A DNA stretch of 64,000 bases from Akanthomyces muscarius (lineage: Eukaryota; Ascomycota; Sordariomycetes; Hypocreales; Cordycipitaceae). The notes beneath the pieces were generated by a model. The model was given only the letters and a program-made list of their open reading frames with translations. It searched no databases and had not been told where the DNA came from. Within the stretch, counting starts at the first letter, position 1, and each line of letters opens with the position of its first letter. The stretch lies in assembly GCF_028009165.1 (NCBI RefSeq), contig NC_079242.1, positions 3,968,001 to 4,032,000 on the forward strand, in the 5' to 3' direction. A program made the position numbers and the translations under genes. Positions 1-64,000 of the stretch are shown here, piece after piece.

Positions 1-1406
1 CTGACTTGCTACCGACGTAATCTCTTCCAAATCAGTGGCTCTTTCGTCACGCCACGAGGACCTATCTCCGTTGTCAACGAGTCAAACGAGACTGTGCCCG
101 TCACCAGTATGGAAGTCACTATCTCTGCCATCGAATCTGTCGACGGCAACCCCGTTCGCCTGATTGTCATCCCTTGGAAGACACCACCACCCAATTCGCC
201 CGAGCAGGCACAGAGCCCCGATCAGGAGCCTCCGGCTCTGCCCTTGATCCCATTTCAAGACAGCAACCCCAACGCTGAGGGCGAATATGCGGTCTACCCC
301 GTGGGCTGGCGCCGTCTGCAATTCCGAATGTGAGTTTCAATCTGTGCCTGCAACGAATACTGTTCATTTATTGACGATGCAATAAAAGTGCTACTGCCAA
401 CAACGGCCGTCGCAAGGAGTTGCAACAGCACTTTGTCCTGCATCTCAAAGTTCATGGTACTCTTGCCGACAACAGTAAGGTGGTCTTGACTGAATCCATC
501 ACCTCACCCATCGTCGTTCGAGGCCGCAGTCCGCGTAACTTCCAGGCCCGCAAAGAGATTCCTCTTCTCGGATCGAGCGCTGGCTCCCGCGGCCAAGCCC
601 TGGTCGAGACTGGCGTTGGTGTTATCGCGAGTGCTCTTTCCTCCAAGTCAGAAAGCAAGCGTGGCGGAAGTTTAGACATGCAAGCTCCTCGATCTGCGTT
701 CACGTTCAGCTCGCCCAAATCCACGGCTAGCCAATCGAATGCTCTTCGATCCAAGTAAGTAGATGGATGACTTCACGCTAATTTGCTGGAAACTAACAAC
801 TTGTTCAGCTCATACCCATCATGGAACCAACAAACTGATTCTCTGAGCCAACTACCAACAACGACGACGATGGGCATGCCGAGTGTCTCTGCATTTGCGA
901 GCGACAGCTCAGACCTTCCTTTGGCTACCTCATTAGCACCCCCCGTCTCTCTATCGCAGTACGCTCCTACCGCTGGAGCGCTCGCCACTGGAAATGTTCC
1001 ACGTTATATCGACAACGAAAGATCGCTAAAGAGCCCAAGGCACCAAGGCCAGTCGTCTGTGCATGGCTCCATCTCCGCGTCGGATAGCGCCTCGGACTAC
1101 CGTTACGGATCGTATCGTGCCTCCATCACCAGCGATGCTGGTACGATGGGCTACACCTCCGATAGCACGACTACCGCCACTCAACGAGACTATTATCCCT
1201 CATCTGGTGGCGCTTGGCCCCCCAGCGCGTCAGAGCCTAACACGGGCATGCACTACCCGAACACTTCTGCCAGTGCTGCTCATCAACGCCCGTACGCCTT
1301 TGACAGATCTGCGAAACAGGAAGCAACGCTCCCTAATGCTCTCTACCAGCCTGGTGCTAAAGGTGCCTTTGAGTCGATGAGCAACTATTCGTGGAGCACC
1401 AATTAG
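1..1406 (+). CDS. NDT80/PhoG-like DNA-binding transcription factor (5' end outside window)
   Basis: Partial gene. Three exons are supported: 1-329, 389-754 and 809-1406, which leave 430 codons after removal of two introns (59 and 54 nt, donors GTGAGT and GTAAGT, CTAAC-like branch in the second). The first exon opens inside a characteristic NDT80 block (LTCYRRNLFQISGSF). The segments GWRRLQFRIATANNGRR and TSPIVVRGRSPRNF, joined across the first intron, match the core of the Ndt80/PhoG immunoglobulin-like DNA-binding domain. The rest is a Ser/Thr/Tyr-rich, low-complexity tail, as in fungal members. Known members (VIB-1, XprG, FSD-1, Ndt80) are nuclear regulators of nutrient response, heterokaryon incompatibility, protease production or meiosis. 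Which subgroup this is cannot be decided without the N-terminus. The family assignment is firm and the orthology is not. Confidence 0.85.
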
Positions 1407-3536
1407 AAGTTGGGTTCGGCTCGCGTTGGTAGTCTTTTGACCTGGGGCTATGTTTATACCATTTGGGCCACTTTGTTGGTTGGATGGTTGGGAATTCATG
1501 CGGTTCTTTGTTTTTGTTCTTTGGGTGGTAAAGCCTGATTTATCTGGGACACGTCTTTTTTTTTTGTTACTCTAAAACGGGCGGTTGGGGACTCTTGCTT
1601 TTTTCTGGGATATGTATGGCGCAAGTTATTTCGATGGGAGGTTACTGTTTTTCTTCTTTTTTTTTATTATGGACACGATGATGGACTGTACACTCAAGAA
1701 GGTCAACTGCAAATTTTGCTGGCGCTGCGCATTCTGGCGATCAAGAGCAAGAAAGCCAGGACGGCGCAAGGGACGGGACTATACTGGGATACCTGAGGGA
1801 GGCTTTTCGTTTTTTTCCTTATATCAGGAGTTGGTTGGCAATGATATCAATTCTTCTTCTTTCTTATCAAATATCGTATTTACATCTTTTTCTATTCCAA
1901 GGATTGACTTTATCCCATCCTTATCATCGACCAAAGATGCATGCTTGCGCGCTTCATCGGTGTTGGGTTGGCACTGAAACTACGGTTGACGACATGTCCA
2001 CAAGGGTGTCCTTGCGACTTCAACTTTGACCATCAGCACGGCGCAGTTTTGTTATTCTCTCCTTGAACAAGTCGAGCAACACCTGGTTCTGCACTCGAGG
2101 AGGAGTTGTCTCCCCCTCCTCCACTTCCCTCGTGGTATGACTCGTATGGATGCCATTCTAGATTATTTTATGTCCTTGGCGTCCGGCTAAAGAAAGGCAG
2201 CGGAAAGCAACGAGCAGCGGGCTACAGTCGGCCCCGTCCCTTCTCAATGCGGTATGCCGAAGATTCTTCTACCAGTAGACCTAGCTTCATGTAAGACGGG
2301 TTCATGTACGGCACTGCCGAAGCCAAATTGATGGCGGGGGGGAAATAGATGAATCGTGCAAAAAATGCCCACATGGCGGGCGGGCGGAGCATGCGTTTCT
2401 CCCAACATGCAATGTTACACAGTAGCTATAGCGTTGCTTTTGGCCCCCAAACTGGGGCTACGTCAAATCGGACCGCCTCTACGCACGTTGTCGTTCCAGT
2501 TCTTTTAATCAATCAGTACCTAGCCCACCTATATTCCCGATGCGATTATTATTATTGTTGTAATTATTTTTTCAACTTTTTTCTTTCGGTCCGCGTCGAT
2601 GCGCTGTGGTTTTGTTTCGTTTTTGGGATCAGGCCATTTGGCGATCTCGACCGCAAGCGGGATGAAATGGATAGAGTGGCCAACTGTGTTGGACGAATCG
2701 GAACGGGATTCAAGCTGCACGGCCAAAGTATGTCTGTACTTCTTTGGTCGAGACTATCCTAGCGATCTTACATTGCTGTCATGCTTGGCAATTATATTGA
2801 CAAGAAAAATATACGCTTGAATGCAGCGATGATTGGATACCTTGAGAGCTGCGATAACAGCAAAGACCTCCCTGCTGCACCCTCCTCGCTGCTTCTTTTG
2901 TATAAATCTGGCCATGGCTCGGTTGCCGTAGTTGAATTAGCTAGTGGGGCTTTAAAAAACCTACATGTGGTTTTCCCATCATCGATGACCTCGGGTGGTC
3001 CGATGGAAGCTCGGCTGGTGGAGCGAGCCCGCTGCCCATTGAGGCCCAGGAGCTCAGGGTGTTCGTGGGAGACCTTTGCGATGGCTCTCTCCTCCCAACA
3101 AGGTATCATAAAGGGTGCGGTGACTTCATCTCCATCGGCAAGGGTCTCTCAATCGATCATCCAGTTGCGAGGCCATATTCTACGTAATGAGTGGCCTGTA
3201 TCGGATGGGAGGCGCCAGTACTCATTCGCGGCGGGAAAATAGGAGAGGGAAAAATGGTGAGGGCAAGACTAAGAATAGATCAGGTAGGCATGAATCTGTA
3301 TTTTTTAGTATGATTAGTAGCTACCTGTTGGTAAATAGCTGCGTCCGGCTATGTATTAGTCGGTAGGCGGCAGATTGTCCGATGAACATGGGCGGATTGG
3401 TGGGGCGCGAGGCTACAGGAAAAAAGTTGCGACACCGCACCTCGATGGCCACCTCGCCAAGCTTCACCCACGACTCTGCTCGCTCGGGACACACAGCCGT
3501 CTCCTCCACACAATATAAATATATATATTGGGCGCC
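1407..3536. other. Intergenic region, 2.1 kb
   Basis: No convincing gene. It begins with the T-rich 3' flank of the upstream regulator gene (several runs of 7-9 T between 1555 and 1670). ORFs here are short, show no recognisable domain and often lack an ATG. An AT stretch (TATAAATATATATATT, 3514-3529) lies at the end, immediately before the next gene. Confidence 0.6.
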
Positions 3537-4520
3537 ATGTTTGAGCTTCCAGAGGCAAAGAGGTTAGTTTACGGCATTCTTTACGGGGTGCAGCTCCCCG
3601 AACTTGCCAGCAAAGACACGTGCCGATTGAACACCTGTATTTGCTGCTCAGTACCCCCAAGGGCTGAAAGGACGTGCTGGATTTGCTAACAATCCATCAC
3701 CGACAGAGTTCGGCGCGAGGACCTGGGCGACCCTGACGATTCTGGCGCAAACGGAGATGGTGCGCTTGGACATGACGAGGCGATGCAGGCGCGAGTGAAT
3801 GCGCAAATTGCCGCAGCGCTGGGTCTCGATGATGATGATGATGGAAACGACGACGAACCCCTCGAAGATAATAGCGAATCTCATGCGCAAGATACGGACG
3901 CTGTCGACGTCGATGACAATGGCGAGCACGACACAGAACAAGGCTACGAGTTCAATCTCTTCAGTACAGCCAGCGCTGGCGGGCCAGCCGGGCCAGCCAA
4001 GGTGATCTTGGAGGATGAGAACGCGGATTTGGGCGACGGCGCCTTTGTGCGACCGCGACCTCTCTCCCACTACGCGGCCAAGACGCCGTCGGCTAAGCAA
4101 AAGGAGCAGTACAGCTACGCGGCGGTCACGGCCGACGACATTGTGCAGTGGTCTGCGCAACCATCATGGGGCATGGCGATGCCTTGGAAAGTGGTTTCGA
4201 TAAGCGCGACGCGCAAGGCGAAGCCTGGCGATAAGTCCGTCGATATTCTAATGGAAAATATAGACGAGGCCGCCAAGAGGAAGCGGCCGGGCAAGAAGCA
4301 GCGCATCCTGCTGCGCCAACGGAAAAAGACCAAGGCCCAGGCAGCGGAAGACGCGGCCAAGAAAGAAATGGAAAAGGAGGAGCATATAAAGGACAAGAAG
4401 AAGAGGCTCAACAGGATAAAGAAGCTGAGAAAACGTGCCAAAGGCAAGGAAAAGAAGCTGGCGAATGGCGATGAGGCAGATGCGGCCGATGTCGCTAGCG
4501 ACTCTGACGGTGACGAGTAA
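3537..4520 (+). CDS. DUF2011 family protein
   Basis: Two exons, 3537-3562 and 3707-4520, split by a 144-nt intron with donor GTTAGT, giving 279 residues. The spliced N-terminus reads MFELPEAKRVRREDL, which fits the conserved start of fungal DUF2011 proteins; this is why the small first exon was chosen rather than the ATG at 3783. Residues about 45-70 are strongly acidic (Asp run), the middle carries FVRPRPLSHYA and SYAAVTADDIVQWS, and the C-terminal 100 residues are Lys/Arg/Glu-rich and probably helical, then acidic. The composition suggests a nuclear or nucleolar protein, but no function is established for the family. The ATG sits only about 7 nt after an AT-rich TATA-like stretch, so that stretch is more likely 5' leader than a core promoter. 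Confidence 0.85.
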
Positions 4521-5116
4521 TATACCCCCTCTAGAGCGCAAAGCGCAAAGCACACAAAAAAATGTAAATATTTAATGAATCTATGACTTGGCAGAATAAT
4601 GGTGGATGACGAAATTGAAAACTGCCTCACCGAGGAAAAATATCCCAATGTCCTGCATTTCCTCGACACAGCTTCAGCCGCCCGCAACCCCACTAGCCAA
4701 TGAGCTTCTGTGGGCGCTGCGGCCGCACGAAGCGTCTTGCTGCCCCAAATCTGGATAGCTTTGGGCCCGCCAATCTAAAATCTACCAAACACGCGACGAC
4801 ACCAAACCAACGACCGAAACTCTGAGGCGAAGCGAGAGGCTTACCGAATAGCATACCAATTTTAGACTCTCGTGAAGAAGCAGAATACTCTTATTCGACG
4901 TCTTTTGTATCTTATCGACGACTGATGGAGCAATAAGGAGCGTGACGACTTCGACAGGTCCGTTTTCGCTGAGCAATCGGACCTAGAGCTCGACGATAGT
5001 CAAGGGGTCTCAAAGCTATCGGCAACTTACTGGTCGAGCCCTTGAGTTTGCACCTGCGCAGCTGTATTCTTCCGTCGAACCGGTGGCCGGCTTCAAAGCG
5101 AAGCGTCCACGCAGCC
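4521..5116. other. Intergenic region, 0.6 kb
   Basis: Contains the 3' end of the DUF2011 gene and the promoter and leader of the STRIPAK gene. I see no RNA gene, repeat or conserved ORF. The reading frame of the next gene is open back to 5042 but without an ATG. Confidence 0.5.
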
Positions 5117-8100
5117 ATGAGTTCGCCAGGCGCTGCCCAGGACGACGGCCCGACCGAGGACCTAGCTTCTGCCGCGCCAGCTCCGATTACCTCTGTGATC
5201 GAGGTGCCTGCAGAAGACGAGCCGAGCAAGCCCGACATGGAGATTGACGTCCAGGATATGGGCCAGAGGACGGACCCAACGCTGGGCACAGAGACGACCG
5301 AGAAGCCCCCGGTCGCGCCGCCGCCTGCCGCCCCCCGTCCGATCTTACAACGCAACGCCATGCAGCGAGTCAACCTCGACCCATCGAATCAGGGAGGCAG
5401 CTCTGCGACTCCAATATCACAGGCGCCGGCGCCACCCCTTCCCACAGACTCGCTCTCCCTGGCTCAGCTCCGCAAGATAGTCAACGAGGTGAACCGGCCT
5501 GAGCAGGCGGCCTACGACTTTGTCTATACCGACATGGGCCCGCACGCCGAAGAGATTGACGAATGGTTCCAGTACCAGTTCTGGCAGTGGGTGCGCCTCA
5601 GCTCCGCGCAAAAGGCGTTTGAGTGGCACTGGAACCAGGAGACGACCGATGGCGGTAGCAACGGCCACGAGGTGGCCTGGGAGGATGCGGACCACGACAC
5701 CCGAACGAGGTTCGTGCAGGCGGCGATTGCGGGCGTGCAGTCGAATGACGCGGCGCTGCGCTCGGCGTCGATTGGAAAACTGGTGTATCTGGTGCTGGGC
5801 CGCTGGGGAGACACGGCTATGCCCAACACGGCGGCGCCCGAAGACGAAGAGGGAAAAGACGGTGATGGCGCCACACGGAGCAAGGGACCCGGCAAGTCAA
5901 TTGCAAGTAACATGCAGCTGCAGGCGATCAAGGCCGGTGTCGAATGCCTTGCATCCCTGGAGGGCTTGCCGGTCGTGTGGGAAGCATTGAGACATGCATT
6001 TGAGCTGCAGTGGTCTGGAGATGCACCGCTCCCCCAAACCGGCGGCCAGGGCAATCCCCAGGAGCCGCAGGATGAGCTGATGCATCTGATGACCATTATG
6101 TACATTGCACTGCAAGAGGTTCTTAGCGACCCCGAAGACATGTCCGCCTCGTACGGGAAGCTTCTGCAGTTGCAGCCGCCCCTCACTGAATTCATGATGA
6201 CGGCAACGGTAAAATTGAGATGGGACGAGCAAAACATTCTCCCGCAAACGCAAATACTACTGCTCTTCTGGAAGTCTATCCTGCTCGTGTTTGGCGGCAC
6301 CAAGGACCTGCAAAGAGTTAAAAAAGCCACCAGCGAGCTAAGCGAGAACCAAGAGAAACAGACGATTACTGCCTCGCCGCTAGACTATCACGTCTTTCGC
6401 CAAGAAATTACCTCCAAATATCCGGCGTATGTCCCTCCGCGACCTGCAATCCCGCTCGAAGACGAAAACACTTCCCTTCTTCCCCCGCTTCCTCAACATA
6501 CCAGCAGAAACAACGGCTCCAATGGCATCCTTCCTGCGCCGTCCAACTCACAAAATGGCGGCGCCAGTATCTTACACCAACCAGTACACATTGCTACCCC
6601 AGCGCCATCCCCGCCGCCATCGCCGGGTGTCGGAGGTAAGGGCGGCAAGAAGCAGAACTACCAGACGAACCAAAACTTCCCATTCATGTACCCGCCGCTT
6701 GACGCCACAAGTAATAGCGCTGGCGGCAAGGGACTCGCGGCGCTCGATAACACAATCAACCGTCGGTGGGAAGGCAGCGATATTCCCGCGTCTATCCTGG
6801 AGGCGGGCGAGCTGTTCTCTACGAGAGTGCGAATGACGAGGGCCACCAGGCAGCTGTGGGACGAAAGAGAGGGATTCCTCAAGTTCGAGCGAGGGTGGGA
6901 GCCCGATAAAGATGAAGACGATGATATTGAAGAGCTGGACCTCAGCGAGCTCACTGAAGAAGAAAGAGAGCTGATTAAAGAGGTCAAGGGTGCGGATAAG
7001 GAGATGCGCAAACCAGCTGCGCCGGCAGAGGCTGTTGATTACGGTCCTCGGAAGGAGGAGATGAGCGGCCGAGATAAAAAGCGTCTAGAGGCGGTAGAGA
7101 GCTTCTACGTGAGTCTGCCATTACCTGGTGACAAATTGATGCTAACCGCAATGCAGCACCAAGCTTTGCCTCATCTACAATCTCTGGTTATTGTTTTGCT
7201 GCGACCAGTCTTTGCCAATGTTGCGGCCATCGTACAGCAGCAGGGGCCACAAGGCCCGCATATGAACCAAGGCATGCCAGGTCGCAACGGACCAGGCATG
7301 AACGGTGGGCCTAACGCTGATAACGGAAAGCCAGACGCGGAGGCCCCGGAGCTGTCACCTGAGGAGGTGGATGCGGCTAGAACCAGAGAGGTTACAACCA
7401 AGGCCATGTCGGGGATCCTGGTTCTACTGCTAAAGTGGCTGAGACTCTCGCGTGAGTATGACAAACCAGCGAGAGTGAACCTTGCGCTAATGCCGAATAG
7501 ATGTTTTGCGATTTGAGTACTTTACTCAGCTGTTGTTGGACTCCAACTATGTACCACTGGTGCTCAAGCTATTCGCCCACCAGGATGTACAACAGGTTAT
7601 AGACAGCAAAATGGATCGCCTAGAGAACAGGTCTGTCTAGTCATTTCTTGACATCCTCCTCTATTATTAATGTGTGTCACAGTTTCTTCCAATTTTGCAA
7701 TCTACGGTCTCGGTTTAAAGATAGGACAGATAGCGATCTGGATCATGAAGAAGAGGGCGAAGAAGGCGAAGAGCAGCACAACGATGCACGCGAGCCAGAA
7801 ATTGAGGCGGAAGAAAGCGACGATAGTGCAGCCCCGCCGCCGATCAAGAGACGACGGTCCCCGCCAGCAGAGGCGGCACAGAGCGAACAGACGGCCGAGC
7901 CGGCGAGCCTGTCGGCCGATGAAGACGGCGGCAACAGGGGCATGCGGCCCGAGTTTGACGAGCTCGGCTGCGCAGTCAACGGCCTGCCCATGGAGCCGAT
8001 TACCGACTTTTCGTGGCGCAACTTTTTCTCGCTTATCAACTACCTGCGGGTGATGCAAAAGATTTGCAAGGGCAAGGCGCACCGCAACCTGCTCCTCGTG

Positions 8101-8562
8101 CAGTACAAGTCGTCGACGATTCTCCGCAAGTCGCTGCGGATCCCGCAGCCGGAGCTGCACCTGTACACGCTCAAGCTGTTCAAGAACCAGGTGCCGTACT
8201 GCGGCCGCAAGTGGCGCCAGAGCAACATGCGCGTCATCACGGCCGTGTACCTGCACTGCCGGCCGGAGCTGCGCGACGAGTGGCTCGCGGGCAGCGACAT
8301 TGACGCCGAGGTCGACTCGGCGCTGCCGCTCGAGCAGGCGCTGCGCGGCCTGACGCACTGGTTCAACGTCCGCCGGTACCCGGACAAGACGCTCGGCGAC
8401 GTGCTGCCGACCACGGCGGCCGAGTACAGGGAGAGCCAGCAGAAGCAGCACAGTGGGAAAATGACTCAGCAAGACTTTTTCGCCCGGGAGCTGGAGAAGC
8501 TGGAGCTGGACTGGACGGAGATGAATGGCGATGATGGGATGAGCGAGATGGAGAATTGGTAG
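5117..8562 (+). CDS. far11: STRIPAK complex subunit Far11/HAM-2/PRO22 (STRIP1/2 homologue)
   Basis: Four exons (5117-7108, 7157-7451, 7501-7630, 7683-8562) encode 1098 residues. The introns are 48, 49 and 52 nt; the first is a multiple of three and could be read through, but removing it joins VESFY to HQALPHLQSL, which fits the family. The start is the first ATG of the open frame (context GCAGCCATGA). An N1221 domain begins near residue 110 (LSLAQLRKIVNEVNRPEQAA) and a DUF3402 domain fills the C-terminal half (HQALPHLQSL, RFEYFTQLLLDSNYVP, LPMEPITDFSWRNFFSLINY). Homologues (yeast Far11, Neurospora HAM-2, Sordaria PRO22, human STRIP1/2) are scaffold subunits of the striatin-PP2A complex. In filamentous fungi this complex acts at the nuclear envelope and endomembranes and is needed for hyphal fusion and fruiting-body development. 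Acidic and Pro-rich linkers separate the domains. Confidence 0.93.
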
Positions 8563-8853
8563 CGAATTAAAAAGACAGCGACAACAACGAATAAGAGACA
8601 GTTTTTTACAAGTCGGAGAAGAAGAAGGCATCAGCGTGGATTTGTTGATAGTAATTGTTTGTGAACATGATTATTATTAACACCTATTGATTAAAAAAAT
8701 GCATGTATAAGAGCGCCGTGAGGGGGTATCGTCCTGTGTAACCCGATCCAATCTATGTATGTGCCGCCGAACAAAAAGTCAAAAGTCTGTACCCAAATCT
8801 TGAACATGTGCGTGTGTGTGCAATTCAATCATGAATATTTTTTCTTTTCATGC

Positions 8854-10133
8854 TCATGGGCGGTCATAGATGCCGTCATCATAATGATGGCTCTGGGCCG
8901 GATAGCGAGGCGGCATCGTGAGATGCGACGGCGGCTCCGTGCGGTGCGGCTCGTGCGGGCTGTCGTACGGGTTATCCGCCGGGTACGGCAGCGTGGATGT
9001 GGTGTTTGCATTGTGCGCGCCGGCGTTTCTGTGGTGTTGCTGGTAGTAATCGTCACCCGCGTGGCCATAGTGGTCGCCAGCATGTGTGTACGAGTCACCC
9101 GTGGCGTGGGTGTACGGGTTGCCGGCTTGAGTGTAGGTGTAGGTCGCCGGAGCCTCAATGGGGCTGACACCGTCGTCAGTGTGACCAGTCACCATCGGGC
9201 CGTGCGTCGTCGGGGAGGTGACGTTGCCGTAGCCGGTTTCATACTTGTTGTACGGCGGCTGCTGCTCGTGGCCGACGGCGGTAGCTTCCGAGTCGCGGTT
9301 GTTGCTGTTGGCCATGTCGATGGGCTGGGCGTGCGCGGGGAGGTTGTTGGGGTCGTCGTGCTGCGGCACGGCCTGCTGCCCGCGGCTGCGACGGCCACCA
9401 AAGACGCGGCCGAGGAAGCCGGTCGGACGGCTCTGCTGCGACTCCGGCTCGTAGGCGCCGCCCATGGCGGGCTGGTAGTTGTTGTAGGGGTTCTCGGCGT
9501 AGGGCATCTGCATCTGGGGCGGCGAGTTGGCGAGGCGCTTCTCGCGCTGGTGGTGGCGGCCGAGGGCGAGCTCGACAAGGATGGAAAAGATGTAGAAGAA
9601 GCTAGGGATGAACCGTGTCAGCGGACTGTTTTAAACCAAAGAGCTTGGGGTTCAGGTCAGACTTACATGGCGATAATGGCAATGGCCAGACAGGCCGTCT
9701 CGAGCTTGCACGCCGTGCGGTAGCTCGGGATCTTGGTGAAGCCGCCGCCGGCATTCAGCGTGTCGTCGGCCTTGCCTTTTCCAAAGACGGTGCTGACCTC
9801 GTCGCCGCTGCAGCTCCCCGCGCCGCCCTTGTTGGCCACGGCGACGAAGATGTAGGCGGAGAGAAGGGCAAAGTCGATGCACATGGCGACAAAGGCCGTC
9901 AGGGTGCGGCCGGCGAGGCAGCAGAGGAGGAGGAGGCCCAGGAGCGCGTAGGCGACGGCGATGCCCACGATGCCCTCGACGGCGCGGACGTTGGTCGGCG
10001 TGGCGAGGTTGTGGTTGGACAGGGCGGCGAGAAAGTAGGAATAGATGCCGAGGATGATGACGGCGCAGAGGAGCTGGACGGAGCGGATGAGCCACTGGAC
10101 CGTCTTGAGGCCGAGCGAGGTGCCTCTTGGCAT
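8854..10133 (-). CDS. Four-helix MARVEL-like membrane protein with a long hydrophilic tail
   Basis: Two exons on the minus strand (10133-9667 and 9601-8854) separated by a 65-nt intron with donor GTAAGT, giving 404 residues. The N-terminal 190 residues contain four hydrophobic segments: AVIILGIYSYFLAAL, VGIAVAYALLGLLLLCCLAG, AMCIDFALLSAYIFVAVA, and a last one that crosses the splice junction (CLAIAIIAIFFYIFSILVEL). This layout matches MARVEL-domain proteins of fungi, which organise membrane microdomains. The remaining 210 residues are cytosolic-looking and rich in Pro, Gln, Tyr, His and Asn, with a short degenerate repeat of the type YTHAxGDxY (about residues 320-350). No substrate or partner can be named. 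A 322-codon open frame on the other strand is a shadow of this gene. Confidence 0.8.
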
Positions 10134-11301
10134 GGTGGGCGGTTGTGGTGTTGTTCACGGGATTGGTGTTTGAGGTTGTGGTGGATATCGATGCAGAGAG
10201 TATCAGATGCAAACGGTTGTAAAGATGCTGGTTGAAGATGCTGACGATGATGATGTGTAGATGAATAACGTTTAATCGAGATTAAGATTAGGACAAAAGG
10301 GAAATAAGAAACAAAAAACGTCACGCATTAATGCCAAGGGTAAGCAAACGGGACGGGGTTCAAAGGTGAATATATTCTGAGTGGCCTGCTCGGGGTCGCT
10401 TACTCGAAGCAGTAAGCATGTTGCGAGGCGTTTTACTGGCCGGAAGCTGCACTGTCACTGCACTGCACTGCCCTGTAACCGGTGGCCGGGCCAGCTGTGG
10501 ATCGTCATGATCCCTGCGTTCTACAGTGGCGGGTGGGTTGACGTAGATTGGTGTACTCTGAATCCGAAATCCGAGCTTTGCTATTTTTACTGGTAGCGAT
10601 TCATCAGCAGCGCGATTGAAAAAAAAAGTCGTTTTAACAGCACTTCGAAAATTCACAAGCAATATTATACTCGAGACCTTCAACTAGGAAAACTTACTCG
10701 ACCGATGAGAGTCCCGTTCTTGAAGCCTGATATCGAGGCCGACATGTTTCGCCATGTTGCTATTTCTGGACTGAACGATGACGACGACATGTGGGGGTAG
10801 AGCTTTCGCTGCAGCGTCCGCAAACCGCTGGAAACGCACTGGAACAGAACCCCGAAAGAAAACGAGCCCTGGCCACTCAGAGGCTGGTGGTGGCTTTGAC
10901 TGGCACCAGGCTACGTCCTGCGTGGCTGGGTTTGGTGGCTGAGTACGCGGATAAAGCGGGGCGCCTCATTGACGACCATCGACAGCTTGACAGCCTTGAA
11001 CGTTTCGTAGACGCACCAGCCTAACGTACCCACTACAAGAAAGGGTAGATGGTACTACACATCGGAAGATGACGTTTCAAGGTAGATAGATGCCTTTGAG
11101 ATCATTCCCCCGGGGCTCAATCGTAGACTCGTTGTAGAGGAACGATTACCTGCAGCTACTCGCTACTCTTGAAACAATCTCCCTCTTGAAAAGAAAAAAG
11201 AAAATAGATACAAAAGTAGAAGCAACGGGTCGAGAGGTGGAGATTCAGGTATCAAATGTTTGTTTTTACATCTCTCAAATATAGGCAGTCTTTTTTTCAA
11301 C
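10134..11301. other. Intergenic region, 1.2 kb
   Basis: Holds the promoter of the MARVEL-like gene and the 3' flank of the NLR gene. No supported ORF, RNA gene or repeat. A small imperfect ACTGC/CACTGC cluster occurs near 10450-10475. Confidence 0.5.
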
Positions 11302-12774
11302 TCAAATATCGACCTCATTGACCTCATCGACCTCGACCTGTCCATCACCATTCAGTACGGCAAGCACCTTTTGCGCGTCTATTTTGCTATACTCCCTAGT
11401 GCGAGGCGCAATACGGCCCTGAGCCAAGGTCATGGGAGTACGCCCCCGATAATCCGCCTTGTGCGGATCCGCGCCAGCCAAGAGCAAGGCCTCAACCGCC
11501 TCGTGCGCTGTATAACTGTCGCTGCTCACTGCGTGGTGAAGGGCAGTCCGGCCACTTCTATCCACCGCGTCCACGCTCACCTTTGCCACTTCCACGAGGA
11601 ACGGAATCGCGACGGTATTACCAGTGGTAGCAGCAGCATATAGCGCTGTCCTTCCGTTTGCATCTGCCTCGTCGGGAATATCTCCTTCAGCCCACAGCTC
11701 CATCAAAGCATCGACGTCCTCCAGAGGCGGCCGCATCGCCACCATTTGCCGAAACCTCGCAAGTCTGTACCACTCCTCTCCAACGATCAACCCGTCTTTG
11801 GCCAGGTAGTCGAGACATTCGTCATGCCCACCAGCGGCTATCATTGCAATCAAGGACGGCGTAACTTTGAATTCCTCTGGCCTCCAATTTCGAATCATTT
11901 CCACCATCCAGGGACGGCACGCCGCTGTGGCCAGGACGCGTTCGGTCAGGGCAATGCCGTCCCCGGCTGTGGTGACAAGCACACTTAAAACGGCGTCAAC
12001 ACCTGCAGGCGCACCTTCTAGCAAGTCGAGAATGAAGCTTTCGCTCGGTCTGGCCAGTGAGTCTGCACAATATGGGAGCAACCGCAATATTGCCCAGTCG
12101 AGATTGCCTGTATCTTCAACGGCTATTCGCAGCGCCGCAACGGCGAGCTCAGCTACTTCACTGGCCCCCAAGTTGCCAGCACTCGGCGAAGGCTCCACCG
12201 TCGTAGCCATTGTGCCAGCGTGCTTTCCCAGGAGCCATTCCAGAGTATCGCTGCACATATCAGCTGCAGCGAGAACAAGGCGGGGAGTGATGAATTGCAC
12301 AGCATCGTCACCCTGCATCAAAGTTTCCATTACAGTCTGTCCATGAATATAATTCCTCGCTGCGGCTTCAAGCAGCGCTGCCTTCGACACCAAGATCCCA
12401 TCGCTTAGCTCCATTAGCCATAGGAATGTTTCTCCGTCGCAATATTCTGCTCCGTCTGCGAGCAGGTTGGCATCAATGACACTGCTTTTGTCGGTGCAGT
12501 GGTCAAGAATTTGTGCCATCATGCGTTTCCGTTCTTTTGGGTTCGATTCAAAGTCATCGTCCCATGCGATCAGAAGTATTCGAACAAGACGACGAGCCAC
12601 CTGAACTGTGCATCTCGGCAGCCTGAGGAAAGCAGGAATGATCCCGGGATCGTCTTCTCTATCCAATAACTCATCTTGCAGTTGCTCGTCGCGGTACAAA
12701 GATTCTCCTACAATATCCATCACCACTTCACACACGGCGTCACTAGCTTTCCGATTGCGAATGGCCTCCCTCAT
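11302..12774 (-). pseudogene. 3' part of the NLR gene (ankyrin repeats) in a shifted frame
   Basis: An open frame continues the ankyrin-repeat array of the upstream NLR but is shifted by one base, with an ATG overlapping the upstream stop (TGATGA). It covers 490 codons of repeat-like helices (LVLAAADMCSDTLEWLLGKH, SLIAMIAAGGHDECLDYLA). It ends with clear canonical ankyrin repeats (ADANGRTALYAAATTGNTVA, DRSGRTALHHAVSSDSY, ADYRGRTPMTLA). No GT-AG pair was found that joins the two frames without making a stop. Loss of one G near 12780, turning GAGGAC into GAGAC, would explain the break. Alternatives are a real pseudogene, two separate products, a -1 translational shift, or an assembly error. Confidence 0.65.
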
Positions 12775-15700
12775 CAAGTCTCGCAAACATCTTCTGGACA
12801 ATATTGAAGAAGTGTTTTCAGCGTCTCCGCATCTCCATACCAAAAAAAATCTTTGAGCACATCCTGTGTTATATTTGCGCAAGGTGCGTCGAGCTCCTGC
12901 AAGGCGTTTCGCACAATTTGTCTGCTGTCTTGCTGCCGCAGAGCCGAAGGGAACAGTGGCGGCTCGAGGAGAATGCCTTGTCTCTTTTTCTCAACAATCA
13001 GCTGCAGTGCTCTGTTGCGGGTAGAATCGTGGCTCAGTAGGGTCTGCAACATGTCTTGGTTCAGAAATCTCTCGTCTTCCTGCTTCTCGTCCGGAAGCAA
13101 GTTAAACAGCAGTGCCGTAGCCTTCCTCCCGCAGTGAACAATAGTTTCGTTAGTCAATGCTTCTAGAACCTTGTCCGGCGTGCTTATGTCGACAAGCGTA
13201 GACACCAACGTGTAGAAGTGGTCTGCGAGTCCTTCTTTAGCAACGCTTTGAAGGACTGTGGTAGTGTTTTCGCAGTGTGATGTGAATCTCTGCAACGGTG
13301 ACGCTCCGTTCATCAACAGCAACGAGAGAACATCCTTATTATGGGTCATCGCAGCTGTCAGTAGCGGTGGTAACACTGCTGAAGAGCACACATTGGCATT
13401 GACATCAGCGCCTCTGGAGATGAGCAATTCTGCAACCACGTTCTCCCTGGCGTGAATCGATGCATTCAGCGCTGAGCCATACTTCGCACTGTACTCGTTT
13501 ACGTCAACAGCTTCATCGTCTAGCATTTTGCCAACAACAGTGGAAAGTCCGAGATAGGCAGCTACTGCTAGATCTGTCCAGCCAAAGAATGTCTGCTGGG
13601 CCCAGACCTGGCAGTATACCGCACCCCAGATTTTCAAAGGCTGTTCTGAGGTCTTGCAGAGACGGCGTGCCCTCTGCATCCAGCATTGCTTAGCAAAAGC
13701 ATATTGCCTCTCGAAATGTTTCGCCCAATGCCTTGCAGCATATTCCAGGAGTGGATATTCTCGGGTCGAAAGGAGCGGAAGAAGTCGTGATGCGAGCTCC
13801 GGAAGAAGAAGGTATTTTATGCAGCAGCCAGACATCAACGCATGAGAAAAACTAGCATCGGCGAAACGACCTCCCCACTTCGTGTCCGGCGAGCCTGGCT
13901 CAGTTTTCTGAACAAGGTATTCTTGCGCTGTCAAATGGATAAAAGACAGTCTATCGTCATAAATGCCGAGAATAAACCCGGAAAAGTTCTTGACAACTGT
14001 CCCGAAGCCAGTTTTCCAGCATCCTGCCTCCAACTCCGCATGTGTCTCGAAGCCATCATTTTCCAAAGCCAGCGTAAGCGCATAATTGGCCTCCTCCACG
14101 GATAACGGCTTAACTGCAGCGAGAACGATCCGAAGAAGGGTGCTTGTGATTCTTTCATTTGTAGTCTTGTTCAAAATCTTCTCATATGCGTCAGAAACTT
14201 GAGTTGGTACTTCAGCAAGTAGCGCGTCAACGTCACGTCGCCGGCTGTATTGGCTCGGATCTGTCTTCATAATGCGCATGGTCAGATGAAGCCACAAGTA
14301 AGTTTTTGTCCCCTTTGACTTGAGAGTATCCGCTATTTTCTCTCGGTCGGCATCATTGAACTCGCTTGCGAAGCTCTCCATCTCTACATCAATCACGAGG
14401 CCAATGTCATGGCTTATTTCTGTATGCCTTTCGTCGGCATCAAAGCGAAAGTACTCCGTTCGTTTTGACATTGGGCGGAAAGATCTCTCAACATCACCAT
14501 ACGCTCTGCTGGTAATCAGGAACTTGAGATTTGTCCTCGCAGCTGAAGGGCCATCGTCGTAGAAGCTGTCGAGCTTACGGATGAGCTGATCCCGATCTTG
14601 CTTGTTGCATTCGTCCAGGGCATCCAAAACGCAAATTATGTCGCCGCAAGTCGTTTTGTCCGCACAGGTGACTAGAGCGCCCCAGAGGTCTTCAAAGCCA
14701 ATAGTCAAGCTACCCCCGCTTCGTTCAAAAGCTGGCAGTGGATGCTCAATCAAGTCACTCGTAGATTCGTGGCAGAACAGTTGATGAAGAAGAGCGGATA
14801 AGGCAGTGGTTGTCTTGGCACGCTGCACATCGTCATCTTTGAAGAAGAAATAGCACACAGTGGCTACCGAGTTTGTGATTGTCGATGATCCAGTATTGAT
14901 AGTGGTGGTGGTGTTCTTTAAATATCCGTCTTTGATGAGAGTTCGCGCCAGCACGGATTTGCCGCATCCAGGGCCTGCTGTCAACCAGAAAACACCAGAG
15001 TCTGAAGCATCACGCCAAGTCGAAAAGGTTTCGTCCGCAAAGAACCACTCGCAGGTCCCTTTAACCGAATCGGGGTTAAATTCCATGCCACCCTTGTAAT
15101 TACCGGCAGCGGAGTGGAGCGCTCGTAGGAATTCCATCTCTGCATTCTTCTGTCTATCGTCCTTCATCGTCTTGAGGATGCTGTTCTCTGTGTTGCCGAT
15201 CTGCTCCAGCGTTTTGTTATGAGCAGCAAGGGTCTGCACCATCTCTTCGCGTTGCAAAGGCGCGATGTTTGCGACGCATCTGTCGCTGAGCTTGACAATA
15301 TGTGCTTCTTTGCCACTCCAATCACTGTCTCCAGCGACCTTTTGCCAGGCTCGCGAGAGCTTTTTCTCTGACAAGTGGCAAACCGCGCGCACTTGATACT
15401 CCAGCATGTAGGAGTAAACATTCGACAGTGGCTCAAGGAGAATTTTGTAGTGCTCTGATGAGATGGATCGCAGACACACATTTTCATAGTTTCTCCAGTA
15501 TACCTGAAGATCGCCAATAGTTGTAAAACCTTTGACCATGGCCACGTTGTTTGCAAATCCACCGCTCAGAAGCTAAGTAAACGTTAGACGATTAAAGGAA
15601 ACCAAGATCAGAAGCGACGTTGCGTGGAAAAGTTTCATACTGGGATAAATACTGAGACCGTTGACCAGGCGAGCGCTGCATATGGCTGCGAGCTCAGAGA

Positions 15701-16192
15701 TTGTTTCACTACGCCATCCGCCAAAGCCAGAAGTTTGACGAGCTTTTCGAGCTGATCAGAAACTTTGCGGTCTTTGCTGCGTACTGAGAACTTCCACTGC
15801 GCTTTCTCTCGGCGGTCCTGCAAAGACTTGACCAGCGCACGCACCGATTGCGGGTTCGCCAGAACGCCAGACCGGCCACCGTCAACAGCCTCGACGTGTT
15901 TCTCGTAGTCCTTTACAAGCTCAGGCTCCCTCTCGGACAGCGTTCGATATGCGCGTGCCCACAAGTCCTCAGAGACACTTGCGGGATCCTCTGGCGCTGA
16001 AACCGCCGGACTTGTTGGACTCGCGGCGTTGGGCTCGGTGCGTTGGGCTGCTGGCTCCTGAACAGAGAGCTCCACGACGGCTGGCGCGTTGGCCACATGC
16101 TGGGTGCGATCAGGTTGGGGCTCAGACGAAGCCGTCGCAAAATCGTTCTGATGGCGGTCGCGCCGAATTAAACGGCGTATGGCTTTCCTCAT
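12774..16192 (-). CDS. NACHT-domain NLR (STAND NTPase), N-terminal and ATPase part
   Basis: Exon 1 is 16192-15641 and exon 2 runs from 15572 to a TGA at 12774-12776; the 68-nt intron has donor GTATGA and joins VSVFIP to LLSGGF. This yields 1116 residues before the stop. Residues about 70-300 match the fungal NACHT N-terminal domain (LWARAYRTLSEREPELVKDY, AALAWSTV). The NACHT NTPase follows, with Walker A GPGCGKS near residue 384 and Walker B ICVLDALDEC near 502. Downstream are ankyrin-type repeats (SALNASIHARENVVAELLIS, PPLLTAAMTHNKDVLSLLLM). Fungal NLRs of this kind act in non-self recognition and regulated cell death; a role here is inferred from architecture only. The ankyrin array does not end at the stop: it continues at once in another frame (see the next entry), so the gene is either frameshifted or the sequence has a one-base error. 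Confidence 0.85.
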
Positions 16193-17820
16193 TTTGAGAC
16201 TGATTTTGTGTGTGATGCCATGTTGCTACGTGAGGCTGGACGCACCCCCGCACCAGTATTGGCTTGCATATGTAGGCTGACTCTAGAGCCTTTCGGCGCC
16301 TAGCAGCCATTGTCGTCGCTCCCATGGCGTCGTTCGTACAGCGCTCAGTCATGGCGAAAAAGTTCGTTTCAGCATATTGAAATTCGAGTTGTAGATAGTG
16401 GGGAGAGGCGATGCCTCATGTCAACAAAGAGCGGTCCCACGCCGTGGCTATTGTTGCCTTGAGAATAAAAGAGAGAGGAAGAGAAACGGCACTTCTCGCG
16501 CAGCGCAAGATTCTTGGGCATAAACTGCAAACGTCGCAGAGCATAAATGCCCTGGTTTGCGGGAGCGTTTTCGAGTGTCTTCGGATAGTGCGCGAAGCCG
16601 TGCACTTATTCTAAATTCTACACCGAACGAAAAAGGTGGCTTCAGTTTTCAGCAAGAAATATACGCAAGTACCTCTTCGGCAAAAATTGGCTTGAAAGTG
16701 ACTTTGTGGCCATTGGCTGCTTGCCTCAGTAGAGGCGTACAGCTGTCGCGTGCCTCTTGGCAAGCGGATCGCCACAGCCAAGTATAACACTGGGGGGGAG
16801 CGGCTGCCAAGTCGGTAACTGCCTCAGTATTCACCGAGGTGTGCCTTGGCGGTCGCGTGCATCTCGTCAACAACTGCCTATATTTCTACGGTTCGGTATT
16901 GCATTTGAATTACGAATCCCAGAAGGCGGGATCCCCTTTCTTCAGCTCGCCTCACTCTTCAGGCCTAGAACAATGAAAAACAAAAAACAGCTGCGGGAAC
17001 GGGCGCGTCGGGCAAGGCGGGCTGAGTCGGTCGCCGGAACCCTGCCAATCACGCAAGACATGCGTGCCCCATGGACTCTGTCCGAAGTCGAGCCAGTTGA
17101 AACTTTGGGGGGGTGTAGTGCAATCTTCGGCGTGTCCAGAGGTTCGAGACGGGTCCTTCTGGGGCGGAGCCAAGCAGAAGAGAAGAATCCAAAGAAAGAA
17201 ACTGGTTCTTCTGCGACGGATTGTGGGCGCCGCGCTGATGACAGGATGGGGAGGACTGCCCTGAGGGGATCTGAGGCATAAAGGGACGATCCCACGTGGG
17301 CGATCCAAGATGGATGAATGGCTCCTCTGGGGCAATTTGTGGCCCTTGGCCATTTTGCCAAGCTTTAAGCTTAAAAAGTCCGTATTGGTGGCGCATTCGC
17401 TAGTGCCACTTCCGGGGACGACCAGCACGACCAGTTGCAGAAGCGTCGAGTTTTGGTTACTGGTCGACTGGTAAACCGGGGTCGCCAACCGCCACCGTTG
17501 CCTATCGCATGAAATCCTTGGGCGGCGGGCTGCCCCTTCGGTGTCCGTTTTCTGAAAAGCGGTAGGGGCCATCTCAGCCTGTCATGTCGTGCACATGCGA
17601 CAGACTTCTCGTTATGGAGTTTGGCTATCGAAACGCCACACGGGCTCCAGCATGGGTCGTCGCATGCGCCCGTGTAAGCTTGCTCTGAGTATAAGAGAAA
17701 ATCGATTCCCAGAGCTAAAGACTTTTTGTTCCTTCCCGTGTCAATCAGGCTACTCCTCCTCACCCTCCTTTCCCAAGTCTACTCCTCTGGTCTCCGAGCT
17801 GGAACCAATCACCCGTCAAA
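16193..17820. other. Intergenic region, 1.6 kb, between divergent NLR and phosphate symporter genes
   Basis: Bidirectional promoter region. No ORF here has a recognisable domain. It contains a perfect 10-bp palindrome CCCACGTGGG at 17291-17300 and a TATA-like GAGTATAAG near 17688, about 130 bp before the symporter ATG. Confidence 0.55.
17293..17298. promoter_or_regulatory. CACGTG element upstream of the phosphate symporter
   Basis: CACGTG sits inside the palindrome CCCACGTGGG, 522 bp before the symporter ATG. CACGTG is the binding core of the bHLH phosphate regulators Pho4 (yeast) and NUC-1 (Neurospora). Binding here is inferred. The hexamer also occurs by chance elsewhere in the window. Confidence 0.4.
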
Positions 17821-19707
17821 ATGGTTCTTCACGAGTACACTTATGTCTTTGCCATTGGCACCTGCTTTGCCCTTCTCGAGGCTTTCAACAACGGTGCCAG
17901 TACGCTATGCCCCTGCTAAAATCTCAACCTTGGCGCTTTACTAACAGCCTTTCTTTCAGATGATGTTGCCAACGCTTGGGCGACCAGTGTCTCCTCCCGA
18001 TCCATCTCATACAGAGCCGCCATGGTTCTCTGCCTGGTCTTTGAAATGCTTGGTGCGGTCGCCGTCGGTGCCCGCAGCGCCACCACCATCAAGAACGGCA
18101 TCATCCCCGTCGCTGCCTTCCAGAACGACGCTGGCGTGCAGCTCCTCGCCTTCGCCTGCGCCTCGGCCGGTGCCTCCATGTGGGTGATGTGGTGCACGCG
18201 CCACTCTGCCCACGTCTCGTCCACCTACTCGCTCATCTCGTCGCTTGCTGGTGTCGGTGTCGCTACTGTCGGCGCCGGCGGCGTCCAGTGGGGATGGAAC
18301 AAGGGCTCTGGTCTCGGTGCCATCTTTGCCGGTCTGGCCATGGCCCCTGCCATCTCCGCCGTCTTCGCCGCCGTCATCTTCATGCTCATTAAGCTCACTG
18401 TCCACAAGCGCAAGAATCCTGTCCCCTGGGCTGTCTGGACCTCTCCCTTCTTCTTCCTCATTGCCGGCACCGTCTGCACCCTCTCCATTGTCTACAAGGG
18501 CTCTCCCCGCCTGGGTCTCTCCAAGAAGCCCGCCTGGTACATCATTGCTGTCACCCTTGGCGTTGGCTTCGGTCTGTTTGTCATGTCTGCCCTCTTCTTC
18601 GTGCCCTACGTCCACGCCAAGGTTGTCAAGAAGGACTACACTCTGCGCATCTGGCACGTCGTCTATGGCCCCATGCTCTTCTGGCGCCCTGCTCCCGCGG
18701 ATGCCGAGAAGGCCCGCGTCCCCAACTATGCCGTTGTCCAGCACGACACTCCCGAGACTGAGAGCGAGTCTGACGTCCGCCCTCCCAGCGACAACCTCAA
18801 GGGCCAGGACGAGGCCATCTTTGCCAGCAAGGAAGTCGACAGACCTGCCAACAAGAAGTTGATCCTGGCTGAGTGCAACCAGGAGGGTTACCAGAGACTG
18901 ATGGCTGAGGCTCTCGAGGCTCACCACGCCAGACTCCGTCAGGGACGCGGCCCTCTTGGCTGGGCCATGCGCACCCTGCACAACAACCGCATGGGTGCCG
19001 GTTCCATCCACGAGACTGCCAACCTCATCGCTCTCTGCAAGCGTGTCCCTGCCATGATTGTCGCTGCTCTCCTCTACGGTGCTCACTATGACATCCACAC
19101 TGCTCAGGTTGGTATTGAGGGTACTCCCGAGGGCCAGCGCATGGCTCGCGTCTACGATCACGCCAAGAAGTACCCCAACGAAGTCGAGTTCCTGTACTCT
19201 TTTGTCCAGATCATCACTGCCTGCACTGCTTCTTTCGCTCACGGTGCCAACGATGTCGGCAACGCCGTCGGTGTCTGGGCTGTCATGTACGCTGCTTGGT
19301 CCACTGGCAAGGCTGCTGGCGCCAAAGCTCCCGTCCCTCTGTGGCAGATTGCCGTCATTGCCCTCACCATCTGCTTCGGCTTCATCACCTATGGCTACAA
19401 CATCATGAAGGTCATGGGCAACAAGATCACCTACCACTCTCCCAGCCGTGGTTCCTCCATGGAGCTGGGCGCTGCCATCACCGTCCTCATCTTCTCTCAG
19501 TACTCTCTCCCCGTTTCCACCTCCATGTGCATCACTGGCGCCACCGTCGGTGTCGGTCTGTGCAACGGCACTCTCAAGGCTGTCAACTGGAAGCGTGTCT
19601 TCCTCCTGGTTTTCTCGTGGTTCATGACCATTCCCATTGCCGGTCTCATCGGTGGCTGCTTGATGGGCATCTTGCTCAACGCTCCCCACTTTGGCAGCAC
19701 CCGATAG
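17821..19707 (+). CDS. PHO89: PHO89/PHO-4-type phosphate symporter
   Basis: Two exons, 17821-17899 and 17960-19707, with a 60-nt intron (donor GTACGC, CTAAC branch) inside the first signature motif; 608 residues. The PiT (PHO4) family signature occurs twice, as NNGANDVANAWATSV at the N-terminus and HGANDVGNAVGVWA near residue 475, reflecting the internal duplication of this family. Multiple hydrophobic helices surround a central hydrophilic loop of about 200 residues, as in Neurospora pho-4 and yeast Pho89. It is a plasma-membrane sodium-dependent high-affinity phosphate importer, usually induced by phosphate starvation. The ATG context is GTCAAAATGG. The strong codon bias of the coding strand creates a 600-codon shadow frame on the minus strand. 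A CACGTG element and a TATA-like site lie upstream. Confidence 0.95.
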
Positions 19708-19836
19708 ATGTGATGTTTGTTTCCTTTTCTGGCTCATTGTACACGGAGTTGATGATTTGTTTTTTTTAAATACCAAAAGATGGATTAGATTGTTACATAT
19801 TACGCACACATAATATTACAAAGCATGATTTCAAGA

Positions 19837-21195
19837 TCACTCCTCCGTCTGCCCCCGTTGACGATTCATCTGTGCCGCCATTTTTCTCTTTAGAGGCGGA
19901 ATGGCATTCACCAGTCTCAATCCGCCACGCATGGCCATCATAGCGAGCCAGCCCGTAACTCCTGGCTTGTAAATCGCATCGTCTTTGTTAAACCTCTCGA
20001 GCGACTTTTCGACCCGCTCCCATGCATACGAGTGCATCTGCCCCTCGTAATTTGCGATCGCATCCACGATGCCAAGCTCGTCCTTGGCGACGCGCACCAG
20101 ATGATCGCCAAGGATGCGGGCGTCCAGCAGGGCCGTGTTGGCGCCGACGCCGAGACCAGGCGTCATGGTGTGGATCGCGTCGCCAAGGAGCGTGACATTC
20201 GTGCTCGTCCACGGCGCGAGCCGCTCCGTGGTGCGGATATTCAGCGCAAAGCTCGTGCTCGGGTCCGACAGCGCAAACAGCCGCTTCAGATGCGGATGCC
20301 ACGAGGCCGTCTGCTGAAGTAAAAAGGCGTGGATCGCATCGCCGTCCATGGTCGTGATGCCGGCCGGGACGCGGTCGCCGTGCGCGCCGAAGCCGAGCAG
20401 GATGTAGTCGCGCGTGTTGTCAAAGTGCGCGCCGGGCCAGGCGCGGAGCAGCGCTGCGTCGGTGCCGCCGATGCTGCTGGCCGTGGGCTTGTGCGCGTCG
20501 TCCCACGGAAATTCCATGACGTGGATGATGGTGCTGTCGCCACGGGGCGCCTGCACCATGGTCACGCCGCGCAGCATCTGCGGCGTCAGCAGCGCTCTCG
20601 TCTCTTCGTTGAGCGGCGCCTTGGTGCCGAGTCCATACAGGCCGGATTCTTTAATCACGGCATGGGGTAGGTATTGCTTCCTCGTGGGCGAATTGGTGCC
20701 TTCAGCCCCGACAAGCATATCTCCAATCTCGGAGCTACCGTCTTTGAAATGCGCTGTGACGGTGCCGTCTTCTTCATTCTGCGCATAGTGCGAAAAGTGC
20801 TTATCAAACTGCACATGGTCCTCCAGCCCGGTGAGGAGCAGCTGCCGGAGCGTCATGCGGCTCACCGAGTACTCGGCCGCCACGCCGTCGGCCGAGGCGC
20901 GGCTGAAGCCGTCGATGCTGATCAGCTCGTCGAGCTGCTCGGTGAGCATGTTGAAGTAGTCGGGCGTCGCGGCGGCCGTCTGCTGGAAGATGGTGAAGAG
21001 CTCCGGCGGGATGCAGGCGGCGAGGCTGCGCGCACCTTCGGGCGATATGCCCACGCGATACCCCTGCAGGCCGTCGCTGCGCGTGCGGTCGCGCTCAAAG
21101 ACGGCAAAAGAAACATTGGTGTTGGACTTTTTCAATAAGTGCGCCAGGGCGAGGCCGCCGGTGCCAGCGCCGATGATGAGGACGCGGAGTGTCAT
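19837..21195 (-). CDS. FAD-dependent monooxygenase
   Basis: Single exon, 452 residues. The N-terminal Rossmann motif is VLIIGAGTGGLALAHLL. The motif FERD (beta2 end) follows, then MLVGAEGTNSPTR (the DG-type motif of flavin hydroxylases, here with AEG) and the FAD-ribityl motif LLGDAIHTMTPGLGVGAN. These place it in the aromatic-hydroxylase (salicylate-hydroxylase-like, FAD_binding_3) superfamily of NAD(P)H- and O2-using enzymes. No transmembrane anchor is obvious. It is clearly related to the second FAD monooxygenase at 55.5 kb (shared RVLIIG, LALA, FERD, QGYR blocks). Its 3' end is about 130 bp from the symporter's 3' end (convergent). The substrate is unknown. Confidence 0.9.
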   Translation of the reverse strand: MTLRVLIIGAGTGGLALAHLLKKSNTNVSFAVFERDRTRSDGLQGYRVGISPEGARSLAACIPPELFTIFQQTAAATPDYFNMLTEQLDELISIDGFSRASADGVAAEYSVSRMTLRQLLLTGLEDHVQFDKHFSHYAQNEEDGTVTAHFKDGSSEIGDMLVGAEGTNSPTRKQYLPHAVIKESGLYGLGTKAPLNEETRALLTPQMLRGVTMVQAPRGDSTIIHVMEFPWDDAHKPTASSIGGTDAALLRAWPGAHFDNTRDYILLGFGAHGDRVPAGITTMDGDAIHAFLLQQTASWHPHLKRLFALSDPSTSFALNIRTTERLAPWTSTNVTLLGDAIHTMTPGLGVGANTALLDARILGDHLVRVAKDELGIVDAIANYEGQMHSYAWERVEKSLERFNKDDAIYKPGVTGWLAMMAMRGGLRLVNAIPPLKRKMAAQMNRQRGQTEE

Positions 21196-21821
21196 GAGTA
21201 AAATTGATTAGAAATTGTGCAAAAGACTTGGTGTGCAAGTTTCTGATGATGAGTCGCAAGTCAAAGAGACTAAAGGAGACGAGGCGATTTATATGCTTTT
21301 CAACAAAAGACTTGTTTCTTCCTATTCTTCACGACGCCCCGGCCTGAGACGGAGCTGGTGATCCACTTGTCGCCGCTCATCGCCGCTAAATCGCAAAGCT
21401 AGCCCGAAAGGGAGCCGTCGCCGCACGCTGTCGCGGCCAGAAGCCTTCTCAGCCCTACGTAATCTTCCGCTTCTTTTCTTCTTGTTTCCCGGGGTTTTTT
21501 TTTTTCCATTCATCTTCGATCTGACTCATTTTACTGTAGTGGTTGCGAAATCAGATGACGACGACTACACGTACTCACTTGAAATAGTTCCTTCAGGAGC
21601 TGCTGCAGTTTGGCACGTACCGAGCGAATTGTCACACCAGGATATACAAGTAGCTGCGAGCGTGCCCAACGGCAATCAAATCGGCTAATAAAATAATTAA
21701 ATAAATTCACAGTATCCTAAACCGTGTGACTCTCTTCAAGCTCCCGCTCCCACACCTCCCCACCCTCTCAAAGACCTCCGTCTGCCACCGCAGCGCATTC
21801 GCCGGCCTCTGCTATCAATGC
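21196..21821. other. Intergenic region, 0.6 kb
   Basis: Promoter of the FAD monooxygenase plus the 3' flank of the membrane-protein gene. The short plus-strand ORF near 21.5 kb follows a T-rich run and has no recognisable features. Nothing else seen. Confidence 0.5.
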
Positions 21822-22717
21822 TCAAGCAAACGAGTCGGCCGCTACCGCGATCCATATAAGCCACAGGATCAGCGTGTAAAACGTAACCATAGCGAGGAAA
21901 TCTTTGCCCCATTGAACATGAGGCGGTGCTGTCCATACCAGGGTCCAGTGTAGAAGCACATTCATCGAGATCATCTCTAATACGCGCCCTGTATAACTAT
22001 GTAAGTCCAAACAGCGAAGGTGCAAGTCAAACTATACGTACTAGACGTTTGGATACTCAGATCCTCGTATGCGTAAGCGATGGAAACGATCAAGACTACC
22101 ATTGCGCCAAATGCAGCGTCTGTAATATGGCGATCCCTGGTGTCAGCCGCAAATCCATCAAGATCGATCTCGTGTAGTACTGACAGCGGTAGAACACTCC
22201 GGCTGCAGACCGCCGCCATTCCAGGTGCTCGTCCTCGTGCACCGAGTTCAGCAAGTATTGGCCAAGGGGGGGTGCCGAACAGGTTTTCAAAGAGAGAAAC
22301 CTTGGCGTTTTGCATATCCGAGCCACGACCGTGCTTCCAGCGAAAGGCTAGTTTCTCGGCTCGATCGGGTGGGATGTCATGATTGGAGATGAGCGTTTCG
22401 GTCAGGTATTCACGGACCCGCTTCGGCCCAGCTGACCGGTCGGGCAAATGCGCGCCATCTTGGTTGGTAAGATGCAGGTAGTCTGTTTGTGTTTGGTTGA
22501 GTTTGGTGACAATGGCAGTATGCGTGGTGGTCCATATTGAATGGAAAGGTTTCGTCACGTAGGCTGCGTCTAGGTCGCACCTGCCAGTTACGTTCGACGG
22601 CAGCTGCAGGTTAGGTGAACTTTCATGAAGAACGATAATTTTTGGTACAGATACGTATGCATTATAATATGAATATTGGCGATAGCCTAACTCCTGTTGT
22701 ATTGAAGAATTGCCTGA
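21822..22717 (-). CDS. Unrecognised protein with C-terminal membrane helices, 5' end unresolved
   Basis: I do not recognise this gene. A minus-strand frame is open from 22717 and joins, through a 53-nt intron (22041-21989, donor GTACGT, acceptor ACAG), to a second exon 21988-21822; together 280 residues. The first in-frame stop upstream is a TAG just after a pyrimidine tract (CTTCTTCTTCCTTCCTTCG), which looks like a 3' splice site, so an upstream exon with the ATG may exist; none is obvious. The N-terminal part is hydrophilic with two NxS/T sites. The C-terminal part has three hydrophobic segments (FGAMVVLIVSIAYAY, MISMNVLLHWTLVWTA, AMVTFYTLILWLIWIAVA). It could be an intact small membrane protein or the remnant of a larger one. 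It may be functionally tied to the adjacent monooxygenase, but nothing proves this. Confidence 0.45.
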
Positions 22718-25389
22718 CTACGAAGGAAGGAAGAAGAAGCTATCTAGGTTTTGCTAGGCAGCCACCCCGTAAAGCGGTGGACGTGAGTCCGGCCAGCCAC
22801 TGGTGCTTGCAACATTAATAAAAGAAAAGAAGAAGAATGTTAGATTTGCCTTGTAACTTTCTGATTCGTATTTCCTTCTTTTTTCCATCTCTTGGATAGG
22901 AGCGCATTATAATTCTCATTATATTGTTGATAGTGTCGCTCGCTAAGAATAGGAGCCTATTGCTCGTAATCAGGTGTCGGGTAGGTCCGAGCAAGGATCG
23001 AGGTACTCCAAAAAAAAAGAAGAAAACATCCTTGCTCTGATCATCCCCTAAAGTCTCTCCTTTTAGATGTCGCACGGAGTGTAATTGTATTTAAAAGCTG
23101 ATACAAGCTACAAAACGTAACCGGTTCAGTCGCGGTCGGTAGAGTGGTGAAGCTCCCGCGGGCTGAGAAAGCAGCACCGCTCAAGGCAAATGCAAGGCGG
23201 CCTAGTCGAGTCTATTAAAATACGTGATGCCGCTCACAAGTGAACCCCGTAGCAATTAGATTTGCCTATCGTACCAAGCTGGCAAGTGCAAAAAAGTTCC
23301 AACAGCATGAGGTGCTGCACCGGAACTTTCCAGTATCAAAGCATGATGAACGTGCAGCTTAGCACATACGAGGTTTAAACCAAAATTATATATATTATAA
23401 GCGAGGGCAAGATAGCTTCGAAGGGTCATTTACAATTTAATAATCCATTAAATACATTCACGCTTAGCTTTCAATCAGACCGTTCAAGCAAGAAATGCAT
23501 CAAGAGTAAGCCGCGCTGCGCCTCAACGTGCGATGTGACGACATGTCATTATAGCACATGGAAAAGGGAACAAAGAAAAGAACTACATGCTCTCAGAGTA
23601 GCCAGATAGTTAACATGGAAATCTGGTTTCCAATAAGGCGCATGTCACTTCGTCCCCGGCAGGCGCCTAGTTTGGGGATCCATCACAGGTCGCCTGTCAA
23701 CATGTGGGTGTAAGATCAGTGAATTTTCTCAGTAGGATATTCCGGAACCTATTCCCCGGATGCGCAACTAGTCGTCCCGACGCCGGCCGTATCCGAGCTT
23801 CCAGCGTTACATTGACGGCATGAACGGTGTTGCATCCTTGCGTTGGGTGAAGCAAGTTTCGCTGATCTCGACGGCGCTAACTCCCGACTGCAATAGTCTC
23901 ATCTGATAAAACTGCCTATGTTTGTCGCAGATGTAATCAATTAAAGACATGGCCTGTTGGCCACGTTCCCTCCCTGTCCATGAACGACTCGTCAAGCGAC
24001 TGGGCCGCGGGGGGCCGCGGCTTGCACCCCATAAGAACCGTCGGAAATTCGACGAAAACTGGAAATTATACATCAGCTCGGTCGCCAAAATGGACAGACT
24101 AGCGAAACAAAATAGACATGGTGCGCTGTGGGTATAACGCCATTCAATGCAGTGGCCCTGTCACTGCGGCAGTGCAATGCTGCTGATGGTCTCTGTCTCG
24201 CAAGGCAACGGGAAACCATGACTAGCGCAGTAGCCGACAGTTGGACTCGTCGATAGCGTATTACTGCATCATTTACAGGAGAAGACGCTATCAGGCTTGC
24301 CACGTTTTATTCGAGTCGTCTAGATTAGTCTCAGCACGTGCGAATGTACCAGTAGGCCTAGTGAGCGTTTTGCTCCATTTCCAAAGTCTTCGGAGCCACC
24401 GATAGCCCAATATTTGACACGGAAAAGATTAACACGGCTGCAGAACCAGACTTGTCCTCACGAACCTGTCCCGGATCACTTTCATTGCGCGCCAATGACG
24501 ATGGAGCTTTGGCGCACGAGGCGGAGATCGCTCCAGCGAGGACAACGCCAAGGGCCGCTGTGGGGGGCGCTAAGGCAAGCGTACAGGATAACCTTATGGC
24601 AAAGGCTAATGAGCTCAAAAGGCCCCTGTAATCTGCCCGCTACAGGTCTGTCTGGCCAACTGCTGTATCGCCCCGTTCTGGCCCAGCCCACCCACCAGTG
24701 CCACCACACCCACTTCTTCTTCCCACATCACCACTTCCAGCCGCAATGCAAACAAAAGGCCTCTGCTCTTCTCCTTCAATTCTGGATTCATTCTCCATCT
24801 CCACTCCCCCAGATATCATGCCGCACTAGCAATGTCGGCCAAATGGGGTCGTGGCGCACACACGTGGTTGGCTTCCGTGATGGTGAAAGGGCTGGCGAGC
24901 TGAGTTGCCTTGCATGTCCTGGCAGACCCCCATCCCCAGAGCACGCAACACAATCAGCGCAGCGACAGCGCGGGACAACTAAATTGCAGGAAAATTCGGT
25001 TCTCACTCCACCTGCAACACTCGGCCTATCGGAGAATGACGCTATTTGGGAGAGCATCCACCGGCCAAGACTGCTTCAACGTCCTGCGCCTGTCAACGTG
25101 CTGATCCTTGCTACACCGAGCCTCCAGTAACCGACTTTCCATGGCTGTTTGTTCCTAGCTAGCCTTTGCTAGCTCGCATATTCGTTAGCTCCGTACGACA
25201 TCCGGCTCAGGGCCCTGCGAAAAGGTTGGTCGTCATCGCCAAGGCGACAGCTTTCCCACGCATATAAGCTGCGCCTCTCCTCTACTTTCCGAGCTCTGTT
25301 TCTCGAGCTTTGTCACCTTTGGTCGAAGCCTTGACTGAGAGAAGCCAATCTCCATCTCTCTACTTGTTCAATTGAGAGCTTCTTTTGCC
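22718..25389. other. Intergenic region, 2.7 kb, upstream of the alkaline phosphatase
   Basis: No supported gene. The part from 22.8 to 23.8 kb is relatively AT-rich. A nested hairpin (AAGTTCC, then CAGCA-TGAGG-TGCTG, then GGAACTT) lies at 23294-23328. CACGTG hexamers occur at 24335-24340 and 24861-24866. A TATA-like CATATAAG lies about 128 bp before the phosphatase ATG. The 238-codon plus-strand frame at 24.4-25.1 kb has no domain and unconvincing composition. Confidence 0.5.
24861..24866. promoter_or_regulatory. CACGTG element upstream of the alkaline phosphatase
   Basis: CACGTG followed by G (CACGTGG), 523 bp before the phosphatase ATG, at nearly the same distance as the CACGTG of the phosphate symporter promoter. 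Consistent with a NUC-1/Pho4-type phosphate regulon; inferred only. A second CACGTG lies at 24335-24340. Confidence 0.4.
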
Positions 25390-27684
25390 ATGCTTGCCAA
25401 GCTCAACACGGCCGCCGCCCTCGTCGCGGCCGCCGCCATCACCCAGGTGTCTGCCCAGACCTACCAGCGCCTCGGAGGCTGCCCTGATCTCGGCTGCGTC
25501 CTGCCTCCCGATCAGAGCGACTTCCTCCCCGGCCAGCTGTTTGATCTCCGTGTCGAGGTCCACGCCCCCGTCAACGGCTCCGAGGCTGCCCACGACGGCA
25601 AGCCCGACGAAAAGTTCAAGGTCACCATCACCAAGGAGGGCGGGCAGCCCAAGGACTTTGCTCAGGCCTTCAAGATTGCCGAGCCTCAGCTCGAGAAGTG
25701 GAAGTTCAAGTGGTACGAGGACCTCTACGCCGAGGACGCCAAGACACCCTCGGTTGTCAATGTCGCCGCCAAGGCCTACCGCAGCATTGCCCTCTACGAG
25801 CCTGGCAACTACAAAGTCGTCCTCGACTACTACAATGGCAGCAAGACCACTGCCAACTGGGTTGTCCGCGACATCTCCAAGGAGCGCAAGGCCAAGAATG
25901 TCATTTTCTTCATTGGTGATGGCATGACCACCAACATGGTAAGTGGTAGCAGACCTGGCGCGCAACGGCGCAGAGCTAACACGCGCCTCAGATCACCGCT
26001 GCCCGTCTGCTGGGACACAAGAGCATCAACGGAAAGTACCAGTCCGTCCTCAAGATGGATCAGTTCCCCGTCCTTGGTCACCAGATGACCCACTCCCTCG
26101 ACTCCTACATTACCGACTCTGCCAACTCTGCTTCTGCTCTCTACAGTGGTCACAAGAGCACCGTCAACGCCATGGGGTAAGTTTGCTTCGCATGCATCAA
26201 AAGACACAGAGCTAACAATCCCAGTGTCCACGCTGACTCTTCCCCCGACGCCTTTGACGACCCCAAGGTTGAGACCATTGTCGAAATCTTCCAGCGTGTT
26301 TGGGTAAGCGTCATGTAGCAGTTTTCTATAACGCGCAATGCTAACATGCTCAGGGTGGTGCTTGGGGTGCCGTTTCTACCGCCTTCCTTGCCGATGCTAC
26401 TCCCATTGCCCTCACTGGTCACACCCGCAAGCGTGCCGAGTACGGTGCTCTCATTGACCAGGCTCTCAATGGTGTCACCAACTTCACCTGGACTGCCAAC
26501 AACGGTCCCGATGTCTTCTTTGGCGGCGGTGCCGAGCAGTTCTACCCCGGCAAGGGCTCGTACCAGGGCAAGGACTACTACCAGGAGTTTGCCAAGAAGG
26601 GCTACTCGGTCAGCCTGAACAACACTGCTCTCCAGGCTGCTGACAACAGCCAGCGCGCTCTCGGTGTCTTTTGCCAGAGCACCCTTCCCGTCTGGCTCGA
26701 CCGTAACGTGTACAAGGACAACATCAAGAACCTCAAGAACGACCCCACTGGCAAGAACAGCTCCGCCACCGACATTCCCGGTCTCAAGGAAATGTCCGTC
26801 AAGGCCGTCGAGATTCTCGCCACGCGCGGCAAGGACAAGGGCTTCTTCCTCATGTCCGAGGGCGCTTCCATTGACAAGCAGATGCACACTCTCGACTACG
26901 ACCGTGCCCTGGGTGAGCTTCTCGAGATGGACGATGCCATCAGCGCCACCATCAAGAAGCTTGAGGAGCTCGGCATCCGTGACGAGACTCTTGTCCTCGT
27001 CTCCGCTGACCACGGTCACGGCTTCGAGTAAGTCGACCCCATCCCACTGAGCAGTACCAATCTCTAATCCATCGCAGTGTCTACGGTTCTGCCGATACCA
27101 AGTACCTGAAGGAGGCGCCTGACCAGCGCGGCAAGCGCCGTGCCATTGGCACCTACGAGAAGTCTGGTCTTTCTCAGTACCACAAGGCCGACGGCCTCAC
27201 TTACGGCACCGGCGCCAACTTCCCTACCAACTGGGAGCCCCGTTACGCCATTGCCGGTGGTGTCGCCGCCCACCCCGATATCCGCGAGAACTTTAGCGTC
27301 CACAAGAAGGGTCCTCGCAACCCAACCGTCAAAATTGGCGACGAGTACTATGCCAACCCTAGCGACAGCCCCGATGGCTTCGTCGTCAACGGTACCTTCC
27401 ACACCGACGAGGCTGTCGGTGTGCACTCGCTGACCGATGTCCCCGTCTACGCCTGGGGTCCCTGCCAGGACATCTTTGGCGGCACCTACGGCAATGTCGA
27501 CGTCTTTTACAAGATTGCCACCTGCCTGGGTCTGGCCCGCCACCAGCCCGGCACCCCTCCCCGTCCTGGCACACCCGGTGGCAACAACACCAGCACTGTC
27601 AAGCCCACGGGCTCGTCCACCGCCACGGTCCCTGCTGGTAACAGCAGCCCGCCTGCCTGTGTCGTCCCTCACCCCAGCCCGTAA
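25390..27684 (+). CDS. Secreted alkaline phosphatase (PhoA family)
   Basis: Five exons (25390-25938, 25992-26176, 26225-26303, 26354-27027, 27078-27684), four introns of 48-53 nt, 697 residues. An Ala/Leu-rich signal peptide covers about residues 1-22 (ends ITQVSAQ). Metal-site and catalytic motifs are visible: NVIFFIGDGM (metal Asp), ITDSANSASALYSG with the phosphorylated Ser near residue 226, MSEGASIDKQMH (metal Glu/Asp/His), SADHGHGFD (metal Asp/His) and TDEAVGVHSLTDVPV (metal His). It hydrolyses phosphomonoesters outside the cell or in the wall at alkaline pH. An N-terminal beta-rich region precedes the phosphatase fold, and the protein ends in a Pro/Thr/Gly/Ser-rich tail (PGTPPRPGTPGG) that could be O-glycosylated. 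With the PHO89-type importer 6 kb upstream it suggests a phosphate-scavenging pair. Confidence 0.95.
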
Positions 27685-27954
27685 GGGATGAGTATATATG
27701 AGATGAAATGAGAGAAGAATGTGGTTTTGGTGCTTGCCGAGATTTCATTCAATTGTACATATTTTACGAAAAAGAAGAACACTTGGGTGTATCAATAGGG
27801 GTTGAGGGGGGCGTATATGGGTTATTTGAAGTATAATAGATTGTCTAATATTGACGTGAATGATGCCTCCATCTATCTGTTCTAAATGTGCCTTCTGTGT
27901 GAATTTTCACCATATGTGAAGTTGTTCTGTATATACACCTCTTTGGTCTTTTTC

Positions 27955-28716
27955 TCACTTGGCCAGCTCGGTCAGCAGCCTCTGCACCTCCTCTTCATCC
28001 ATCCCCGATCCATCACTCTTCAACGCCGCCGAGTGCACCCATGTCCCCCGCCGCTCTGCACCACCCAACGCCGACGCCGTCAGCGCATTGACATTGCGAT
28101 GCCGCACGCCGCCGCCCGCAACCACCTCGATCCTGCCCCCCGCCCGCTCACATATCCTCTCCAACCTCGTCAGATTACCGACACACCCTCCGCCTTTGAC
28201 TCCTCCAGCGGTCAACAGGCCCGCAAAGCCGCACCGCACAAGGACGTCCACGCCGGCCTCGCAGTCCTGCAACGGGTCGAACGCGCGGTGAAACACGCAC
28301 GGCACCGGCCGCGCGAGCTCCACCAGCTCTGCACATTTCTCCTCGTCAATCTCCAACGCCCCGTCGCCGTCGCTCCTCAGAATCCCGAAAACGAAGCCGT
28401 CGCCACGCGCCACGTCCATTGTCCCCGAGGCTTTGATCTCGGCGATGCTCGCCCGCATGGCGTCCAGCTCGACGGATGTGTAGATGAAGTCTGGGTGTGG
28501 ATTGGCGGGCGGCCCGCGCGGACGGACCATGACCCGCATGGGGATGCGCAGCTGCGGCGAGAGCGCGGCCAGGACGGCCAGCGGCGGGGTGAGGCCGCCA
28601 GAGGGGTAGCTGCCGGGCGCGTTGAGCTCGATGCGCGAGGCGCCGAGGGTTTGGGCCGCGAGGGCGTCGGCCGGGGAGAAGACGGCGAGCTCGAGCGGCA
28701 GCTTGGGGCGGGCCAT
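27955..28716 (-). CDS. cutC: CutC family copper homeostasis protein
   Basis: Single exon, 253 residues. The frame is open further upstream (to about 28.9 kb), but the ATG at 28716 gives the expected family start (PKLPLELAVFSPADALAAQ) and length; the upstream extension is Pro/His-rich and not conserved-looking. CutC TIM-barrel motifs are visible: ASRIELN, PMRVMVRPR, GFVFGIL, CVFHRAFD and GLLTAGG. CutC proteins are cytosolic and were linked to copper tolerance in bacteria and animals; the biochemical role is still uncertain. The 3' end faces the alkaline phosphatase 3' end across 270 bp. Confidence 0.9.
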   Translation of the reverse strand: MARPKLPLELAVFSPADALAAQTLGASRIELNAPGSYPSGGLTPPLAVLAALSPQLRIPMRVMVRPRGPPANPHPDFIYTSVELDAMRASIAEIKASGTMDVARGDGFVFGILRSDGDGALEIDEEKCAELVELARPVPCVFHRAFDPLQDCEAGVDVLVRCGFAGLLTAGGVKGGGCVGNLTRLERICERAGGRIEVVAGGGVRHRNVNALTASALGGAERRGTWVHSAALKSDGSGMDEEEVQRLLTELAK

Positions 28717-29462
28717 GGCGGGCAGCGGGAAATGGAGGACTCTGATGAGCTTCTCTTTTGGATGACTGGTCTGGGTTGTTATTTGGGGATGGGGAGGGGG
28801 GGGGGTAAAATTGAAGCTTGGTGCAAGTGGGAGAAGATGAAGCTTGGCGCAAGTGGGAATATTCGTTTGGTGGGGGCGGGGCATGGGGGACACTGGCGAA
28901 TGTCAACACACGATGCTCAGCCAAGGATTGTTAGGGTGGTAGGTAAAGGCACCCAACGGGATAGATGTAAGATGATAACAGTACTTCATTCTAGTCCAGT
29001 ATATTTCTGGCAAAATAGTGACAACAGGATCGTTCAGATACATTCAAACACGGCAGAGGAGAAAGATTGAAACAAGACATCAACTACTTGTATTAAAAAC
29101 TCGTCCTCTTCACTAACAGCTCCATTTTCACCAGGAGCTCCTCCACCTCTAACAATATACAGAACCAGTAACCACCGTCCTCTTTCCGAATTACTTTCTA
29201 TACACGCCTTAAGCCAAAAGACACCACAGCGTCCAAATATACTCCCAGATAACCACAACTATATTGACAACACAACGGGACAACGATTCAGGTGTCATCG
29301 TCGCTTCAAAAACCAAAAAAGGGCAATGCAAACAACGAAAAGAAAAGAAAAGAAAATATGTGCGGGGATATCATATCGCAGGTCAACGACGAAATAAAAA
29401 GCAAAAGAAGAAAGCCACCAACGATACAAGAAAGAAAGGTCGCTGCCGCGCTTAACAGCAAA
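28717..29462. other. Intergenic region, 0.75 kb
   Basis: Leader and promoter of the CutC gene and 3' flank of the 1870-residue gene. Contains a G-rich run (GGGGAGGGGGGGGG) near 28795 and a short duplicated GAAGCTTGG(T/C)GCAAGTGGGA near 28812 and 28839. The stretch 29280-29460 is A-rich. No gene seen. Confidence 0.5.
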
Positions 29463-32400
29463 TTATGCGCGCAAGACTTCTTGGTGCACCATCCGCAACA
29501 CCCAGTTCGCTTCCGCAGCTGTGGAGAGCTGGAAGCAATACTTTTTAATCTTGCCACCGGGGTTGTTCTTCGCAGGGACCATGCCCACAACGCCGTCGGC
29601 CCCCTGGACTTCTTCCCAGATGCCACAGACGATTCCGCGGCTGCCCATTGCAGAGAAGCATCCACTTCCCAGAACCGCATCCAGCAGCACCTTGGACTCA
29701 TCGCCGTCCTTCTTGGGCTGGTTCTGGACAGTGATGCGCTTTTCGAGTCCGTGGTCGGCAAGGAGAGCTTGGTGCCAACCAGGGGGTGGTCTGCGAATCT
29801 TGAGAATGCAGTTGCCGCAGTCTTCCCATTTCGTAGACGTGACGAGAAGGTGCAGTCGTACTCGAATGTTTTCAGCATCCATCGGGCCACGCTGTCCAGT
29901 CGCGTTTCCAGTACTGACAGATGGTGAGCGGGGTGAGGCGCCGCCACTCGCTGAAGATGAGCCAGATGTATAAAGGCTATTTTGGCCACTGCCGCCGCGA
30001 CTCTGCCTGTCGATGGAAGAATGTTCGAGGTTAAAGGCAGCATTGCCAGATTGGGTGAGACGTTTGAGGAAGCTAGTTGCCGAGGGTGTTGATGAATGTG
30101 CTGCGCTCTCACCGTCTTGAGAGCGAGCGCCTCTCGGCGAGCTGCGGTAGCTGTTCTTACGGCCAAACCAGCTGCGACGTCGTCCGGCTCGGTCATCTGC
30201 CTCGGTTTCATGTTTCTCCCCAAATCCTCGGAAGCGCGCCTCATTCTCCAATTGAATGAATTTTTGGTTGCTGAGACGCGCTTGGTGGACAGCCATGTAC
30301 AGCGCAAAGCACTCGGGGGCGCTGTGGCATCGGAAGCGGAAATTGCCACCATTGTACGTCTCGTAGAGACGCGAGTGCATTTGGACGGATGATCTGATTT
30401 CCAAATCCAAAGCCGTGCTTTGTCGGATGAGCACAAGTGGCGTAAGATCAAGAGCAATAAGTGGCTGCTCATCCAATCTGGTGGACTTGCTCTGACCGTT
30501 ACCTGTGCGGAAGGCATAGGCCTCAACCAGGCCAGCAGAGACAACAATGGCACAGGGGTGCTGGCTAAGGTCCTTCCACGCCCCCTTATCAGACCATCTT
30601 GAGAGGGATGCCATGTAGCGGGTAGTATTGTCCTGCTGTTCAGCAGTGCTTCGTGGCGGGTAAACTCCGCAGGCTTGCGAGGCCGAGTTGGATGGCGTAA
30701 CACTGCAATCCGACTGGGATAGTATGCTCTCAATGTTTGGTGGCGCAGGCGGAGTCTTTTGTGCCTCCTTGGCGATGCTCACGCCAATCTCAGTCTCTGG
30801 TATATCCATACTATCGAGGTCATCGTCTGAAGAGTCCTCATCAGAGTGCTCAGGGCTAGGACTGCTCGATCCGCCAGAAGAGGCATCCGAGGGTAAGTAT
30901 TCATGTTTGAGCGGCGACGACTTGCGCCGCTTTACCCGATCACTAGGCTCTGGTGGTGCAAGCAGATTGGGATCCTTCTGATCCTCCTCTGGCGTGGGTG
31001 GCAGAGTGCGGTGGGCTGGGGGTGGAGGAGCCCCGTCTTGTCGCGAACCTCTTGGCGGCGATGTTTTCTTGATCTTGAGAGGCTGGGGAAGTAGGTTTTC
31101 CTCTTCCTGGTAGGTGCCGTCGTCCCAGTTCATAACATTGTATGTTGGCGGAGCTGGAGTCTTGTCATGTTGGCTTTCCGGCGGTGGAAGAGTCGTGGCC
31201 CTGTCACAGCCAGCACCATTATTGTGTTTTGTTGGTGTTTGAGGCTCTTGTGCTGTCTTGACAAGGGGCGATTGTGGTCTCGCTGCAAGAGCAGCGGCTT
31301 TGGGAGCTCCGGGGCCGCGTGACGAAGCTGGTCTAGCCACGCCAACAGGCACGTCGCGGGAGTTATCTGGCTCATCATCGCCGACGACACTCGGTTCTGG
31401 CTCTCGTGGAGGAATAGGGTTCAAGGGAAGGAGGTCGAGCCAGTCAAGAATTTGATCCTCGTCATCTGCTGTTAATGACAGTAGCTCGTGCCACGTGCGA
31501 TTTTTGTAAGCACCTCGGAGCATAATAACCATGTCAAAGTGCCCTTCACCAGTTCTGGCAGAGCAAAGTGCCATTTGAATTGGAGGAAACAGGAGGTATG
31601 ATTTTCGGCCTTCTTTGCCATCTCCAGGTTCGCGGATGAGCAAATCCCCCGGCTGGTTCGGCTGAAGTGGGTTATCACGATAGACAAGCTCGACCCGGCA
31701 CTCCAAGCGCTGCCCATTGGAGTGAGTAAAAGAGAGGGCAAATGTATCTTTGGCGTTGACCTGCAAATTGGGATTGATGGCTGCAGGCGTGACGGCTCCC
31801 AGAGTCCTGATGTCTCGGCATTTTGTGACATCGGTATTGATAGCATCTTCGTCTTCGATCCGTGCCGTCTCTTCACGGTGGCGACGTCGGGATTTCTCCT
31901 GGAGATTCTCAAAATCGCGCAAGAGCTGGTTTGTATCCTGGCTGCCAACGATGCTATCGATACACTTGATGAGCTTTGTCATGTGTTTAATGCGAACCAA
32001 GGGCCGTTTCAGCAGGTAACCGACGGCTACGCTTTCTCCATTCTCATTGATGATGTCGCCATGTTCGTTCCTTGGCAGCGCATCCAGCAATGAGTCTTCA
32101 TCTTCGGGGTGGCCGGCGGCTGGGGCAAGATTCACGACCAAATCTTGAAAGCCAAGTCTCCATGCACCGAGATAGCTGTTGTACATGGGCACGACCGCGT
32201 GAGCCCAGTGGGCCAGACGACGAATATCTTGAACCGGCGCTTTTTTATGAGCATGCCTCAGCTTCTCGAGCGCAACACCCATACCAACAACAGCCTTGGA
32301 GATTGCATCGGCCTGGCTGCCGCCGCCGGTAGAAAAGAGGGTCGTTGCGTCGTTGTTGTTCACGACGTCGCTCAGAAGAACAGGAATGACGCCATCAACC

Positions 32401-35075
32401 AAGGTTTTAAGCTCCCGGTTGTAAAGATTTTCGTCATCCTCGAATTCCTGCAAGAGTTCGCTTTCCGAGAAGCCAGCCGGGACGCCCTGCTTTCGACGGA
32501 GACTGGGTCGGGATCGATTCTTCATGCCTTGGGGGACAGAAGCTTGGTCTGGAAGCGACAGAACCGACATTAGATCGGAATGGCTAGTAACTCGTCTTTT
32601 GGCCAAGCCATGTTGTTTCTTGAGAGACGCCTGGCTGGACTTGGACATGATGGTTGACTCTGACCCAGTAGACTGGGTGGCTCGGGATGTAGCATCAGAG
32701 CCAGTGAGCGCTGAGCTTACGGCACTGGACCCGTCATCAGACACGATTGTTGACAATTCATGATGTCCATTGGTAGGAGGGGGGTGTCGAGGTGCAGCCA
32801 TTTTGGGCGGGTCGGCGTGGTGGCCACTAGCAGTAGATTCTGTAAGCTGTGACTCGGTGTATCTGCTAGACAAAGCCGACCCTTCAGTGTAGTCGTCGCT
32901 GTAATCCTGGTCGTGCAGTTCATGTCGTTGTGGCTCCTCGGTCCTATATGCCTTTCCAGGCCCAGCAAAGGCTGCAGATTCTCCCGAAAAAGCATTCTTA
33001 AACATGTCGAGGAAGTCTTTCTTGTTTTTGAGAGGTGATGAAGTGGCGCGTTTGGCCCGGGTTCTCTTAAGCTCCGCTGGGCTGGTTTCCTTTGTGTGTG
33101 CCTCTTTTTCCTGCTCTTTGGGCACCTTCTTTTCCTCCGACAGTTCTGCTGCCGTTACATCTGTATTAGCTGTAGATGCGTCTGATATTTGTTCGGAGGC
33201 AACGTGTTTCTGCGAGGGGCGTCTTGGTGTACCCATGGTCTGAGCTCGCCGTCTTTGGAGACTCTCGGCTCGAATATGCTTTCCGGAAGCTTCGACAAGG
33301 CTAGCCAAGTCCTTGGGTCCAGGGGTAGTGGATGATTTGGCAGGAGCTTCTTTCTTTATTGAAGACATGGACGTTTTCGACTCGTCAGTTTTCTGGGTGG
33401 CCACAGATTCTTCAGTTGAAGGCTGCTTCTTGATAGTGGGTGCCGGTACTTCCTTGGGGGTTTCTAGGAAGGGATCAACCGTTGTGTTGAGCCACCTTTC
33501 AATACTCGGCGGCTTGTTTGGACCTTGTGGGCGAGGTGGCTCATTCATGTCCTTCATCATCTTCTTCCCTTCCTCTACAACCTTCTTGAAGACGTTGGGG
33601 ACTCCCTTGAAGCTTGACTTGCGGTCAACATTGAGCTTTTTCGGGCGGTATCTGCCAGAGAGATCCAGCTCACTGAAGGCAGAGTGACCAAATGGGATGT
33701 CACCGGGAATATCAGCAAGGGTCTTTGAAGTAAGTTTAGAGTCAAGATCAGACTCGGGTCGCAGCGAGCTGCTGAGATTGGAGGCTTCATCGTCAAGGCG
33801 TGAAGTCATGTCCGTTTCAGCCGTTGTTGTAGATAAATGTGACCTGGCAGCTGTCTTTTTGGTAGCTTCTCGCCTCGTTTTCGTCTTGCTCGGTGTTTCA
33901 TTGGCATTCTCATTCTTGTCGGCTGACATGCTTTTGCTGCGCCGACGAATAGGTTTCTTGGTACCTTCTGATGGCGGTGAGGAAACATCACTTGGCTCGG
34001 CGCTCAGTGCAGATCGTGATGAGCCTGCAATGCTCTTGCTCCGCCGACTTGCCGGAGGGCGATAGGTTTGTCCAGGGAAAGAAATGTCGGAGCCAGTAGT
34101 AGTGGGACGGACGCGTATGCCATCGTCTCGGACCACTGAAGAGTCGTTTGAACCGGTCACGCGGATTCCGTCGTCGCCATACTGCTTGTACTTGGGTTTT
34201 AAGCGCGCTGTCGAGCGGCTGGCCGCGCTGCCAACCTGGGAGCCAGATTCGTATTCGTCTGGTACCTCGATTTTGGCGGCCCATGCTTTGATCTTGCTGG
34301 AAACGGGAGGGTTGGGAGTAGGGTGCAAAACAAAGGCTTTCGCATTTTGCGGATTGGAGTCCTTGGGGGGTGACGGCGACACCTTTCGCGCGGGGGACTT
34401 TTTAGCGTTTCGACGCATCCAGTTTGAGTCGCTCACTACACGCTTCTTAGGCGGTGAGAGCGATCTGGTATCATCTTCTGTGCCGTCGTCTCTGACAGAA
34501 GAGTCAGGATTGTCGTCGGTTTTTGGAGCATTGGGCACAAATTTGGGCGCCGGTGGATTCGACCTTAACCGCATCTTTATTCGCACACGGTCCTCTTCTG
34601 TAACACTCTCGATCTCCTCGCCGTCAAAGGCTACGTCGCTGGGCTCCGTGGCTGCATAGTTCGGGTTGGAAGTGGCCATGGTTTCGCCGTGACTGCGCTG
34701 CCACACCTGCACCCGTTCTCGGACACCGCCGGGCTGCTGCAGCTTGCGGACTGAATTCTGCCTCATCTCTTGGCGCATGTTGGCACGCATCTCTGCCTTG
34801 ACGGCATCGATGCTCTGGCGTCGTTTTCGAGCTGCGGCAACGCGAGCCGCGGTCTGTTTTCCGCTGAAGAAGTCGGACAAGAGAGTGGGCTCATTTTTCT
34901 TGGAGTCGCTGCGCCTGCCTCCCTGGGCGGCGGCAGGAGCGGAATAGGGCGCATCTCCAGGGCTGCCTCTGATCTTTGCTTGCGGTGTCTCGGGCGATAT
35001 TCGATTGCGAGGTTTGCGCGGCGTCGTAGGAGGAGGCCGCTCGGTTTCGTCGCTCGGGGACGATTCAGACGACAT
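29463..35075 (-). CDS. Giant intronless, largely disordered protein with conserved PH-like C-terminal modules
   Basis: One uninterrupted frame of 1870 codons with a clean ATG. The N-terminal 900 residues are low-complexity (Ser, Pro, Thr, Lys, Asp) with many phosphorylation-type SP/TP sites, and have no recognised domain. From about residue 930 the sequence becomes globular. A helical region (ELLQEFEDDENLYNRELKTL) is followed by a PH-like segment near residue 1190 (HFDMVIMLRGAYKNRTWHE), another disordered Pro-rich linker, a second PH-like segment near residue 1580 (RLYETYNGGNFRFRCHSAPE), and a final domain (VRLHLLVTSTKWEDCGNCIL) to the C-terminus. Similar proteins are widespread in Pezizomycotina and are sometimes labelled 'SRm160/300 splicing coactivator', a label I would not trust because it rests on low complexity. 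The PH-like folds suggest membrane or cortical scaffolding; this is inference. Confidence 0.85.
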   Translation of the reverse strand: MSSESSPSDETERPPPTTPRKPRNRISPETPQAKIRGSPGDAPYSAPAAAQGGRRSDSKKNEPTLLSDFFSGKQTAARVAAARKRRQSIDAVKAEMRANMRQEMRQNSVRKLQQPGGVRERVQVWQRSHGETMATSNPNYAATEPSDVAFDGEEIESVTEEDRVRIKMRLRSNPPAPKFVPNAPKTDDNPDSSVRDDGTEDDTRSLSPPKKRVVSDSNWMRRNAKKSPARKVSPSPPKDSNPQNAKAFVLHPTPNPPVSSKIKAWAAKIEVPDEYESGSQVGSAASRSTARLKPKYKQYGDDGIRVTGSNDSSVVRDDGIRVRPTTTGSDISFPGQTYRPPASRRSKSIAGSSRSALSAEPSDVSSPPSEGTKKPIRRRSKSMSADKNENANETPSKTKTRREATKKTAARSHLSTTTAETDMTSRLDDEASNLSSSLRPESDLDSKLTSKTLADIPGDIPFGHSAFSELDLSGRYRPKKLNVDRKSSFKGVPNVFKKVVEEGKKMMKDMNEPPRPQGPNKPPSIERWLNTTVDPFLETPKEVPAPTIKKQPSTEESVATQKTDESKTSMSSIKKEAPAKSSTTPGPKDLASLVEASGKHIRAESLQRRRAQTMGTPRRPSQKHVASEQISDASTANTDVTAAELSEEKKVPKEQEKEAHTKETSPAELKRTRAKRATSSPLKNKKDFLDMFKNAFSGESAAFAGPGKAYRTEEPQRHELHDQDYSDDYTEGSALSSRYTESQLTESTASGHHADPPKMAAPRHPPPTNGHHELSTIVSDDGSSAVSSALTGSDATSRATQSTGSESTIMSKSSQASLKKQHGLAKRRVTSHSDLMSVLSLPDQASVPQGMKNRSRPSLRRKQGVPAGFSESELLQEFEDDENLYNRELKTLVDGVIPVLLSDVVNNNDATTLFSTGGGSQADAISKAVVGMGVALEKLRHAHKKAPVQDIRRLAHWAHAVVPMYNSYLGAWRLGFQDLVVNLAPAAGHPEDEDSLLDALPRNEHGDIINENGESVAVGYLLKRPLVRIKHMTKLIKCIDSIVGSQDTNQLLRDFENLQEKSRRRHREETARIEDEDAINTDVTKCRDIRTLGAVTPAAINPNLQVNAKDTFALSFTHSNGQRLECRVELVYRDNPLQPNQPGDLLIREPGDGKEGRKSYLLFPPIQMALCSARTGEGHFDMVIMLRGAYKNRTWHELLSLTADDEDQILDWLDLLPLNPIPPREPEPSVVGDDEPDNSRDVPVGVARPASSRGPGAPKAAALAARPQSPLVKTAQEPQTPTKHNNGAGCDRATTLPPPESQHDKTPAPPTYNVMNWDDGTYQEEENLLPQPLKIKKTSPPRGSRQDGAPPPPAHRTLPPTPEEDQKDPNLLAPPEPSDRVKRRKSSPLKHEYLPSDASSGGSSSPSPEHSDEDSSDDDLDSMDIPETEIGVSIAKEAQKTPPAPPNIESILSQSDCSVTPSNSASQACGVYPPRSTAEQQDNTTRYMASLSRWSDKGAWKDLSQHPCAIVVSAGLVEAYAFRTGNGQSKSTRLDEQPLIALDLTPLVLIRQSTALDLEIRSSVQMHSRLYETYNGGNFRFRCHSAPECFALYMAVHQARLSNQKFIQLENEARFRGFGEKHETEADDRAGRRRSWFGRKNSYRSSPRGARSQDGESAAHSSTPSATSFLKRLTQSGNAAFNLEHSSIDRQSRGGSGQNSLYTSGSSSASGGASPRSPSVSTGNATGQRGPMDAENIRVRLHLLVTSTKWEDCGNCILKIRRPPPGWHQALLADHGLEKRITVQNQPKKDGDESKVLLDAVLGSGCFSAMGSRGIVCGIWEEVQGADGVVGMVPAKNNPGGKIKKYCFQLSTAAEANWVLRMVHQEVLRA

Positions 35076-35898
35076 GGTTCCCTGATCGAGGTGATGGGGT
35101 TAGCATAATGGCGGCGGCCAAGCGGGAAATAATGCACTTGAATCCAGTAGTGATGCTAGTGCAAAGCGACGCAAGACGGTTAGGGGCGTACTTTGGAGAG
35201 GAGAAAGCCGCATGCTTGTGTATCCCGCGAGCAGAAAGCGCACGCTGTGCTACCTCGACATGGCCAGGGAAGACTCGAAGTGGCAGGAGGGTCTCTTTGT
35301 TGCAATGCCAAAGGCGGAAACACCCAAAATAGACCACAAAGGAGAGAACCCTTGCTGGAATACGTATGCGAACGGAGGCTCGGGCCGCAATACGGACAGT
35401 GTCGGGCGGTGAGGCCTGGGTCGATGGTCGATAGTTGCAGCTATTTACAAACGCAGGCGCATGTAGCTAGGTGGGTATGTATGCATACAGGTATAAGGTA
35501 CGATTCGGCCTGACACGAGGGATTGAGTCAAGGTATCGAGTTTATCCAAGCGAAAGTATGTACAAAGAAAAGCGTAACGGGAGTACTAGGTGAAAGGAGG
35601 AGAATTTTTGGCGGCAAGGAGGAAGAGCCAGACGTAGCCCGCAGCGTCCGAACAGCAGGTGATGCGGCGATGCGACGAGAGCTTGCCAGTCGCATGGCAA
35701 GCAACAAGGTACAGGCAGTGCCGTAGCTTGGATCTGAAGGTCGAGGCGCTGGATGCCGCAGTAACCAACGGGGCCCGCTACCTTAGTGGGGAGAGGTAAA
35801 CAATGGGGAGGGGCCGGGGCTTTGCATTTGCGTTTGCATTGCAACCTTGATATGGGCGCAGCTAAGCAGGGGGAGGTGCCAGGAGCTACTGGTACAGT

Positions 35899-35918
35899 GC
35901 TTAAAGTGGCTTAAAGTG
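35899..35918. repeat. Tandem 10-bp repeat
   Basis: Two exact copies of GCTTAAAGTG followed by a partial third (GCTTTT). Short and of no clear function. Confidence 0.5.
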
Positions 35919-37003
35919 GCTTTTTTCCTTGTCTTCTCTTGTCAGTGTCACTGTATTTAGCGCGAGACAGCTGGTAATATCCCGACTACAGTGGTCTCAG
36001 TCACCTATAATTAACACGTTGGCACTCATGTTAGTGGCCGACGCACCTAAAACGCCACCCCCACTTGGGTGCAGCACCGCCAGCTGCGCGTCCTCTTGCG
36101 GCCCCTCCAAGCAAGTATCTTTTGCACCAGCAACGCACCCACGAGGTACTTTTATTCGCCTGTAGTAGGCTCCACCGCCATCGCCTTGTTATGATCCCAT
36201 CCAGCCAGTGCCAGCCAACCTTTGGCTAGCAGCATCATGGCCAGCGCAGCAAGTAATCATCATCTATTTATCCCATCCATCCTCTCTGCGGGCTGGGCAC
36301 AAATCCGCTCTGCTGAATCTGCTGGCGCATGCATGTTGTACATGACAGCATTTTATGCAGCCTGGCTTCTTCTCTCCGTCCCGTCTCGGCACTCCCCATT
36401 TGCCCACCACGGCACGCCTCCCGCTGCCGCCGCCTCGTTTACGATTTGTCGCCTGATGCTCCCAAAGCTGCACGTCCACGATCAAGGCTTCAATACCACA
36501 ACGCTTCAAGTTCACCCAGGACCGCAGCATGCCACCACCCTCTCAGTCACCTAACTCCGGTCTCCCTGCAGAAAAGGGGGTCTACTAACGTGGCCAAGAC
36601 ACTGTACCTCCTAGGAAAGGACAAAAAGCGCCGTTAAAATTGCAGAGGGCAAAAGACGAGAAACCTAAAAACACGAGGCACTCAAACTGTAACCAATCTT
36701 CTCTAGCTTCCGTCAAGTGGTGGCCCGGGCCGGTGGCTGGAGCATATGACTGCGACACGATGCTCCCGACTCTTGTCAGGTGTGCACCCATTTACCCATT
36801 TGCGCTGCATGTTACACACCACATCCTAGATGGCGCCCATCCATCACGCCGACAGTCCACTGATACAGTAGTAAAATTCCCGTGCTGTAAAAATAAAATA
36901 AAAAACACTCTCCAGTCTCCTCGAGGCTCTGATCGACACCAGATCAGCTCGATTAGCAGCGCGACCCTTCTGTAGCGATCGGGAGCTTATGATCCGATAG
37001 TTC

Positions 37004-37112
37004 ACGAATAGAATCGTTCATATTCGGTATTGACACAGAAATAGAGAGCTTTTAGTCAGATAGTTTAGAGATTCAGTGATTTCTATTCAGTATTGAATAG
37101 TTACTCTATTCG
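37004..37112. repeat. AT-rich imperfect inverted repeat
   Basis: ACGAATAGA near 37004 is mirrored by CTATTCGT at 37105-37112. Between them, TATTCGGTATTGA and TATTCAGTATTGAATAG also resemble one another. The whole could fold into an imperfect hairpin of about 110 nt or be a small degenerate element. It lies within 60 bp of the carboxypeptidase stop codon. Confidence 0.35.
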
Positions 37113-37166
37113 TATATATATGTACTGCGTCATCGCGCGTCGTTGGACTCATGAAACCACACCCAC

Positions 37167-39051
37167 TCAGCAATCCCTGGTCCAGCAAGGAATCTTAACA
37201 GTGCCGTTACCCAGATCGCCCTTGGGCTGGGTGATGTTGCTGATCTGAGGTAGCGTAAAGGCAGACACCTGGCTCAGGCTATCGATGCGACCGAGGAGCT
37301 TCTCCAGAGTACGGAAAGACGCCGACGGGGTGTACTCGGGCCCTTCATGTCCCGCAAGCTGAGACACCACAAAAGAGAGGCCGCGCTCATGATGAGTGGT
37401 TCCCATAACGCCGTAGCCTGCTGGCAGCTCGTTGGCGTAAAAGTTGGGGTCGCCTTCATCGGTGAACAGCTGCTCGGGGTCGAAGCCGTAGGCAGGAACA
37501 TAGAAGGGGTCGCTCGGCGCCTGTTGGAAGCCGAGCTGGCCAGCCCAGGTCATATTCTGAATGCCCAGGAGGATGCCGTTGAGTGACAAGAGATAGTCGC
37601 TCGTTCCTTCGGCAATGATGACGTTCTTCGTCTGCTCAATGACCTGCGGGAGGGCATATACACCCGCAGGCACCGACTGGTCGTCGACGCCCTCGGGGAA
37701 CACCTGCTTGCACTGCGCCCACTTGACATGGGGCTTGACGTGAATGGCCGACTGCACATCGCGGCGGTTGAACCACGAGTCTTTTCCGGACAGAGGATCG
37801 TTGCGCTCCGGGCAGCGGTCTACAATGTTGTAAATGTTGAAGCAAGGGTTCTTCTTCAGCGCCTCGATGTAGATAAGATCAAATATCCGCGCGCAGTTTT
37901 GGTCGACGTAGCTTCCGTTGGGGTGCACCTTGGCATGGGGCAGCGGATTGGGGATCAGTCCCTTGGGCGGGTACACAAAGTACTCGTCACGGAAATCGGC
38001 GAAGCCGCACGACTTGTCGAGGTCGCGCAGCTTGGCAAAGCTTGGCTGGTCGACGGGCATCAGATTGTAGTGCTGGTCCAGGTACGGAAATGCGACGGGC
38101 GACGACTGCAGCGTTTCGCCCCAGGAGATGCCGTCCCAGACGAGCAGGCCGCTCATGTCATAGTATGTCTTGTCATCCTGGTCGAGCATGTGCTTGGCGA
38201 GATACGGCCCGTACATGCCGGCGTAGGACTCGCCGGCAATGTAAACCTTCCACCCTTCCATGCCAAACGTCTTGACAAAGTTCTTCCAGAAGCCGATGAA
38301 TTGCTTAGCAATATCGTCTTCGTTGTAAATGGTCTCGTTGCCCTTGGTGAAACCGACGCCGACGGGCTGCTCGAGCCAGACAATGTTGGACAGGAGATGG
38401 AAGCTGAAGGGGTTGCGCTTGGGCTTTTCCATACCCTCGCCCCAAGAAATGGGGCCGTTTTCCTCGAGGAATCCGAGCAGCGAAGAGCATCCGGGCTAAT
38501 TAATTGCCAATTTGTCAGTTTTTGGCCACGTCCTTTTCGGCCGCATTTACTTACACCACCGTTGAGCCAGATGACAATCTCCTTCTTCTCCACAAACTCC
38601 TTCGTCGCAGTCGGGAAGAACCAGAAGAAGAGCTCGCTCGTCTCATTCTTCTTGTCCGTGATCGGGAGGTTCCCTGCGTAGGACTCGCCGACGTCCCAAT
38701 TGATCAAGGGCAGCTTCTTGCCGTCGACGTAGAATTCTGTCAAGCCCGAGTTAGCATTCCGTCTGCGCTGCGACCCGTTATCACGGGAGGTGGGCGACCC
38801 ATGGCGATCGTTGTCTTGACAGACTACGTACTCTCGGTGCCGTTGTTGCGGAAGCGCGGCGGTAGAACCTCTCCGGTTTGGTTCTTAGGCTCGGCGGCTG
38901 TTGTCGCCCGACGGCTGAGGTGCTGCGCCGAGAATTCCGGCATGTGTCGCCTCAGGAAGGCATCGCCAGAGTTGCTGTTGCGACCAGCGCTCACGAGGCC
39001 AGCCAGGCCGACAAGGCCGACAAGGCCGCTGAGAAGGAATTGGCTCTTCAT
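37167..39051 (-). CDS. Secreted serine carboxypeptidase (peptidase family S10)
   Basis: Three exons (39051-38832, 38736-38555, 38495-37167), introns of 95 and 59 nt, 576 residues. The N-terminus is a signal peptide (LLSGLVGLVGLAGLVSAG). The second intron falls inside the oxyanion motif, joining IVIWLNGG to PGCSSLLGF. The catalytic Ser is in IAGESYAGMYGPYLA (about S224), Asp in AEGTSDYLLSLNG (about D434) and His in SQLAGHEGPEY (about H517). Several NxS/T sites suggest glycosylation. There is no C-terminal membrane helix, so it is a secreted or vacuolar enzyme rather than a Golgi KEX1 type. It removes C-terminal amino acids from peptides, which fits extracellular nitrogen acquisition. Confidence 0.93.
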
Positions 39052-40267
39052 CGTCGTCTATAATGGACGAAAGAAAAGCTCGTGCTTCTTAGAAACGGAA
39101 TGTTCTTTCAAGGTCTTTGGGGCGGAAGGCTCTTTACATATACGGAAGACCGAACGGCCCCAGTAAACGGGGGCCGCCTTCATTTGGAAGCGGGCGAACT
39201 GCGCAATCATCATCCACCCTTTCCACCAGTGTGGCGCGGTGACCGGTAATAGGGCTCTTGGTTCCGTCCTTGGACAAGCGTCACTAAGAGCTGGTAACAA
39301 TAGCGTCAATGGCATGCTGATCCCGAATCCACTCTAGTGTCGTGAGAACTCACCCACTAATTAAATGAAGGAGAGGGGGGGACAAAACAAAAGCTATCAG
39401 TTTCTAGCTTCCCTCCCCACTCAATTCGTAAGACAGACAAAAGATCCTTCGTCATCCTCCGCCTTCGTTGTGCAAGAGCCGGTTAATGCCCAACCTGCCG
39501 CCGCCGTGGCTTCCCGCAACCTGCCGGGCGAGCCTTTCCAAGGCGCGGTGGCGCGGCTCCATAAGGCAACGCCGAGAGCCTTCAACATGGGGCTCCGACC
39601 TGCACAGCACATATTAGTGCGCAGTCTCGCCAATACCACCTGTCTAGCTGGGCGTAGCGTCCACGACCTAGCCTCAGGGCTCCAGCCGGCTAAAATTGTA
39701 TTCTGCAGCTAACTGGCTGTCCCGTTGAAGTATTACTGGTACGACAACAAGATGAGCTAGGGTCATTCGCGGCCGGAACTTTTGTACGTCAAGCCGATGG
39801 GCCAGAAATTTGCTCATGCAAGACCTCCATGGGACAGGGAACCTGGACTAGGAAATGATCAAGCGGCATATAGCTCAATTTGTTCCTCATCTCATCTACA
39901 GTAGTTATGGTTACAATCGCTCGAACTCGCAGGATCGATATAAAGATGTTGCTCTCTTGGGCAATTGTTGGTAGCTCACGCACAAATCTCAAGCTCTCTT
40001 TGTCATTCATTTTTTTCTCCGTGTACCCGGTGACTTGTTCCTTGAGTCTGTTACTACGTGGTGGGGTGAATTTGCCTCTGTGGATGAGTAGGCACACCAG
40101 GGTCATCATTAGCGGCGATCTGGGCATGCTCCTTGTCCACGCCTCACATAGATTAAAGCAATATCCTGGCCGAAACTAACCTTGAGTAAAAGGGCATATT
40201 CATATTCTCAGCTTATTCTGTCTAGGAACTATGTCAATTCTCCCAACGCTGTAGGTATTGCCTCTGT
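39052..40267. other. Intergenic region, 1.2 kb, with one doubtful ORF
   Basis: Carboxypeptidase promoter on the left and the 3' side of the GIY-YIG gene on the right. Apart from the doubtful small minus-strand ORF listed separately, nothing recognisable. Confidence 0.4.
39789..40203 (-). CDS. Doubtful small hypothetical protein
   Basis: A 121-residue protein can be built from 40203-40181 and 40131-39789 across a 49-nt intron (donor GTTAGT). The second exon alone is open with its own ATG at 40127. Its middle part (FVRELPTIAQESNIFISILRVRAIVTITTV) looks protein-like, but no family is recognised. The start is only about 65 bp after the stop of the co-oriented GIY-YIG gene. It may therefore be a 3' UTR artefact or a missed C-terminal exon rather than an independent gene. 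Confidence 0.22.
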
Positions 40268-42835
40268 TCAACTTGCGCTGGTATATCCACCGCCAACAAA
40301 ATGTTGAAGATTCGGGCCCCAGCTGTGGCCAGGGGGGTCGAGATACAGGTAGCGACGGGGTCTTTTCGATATGGCAACTGCCTCATCACCGTAGATGATC
40401 TTGTCTCCCAATGTGTTCGTTTTTGCAACTGTTGCATACCCAGTCCGAGATGGATAATATTCAACAACTTCACCACTGCTATTCTTGCCTCTCAGTCGGA
40501 ACGCAACGCGGCGTGCAATATCCTCTGACAGGGCATCTTTAGCAAACAGATTGCAATGAGTTTGGCCCTCGTCAGCTATTTCGATTTTAATTGACATGGT
40601 CCCTGCCACTATCCCTGCCGAAGCAGGCACAGGAATCTGTACGAAACAAAGCTTGATGTTCCACGTCGTTCCGCTTGTCATGTGGTAGCTGTAGGTGAGA
40701 TCCGTGCCCACTTCTTGCGACCATTTCTTGATCGTAGTAAGCCGTTTCAAGAATTGTCGGCTCGTTGAGATGTCATTGTTCTGACGCTGGGTGCTATCCA
40801 CTGTCATTTCGTCGCTGATGATTGTGTTTTCCTCAAGCACTGCGACTGCCTTTCTTGTTCCCCAGTCAATATCCTCAAACTTGGCGTCATCGGTTTTTTC
40901 CTCTGCAACGCTCAGTTCAGCTGATGAGAACGCAGAAGCTGAACCCTGTAATAACGCCTTGCTAGAGCTTCGTCTTTTTTTATGGCGAGGCTCCCGACCA
41001 AACCTATCTTCCAGTCGCGCAGTGACGACGTCATATACTCCCTGAACTTCACTTACTTGAGAAGGATCAAGCTTCTTCCACCCTTCCCATTGTATTTCTT
41101 TCTTCGTGTCGCGGTTTTCAGCGCTCTTCCTATGCGTTCTTCGTTCGGCATTGCGTGCCAAGCAATGTAATAGGATGACCAGTCCCTGAATAATTCCGCC
41201 TCCAGCTCGCTCCAAACTCTCAACATCATCTTCAGTAAACCCTTTTCTGAAAAGCCAAGTGAGAAAACTTGCGTCCAAATCATTCCTGCAAAACACTTTA
41301 TCTCCGTCATTCTCTTGCTTCCTGGCTCGAATAATCCCGAATAGCACGCTGCTTGTTTCCATGAAGTACGGCCGTAAATTCTTTAAGCCCACAATTGCAG
41401 CTGCACATTTAAATATCTCACTAATCATCAGAGCTTTATTCGCAGATATGGAATGAATATCTGCTGGCATTTCTGGACAGCGTATGTAAAGGCGTTTCGG
41501 TGTATGTCCATCTTCCTGACTTACGATGTACTCGACTCGATAGCCACACCGGAGTTGGAGATAGCGCCAGGCCTGTCGCTGGTCATGGACAAGTCCCGCC
41601 GTGGCTGCCACGTACGGACGTGCTCCACATAGAAGAACCACTTTCGAAGAGCTCTGTCGAATGATGGCTCGGTTCAACTCTTGTACGAGAGAGCTCGAGC
41701 GCGGATTCCGTAAATCGAAAGGGTTTAAGACATCATACTTTGTGAAGTCAAAGGTCCAAACAAGAGCGCTGTTGGCATCAAACCCCGTTCGCTCCAGTAC
41801 CCATGGAAGGCCTGTGTGAGTTTTTGGCATTGGCGATGATTCCCTTAGGTCGGACTCAATTGCAGACGCGTAATCGAGAATGAAACTGATGGGTGCCGTC
41901 AGAGAGCCAAGTGGGCCATTCGTGGCAACATGCTCATATCGATCGTCGAACCATTGGGCAGGAAGACGATCGTTTGTTGCTGGCGCGTGCTGAAAAGAGA
42001 GTTCTAGATCACTCAGACAATTTTTGTCGCCGATTGCCTGCTGAAGCGCAGTAAAAAATTGAGGCGCCGCCCACGGAGGCTCCCGAATGTGTGTAGTCGT
42101 TTCTTCAACTTTCAGCCGAGACTTCATCGCCCTGCGAAACTCGTCCCACATACTAATTTGAGGATCGGCCGATCTCCTCACAGGTGTAACGTAAGGTAGC
42201 CTCATGATTTCATCAGTAAGATTTGAGTTCTGTGCGAATGGGCACAGTATGTTTAGACCAAGTCCCGAGCTATATTCGGATTCGGCATCGGATCTTGAGG
42301 GGCTGCAGCCGCCATGATCGGACTTAAAAACTCTAATGAACAGGGTTTCAAGCATGTCGGATACGATCTGTCTGTCGATGGATCTTCCCATGCTGTAAGG
42401 CAGTGACCAGAGCCGTAAGAAATTAGCCCGCCGGTAGCCGTTGCCCAGCCAGACAATAAAGTAATGCAACGAGGAATTTTTGCATTTCAAAATAGATTGG
42501 CAGTGATCAATCATAATTCTTCGAGTGGACTTGATTGTCTGACCAACATAAAATCGCAGGTAGTTATCGCATCGACTATCGGTGACGTAGTCTAGGTAGC
42601 CCACGTTCAATGGCCACGGCTCTGACTGCTGCAATCTGATCTTTTCCAGCGCCGTCGGAGTGAGAAGCTCGCCCTGAAGGGCAAGAATGTTACGATCGAT
42701 ATGCTCCAGCATAAAGTCGGCATATTTCTCTATTCCAGGCCATGTTCGGATTGTTTCTTTATACTGCGAGAGGTCTGGTAATGGAAGCCGGTCATTGTTG
42801 ACATCGTCGAGAAGCCGCATGCATTCGCTCTTCAT
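40268..42835 (-). CDS. Putative GIY-YIG-like nuclease domain protein
   Basis: Single exon, 855 residues, ATG at 42835. Residues 79-163 carry the layout of a GIY-YIG endonuclease: GYLDY (GIY position, 79-83), YVGQT (YIG position, 96-100), Arg 105/106, His 111, the strand YFIVWLGNG, and a Glu in DMLETLFIRVF (about E163) at the expected catalytic place. The family cuts DNA in repair, restriction, intron homing and Penelope-type retroelements. The remaining 690 residues match nothing I recognise. They contain a Lys/Arg-rich patch (REPRHKKRRSSSKA, about residues 625-640) that could be a nuclear localisation signal, and no reverse transcriptase. A zinc-knuckle ORF lies just upstream on the same strand. 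The nuclease call rests on motif spacing only. Confidence 0.6.
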   Translation of the reverse strand: MKSECMRLLDDVNNDRLPLPDLSQYKETIRTWPGIEKYADFMLEHIDRNILALQGELLTPTALEKIRLQQSEPWPLNVGYLDYVTDSRCDNYLRFYVGQTIKSTRRIMIDHCQSILKCKNSSLHYFIVWLGNGYRRANFLRLWSLPYSMGRSIDRQIVSDMLETLFIRVFKSDHGGCSPSRSDAESEYSSGLGLNILCPFAQNSNLTDEIMRLPYVTPVRRSADPQISMWDEFRRAMKSRLKVEETTTHIREPPWAAPQFFTALQQAIGDKNCLSDLELSFQHAPATNDRLPAQWFDDRYEHVATNGPLGSLTAPISFILDYASAIESDLRESSPMPKTHTGLPWVLERTGFDANSALVWTFDFTKYDVLNPFDLRNPRSSSLVQELNRAIIRQSSSKVVLLCGARPYVAATAGLVHDQRQAWRYLQLRCGYRVEYIVSQEDGHTPKRLYIRCPEMPADIHSISANKALMISEIFKCAAAIVGLKNLRPYFMETSSVLFGIIRARKQENDGDKVFCRNDLDASFLTWLFRKGFTEDDVESLERAGGGIIQGLVILLHCLARNAERRTHRKSAENRDTKKEIQWEGWKKLDPSQVSEVQGVYDVVTARLEDRFGREPRHKKRRSSSKALLQGSASAFSSAELSVAEEKTDDAKFEDIDWGTRKAVAVLEENTIISDEMTVDSTQRQNNDISTSRQFLKRLTTIKKWSQEVGTDLTYSYHMTSGTTWNIKLCFVQIPVPASAGIVAGTMSIKIEIADEGQTHCNLFAKDALSEDIARRVAFRLRGKNSSGEVVEYYPSRTGYATVAKTNTLGDKIIYGDEAVAISKRPRRYLYLDPPGHSWGPNLQHFVGGGYTSAS

Positions 42836-43083
42836 ACTTGGCAGAGTAACGTATTTTGACTGATCTTTTGTTCGAGGTGGCTTTTAAAAAGTTAAATCGA
42901 GGTCTGTACACAGCTCGGGGAATTCAGTTTGCATACCAGGTGCGCAACGTCTCCGATGTCTTGCCAAGCTTCGGAGTCATGGCACGGTCCCAGGATAGAG
43001 ATATTTAGCGCTCTTAGGGGGTAGGCTCTCTCTTCTTCTATTTTTTCGAACGACAAAACTCGTGCACGAGACTGACTCTGATT

Positions 43084-43305
43084 CTATTGGTGTCGTGTCA
43101 TTGGTGTGGCGGTTCTGCCGTTACTGCATCTTTTCGTGATGTGTGTCTTGTCTCCGCAGAAAGCGCATGCCGGTGCCTTAGGACAGTCTACTATCAAGTG
43201 ACTTTCGGATTTGCAATATACACAGATATTGCACTTGACACAGGTAGCCGTCGAATATCCCATTAGCCCACAACGAGTGCAGCATTTGTCGTCGTGGAAT
43301 GCCAT
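43084..43305 (-). CDS. Small triple zinc-knuckle (CCHC-type) protein
   Basis: An ATG-initiated frame of 73 residues. Two perfect CX2CX4HX4C knuckles are present (CVYCKSESHLIVDC and CAFCGDKTHITKRC), preceded by a variant in which Tyr replaces His (CTRCGLMGYSTATC). Such knuckles bind single-stranded RNA or DNA in retroelement Gag proteins and in CNBP/Gis2- or Air-type proteins. Here the protein is almost nothing but knuckles. It could be a genuine small nucleic-acid-binding protein, a leftover of a Gag gene, or a 5' exon of the GIY-YIG gene that begins 249 bp downstream on the same strand. Confidence 0.5.
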   Translation of the reverse strand: MAFHDDKCCTRCGLMGYSTATCVKCNICVYCKSESHLIVDCPKAPACAFCGDKTHITKRCSNGRTATPMTRHQ

Positions 43306-43557
43306 TGCGCTATTGCCAGAGTGTAGCACGACTTAGCAGGAAAAAGCTGAGGAAAAAGGCAAAACGTTTATGCATTCTCACCTTTGGTGGGGTTCTTCTT
43401 TTGGTACAGAAAACTACCATAAACGCCAGCAGAGAACATTCTGTTTGCGCCCGAGTGTGCAAACGCGAACAAGGGTGAGTCAGAAGACGTAGGTGGAAGG
43501 CGAGCCACGCTATCTAGAGGATATGGTGTTTATTAACGGACGCATCTTCAACAAGTT

Positions 43558-43692
43558 GACACTTTGGCCGAGTGGTTAAGGCGGTGCCCTGCGTACGTAT
43601 ACACATTGACCGACTTCCAAAAACTCTTACGCTAACAGCCTCTCAGTAAGGCATTACGTTCGCGTGCGTAGGTTCGAATCCTGCAGGTGTCG
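43558..43692 (+). tRNA. tRNA-Ser(GCU) with a GT-AG intron inside the anticodon
   Basis: Acceptor stem GACACTT pairs with AGGTGTC and is followed by G73, the serine discriminator. The A box TGGCCGAGTGG (43565-43575), D arm, type II variable arm (ACG-TTCG-CGT) and T arm with B box GGTTCGAATCC are intact. The anticodon stem is GTGCC/GGCAT. The loop is split by 43593-43646 (54 nt), which begins GTACGTA and ends CTAACAGCCTCTCAG. Removing it gives the loop CTGCTAA with anticodon GCU. A cut at the usual 37/38 position would instead give anticodon GCG with U37. No bulge-helix-bulge is apparent. Mature length is 81 nt without CCA. Confidence 0.85.
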
Positions 43693-43697
43693 AGACC

Positions 43698-43706
43698 TTT
43701 TTTTTT
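43698..43706 (+). terminator. Pol III terminator of the plus-strand tRNA-Ser
   Basis: A run of nine T begins six bases after the discriminator of the tRNA gene, as expected for RNA polymerase III termination. Confidence 0.8.
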
Positions 43707-44268
43707 GCCCTCGTTCACTTTTGGCTTCCTTTTTTTTTTCAGTGATCTAAGAGATGCAAAGCTTTGAATGTAAGAGAGGCAGCTTCCACAGTTTCATTGT
43801 TCCAGCTAGAATGGCCTTACCCGGCATGCTTACACGGAGCTATTCACGTATGCTGGCCGCGCACGTCTTCACCAGCTGCGTGTTGCCCGGAACGTCGGCG
43901 CTACCCTGCACGGCTGACTGGTAATAGGCACTGGCGCAGGGCTGCGTCTAGCTAACATTTTTCTATGCTGTAATAGAAACCCGGATTTTTGTTTGGACAG
44001 CTGTTGAAATAGCATTTACTTATGAGATACTATGAAGACTGTAGTGCTCGTCGACATCGAACCCCCGTTTCTTATTGGTGCGAGGATTCACCTAGACGGG
44101 CCAACTAATAAACGTCCACGCGACCTGTACTTTTCTAATACGTGTGTAAAAGTAGGCGTCTCACAGCCTTGCTCATTACGAGCAGAAAAAAGGGACAGTC
44201 TATTATCGGAGTATCTGTAATACAAGGCAAAAAAAGAAGGTTTCCTATATGAAGTCGAAGGAAGAGGC

Positions 44269-44274
44269 AAAAAA
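44269..44274 (-). terminator. Pol III terminator of the minus-strand tRNA-Ser
   Basis: Six T on the minus strand, starting six bases beyond the discriminator of the second tRNA gene. Confidence 0.7.
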
Positions 44275-44279
44275 TAATC

Positions 44280-44411
44280 CGTCACCTGCAGGATTCGAAC
44301 CTACGCACGCGAACGTAATGCCTTACTGAGAGGCTGTTAGTGTTGAATGGCTGATGGAAGACTGGTGAGTACGTACGCAGGGCACCGCCTTAACCACTCG
44401 GCCAAAGTGAC
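44280..44411 (-). tRNA. tRNA-Ser(GCU), second copy, with a GT-AG intron inside the anticodon
   Basis: The mature part is nearly identical to the plus-strand copy. The acceptor is GTCACTT/AGGTGAC, so pair 2-71 is U-A where the other copy has A-U. This compensatory change argues that both are selected as functional tRNAs. G73, the A and B boxes, variable arm and T arm are intact. The anticodon is interrupted at 44376-44326 (51 nt) by a sequence beginning GTACGTA and ending CTAACAGCCTCTCAG, the same ends as in the other copy, while the middle of the insert is unrelated. Removal restores CTGCTAA with anticodon GCU. Convergent with the first copy. Confidence 0.85.
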
Positions 44412-45047
44412 TTGGTTGACAACGGCAGATTTATTTCTCGTTATAATCCCAGACTGGACTCCATCCGACTAGAGCTTGAAAGAGCAGTACCACCATGGTC
44501 ACTTTCCTTCACCCGCATTTTCATATGGACATCGCACGGCTCTACCACTAAAGCGAGTACGGCAGATGAAAGAAATAAAAGAGCGAGCCACGTGAGATTT
44601 TTACAGGAGAGTGAAAAAGACAGGGTGGACGACAGAGTGTTTATTCACTTTTGGCTGCATGATTCAGCACAGAGGCTGGCTACATTTTAGTTTGCTGGTG
44701 GAACGAACCGTACATAGATCCACGAGGCGAACCTAGAGCCGGCTCCAGCTGTCTTGTATGAACAAATCAAATCGCAGCGAAAGCACTTTCTCGCTCCTGA
44801 GCCATTATCGCGAGGGACGATTTGCTGGCAAACAACGTCTCAAGATAGCATGCCCGGCGGCACAGGCGAGATGCCAAGAGTAACATCCAGCTACAAAAAA
44901 CGGGAGCTCTTGAGACCAAAAAGGCTCGAACAAGCACGTATTCTCGTAACGCTCGAGAAAGAGTTCAACTCATGCTAGCATACGTAAATGGTATCACTAC
45001 TTTTCATTATGTACTACATATGTACTCGGACAAGACAATCTGTCTGT
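44412..45047. other. Intergenic region, 0.6 kb
   Basis: Between the minus-strand tRNA-Ser and the 3' end of the oligopeptide transporter. No recognisable feature; two short plus-strand ORFs have no domain. Confidence 0.5.
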
Positions 45048-47480
45048 TTACCAAGTCTTGGGTCCAAACGTCTCACCATCCGCAAGAGGTCTGATGATGG
45101 CAGTGTCCTGGACATCCATGGTGTTGAGAGCGCCAACAGAGCCCCACCAGGGAGTCATCTCCGTGCCCGTCAAGCTGAGGGCGAGGAAGATGAGAATGGT
45201 ACTCAATGCGAGGCCGACATCGAGACCGGCAGAGGTCACGTAGTTGAACTGCATCCACCAGCCGCGGTACTTGTTGCGGATGTACTTGTTGAACAAGAAG
45301 CCGACCCAAGCCCAGGACAGGTAGTTGAGGGCCGTGGCAGGCGGAATCATACCGCTGCCACCAAAGATGATGGGCCAGTTGATAAAACGAACGATAGAGC
45401 GAGGGTTGCGGCGCAGAATGACCCAAGTAATGACCGGGCACACGGCGCCAACAAGGAAGAACCAGAGCATAGGCGAGTACAGAGCACCAATGCCAAACAT
45501 GCGCTGGGCGCCAATGACACCCCAGATGACAGAGGCGTTGAAGTAGACCTTGGCACCGGGGCAAGTGAAGTGATTCTCCTGCTTTGCAGTACAAATACCT
45601 TCAATGGCACCAAGAGCCCAGTTCAGGACAGCAATTTGAACAATGGAAGACCAGATCACGGCAACAGTCTGGCCCATAAAGACAGTCTTGGGTGGAACCT
45701 TCATATACATGGCCATCTTCATGTCGCTGACAAAGGCAAGACCTTGATACAAGGCATTGTATCCGTAAGCCTTAAAAAGCATGTTGGCAACAGGCTTGCC
45801 CTCGAGCATGTAACTGGCCATGAACTCAGTGAGGACGTTGAGACCCAGCTGAACGTTGGTCGCACCCTGAATGATACCCGTGGGGAGGATAAAGAGCCAA
45901 GCAATAATCATGGCAATAATATAACCCCAAGCGGGCATATGAGTTTCATAGCCAAGAACCGTTCCGAGACCCATAGCAAAGATGGCTAAGAACAGAATGG
46001 CGTACCACCAAAAGGGGACAGGGTCGTACTTGGCGTACATTCTGGTGTGCACGTCTTCGTCGTCCTTGCCCATGGTAGTGAGACGAAGCCAAATTTCCTT
46101 GCCATGATTGAGAATGGTGTGGACTACCAGCGCAGAGATGGCGGCAAAAGAAACACCGTATGCCATGGTAAAGGTGGCAGAGAGGAAGAGGGGCGAGTAC
46201 GCCTTGTACTGGTCCATGTCGAGCTCATAGTTGGGAGTAAGCACGCGGCTGACATTGTAAGGCTGGGCCGTGTTGTCGTAGCTCTCAGAGTCGCTAATGG
46301 GCAGGTAGAGGTTGTAAAAGACGTTGTTGTAGTGTATGCCAATGTTGGTAATCATCATGAAGATGACGACACCCACGGTGGTGTTGGCAATAGCATGCCA
46401 TGGGAAAATGAGAGGCGAAGTCGTGTAGCCACTGATCTGGGTCCAGTCAAAGGTTATGGGAATCAGGGAGATGCCAGACCAGCCGCCAAAGAGCTGGTTG
46501 ACGACGGGGCTCTGGGGCTTGATCCATGTGACAAAGGCAAAAACACTGAGGAACGGCGCGATGAAGCCGGGGAACCAGTACCACACAAAGGATCCCATGC
46601 AGACATATGCGAACCATCTGTATCGGCCGATGGACCAGCCATTGGTCTTGGTGGGGTCGGAGGGTGAGTGATCGTGGAGGGCGTAGAAAAGCGATGTATT
46701 GATCAGATTGGTGGGCCAAATCATGGCAGCCGGCTCAACCAGATAGCGACGGAAAAGGCCCGCCATGCCGAAACCGCACATGGAGATGGTGAAAGTGAGA
46801 AGAAGCTGGAAGCCCCCTGTAGTTGACACAAGTTAGAATTTTACACCTTGTCCTGGCTCTTAATTGATGTACCACTCACATCCAAAGTCTTGCTTGTAAA
46901 ACTGCTTCATGGCCAGGATAATGTCGGTGCTGTAAGCCGAGCCGCCGCCGAAGCTGACATTGGCCATGATGACGACCAGCGCATGCTCCTTCTTGTTCCA
47001 CGGGCCCGGGTTGAGGTTGAACTGGAGACCGCAGAGGCTGAACTGGCGGTTGGGCATGACGAGCGACCAGCCGAGGCCGACAGGGTGGCAGAGCAGCTGG
47101 GCGACGTAGGTGGTGATGATGATGGACGGCGCGCGCATGCTGAAGAGCATGTTGAGGCCGGAGCCGATGGTGGTGAAGAGCATGCCAATGACCCAGGCGC
47201 GGATCGTGTTGGCGGGCACGTCCTCGTCGTGGGGGCGCACGGCGGCGCGCACCTCGGGGTACGGCGAGTCCTCGAGCAGGTGCGAGACCTCGACAATGGC
47301 CGTCTTGGGGTCCGACGAGGCCAGCGCGTCGGCGACGTCGTCGATAAAGTCGTCGGGTAGGTTGGGATCGTTGAGGTGGTGCAGTTGCACGTTGCGCAGC
47401 TGCTCCTGCGCCTCGAGCTGGGAGATGTCGCCGACGGCATGGCTCGTGGCGCTGCCGTCGCTGGAGTGCTTTTCTCCCAT
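45048..47480 (-). CDS. OPT family oligopeptide transporter
   Basis: Two exons (47480-46880 and 46816-45048) with a 63-nt intron (donor GTGAGT), 789 residues. After a hydrophilic N-terminus of about 95 residues there are many membrane helices. OPT signatures are visible: NLNPGPWNKKEHALVVIMAN early, and SDMKMAMYMKVPPKTVFMGQ in the C-terminal half. The ending (SAGLDVGLALSTILIFLAL, then PWWGS) also fits the family. Such carriers import tetra- to hexapeptides or glutathione with protons across the plasma membrane. Together with the secreted carboxypeptidase this supports use of external protein as a nitrogen source. The long plus-strand open frame over the 3' half is a shadow. A CACGTG hexamer (47573-47578) lies in the promoter. 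Confidence 0.95.
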
Positions 47481-48436
47481 GATGGATGGGTGGTGTCGCA
47501 ACAAGAGAGTGTGAGACCTTTGGCAGGGTGCTGGAACCTTAGTATGAACCCTTTGATTGCTGCACGTGTGCCTTGACGGGGTGCAGCTCTCGTCACAATG
47601 GGGAGAGGGCCAGGCAAGTCTGGGGCCGGGATTGCGGTTTATTATACAAATTACGCAAGTTCCCTGATGTTACATGCCTACAACCGTAAAAGACAAAAGA
47701 ACCTTTGCGGGGACACTAACAGGCAAGTTCGTTGTCCGTCTCGTTATCTCCTGCCTGTGCTGATACTACTAGCAATACTTTCGGGGACTTTTGACAAAAC
47801 AGGCGGAAATCAAAACTACGACCGATGCTGGAGGCGAGGAGCGCGAGCGAGGTAAAAGCTCCCCAGAAGCCCCGAATTGCCTATAGTTACAACCAATTAC
47901 AGGGTCTCGTGAGCCCTTGTCGTAGGTGATGCGCCCACCAATAACCCCATACTGTGCAAGCCGGGGATCGGCTGGCGCTACAAGGGCGGGGGCTGGTGCG
48001 CTCTTGCCCTGCCGAATCTCCATCGCACGGCAATACAGGGAGATGAAGTGACGCTGGGATTGGCTGGCCGCTTCGCCTGTGGCTTTTCCAACTCCGTACT
48101 GGGGCCAACGGGTGGTTCCTTCGGGGGGCGTGCTTGGCGTGTTCGGTGACTGCTGCCCGGAAAAGGCGGCACAAGCGCTGTCGAGGCAGAGGAACTTTTG
48201 ATCAAAGAGGCGCTGCGAGCTGGAGATTTGCCTATGCGCTAGTATAGCCAGGCCCGGAGTTATTAATGGCCTCTGGGTTGCGCTGACTCCGCTGCGGAGT
48301 GCGACAGCTGATAAGCATAAGCATGTTGCCGGCAGCTTACACTTGCTCAATATGTTTTATGATTGCCAGTAGGAAGGCAGGCTCGCTTTCGGGCAAGACG
48401 CTGGCAGGTGTCAGGTCGCAGCGTTTGAGGCCAGAC

Positions 48437-48532
48437 CTTCCAGCAGCCTTCTACAGAGATCCTTTTGGGATACAGCCGTCTCCACGTCTGCCTCAGATCC
48501 GCTAAATGATCGACCTCGCGCCCGGAGAATTT
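48437..48532. repeat. Diverged direct repeat, copy A
   Basis: Starts CTTCCAGCAGCCTTCTACAG and is alignable over about 95 bp with copy B about 700 bp downstream. By eye about 80 percent of positions agree and many differences are transitions. Confidence 0.7.
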
Positions 48533-49134
48533 CAGGTGCTGAAAAAGAGTCGCTACGTAGCTACCTTTTGTCCATGTCTTGGAGCGCCTCGGAAGCAATA
48601 ATCCTCTGTAAAACATGCCATCACAGGAGATAGCCTCAACACCTCGATACAGTCTTTAAACTGCTTGCTTCTTCAGGCGTCCTCCCTCGGGCCGCCACGC
48701 TCAAGACTCGTACGCCACGCGTTCGCAGGAGCACACACCCCCATTCCTCCTGGCCTCCACACCAAAGCATGTTCCCTGCCACCTTTGCTGATTACAAGTA
48801 CATTTATGCTTCGGCAATGTAGAAAACGACTGACTGCCTTGCCTTTGATAAAGAAAGAAATTTCTATTTCTGGAACTTGTGTTGTGCAACGTTGACGGGT
48901 TATATCGTGTGGCTATAGACAGTGTCGCACGGCGGTCGAAATCGCAAAATGGCATATGTGGAATCTCGAGGTCGGATTTAAGCTTTAGCGCCAGTCTTTC
49001 TGATTAGATACATATTATGGAGGCAATAGCCACTATAGTCAAGTACCTAGAATAAAATTACAAAGTCGCGAGATAAACTTGATACAGGCTGGGTCAGTGG
49101 ACAGAGCAACTAACAGCTGTGATAGCTTTGGCGG

Positions 49135-49231
49135 CTTCCAGCGGCCTTCTACAGAGATGCCCCTGAGATACGGCCATCTCCACGCTGGCTTTCAGATCCG
49201 CTGAATGACAGGCCTCGCGTCTGGATAACTT
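49135..49231. repeat. Diverged direct repeat, copy B
   Basis: Starts CTTCCAGCGGCCTTCTACAG. Shares with copy A the blocks CTTCTACAGAGAT, CTCCACG, CAGATCCGCT, AATGA and CCTCGCG in the same order and spacing. No ORF is conserved across both copies. Confidence 0.7.
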
Positions 49232-50161
49232 TCAAAAAAGAGAGAGAGAAACTACAACTCTCCTACGAAGCCCCTGTACTAGTCAGGATTGTGCCGGGCT
49301 TCCGACCTTGGCAGCGAGCTGAAGCCTTTGTCCCGTTAAATTGAGCCAAGGCGCTATGCAGATACGCCCAACCGCCCGTCGATGATGGCGTTCCTTCCGG
49401 ACACTAATAACTAAAGTGGTTGGTGGCGGAGGGCCACCTTGCTGTGGCGTGTCATGATGACCGCGGGTCGTCGGGTTCACACTCATGCACATGCAAGCAA
49501 AAGGACTGCTCTCTCGGTGTGCCGATTTTTCTTTTGGCTCCGAAAAGATGCCGCGAAAAGCCAAATGCAAGCTGCTCTGGAAATGTTCGTGTACAAAAGT
49601 TCCCAGCGGCATTGCATGGGGAAACTTGCGCGTGCGCACTGGGCACGTATCTGCTGCCGACTAAACGAGCCTACGGCGTTCTTGTCCATTGTTGGAAGCT
49701 ACCATCTCTCCCCTCCCGCCGGACCGGAGCCGACCTCGCGCTCGCGTGACCCCGTCGGGGTCTATTTACTAGCCAACACCCTAACTAAGCTGCCCATTCT
49801 GCCACGTTGGGCTGGCTGCGTGCGAGCTTGAAGATGGAAAAAGGCCAGCGAGGGCAGACAATGCGAACCCAAGGCTCAACCAGAGTGTAGATTCTCGGCC
49901 GAGAGGCGTCCCTCACATGCAAGACTAAGACACGGTATTCAAGATCCGTCTCAGCTTTCTTTGCAAGGTTGCACATGAGCCAGAAGCAGGCTCTGGCTTC
50001 TCCACCAAGACAGCTCCTGTCATAGCCTGATTTCTTATCAGTGAAGCGTGTTACTCATAAACGAATGCAAAAAGGACCGAAAAATTCTCCTCCTTCTATT
50101 CCTAAATCGTGACCGGCTGTATGGGTCGACCCCGTTTGCCGTACAATTGATATACAATTTT

Positions 50162-51255
50162 CTAATACGCGTGCACCTCGGAGCTGGCGCTCACCGCGCT
50201 CATAATCTCCATCTCCTCCATCTCGTCTTGGAACTCGACCCACGTGCCCATCTTGTCGAGCACAAACTCCTCGTACCGGACCTCCTTGCCGCGCTCCCCG
50301 ACCATGGCGTCCACGCCCGGCTCCGAGAAAAATGGCACGCTGAAGCGCTCCGCCGCCGCGCTGCGCACGCGGTGCATCGTCGCCACGAAGCGCCCGCCGC
50401 TCATCCGCGCCAGCAGGTCGCCGACGTTGACGACGACGCTGCCGGGCACGTGCGGCGCGGGGATCCAGGCGCCCTCGGCGTTGCGCACCTCGAGTCCGCC
50501 CGTGGCGTCCTGGTGAAGCAGCGTCAGCAGGCCAGAGTCGGTGTGTGGCGTGCAGCTCAGCTTTTCTTCTTCTCCCTCTTCCGAAGGAGATGAGGCATCG
50601 GACGCGTGACCGGGGTAGTGCAGCAGACGCAGTGTCGAGACGCTGTTGCGCATGATGGACGTGAACGAGGCCGGGTTCTTGCCAAGCGACGAGGCGAGCA
50701 GCGCGAGGAGTGTGTTGGAAAGCGATGAGAGCTCGGCGTAAAAAGTCTCGAGACGGTCGTGTGAGCTGAACTGCGCCGACGACGGGAAGCAGTTGGGCTC
50801 GGTGAGGATAAAGGGCGAGGTGGACGGCCGCGACGAAGCGGGTAGCCGATGCGACGGGCCGAGCTCGAATCCGGCCTTGAGATTTTGAGAATCAGCACCC
50901 GGTTGCACAGGAAAGTATCTAGACATGCGCAACTTCTGTTAACAAAGCGTTCGGGAATCATATGTGCGCGAACAAGGATAACTTGCCCTCTGTAGGTGTT
51001 GGAATTGGCCTTTCGAAACGTCTTCTTGGCCACGCTCATCTTGGTCTCCTCGGGGAGGCGGAAGAAGTCTTTTGCCATGCCAAAAACGTCATCGTGGTCA
51101 AAAGAGAGCGGCGCATTGATCAGATAGGCGAAGCCGACTGTCGCAAAGACCTCGTGCAGCCTCGTCGATAGCTGCACCAGATCGTCCTCAGTCGCGCAGT
51201 CGCTCGACAGCGGCGCGAGATCCACAATAGGGAGCGATGTAAACGAGGTTGTCAT
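50162..51255 (-). CDS. 2-oxoglutarate/Fe(II)-dependent oxygenase (isopenicillin-N-synthase-like)
   Basis: Two exons (51255-50987 and 50918-50162), 341 residues. The 68-nt intron has a GC donor (GCAAGT) and joins NTYRG to YFPVQPGA, the expected family sequence. Choosing a nearby GT donor instead would insert six extra residues. The N-terminal DIOX_N part (LPIVDLAPLSSD, VGFAYLINAP) precedes the jelly-roll. The Fe ligands are His and Asp in CTPHTDSGLLTLL (about H215, D217) and His in VATMHRVRS (about H272); the 2OG-binding RxS is RFSVPFF (R281, S283). An acidic insertion (SPSEEGEEE) precedes the HxD motif. These enzymes oxidise small molecules, often in secondary metabolism; the substrate is unknown. 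Confidence 0.92.
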
Positions 51256-51937
51256 TGTGTTTGATTGTATTACTGCAGTGATAGAAATTGAGTATCGCCA
51301 CGTCTCAGTCAAGGAAGGAAGGATGCGGGAGCAGCCGAGTAGGAGAGGCGGTCGCACATATTATGCATGCTGCATGAGGTCATGGACCCAACTGTCTCAC
51401 CCTTCATACCATTGTCTCGCGGGAGGGCATCATTGAGCCCCAGGTCATCATGGCCAAGCAATTAGCACACTCGCGTGACCATATTCTAGACATGGAGAAA
51501 TCAATTCCGAGCCTTCCATTGCTAGCGCCGTGGGGGACCGCGCCAGGGCCATCATCGTAGCCCAACATCGTCCTCGTTAATTGAGAGCTGAACTAGGCCA
51601 GATGCCAGAAAGATGAAGAATCGTGACATTTCGAGCTTTGATTCTGCCCTTTGACAAATTGGAACGGAAATCGCGGCTGTTTTTGTTTCCTTGTGAGGAT
51701 AAAATGACAATACTGCGACCGATGGAGTGGCTAGCCATGTCCGATGACGGCTAACGGACAACCGACGTTAGTTATCCACTTAGATTCAGACCGCTTACCG
51801 ACCACGGGCGTGAATTCTTTCCAACCGGTGCGAGAATGTGCATCTGATCACCCATTGTGAGGCGTTATGCCCGCGGTCGGCTCCTTGTCTGGCTTATTTG
51901 GAGCAGTCTGCATGGCAGAGATGAAAGATTCTTCAAA
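51256..51937. other. Intergenic region, 0.7 kb
   Basis: Promoter of the oxygenase and 3' flank of the GT90 gene. No gene or repeat seen. Confidence 0.5.
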
Positions 51938-54529
51938 CTATGCTTGTGGCTGCCGATTTGGATCCTGCAGTCGTGCAAGTTCCAGCATGAGTCTATACAC
52001 ATAAATTGCCATGTCCTCTTTCCGCATGGCTTTCCCATACCATTCGCGACCCTTGTCCGCCATTTCCTTAGCCTTCTTCTGCCCCGACGCCGTCGTCGTA
52101 AGATACATGACGAGCTCCGGAAGCTCCTCTAGGCTCTGGCTCACGGGCACATAGTGCACCCAGGGAATGAGGCGTTCGTCGTGCCACTCACGGAACAGAG
52201 TCTGCTTCAACGGCAAAGATTTGGACGCCAGGAGTTTGTAGTAGCGGCCGCTGATGCCGTTTCCATCGAGGTCAAATACAAGCCGAGATTTCAATGCGGC
52301 GTCCTTGTCGGCCCATGCGCCTGGTGGAAAGAATGCTCGTTGCTCCCGGCACTGTCGGGTAATGCACTGGAATATGCGTGTAAAGGCCACATCATAAAGC
52401 CTGCCGTTCAAAAAAGACGACGGCACACGCTCTACTGTATCGTCCTTTTCTTCCAGATAATAATATTGTTCTCTACCGAGATTTTGCGCAAACTGGACGA
52501 AGCGCTGTCTGTGGTAGGACCGCCACCCGCCATCATTGGCAAAAGCACCTGAAGTTGAGCCCGCCCAGTATAAGTTGTTGATTTTCTTGTAAAAGTCTGG
52601 CTCCAGGGCTGAGTCGTAGACAAACTCTGCTTCCATATAAGCCGGGCTGGGCATCAAAATGTCACCCATAGTAGAAGGTGCTCCTGTGGAAAGTATGGGC
52701 ACCATTGCTTCGGTAAGTCTGAAAGAAACCGGGTTGAGGAAAAGGCCATGCAAGTGCTCGTACTCTGGGTGCCGGCAGATATCCATGGCTGAAGCCGCAT
52801 CCTTGATGAATGGTAATGCGTATGATTCCCTCTCATCCTTTGCGTGAGAGTTCTCGACTTTGTGAGCGGCGCACTCTCGCGTGATATTCGCCCAAGTCGG
52901 TTGGCGAGATAGATCGGTGACACGTACTTCTCTCGTCTTCTCGCTTGGAAGGACGACGGTTGGTTCATCAAGATGATTGACTAGAAATTTGACGTCGGGG
53001 AGCTCGGCGCCAGGAAATTTGCCCACTGTTTCAAACAAATAGGAGATATGTCGGTCGTAGGAACGGTGAGGATGATTGCATCGAGCATTCATCTCATTGC
53101 GGTTGTATTGGCATGACCAAATCTCGCTTCCATCTGCGTAGAACGTGGCGTCCATGATTCTCTGAAGCTCTACGCCACTCAACTTGAGAAATGGTGCGAC
53201 CTGCTTGTGAATGATATCGAACTCGTCAATAATCGGCGACTTATTCGCAACAGCGAATTTATACCAGGCCTCAAATCCGGGAGGAGGATCGATTTTGTAC
53301 CGATGGCGGTACTCAGTCTGCGCATCCGCGAGAGATTTCGACTGCCGATGCAGCAGGCCACTGAATTGCGCATTCGCGCCACGCATCAGAGTATCCACTG
53401 GATGTTCGCGGTTTCCACCGAATGTGTGCTGCACAGCGCTCTCGGCGCGTCGAATGGCGAACATGTTTGCAGCGTAGGGAATCAGCGTCACCAGCATGAA
53501 GACCCAGAGAGATGACCGTGACTTTGCGCGGCTGGGAAGTTTGTATATTGCCTGGCCGAGTGAGAGGCCAGACAATGAAATGTGTAGCAAGGGCCGAAAG
53601 GAAGACGACTGAAAGAAAGGACTTTGTCCCGCCATAAGGCTGAATACCCCCATCGATGGAAGAACTGTCCATGGCGCATCCCGAGTCTATGCAGATCGTC
53701 AGTAAAGTACAGCTTACTCGTAGATAGTCGGGCGTACTAGTTGTATGGCGAAAAACCAAGCCAAGCACTTGAATACCGCGGTAGCGAGGATCCGCGGAAA
53801 TGAGCTCGTGGTGAGGCCAAACACTAGAGTCTGGATGATAAACACGAGCCCGACGCTGAGAGCAACGTATTTCGACAGCTGCTCGATGTTGTCTTCCATC
53901 CTTACGGGCGCAACAATGACTGCTTTCCGCCGTTGTTGAGGCAGGAGCGTCATGTATACGACGGACACCGATACCAGCGCCACGCTTGCATATATGACCT
54001 TTTCTAGATTCCATATAAAGAGGTCCAGAATGGCAACAGCAGCAACAACGCAAGCGGCGCCAAGAGAGGTGAAGATGGGCATTGCAGAGCCTAAATTGCC
54101 TCGCATAGTATCGGCGACATCTAATTGCATATATCGCTGCGCCGCCAGTAGAATGGGAACCAATGCAGGCTACAACCTTGTAAGTATCACTGAGGCACTG
54201 GCATCTGGGCTGGACATACTTACATAGAAGCGGGAGGTGCCGTTTTCTGCTTTACAAAACGAGCTGATGGCGATGCCTGCGGCGAACAGCACGAGGCCGA
54301 CTTTGCTGCCCGGGGTTGTCGCTGTACTTGCTGCGACCGGGGCCGCAATCTCGGCCTGGTCTCGTCTCCGGCCTGCTCTCACCAGGAGTGGCAGAAGGAC
54401 CCAGGCCAGGGCCTCGGACATGATCTCCGTCTGGCGGGTGAGCAGCCGCTGGGTGAGCAGCTCGCAGAACAGCGTCGCCGCCGCGAATGCGACTGCATGG
54501 TCCTGACGTTTCGGCGTCAGTTGAGCCAT
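51938..54529 (-). CDS. GT90/CAP10-type glycosyltransferase with an N-terminal polytopic membrane domain
   Basis: Three exons (54529-54224, 54169-53738, 53686-51938) with introns of 54 and 51 nt, 828 residues. The second intron uses donor GTACGC and branch CTGAC; an alternative GTAAGC donor 15 nt on gives the wrong phase. Residues 1-310 contain several hydrophobic helices (AVAFAAATLFCELL, VGLVLFAAGIAISSF, VIYASVALVSVSVVYMTLL, ALSVGLVFIIQTLVFGL, SLWVFMLVTLIPYAANMF). A lumenal region and the GT90/CAP10 (DUF821) domain follow, with VFDLDGNGISGRYYKLLASK and REWHDERLIPWVHYVPVS. The cryptococcal CAP10 relatives are needed for capsule; other GT90 members are xylosyl- or glucosyltransferases. It probably works in the Golgi on wall or glycoprotein glycans; donor and acceptor are unknown. 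Confidence 0.9.
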
Positions 54530-55537
54530 GACCGCAAACCGCTGGTAGGATTCAGGAGCGATGCAATAGCGATCACTATTAAGGTTGATTGCCTGCACAG
54601 TCGATCCGTCAGCTGCCTGGTCGCGCTGTCATGTGACTCGCCTATAGGAACCCCTGTCGATCCATTTAAGCTTCGCTACAGGGCATAGCGCGGGTGTTTA
54701 CAGGTGGCTTAGCGTTCCATGGCCCGCTGCTGAGGGACGGTTTTAGTGCGCCTGCCGCTATATTCTAGCGCTCTTAAGCTTGGAGGTATGCTGGTGAGCC
54801 GGATTGCTGCGCCGTTAACTTTCCTCACCTGCAATCAGTACATTTAGGACGCACGGGGTGATATGTGCGAGTCTGATCAACGCAACCCTGGTATGGAGGC
54901 CGTTGGTCGGTAGTTCCAGAGACAGGCAACAAACGAGTAGTTGGTTGCTCGACCACAAGCAAGAACAAGACAATGACGAAGATGCATCAACAAAATAAGA
55001 AGGAAAAGTAACAGCGTAAAGCATACAAGATTTCTTGGAGTTATCCCAAAGCTGTGTTTCCCTTTCTGAGTTGTAAGCTAGTTTTACTCTGCGACGCCCA
55101 TCCCATTCAACGGCCCGCTCGTTGACTACGGTACACCACGACCCTCGACTACCCATCACACGACATGGCCAACGATAATTTCACAACCGTCAGATAAGTA
55201 TGGACCGTACCCCTGGATTCGCTGATGGCGACTGAAAAGTGCAGTCATCCCAGAATGCCCATGCCGCACTGATGTCAGCCTTACCGTTGATTGCGGACCT
55301 CGGGACCGAAGCTTCGGTGGCTCGGCACCGACTACAATACAAGCCACCCGTATGAGCGAAAAGAACAGGGTAACACAAAATGTTTACATTGGAAAATATA
55401 TAAAAAGATAACTTGCCGCCTTTACAGGGCGATACTATAAAATCACCCCTCATTGAAACACCAGTCTTAGGCGCTCCTAAAATAGTGCCCACGGAAACCA
55501 TTAATTAATCGACTTCTACCACGGTCTCTTCTACAAC
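54530..55537. other. Intergenic region, 1.0 kb, divergent promoter
   Basis: Lies between the divergent GT90 and FAD monooxygenase genes. No ORF with recognisable content, no repeat found. Confidence 0.5.
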
Positions 55538-56806
55538 ATGTCACAGCGAGTCCTCATTATCGGTGGCGGCCTCTCTGGCCTCGCACTCGCCCAAGGTCTC
55601 AAGAAAGTTACCCCATCCATCCCCTTCCGCATTTTCGAGCGCGACTCCTCTGCCGCCTTCCGCGCCCAAGGCTACCGCATACGCATCTCCGGCGCCGCCC
55701 TGCAGGCTCTCCTCCCAGCACCCGTCTTTGCCACGTTCGAAGCTACATCCAACAGCTCCATAAATCCCGGCCATGCCATTGACGCGCTGACCGGGACGCC
55801 GGACGCCGCGGCCTCGATGCCCGGCCCCCCTCCGGGGACCACCGCGCACACCGGCACCGCAAAGTCGTACAACGTGGACCGCGCGGTGCTACGCAACGTC
55901 CTCCTGCAAGGCCTAGAGGAGCACATCTCGTACGGCAAAAAGTTTGACTCGTACGAGGCTCTGAGGAATGACGGTACTGTGCAGGTGCGCTTCGCGGACG
56001 GCACTGTGGAGCGAGGCACGCTCCTGGTCGGCGCGGACGGCGTGCGCTCGGGAGTCCGCAGACAACTACTACCTGATTTTCCCATCCTGGACACCGAGGG
56101 CCGATCAGTTTTTGGAAAGACGGATTTTACAGATGAAATCGTCGCCAAATTGCCCAATGAGTTTCTGAGCGGCATGTGCCTCGCCAGCGTCCCGGGAACG
56201 GCGTCGGAGCACCCGTCCAAGCTTCTGTTCGAGGTGATGCGGTTCGACCCCGCCGCGAGGGCCCTCGGCCTCGGCGTCCCGGCCGACTACATCTACTGGG
56301 TCCTTTGCACCCGCCAAGACGTCACCGACACTCATGTCGCCGGTCTCTCAGAGCTGCTGTCCCTCTCCAGCGCCGAGTCGGCCGGCCTGGCGCAGGCGCT
56401 GATGCGAGACTGGCACGAGTCCGTGCGTGCTATTGTCGACGCACCGAATGAGGATTCGACAGCGACTCTGGCATTCTTTTCCTGTACCAAAGAAGGACTT
56501 CCGAGGAGTTGGGCGCAGCTTCGACAGGAGCATGCAAACATGCCCGTGACGCTGATTGGGGATGCGGCGCACCCGATGCCGCCGGTTGGTGGCGTCGGCG
56601 CCAACTCGGCGTTCCAGGACGCCTTAGAGCTGTTTGAAGTATTGAAATCGTCTCAAGTCGAGATGACCTCACAGGGTACGGCATTAGCGAAGTACGAGCA
56701 GTCGATGGTGGAGAGAGTGGTGGAAGCGGTCGAGAGGAGCAGCGCTGGCGCAGTCCGCTTCTTTGGCATGAAGCCACAGGACGAATTGAAGCCAGCTCAA
56801 ATTTGA
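55538..56806 (+). CDS. FAD-dependent monooxygenase, second copy of the subfamily
   Basis: Single exon, 422 residues. Dinucleotide-binding motif RVLIIGGGLSGLALAQ, FERD after the second strand, the DG motif LVGADGVRSGVRRQLLP and the FAD motif LIGDAAHPMPPVGGVGAN are all intact, which defines a class A flavin hydroxylase (salicylate-hydroxylase/zeaxanthin-epoxidase-like). It resembles the monooxygenase at 19.8-21.2 kb in its first 80 residues more than a random pair of this superfamily would. The stop is 139 bp from the stop of the convergent carboxylesterase. No membrane segment. The substrate is unknown; co-location with an esterase suggests a shared aromatic or ester substrate. Confidence 0.92.
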   Translation: MSQRVLIIGGGLSGLALAQGLKKVTPSIPFRIFERDSSAAFRAQGYRIRISGAALQALLPAPVFATFEATSNSSINPGHAIDALTGTPDAAASMPGPPPGTTAHTGTAKSYNVDRAVLRNVLLQGLEEHISYGKKFDSYEALRNDGTVQVRFADGTVERGTLLVGADGVRSGVRRQLLPDFPILDTEGRSVFGKTDFTDEIVAKLPNEFLSGMCLASVPGTASEHPSKLLFEVMRFDPAARALGLGVPADYIYWVLCTRQDVTDTHVAGLSELLSLSSAESAGLAQALMRDWHESVRAIVDAPNEDSTATLAFFSCTKEGLPRSWAQLRQEHANMPVTLIGDAAHPMPPVGGVGANSAFQDALELFEVLKSSQVEMTSQGTALAKYEQSMVERVVEAVERSSAGAVRFFGMKPQDELKPAQI

Positions 56807-56945
56807 AAAAACGGCCAATTGAAAACAGCAGGAGAAGAAGTCTCAAATCATCTCATCTAGCGATTCATTGTACAGTCTCAACTTTAACACTAATTGATAC
56901 CCAATTTATCATACGCCACCGTATAGTACCATGCATCACTGACCG

Positions 56946-58643
56946 TTACCAACCATCTTCTGTATTGCTCAGTAATTCCACAATCGCCTCGCATCTCTTT
57001 GCGCGCACACTCTCATCCTTCCCGACCACAGCACGGAAGCCCTCGCTCGTCACATTCATCCACGACGGCGTCTGCAGGCCCGTGCCACCAAACTCGGGCC
57101 AGCCGTCCAAGTCTCGCCCGAGGATAAACTGCCGCACATGGTGCTGAAACTCGCGCGCCACGTCCGGAATCACCGTCTTGTCCAGCGCAGCGATAGCCGC
57201 GTCGAAGAAGTAATAGTTGAGGTCGCCACCGTGGAGCGCAGGCAGTATCGACTGGTCGTAGCGGTAGGATGCGTAGCGCTTCTGTGGTGGTGCGCAGGGA
57301 CTGGAGTGCTCCTTTTGGGTGGCAGCGGACCACAGCCTGGCGGCAAGATGGGAATGGCACTCGTAGATGATGTCGCCGTAGAACTTGTCAAAGACGGTCG
57401 GTGCAGGAACGTCCCCTGGAAGTGTGCCCGCTGCCGAGTTGCTAGGCTGTCCATATAGACTGGCAATTCTTTGTACCGTAGCATTGCTCGGGGTGCGCGC
57501 AAACTGCGCCAGCATGGCTTCCCATGTCGTGTTCACGTTGCCAATGCCGTCGTTCTTCATGCCGCCGCCAATGATCCTCGTGACGCGGCCCTTGGGGCCG
57601 CCGTTCTCCGCTGCCTGACTCAAGATCCGCTCCGGCGCATCTTGGACCAAATCGCCGTCGATGATGGGGCCGAAGCCAATACTCGGACCACCAAAGGGAC
57701 CCGGCGGCGCATCGAGTATCATGTACCGGTTCGCCTCTACTAACCTTTCCATAGGGACCTTACGCAAGCAGTCTGCATCGTCGCAACTCGTGGCGTTGAG
57801 AAACTGTCGATATATCGCCGTCATTTCCTGGGAGCGGTTGACATGGGGCCGGTATCCCGGCGACGAGATGAAAGCCTGCGAAAACGGCGCCGGCGTGCCT
57901 TGCGCATCAGCGCCAAGAATCTGAAACAAGTTGCCTCCGCCTGCTGACTGGCCCATGGCCGTCACTTTGTCCGGGTCGCCGCCAAATCGGTAAATGTACT
58001 CTTGCGTCCATCTGAGCCCCTCCAGCACATCATACAAGCCTGCATTCCTATCCAGCGATTGCTCCGTGTCTGAGCTAAGCCAGCCAATCGGCCCCAAGCG
58101 GTAATTAGATGCCACGACGATGAACTTCTCATCCGCACCCATCTCTTCAAATAGCGAAGACGGGTCGTTTCCCGTATCCTTGGCTCCGAAAAAGTAGCCG
58201 CCGCCATAGATCCAGTGCATCACAGGAAGACCGGGTGCTGCAGACGCCATCGACACGCCACCAGGCACATACACGTCAAGAAACAGACAGTCCTCGCTGC
58301 CCCAAGTCGAGCCGTTGAGGCCAGGCGTTGGCGCCAGCCAGTGCGGTACCGTCTGGATGCAATTTGTGCTGTTGAGCGGCACCACGCCGTCCTGGATGCC
58401 GCTGGACGCGGGCGGCGGCGTCACCGGCCGTCGAAAACGGAGATTTCCGACGGGCGGCTGCGCGAAGCGAATGTTGCGATACGTGGCGTATGTGATGTTG
58501 GTTTTGGTAGTGTTGATGGATGTCGGCGCATGGCGCGCATAGCCCAGATCAACGACCGGAAAGGCGGGCGACGAGGGCGCGGCTGCCGCAGCGCAAGAAG
58601 CGCTCGAGACAAGGAGGATCGAAGCAAGCGAAATTAACATCAT
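56946..58643 (-). CDS. Secreted type-B carboxylesterase/lipase
   Basis: Single exon, 565 residues, with a signal peptide (LISLASILLVSSASCAAAAA). Type-B carboxylesterase motifs are present: EDCLFLDVYVP, the oxyanion loop WIYGGGYFFG, the nucleophile elbow TAMGQSAGGG (Ser about 233) and LHGGDLNYYF for the catalytic His. The acid residue is less clear; GGGMKNDG stands where the family usually has a Glu or Asp. Several NxS/T sites suggest glycosylation. It hydrolyses carboxylic esters outside the cell. Convergent with the FAD monooxygenase; the C6 regulator gene lies about 1.1 kb upstream. Confidence 0.92.
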   Translation of the reverse strand: MMLISLASILLVSSASCAAAAAPSSPAFPVVDLGYARHAPTSINTTKTNITYATYRNIRFAQPPVGNLRFRRPVTPPPASSGIQDGVVPLNSTNCIQTVPHWLAPTPGLNGSTWGSEDCLFLDVYVPGGVSMASAAPGLPVMHWIYGGGYFFGAKDTGNDPSSLFEEMGADEKFIVVASNYRLGPIGWLSSDTEQSLDRNAGLYDVLEGLRWTQEYIYRFGGDPDKVTAMGQSAGGGNLFQILGADAQGTPAPFSQAFISSPGYRPHVNRSQEMTAIYRQFLNATSCDDADCLRKVPMERLVEANRYMILDAPPGPFGGPSIGFGPIIDGDLVQDAPERILSQAAENGGPKGRVTRIIGGGMKNDGIGNVNTTWEAMLAQFARTPSNATVQRIASLYGQPSNSAAGTLPGDVPAPTVFDKFYGDIIYECHSHLAARLWSAATQKEHSSPCAPPQKRYASYRYDQSILPALHGGDLNYYFFDAAIAALDKTVIPDVAREFQHHVRQFILGRDLDGWPEFGGTGLQTPSWMNVTSEGFRAVVGKDESVRAKRCEAIVELLSNTEDGW

Positions 58644-59774
58644 GACGGAGAGCGATAGTTTGGCAGTTTCATGCTATTGTAATTCTTTTGACGCTGCCAG
58701 TGACGTTGGAAAGCTGCGGGAAAATAAATGGTGAGCATCTTATAAGCTTTTCGAGACAGAGGGCTGTTGCGTCACTAGACGATGATGATCGGCGCCAGGC
58801 CTCCACAGATTTATAGCTGAGCGATCGCCATTTACTACAATTTGAAGATGCTGGTACATTCCACCTCTGCTTTTCAAGGCATTTCCGTGCTGCCAGCTTG
58901 ACAAGGCTTGCGTTATGCTGGAGGCACTGCAGCATGAATGAAACTATGTGCAAAACCTCAATTTGCTTTTGATGAACTCGAAAATTCGCTTTCGATGTAT
59001 TTCAACCGTTGGTTTCGCCGGCGATCGGGTTGTGTGACCGGCAGACGTCATGAGCGGTGGCGTAGCCTCTTCGTATATATCGTATTGATCGCGCTGCGAC
59101 GGTCAATGGATGCAATACGCGACAAGCGAGACAAATGCTGCCGAATCCACGCTAACACGCCGATTGATAAAGAATCCCCAAGAAATCAAAACATATTTGT
59201 AGTTTCAACTCTTCATCACCAGAGACAGAATGACACAATTTGAACTTGCGTGTTTGAATTTGCTATGGACTCCCGCATACGTAGCAATGAGAGTGCGCGC
59301 GATGACTTGAGAACGTGCAGAGTCACAAGCAGCTTCGTTTTTTACCAGTAAGTAGATAATATATGCGCCGATTTGATCCATCATATACACATAGTACCAC
59401 ATCCCATTATATACACTCGAACTTTTTATTCCCTTGTCGTAATGTCGGGTGCCCAGCATTGCCGCTTCGCTGCACATATTTGCGCGATAGCGGTGCATAG
59501 ACACTGCGTAGTCTGATGAGCCTTGAATCAAACAGAAAACCCTTGCAACAGAATTTCCTTCTCTGTGAGCGTGCGGCCATTTCGGACTGCTGCAATTTTT
59601 GGGTAAATCGTACTCATACGCAGAATAGATATTGACCGCATTCAGAACCAGCCGTTTCGTCGCTCGTTGGATGGCAACAAAGTCTCAATTTCGATTGACG
59701 GACCAAACACAGCTAGTCTCTCGAAATAGAACCGTATCATGTCACTCTAGAGAGCCACGACGAAAATCACAGCC
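58644..59774. other. Intergenic region, 1.1 kb
   Basis: Carboxylesterase promoter and 3' flank of the C6 regulator. Two overlapping short ORFs (101 and 108 codons, opposite strands) have no domain. Nothing else seen. Confidence 0.5.
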
Positions 59775-61542
59775 TCAGTAAGTGATGGTTACGACCTGAC
59801 CCTCCGAACTTATAGCGACATCATGCAGCGTCTTCATAACTGCCGTGGCAGCCCTGTCAGGGAGAAACTCAATGTCCATGAAAAAGACGCGGTGCGTGTT
59901 GCAGATGTACACGCCAGGAATACAGCCGCACCCGGCACCAGCAGCCATTGTCGCCATGTCCACCGACGCCACGCCGCGCTCCTCAATCAGCATCTTGGCC
60001 TCGGCAATGGCCGCCATGAGCTTGGCATCCCAGATGCCCTCCCTTCGCGGCCGTTGTCGCAGAAGCGACATGGCTTTGCGGCGCAGCACGCCATCACGAC
60101 AGCTGCTCGCCACCATGAAGAGGGGCTCGCAGACCGAAGGCGAGAACGAGTACACAGGCCGCCCGCGCTGTTCTTCCAGCAGCGCTTCCTCGGCGACCAG
60201 TTTCTGCGTCAACTTGACGATGCGCTTGAATTTGGCGGCAAATTTGTCCCAAGCCAGTTCATACAGACTGAGATCGATGCTGGACGCAATTTCTGCGCCG
60301 CACAGCCAAATGTCTAGCACAAGTGCACAGTCGAGGTCTGTTTGACGCAGCCTTTGAGACCATTTGAGATGCGAGAATTTGACTTTCCAAGCCGAGAGAG
60401 CATGCCGGTAAGGCTGGCGTAGATCTGGCACTGGTGACGGCTGTTCTGTTGTGCGTCGAATCTTTTCGTTTCGTACTGCCATGAGCAGGCCACCCACGAG
60501 GCGCTGCAGCTCAAAGCAAGCTTCCGTGGCAGAGCTGAAGGGAGCGACGGGGACCTCCCGGGGTATATTGCCGCGCCGCAAGATGGGCTGTCGAGCGCCG
60601 GTCCACATGTACTGGACCTCGAACCCGTCCACGAGGCCGACGAGGGCCTTGGTAGGAAGCATATGATCTGATTGGCCCCCATCCGGTGACTCTGTCTTTT
60701 CCAAAAAGTTCCACTGTTGCGCAACGTGTAAGCCATGGCTCGCATGCATCATGGCCTCTTTGGGATCGCCGCGTAAGCTGCTTAGGCCAGTGAACAGCAC
60801 ACTGGCCATGAGCAGCACCTCGGCCGACTTGGCATCCTTCTGGTGAGCCAGCTCTACCATATGCGCGATGGCCTCGTTGTACTGCTTGAGGGCGAATTTA
60901 TAATGGTCTTGCCGGATGATCTGGCCTTGTGGGTCGTCAGACGGTATTTTGAACCACGAGTACATGGCGGCCATGGAGAGACTAGCATGCCATATGGCGG
61001 GCTGTGTCTGCGCGGCCAGCAAGACGTCGACATGCCAGAACGGTTGGTAAAAAGCGCCGGCGACTTGTGTGACAGTTCTGGTGCGGAACAGATTGAACAT
61101 TTCTTTCTCTAGAGAAGTCGCTCTGCCGTAGATGGGGGTGAGGGCGTGAAGGCATTGTGTGGCGGCGGGAGAGGCGCATTGGGCGGGCTCTGGGGCGATT
61201 TCAAAGCCGTCGCACTTTCGGCCTGTTGAAATGCATTTTTTACACTCGGGGCGGCCCTCGTCGCACTTGACACGACGGATGCTGCAAAGAAGAGATGTCA
61301 GTAGATGAAGGCGAATGAAGGTGTACTTCTCAACCGAGACGGCGAGCTTAAGCGTCTGTCGCGCGGGGCGACACCAACAGTAAAACTCACCGGCAAGTAA
61401 TGCAGCCAGTCTTGACCTTGGGAGTCCAGCGACGTTGGCGAGGTTTCTGAGCCGCGTTGTTGGCTACGTCTGAGGTGAAGGTAGCCTCGGGCGCGCCGCC
61501 GCCAATCCTCTCGACGACGCGGTATACTCTTTGGCGCTCCAT
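59775..61542 (-). CDS. Zn2Cys6 (C6 zinc-cluster) transcription factor
   Basis: Two exons (61542-61391 and 61281-59775), 109-nt intron with donor GTGAGT, 552 residues. The intron lies inside the zinc cluster. After splicing the six cysteines have perfect spacing CX2CX6CX6CX2CX6C (C47, C50, C57, C64, C67, C74; CITCRIRRVKCDEGRPEC then KKCISTGRKC). The rest is the helical fungal regulator domain of the DUF3468 type (SLSMAAMYSWFKIP, LLMASVLFTGLSSLRG). These are fungus-specific nuclear activators or repressors that bind CGG-containing DNA. It could control the neighbouring esterase and monooxygenase genes, but this is inference from position. Confidence 0.93.
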
Positions 61543-63010
61543 CTCGGACGATTACATAGGTGCAGTGACGAAAGTTGTAGGGAGAAATAAAAGTGGCGGG
61601 GGTCTTGGCGGCGATTGGGAAAGAGGAGCGACCCTGGTATATTACCGGCCCGGAGAAAGGACCAACTGGGTTTATGCGGCTTTCGGGCGGAGACGCGCTG
61701 CGCTGAGCTGACTGGGCTGAAGGGTCCTGTCTGGTCGAGGCACTTTTTGGCTGTTGCCTCGGGATGATGCCTAGTTGAGACGGGTAGCGTCCAGGTGGTT
61801 TAGTACGGCAGCTACAGGGCTGTGCAAAACATGCAAGTCCAACAAGGTGACGAATGGGAGAAGGGGAGAGAGGGAGAGTACCCCGGGCGCGGAGAGTCGA
61901 GATATCAGCAAATATGTTGGTGGGAGCCAGGGTTCAGGGCCGCATGCCCGGCTGGCGCTGGGCTGATGGGTGCAGAAGAGGGAGTGGGGGAAGACAGCCG
62001 ATCACCAGTTTGCAACGCAAGGCGGAAAGCAAGACGCAGCCAATCAACAGGCTAGAGGATGCTGCTGTGGAGCGTGGACTCTCGATTGTCCCAAATAGGA
62101 ATATATTCTGACGTGAAGCCAGCGGCGTACTGCAGTCCCGGACGGGAATCTCACCTGGACAAGTGCCGCAAAAGCGAGTCGTTGATGCAGCCTGTTATTT
62201 CCCTCAAGCCGCACCTCGTTTCAATTACGCGCAGCCAGAAACTTGCACACCGGGACTTTACTCTGTTTCTGGAGTTCGCCGGTCTGCGTTTATCCCCGCC
62301 TTGTATGCGAGTGTTTGTGGCTTGATGCTGTACCACACACGGCACACTAGTCGAGGACACCATCTTGTACACTCAACAATACAGTAAGCAGTAATCTGAC
62401 GAGTACGTCCAGGCTCCGCACTCGATAACCGATCAGGGCTTAGTTATGCTGACTCACGTTTACGTCTTTATGCTGGGCGATTCAAAAATTGTTTCTGATG
62501 AATATCTTTCGTGTATGAGAATTGAATGACTATTAGGAGTATTGGCCGAATGCGATGAATGGCAAAGAACCTCCAACCTGTAGTGGGTAAAAAAGTGCAC
62601 TACCAAGCCTGTGGTGCGCCCAGAAGAATAAGCTGCCAGAGCCGAAAAGGAACAAACGGAATGAAAACCAAAAAGGCGTCCAAAATAACACCGAACACCA
62701 AAAGCAAAAATGCAACACGAGCTGGTAGGATGTTGCGGACCCGACGGCCTCGCTGTAATAACCAGAATGCACATCCGTAAACGCCGATCCGATGCAGATA
62801 GTAGAGAAGACCAGGCCAGAATAGGCCGAAAATTGAAACCCCATAACGCCCTAGAATCCCATAGAAGCCAGTAATCCCGGCCTTCCAGAAACAGACAACC
62901 CCAGCCCCAAAGGCCCCCAAAAACGCCGTGGATATGCAGGACACACGCGCTCAAGCAGGCCATGTTCCCCTTGAGCAATGACCCAAGATGATACCAGAAA
63001 AATGAACCAA
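61543..63010. other. Intergenic region, 1.5 kb
   Basis: C6 regulator promoter (GA-rich near 61855-61890) and the 3' flank of the last gene. The hydrophobic minus-strand frames at 62.5-63.0 kb lack an ATG and arise from the purine-rich opposite strand. No supported gene. Confidence 0.5.
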
Positions 63011-63889
63011 TCACTCCTCATCAGGAAGCACAAAGCGAACCCTCTTGATCGGCTTGGCCCGCTGGAAGGCCGTGCTGGTGGCCACTCCGCCGGCGCGACC
63101 TCGCGTCTCACTCATCATCAGCTCCTCCTCCGTCTCCTCCTCGATGGACCAGACATCCGCGCTCGGCTCGCGCCAGAGATGGCCTGGTCTGCTCAGACGA
63201 GCCGAGGCACCAGCGCCGGCAAACGATCGGCCGCGGCGCGATGCCAAGGTGGCCCGTCCGCGCGCAGAAGCCGCCGCCGGTGCCATGGTGGTGGTGGTGT
63301 TGGTGGAGTACGACGGTGCCGGTGCCGGGAATGAGGACGACGCAGGGGACGCAAACCCGCCCATGATGGGGCTGCGCGAGCGAAACCCGGCGAAGCTGTG
63401 CCGAGGCATGGCGCTGAGCAGGCTGCCGGGGCTGCGGGTGCGAAACGGTGGCGGCGACGCGGGCGGCGAGGAAGGCGAGGAGGAGAAGAAGCGAACGTAG
63501 TCCTCGCCGTCGTCGTCGTCCTCGGACGTCAGGCCGTCCGAGTCGAAGTCCGGCGACGCGGCGCGGCGGAGACGGACGCCGCCGCCCAGGCCCTTGCGCA
63601 GGCCGTCCAGGGTCGAAGGGCTTACGCTGCGGACCAGGTTCTTGGGCCGGCCGGCGACCTCGATGCCGGCGTCAAAGTCGAGGACGTCGTCGGGGTCGTC
63701 CGAGTCGGAAAAGTGCTGCAGGTCCTGGTCGTCGGCGTTGGGGGTGAGAAAGTAGGTGAGGGGATCCTCGTCAATGTCCTCGAGGAGCGGGCGTGGCTCG
63801 GTGCTCTTGGCGGAGCTGGACCGCACCAGGCGCAGCTGCGTGGGCGGCCACGACTCGCGGCGGGAACCCATGTTGGTACGAGAAGGCAT
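63011..63889 (-). CDS. Disordered Ser/Pro-rich acidic protein with a C-terminal RVxF-like motif
   Basis: Single exon, 292 residues from the ATG at 63889 (MPSRTNMGSRRE). I do not recognise a family. The protein alternates acidic stretches (EDIDEDPLTYFLTP, SDSDDPDDVLDFDAG, LTSEDDDDGEDYVRFF) with Ser/Pro/Arg-rich ones containing many SP sites. The last 15 residues, AKPIKRVRFVLPDEE, stand out as ordered and basic-hydrophobic. They include KRVRF, which fits the protein phosphatase 1 docking consensus [RK]-V-x-F. A regulatory or cell-cycle-phosphorylated protein is possible; this is inference. The frame stays open upstream of the ATG but without another convincing start. Confidence 0.75.
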   Translation of the reverse strand: MPSRTNMGSRRESWPPTQLRLVRSSSAKSTEPRPLLEDIDEDPLTYFLTPNADDQDLQHFSDSDDPDDVLDFDAGIEVAGRPKNLVRSVSPSTLDGLRKGLGGGVRLRRAASPDFDSDGLTSEDDDDGEDYVRFFSSSPSSPPASPPPFRTRSPGSLLSAMPRHSFAGFRSRSPIMGGFASPASSSFPAPAPSYSTNTTTTMAPAAASARGRATLASRRGRSFAGAGASARLSRPGHLWREPSADVWSIEEETEEELMMSETRGRAGGVATSTAFQRAKPIKRVRFVLPDEE

Positions 63890-64000
63890 ATTGGTATGAT
63901 TGAGAGAAAGCAGAAAGAAGAAAAAGAGCTCAGGGGAGAATGTAATAATGCGGAGCGCAAGGCGGTGATGGGTCAAGTGTGGTGTCTAAAGTGGTGTAAG

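Follow-up and report, generated by a model that had tools for sequence, protein, structure and literature searches.

Candidate spliceosomal introns in tRNA genes of the fungus Akanthomyces muscarius

At least 14 tRNA genes of Akanthomyces muscarius, from eight isoacceptor families, carry inserts of 51 to 60 nt that begin with GT and end with AG, and in nearly all of these CTAAC lies close to the end. The anatomy is best explained by functional tRNA genes that are transcribed by Pol III and contain true U2-type spliceosomal introns, and we consider it very probable that this is what these genes are. The splicing of tRNA and that of mRNA are taught as two distinct systems, a division that serine and tryptophan tRNAs with mRNA-type introns would break if this explanation is true.

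Results

Two tRNA-Ser(GCU) genes are interrupted between nt 35 and 36

The window, a stretch of 64,000 nt (NC_079242.1, positions 3,968,001 to 4,032,000), holds two tRNA-Ser(GCU) genes with the following features.

43558..43692, plus strand: tRNA-Ser(GCU) copy 1, 135 nt (81 nt once the insert is removed); cmscan RF00005 42.4 bits, ARAGORN Ser(gct)
43565..43576, plus strand: A box of copy 1, intact (tRNA nt 8-19), upstream of the insert
43593..43646, plus strand: GT-AG insert of copy 1, 54 nt, at tRNA nt 35/36; GTACGTA...CTAACAGCCTCTCAG
43632..43636, plus strand: branch-site-like CTAAC of copy 1; candidate branch A at 43635, with the last intron base 11 nt away
43671..43681, plus strand: B box of copy 1, GGTTCGAATCC, intact, downstream of the insert
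43698..43706, plus strand: T9 run of copy 1, Pol III terminator-like, beginning 6 nt past the gene
44269..44274, minus strand: T6 run of copy 2, Pol III terminator-like
44280..44411, minus strand: tRNA-Ser(GCU) copy 2, 132 nt; cmscan RF00005 42.4 bits, ARAGORN Ser(gct)
44291..44301, minus strand: B box of copy 2, GGTTCGAATCC
44326..44376, minus strand: GT-AG insert of copy 2, 51 nt, at tRNA nt 35/36
44336..44340, minus strand: branch-site-like CTAAC of copy 2; candidate branch A at 44337

The original prediction had described both genes as tRNA-Ser with G73, with inserts of 54 and 51 nt separating nt 35 from nt 36, and had proposed a covariance-model search. Rfam tRNA model RF00005 recovered each gene at the ends listed above with 42.4 bits, above its gathering score of 29, and ARAGORN, when introns were allowed, called both genes Ser(gct), with nt 35 (C35) followed by an insert of 54 nt in copy 1 and 51 nt in copy 2. 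G73 is present in these two as in all eight Ser genes found in the genome, and the description of the two genes was confirmed. Without introns, ARAGORN detected neither of the two unspliced genes; copy 1 minus its GT-AG insert was called Ser(gct) without an intron. The ends of the two inserts, GTACGTA and CTAACAGCCTCTCAG, are identical. As predicted, and as can be read from the sequence, removal of GT...AG from the Ser(GCU) genes gives the loop CTGCTAA with anticodon GCU. Removal at 37/38 was rejected, as it would leave anticodon GCG and U37. Elsewhere in the window, positions 12777-15545 of the minus strand encode a protein that combines NACHT/NPHP3_N with ankyrin repeats and belongs to the type known from NLR-like incompatibility genes of fungi.

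A DNA search of the genome with gene 1 returned three places, including a third Ser(GCU) copy (C6:1171262-1171393) with the same interruption at 35/36 and the same ends. The question whether an intron-less copy exists, raised with the original prediction, was addressed by DNA, joined-exon and pattern searches, which found no uninterrupted Ser(GCU) gene in the genome at the sensitivity used. Joined exons matched every Ser(GCU) copy as two halves meeting exactly at 35|36, none in one piece, and the pattern for an intact CTGCTAAG...GGTTCGA had no match in the genome. Relative to copies 1 and 3, copy 2 carries a compensatory change from A2-U71 to U2-A71 in the acceptor stem, which points to selection acting on the tRNA.

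The interiors of the inserts, defined as the insert minus its first 7 and last 16 nt, were set against random 30-mers (n = 300; mean identity 47%, maximum 62.5%). Alignment identity is 52% between copies 1 and 2, within the random range, and reaches at most 53% when copy 1 is compared with both other copies. Copies 3 and 2 are 83% identical, so not all Ser(GCU) interiors are unrelated. The proposal that the inserts are alike at their ends only consequently holds for copies 1 and 2 and fails for copies 2 and 3 set against each other.

Interrupted tRNA genes recur in eight isoacceptor families

In this genome of 36.2 Mb and 12 contigs, about 85 distinct tRNA genes were met by hand tally, 14 of them interrupted by GT-AG inserts; the survey being incomplete, these copy counts are lower bounds. 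The phenomenon had been set out for Ser(GCU) only. It holds there and reaches further, to 14 genes and eight isoacceptors, with inserts at four sites off 37/38, namely, the D-loop, 31/32, 35/36, and 47/48.

Ser(GCU), three genes: insert at 35/36
Thr(UGU), one gene: insert at 35/36
Arg(UCU), one gene: insert at 31/32, and a 37/38 intron
Trp(CCA), two genes in tandem (C3:3658226 and C3:3658477): insert in the variable loop at 47/48, and a 37/38 intron
Ser(AGA), three genes: insert in the D-loop
Ser(UGA), one gene: insert in the D-loop, and a 37/38 intron
Ser(CGA), one gene: insert in the D-loop, and a 37/38 intron
Leu(AAG), two genes on C6: insert in the D-loop, and a 37/38 intron

An ordinary 37/38 intron thus accompanies the GT-AG insert in seven of the 14 genes (both Trp, Arg(UCU), Ser(UGA), Ser(CGA), and both Leu(AAG)), so that one precursor would need both splicing systems. 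In the Trp pair, the 37/38 intron as placed would give an A31-C39 mismatch in the mature anticodon stem. A tRNA-like sequence of 133 nt at C6:2611203 (L181) has A and B boxes, a T run, and an acceptor stem and a T stem that pair well, and its long insert does not resemble a GT-AG intron.

Among the genes found, the interruption is present in all eight Ser genes, both Trp genes, and the single Arg(UCU) gene, and intact Ser, Trp, or Arg(UCU) copies were not found in the genome at the sensitivity used. These observations count against the view that the interrupted genes are pseudogenes or relics while intact copies elsewhere supply the tRNAs, which we regard as highly improbable. The view draws on the limited sensitivity of the copy searches (3, 7, and 10 candidates at first look), on the existence of three Leu(AAG) copies with an intact D-loop, and on the usual view that a gene with a short insertion in its D- or T-arm is a pseudogene when it is one of many synonymous genes (PMC4090602, in part). 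However, the pattern search for the intact Ser(GCU) loop yielded nothing, and the pattern for an intact Ser-type D-loop, GAGTGGTTAAKGNG, which an intact Ser D-loop of different sequence would escape, gave seven matches that comprise the three Ser(GCU) genes, three known Leu genes, and one non-tRNA place, and hence no further serine gene.

The Leu(AAG) genes without a D-loop insert are three tandem matches on C10 (691693, 691884, and 692079, about 190 nt apart), of which one copy was read and the other two are known as matches; they are relatives of the two interrupted genes on C6 and mark the junction there. Thr(UGU) likewise has an uninterrupted relative about 0.9 kb away, a contiguous Thr(CGU) gene that matches at 93% and marks the junction. 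With interrupted and intact relatives in one genome, intron gain would become open to study.

A pattern joining CTAAC, AG, and the B box occurred at 53 places versus 101 in a reversed control and thus without bulk enrichment; only places that fold as tRNA were used. The search for the B box GGTTCAA gave 55 places. With the known genes and one repeated site set aside, 43 were listed and seven were read, four being non-tRNA and three tRNAs (L210-L212), and two more places were explained by Pro matches. Because only part of these places was read, Phe, Ile, Asn, Val(AAC), and other tRNAs lie outside the genes seen. Exon patterns of the tRNAs had no matches in viral and genome contig collections, as expected since both collections are without fungi.

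A dispersed repeat (L126, L128, L133, and L134) combines an A-box-like TGGCCGAGTGG with the B box GGTTCGAATCC and is perhaps a tRNA-derived SINE; copy L134 displays, by eye, C-to-T and G-to-A differences, as from RIP. The 11-mer GGTTCGAATCC is also found near 9.4 kb on C1, C3, C4, C5, and C6, at a near-equal distance from five contig starts, where it probably belongs to a subtelomeric repeat.

Interrupted genes retain tRNA stems and Pol III signals

All 14 genes have a fully paired acceptor stem (7/7) and T-stem (5/5). In every case the A box precedes the insert and the B box follows it, and a run of at least five Ts begins no more than 21 nt past the gene end. The Leu A box reads through because the last base of its 12-nt stretch is the intron's own first G. 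Once both introns are taken out, the two Leu genes have identical mature sequences, as do the two Trp genes. In the stem of the variable arm, Ser(AGA) copy 3 (L211) differs from L127 by a compensatory change (GCG/CGC to GGG/CCC). Such complete stems, boxes, and T runs, together with the compensatory changes, are a further argument against pseudogenes.

After GT-AG removal and with 37/38 introns allowed, ARAGORN called the expected isotype for 13 of the 14 genes, and for the remaining one, Trp_2, once the 37/38 intron was removed as well. On the unspliced genes, the program called none of the 14 without introns; with introns allowed, the isotype was right for four, wrong for six, and missing for four. 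tRNA finders can therefore miss or misname such genes.

The Pol III signals also bear on whether these tRNAs are processed from longer transcripts of Pol II, with introns that only happen to overlap the tRNA. A Pol II origin would provide a cap and coupling to splicing. Against it, A and B boxes and a T run are laid out on the tRNA pattern in 14/14 genes, and we hold this origin to be extremely improbable. TTTT is found in none of the 14 inserts versus 2 of 18 mRNA introns, which is too slight a difference to carry weight.

The inserts carry the signals of mRNA introns

GT...AG stands at the tRNA-restoring junction in all 14 genes. The donor conforms to GTRNGT in 12 (the exceptions being GTTAGT in Thr and GTAAGC in Leu_2), the branch site is CTAAC or CTAAT in 13 (GTTAAC in Leu_2), and the acceptor is CAG or TAG in 12 (AAG in Thr and Leu_2). 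A group I/II or self-splicing origin was rejected, since inserts of 51 to 60 nt are far too short for a group I/II catalytic core. The distance from the branch A to the intron end is 10 to 12 nt in 14/14 tRNA inserts and 10 to 18 nt in 18 mRNA introns. The same ends had been said to occur in mRNA introns of this genome; the class GTRNGY, CTRAY, and YAG is indeed common to both groups, but the exact donor GTACGT occurs in only 1 of the 18 introns collected and the branch distances of mRNA introns spread further. For comparison, the published range for the branch site is 6 to 36 nt before AG (PMC5832005, in part).

The scoring matrix was built from these 18 mRNA introns: 17, taken from the window and from 3-kb loci, passed a GTRNGY...CTRAY...YAG filter, and the other, FAR11 intron 1, came from a protein alignment. 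As 17 of 18 training introns were picked by motif from 947 frame-consistent GT-AG candidates, mostly chance, the matrix is not a neutral sample. Protein evidence supports two of the 18 (FAR11 intron 1 and OPT). The matrix omits a second FAR11 junction, which lacks CTRAY. Over the aligned part, the FAR11 gene of this genome shares 92% identity with its Akanthomyces lecanii counterpart, and its OPT transporter is 93% identical to a Beauveria protein, which places the fungus in the Cordycipitaceae or near them.

The top-scoring GT-AG pair coincided with the tRNA-restoring junction in 14/14 genes, out of 2538 to 3294 possible pairs in each and with a tie with one other pair in the two Trp genes, when the branch-AG distance was held to 8-20 and the length to 45-80, limits that lie around the mRNA range and were set after unlimited scoring had been seen. 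Without the distance limit, the junction missed the first rank in 10 of the 12 genes scored, nine of them through a tie, to one decimal, with a pair that used a later AG; Leu_2 came fourth, with other pairs scoring above it. The inserts of 12 of the 14 genes score 20.4 to 22.6, compared to 17.9 to 23.6 for the mRNA introns, and Thr(UGU) (13.7) and Leu_2 (12.0) fall under all mRNA introns. When inserts of 12 genes were shuffled 20000 times with the junctions fixed, the observed score was never reached in 10 genes, once in Thr, and six times in Leu_2; for both window genes, 0 of 20000 shuffles reached the joint donor, branch, and acceptor score. Only 1 of 400 random 135-mers held any pair scoring at least 20.

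Conservation differs among families. In Trp and Ser(GCU), the first 7 intron nt are kept in full (7/7) and the last 16 nearly so (14-16/16). Beyond the motifs, the ends are not kept in Leu (4/7 and 5/16) or Ser(AGA) (5-10 of the last 16). Interiors are random-like within the Trp and Leu pairs (39-44%) and still related (61-90%) within Ser(AGA), between Ser(UGA) and Ser(CGA), and between Ser(GCU) copies 2 and 3. Preserved ends with a decayed interior are therefore a feature of the Ser(GCU) and Trp introns but are not general to all families. Ser(AGA) copy 2 (L146) and Trp copy 1 (L068), which are unrelated genes, have the last 15 intron nt in common, CTAACCCCATAACAG, either by chance under strong constraint or as a possible trace of intron transfer.

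Position and signals argue against Sen endonuclease introns

We also weighed whether the inserts are cut by the Sen endonuclease and sealed by ligase at non-canonical bulge-helix-bulge sites, as in Cyanidioschyzon merolae or Crenarchaeota. The many 37/38 introns of this genome make the Sen pathway itself likely, and non-canonical tRNA intron sites are known in C. merolae and, with an unknown route of removal, in nucleomorphs (PMC3978253 and PMC4090602, each in part). None of the 14 junctions lies at 37/38, and as a group they show the anticodon-intron helix of a bulge-helix-bulge no more than chance would give. Helix B averages 1.7 of 4 pairs over the 14 junctions, with 0 in all three Ser(GCU) genes, versus 2.2 for random sequence and 2.8 for 22 canonical controls (37/38 introns no longer than 50 nt, for which ARAGORN gave a position exactly after nt 37). 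The test discriminates only moderately, because canonical introns span 1 to 4 pairs and the groups overlap. Individual inserts do pair well: helix B has 4 pairs in Ser(AGA)_3 and 3 each in Ser(AGA)_2 and Leu_1.

Position and signals make the stronger argument. The eukaryotic enzyme is thought to find its splice sites by measuring from the tRNA body (PMC4090602 and PMC10539383, each in part), and Sen cutting leaves GT, CTAAC, and AG in the inserts unexplained, none of the 22 canonical introns both beginning with GT and ending with AG. An endonuclease acting at an unusual site, which the original prediction had kept as its alternative, is accordingly disfavoured, helix B being no better than random over the 14 junctions and complete in one, and we rate this route as improbable.

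Discussion

The anatomy of the genes, the agreement between the junction that restores the tRNA and the best-scoring GT-AG pair, and the recurrence in eight isoacceptors are all observed, and the same signature at four places of the cloverleaf in 14 genes gives strong support to spliceosomal removal, the main proposal of the original prediction. From these features we infer transcription, splicing by the spliceosome, a lariat, an order of steps, and a spliceosome requirement for the decoding of Ser and Trp. Pol III would read from the A and B boxes that flank the insert as far as the T run. The spliceosome would recognize a GTRNGT-like donor, CTAAC as branch site, and the AG that follows about 11 nt later. 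The insert would then leave as a lariat and the exons be joined, so that the Ser loop would be the normal CTGCTAA with anticodon GCU. Where a 37/38 intron is present (Trp, Arg(UCU), Ser(UGA), Ser(CGA), and Leu(AAG)), it would be removed separately by the Sen endonuclease and tRNA ligase.

These features suggest that the machine that splices mRNA may be needed to make essential tRNAs. We think it likely, on sequence grounds, that all Ser tRNAs and the only Trp tRNA are products of the spliceosome, that seven genes need both the spliceosome and Sen, and that this constitutes a further route of nuclear tRNA maturation, one that couples the supply of two amino acids to spliceosome activity and has arisen as introns were gained repeatedly, and only between the A box and the B box. 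Two questions would become testable, namely, whether the spliceosome can act on an uncapped Pol III transcript of about 130 nt that folds tightly as a cloverleaf and in which order two splicing systems act on one molecule. Debuchy and Brygoo (1985) reportedly described 'unexpected structural differences' in tRNA-Ser(UGA) genes of Podospora, which could be relevant to how old the Ser introns are.

Fungal U6 is itself a Pol III transcript, and given this precedent the original description of such introns as new for Pol III transcripts was too strong. U3 snoRNA and U6 snRNA were so far the only small structured RNAs known as often interrupted by introns (PMC5832005, 2017, in part; Canzler 2016, as cited there, for U6). 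In the open-access literature searched, no report of spliceosomal introns in tRNA genes was found, and a report elsewhere is possible; the parts of the Podospora and Aspergillus papers examined (PMC2441463 and PMC4065248) hold nothing on tRNA introns.

Like the inserts described here, the fungal U6 and U3 introns are short, of the GT-AG type with an RCTRAC branch, and occupy several sites in small structured noncoding RNAs (PMC5832005, in part). Unlike U6 and U3, the hosts here are tRNAs, with internal promoters and a second, dedicated 37/38 splicing system in the same molecule. The spliceosomal introns of ascomycete nuclear rDNA are likewise of the mRNA type in a non-mRNA gene, but in rRNA and not tRNA (PMC11782384, in part). 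Canonical Sen introns also interrupt nuclear tRNA genes, in the same genome and in 7 of the 14 same genes; in contrast to them, the inserts lie off 37/38, show helix B pairing not above chance as a group, and carry GT...AG and CTAAC within 51 to 60 nt. The tRNAs of C. merolae, nucleomorphs, and Crenarchaeota resemble those described here in having several introns per tRNA and sites away from 37/38, for example in the D-arm and anticodon arm, and C. merolae and nucleomorphs have been regarded as exceptions (PMC4090602, 2014, in part; see also PMC13149111, 2026, in part). However, C. merolae and archaeal introns are set by a bulge-helix-bulge and those of Guillardia nucleomorph tRNAs measure 3 to 24 nt (PMC3978253 and PMC4090602, each in part), whereas the inserts of A. 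muscarius are 51 to 60 nt long with mRNA-type signals. Both this type of intron and its presence in other small RNAs are thus known, and what appears to be new is the tRNA as its substrate and the maturation of one molecule by two systems.
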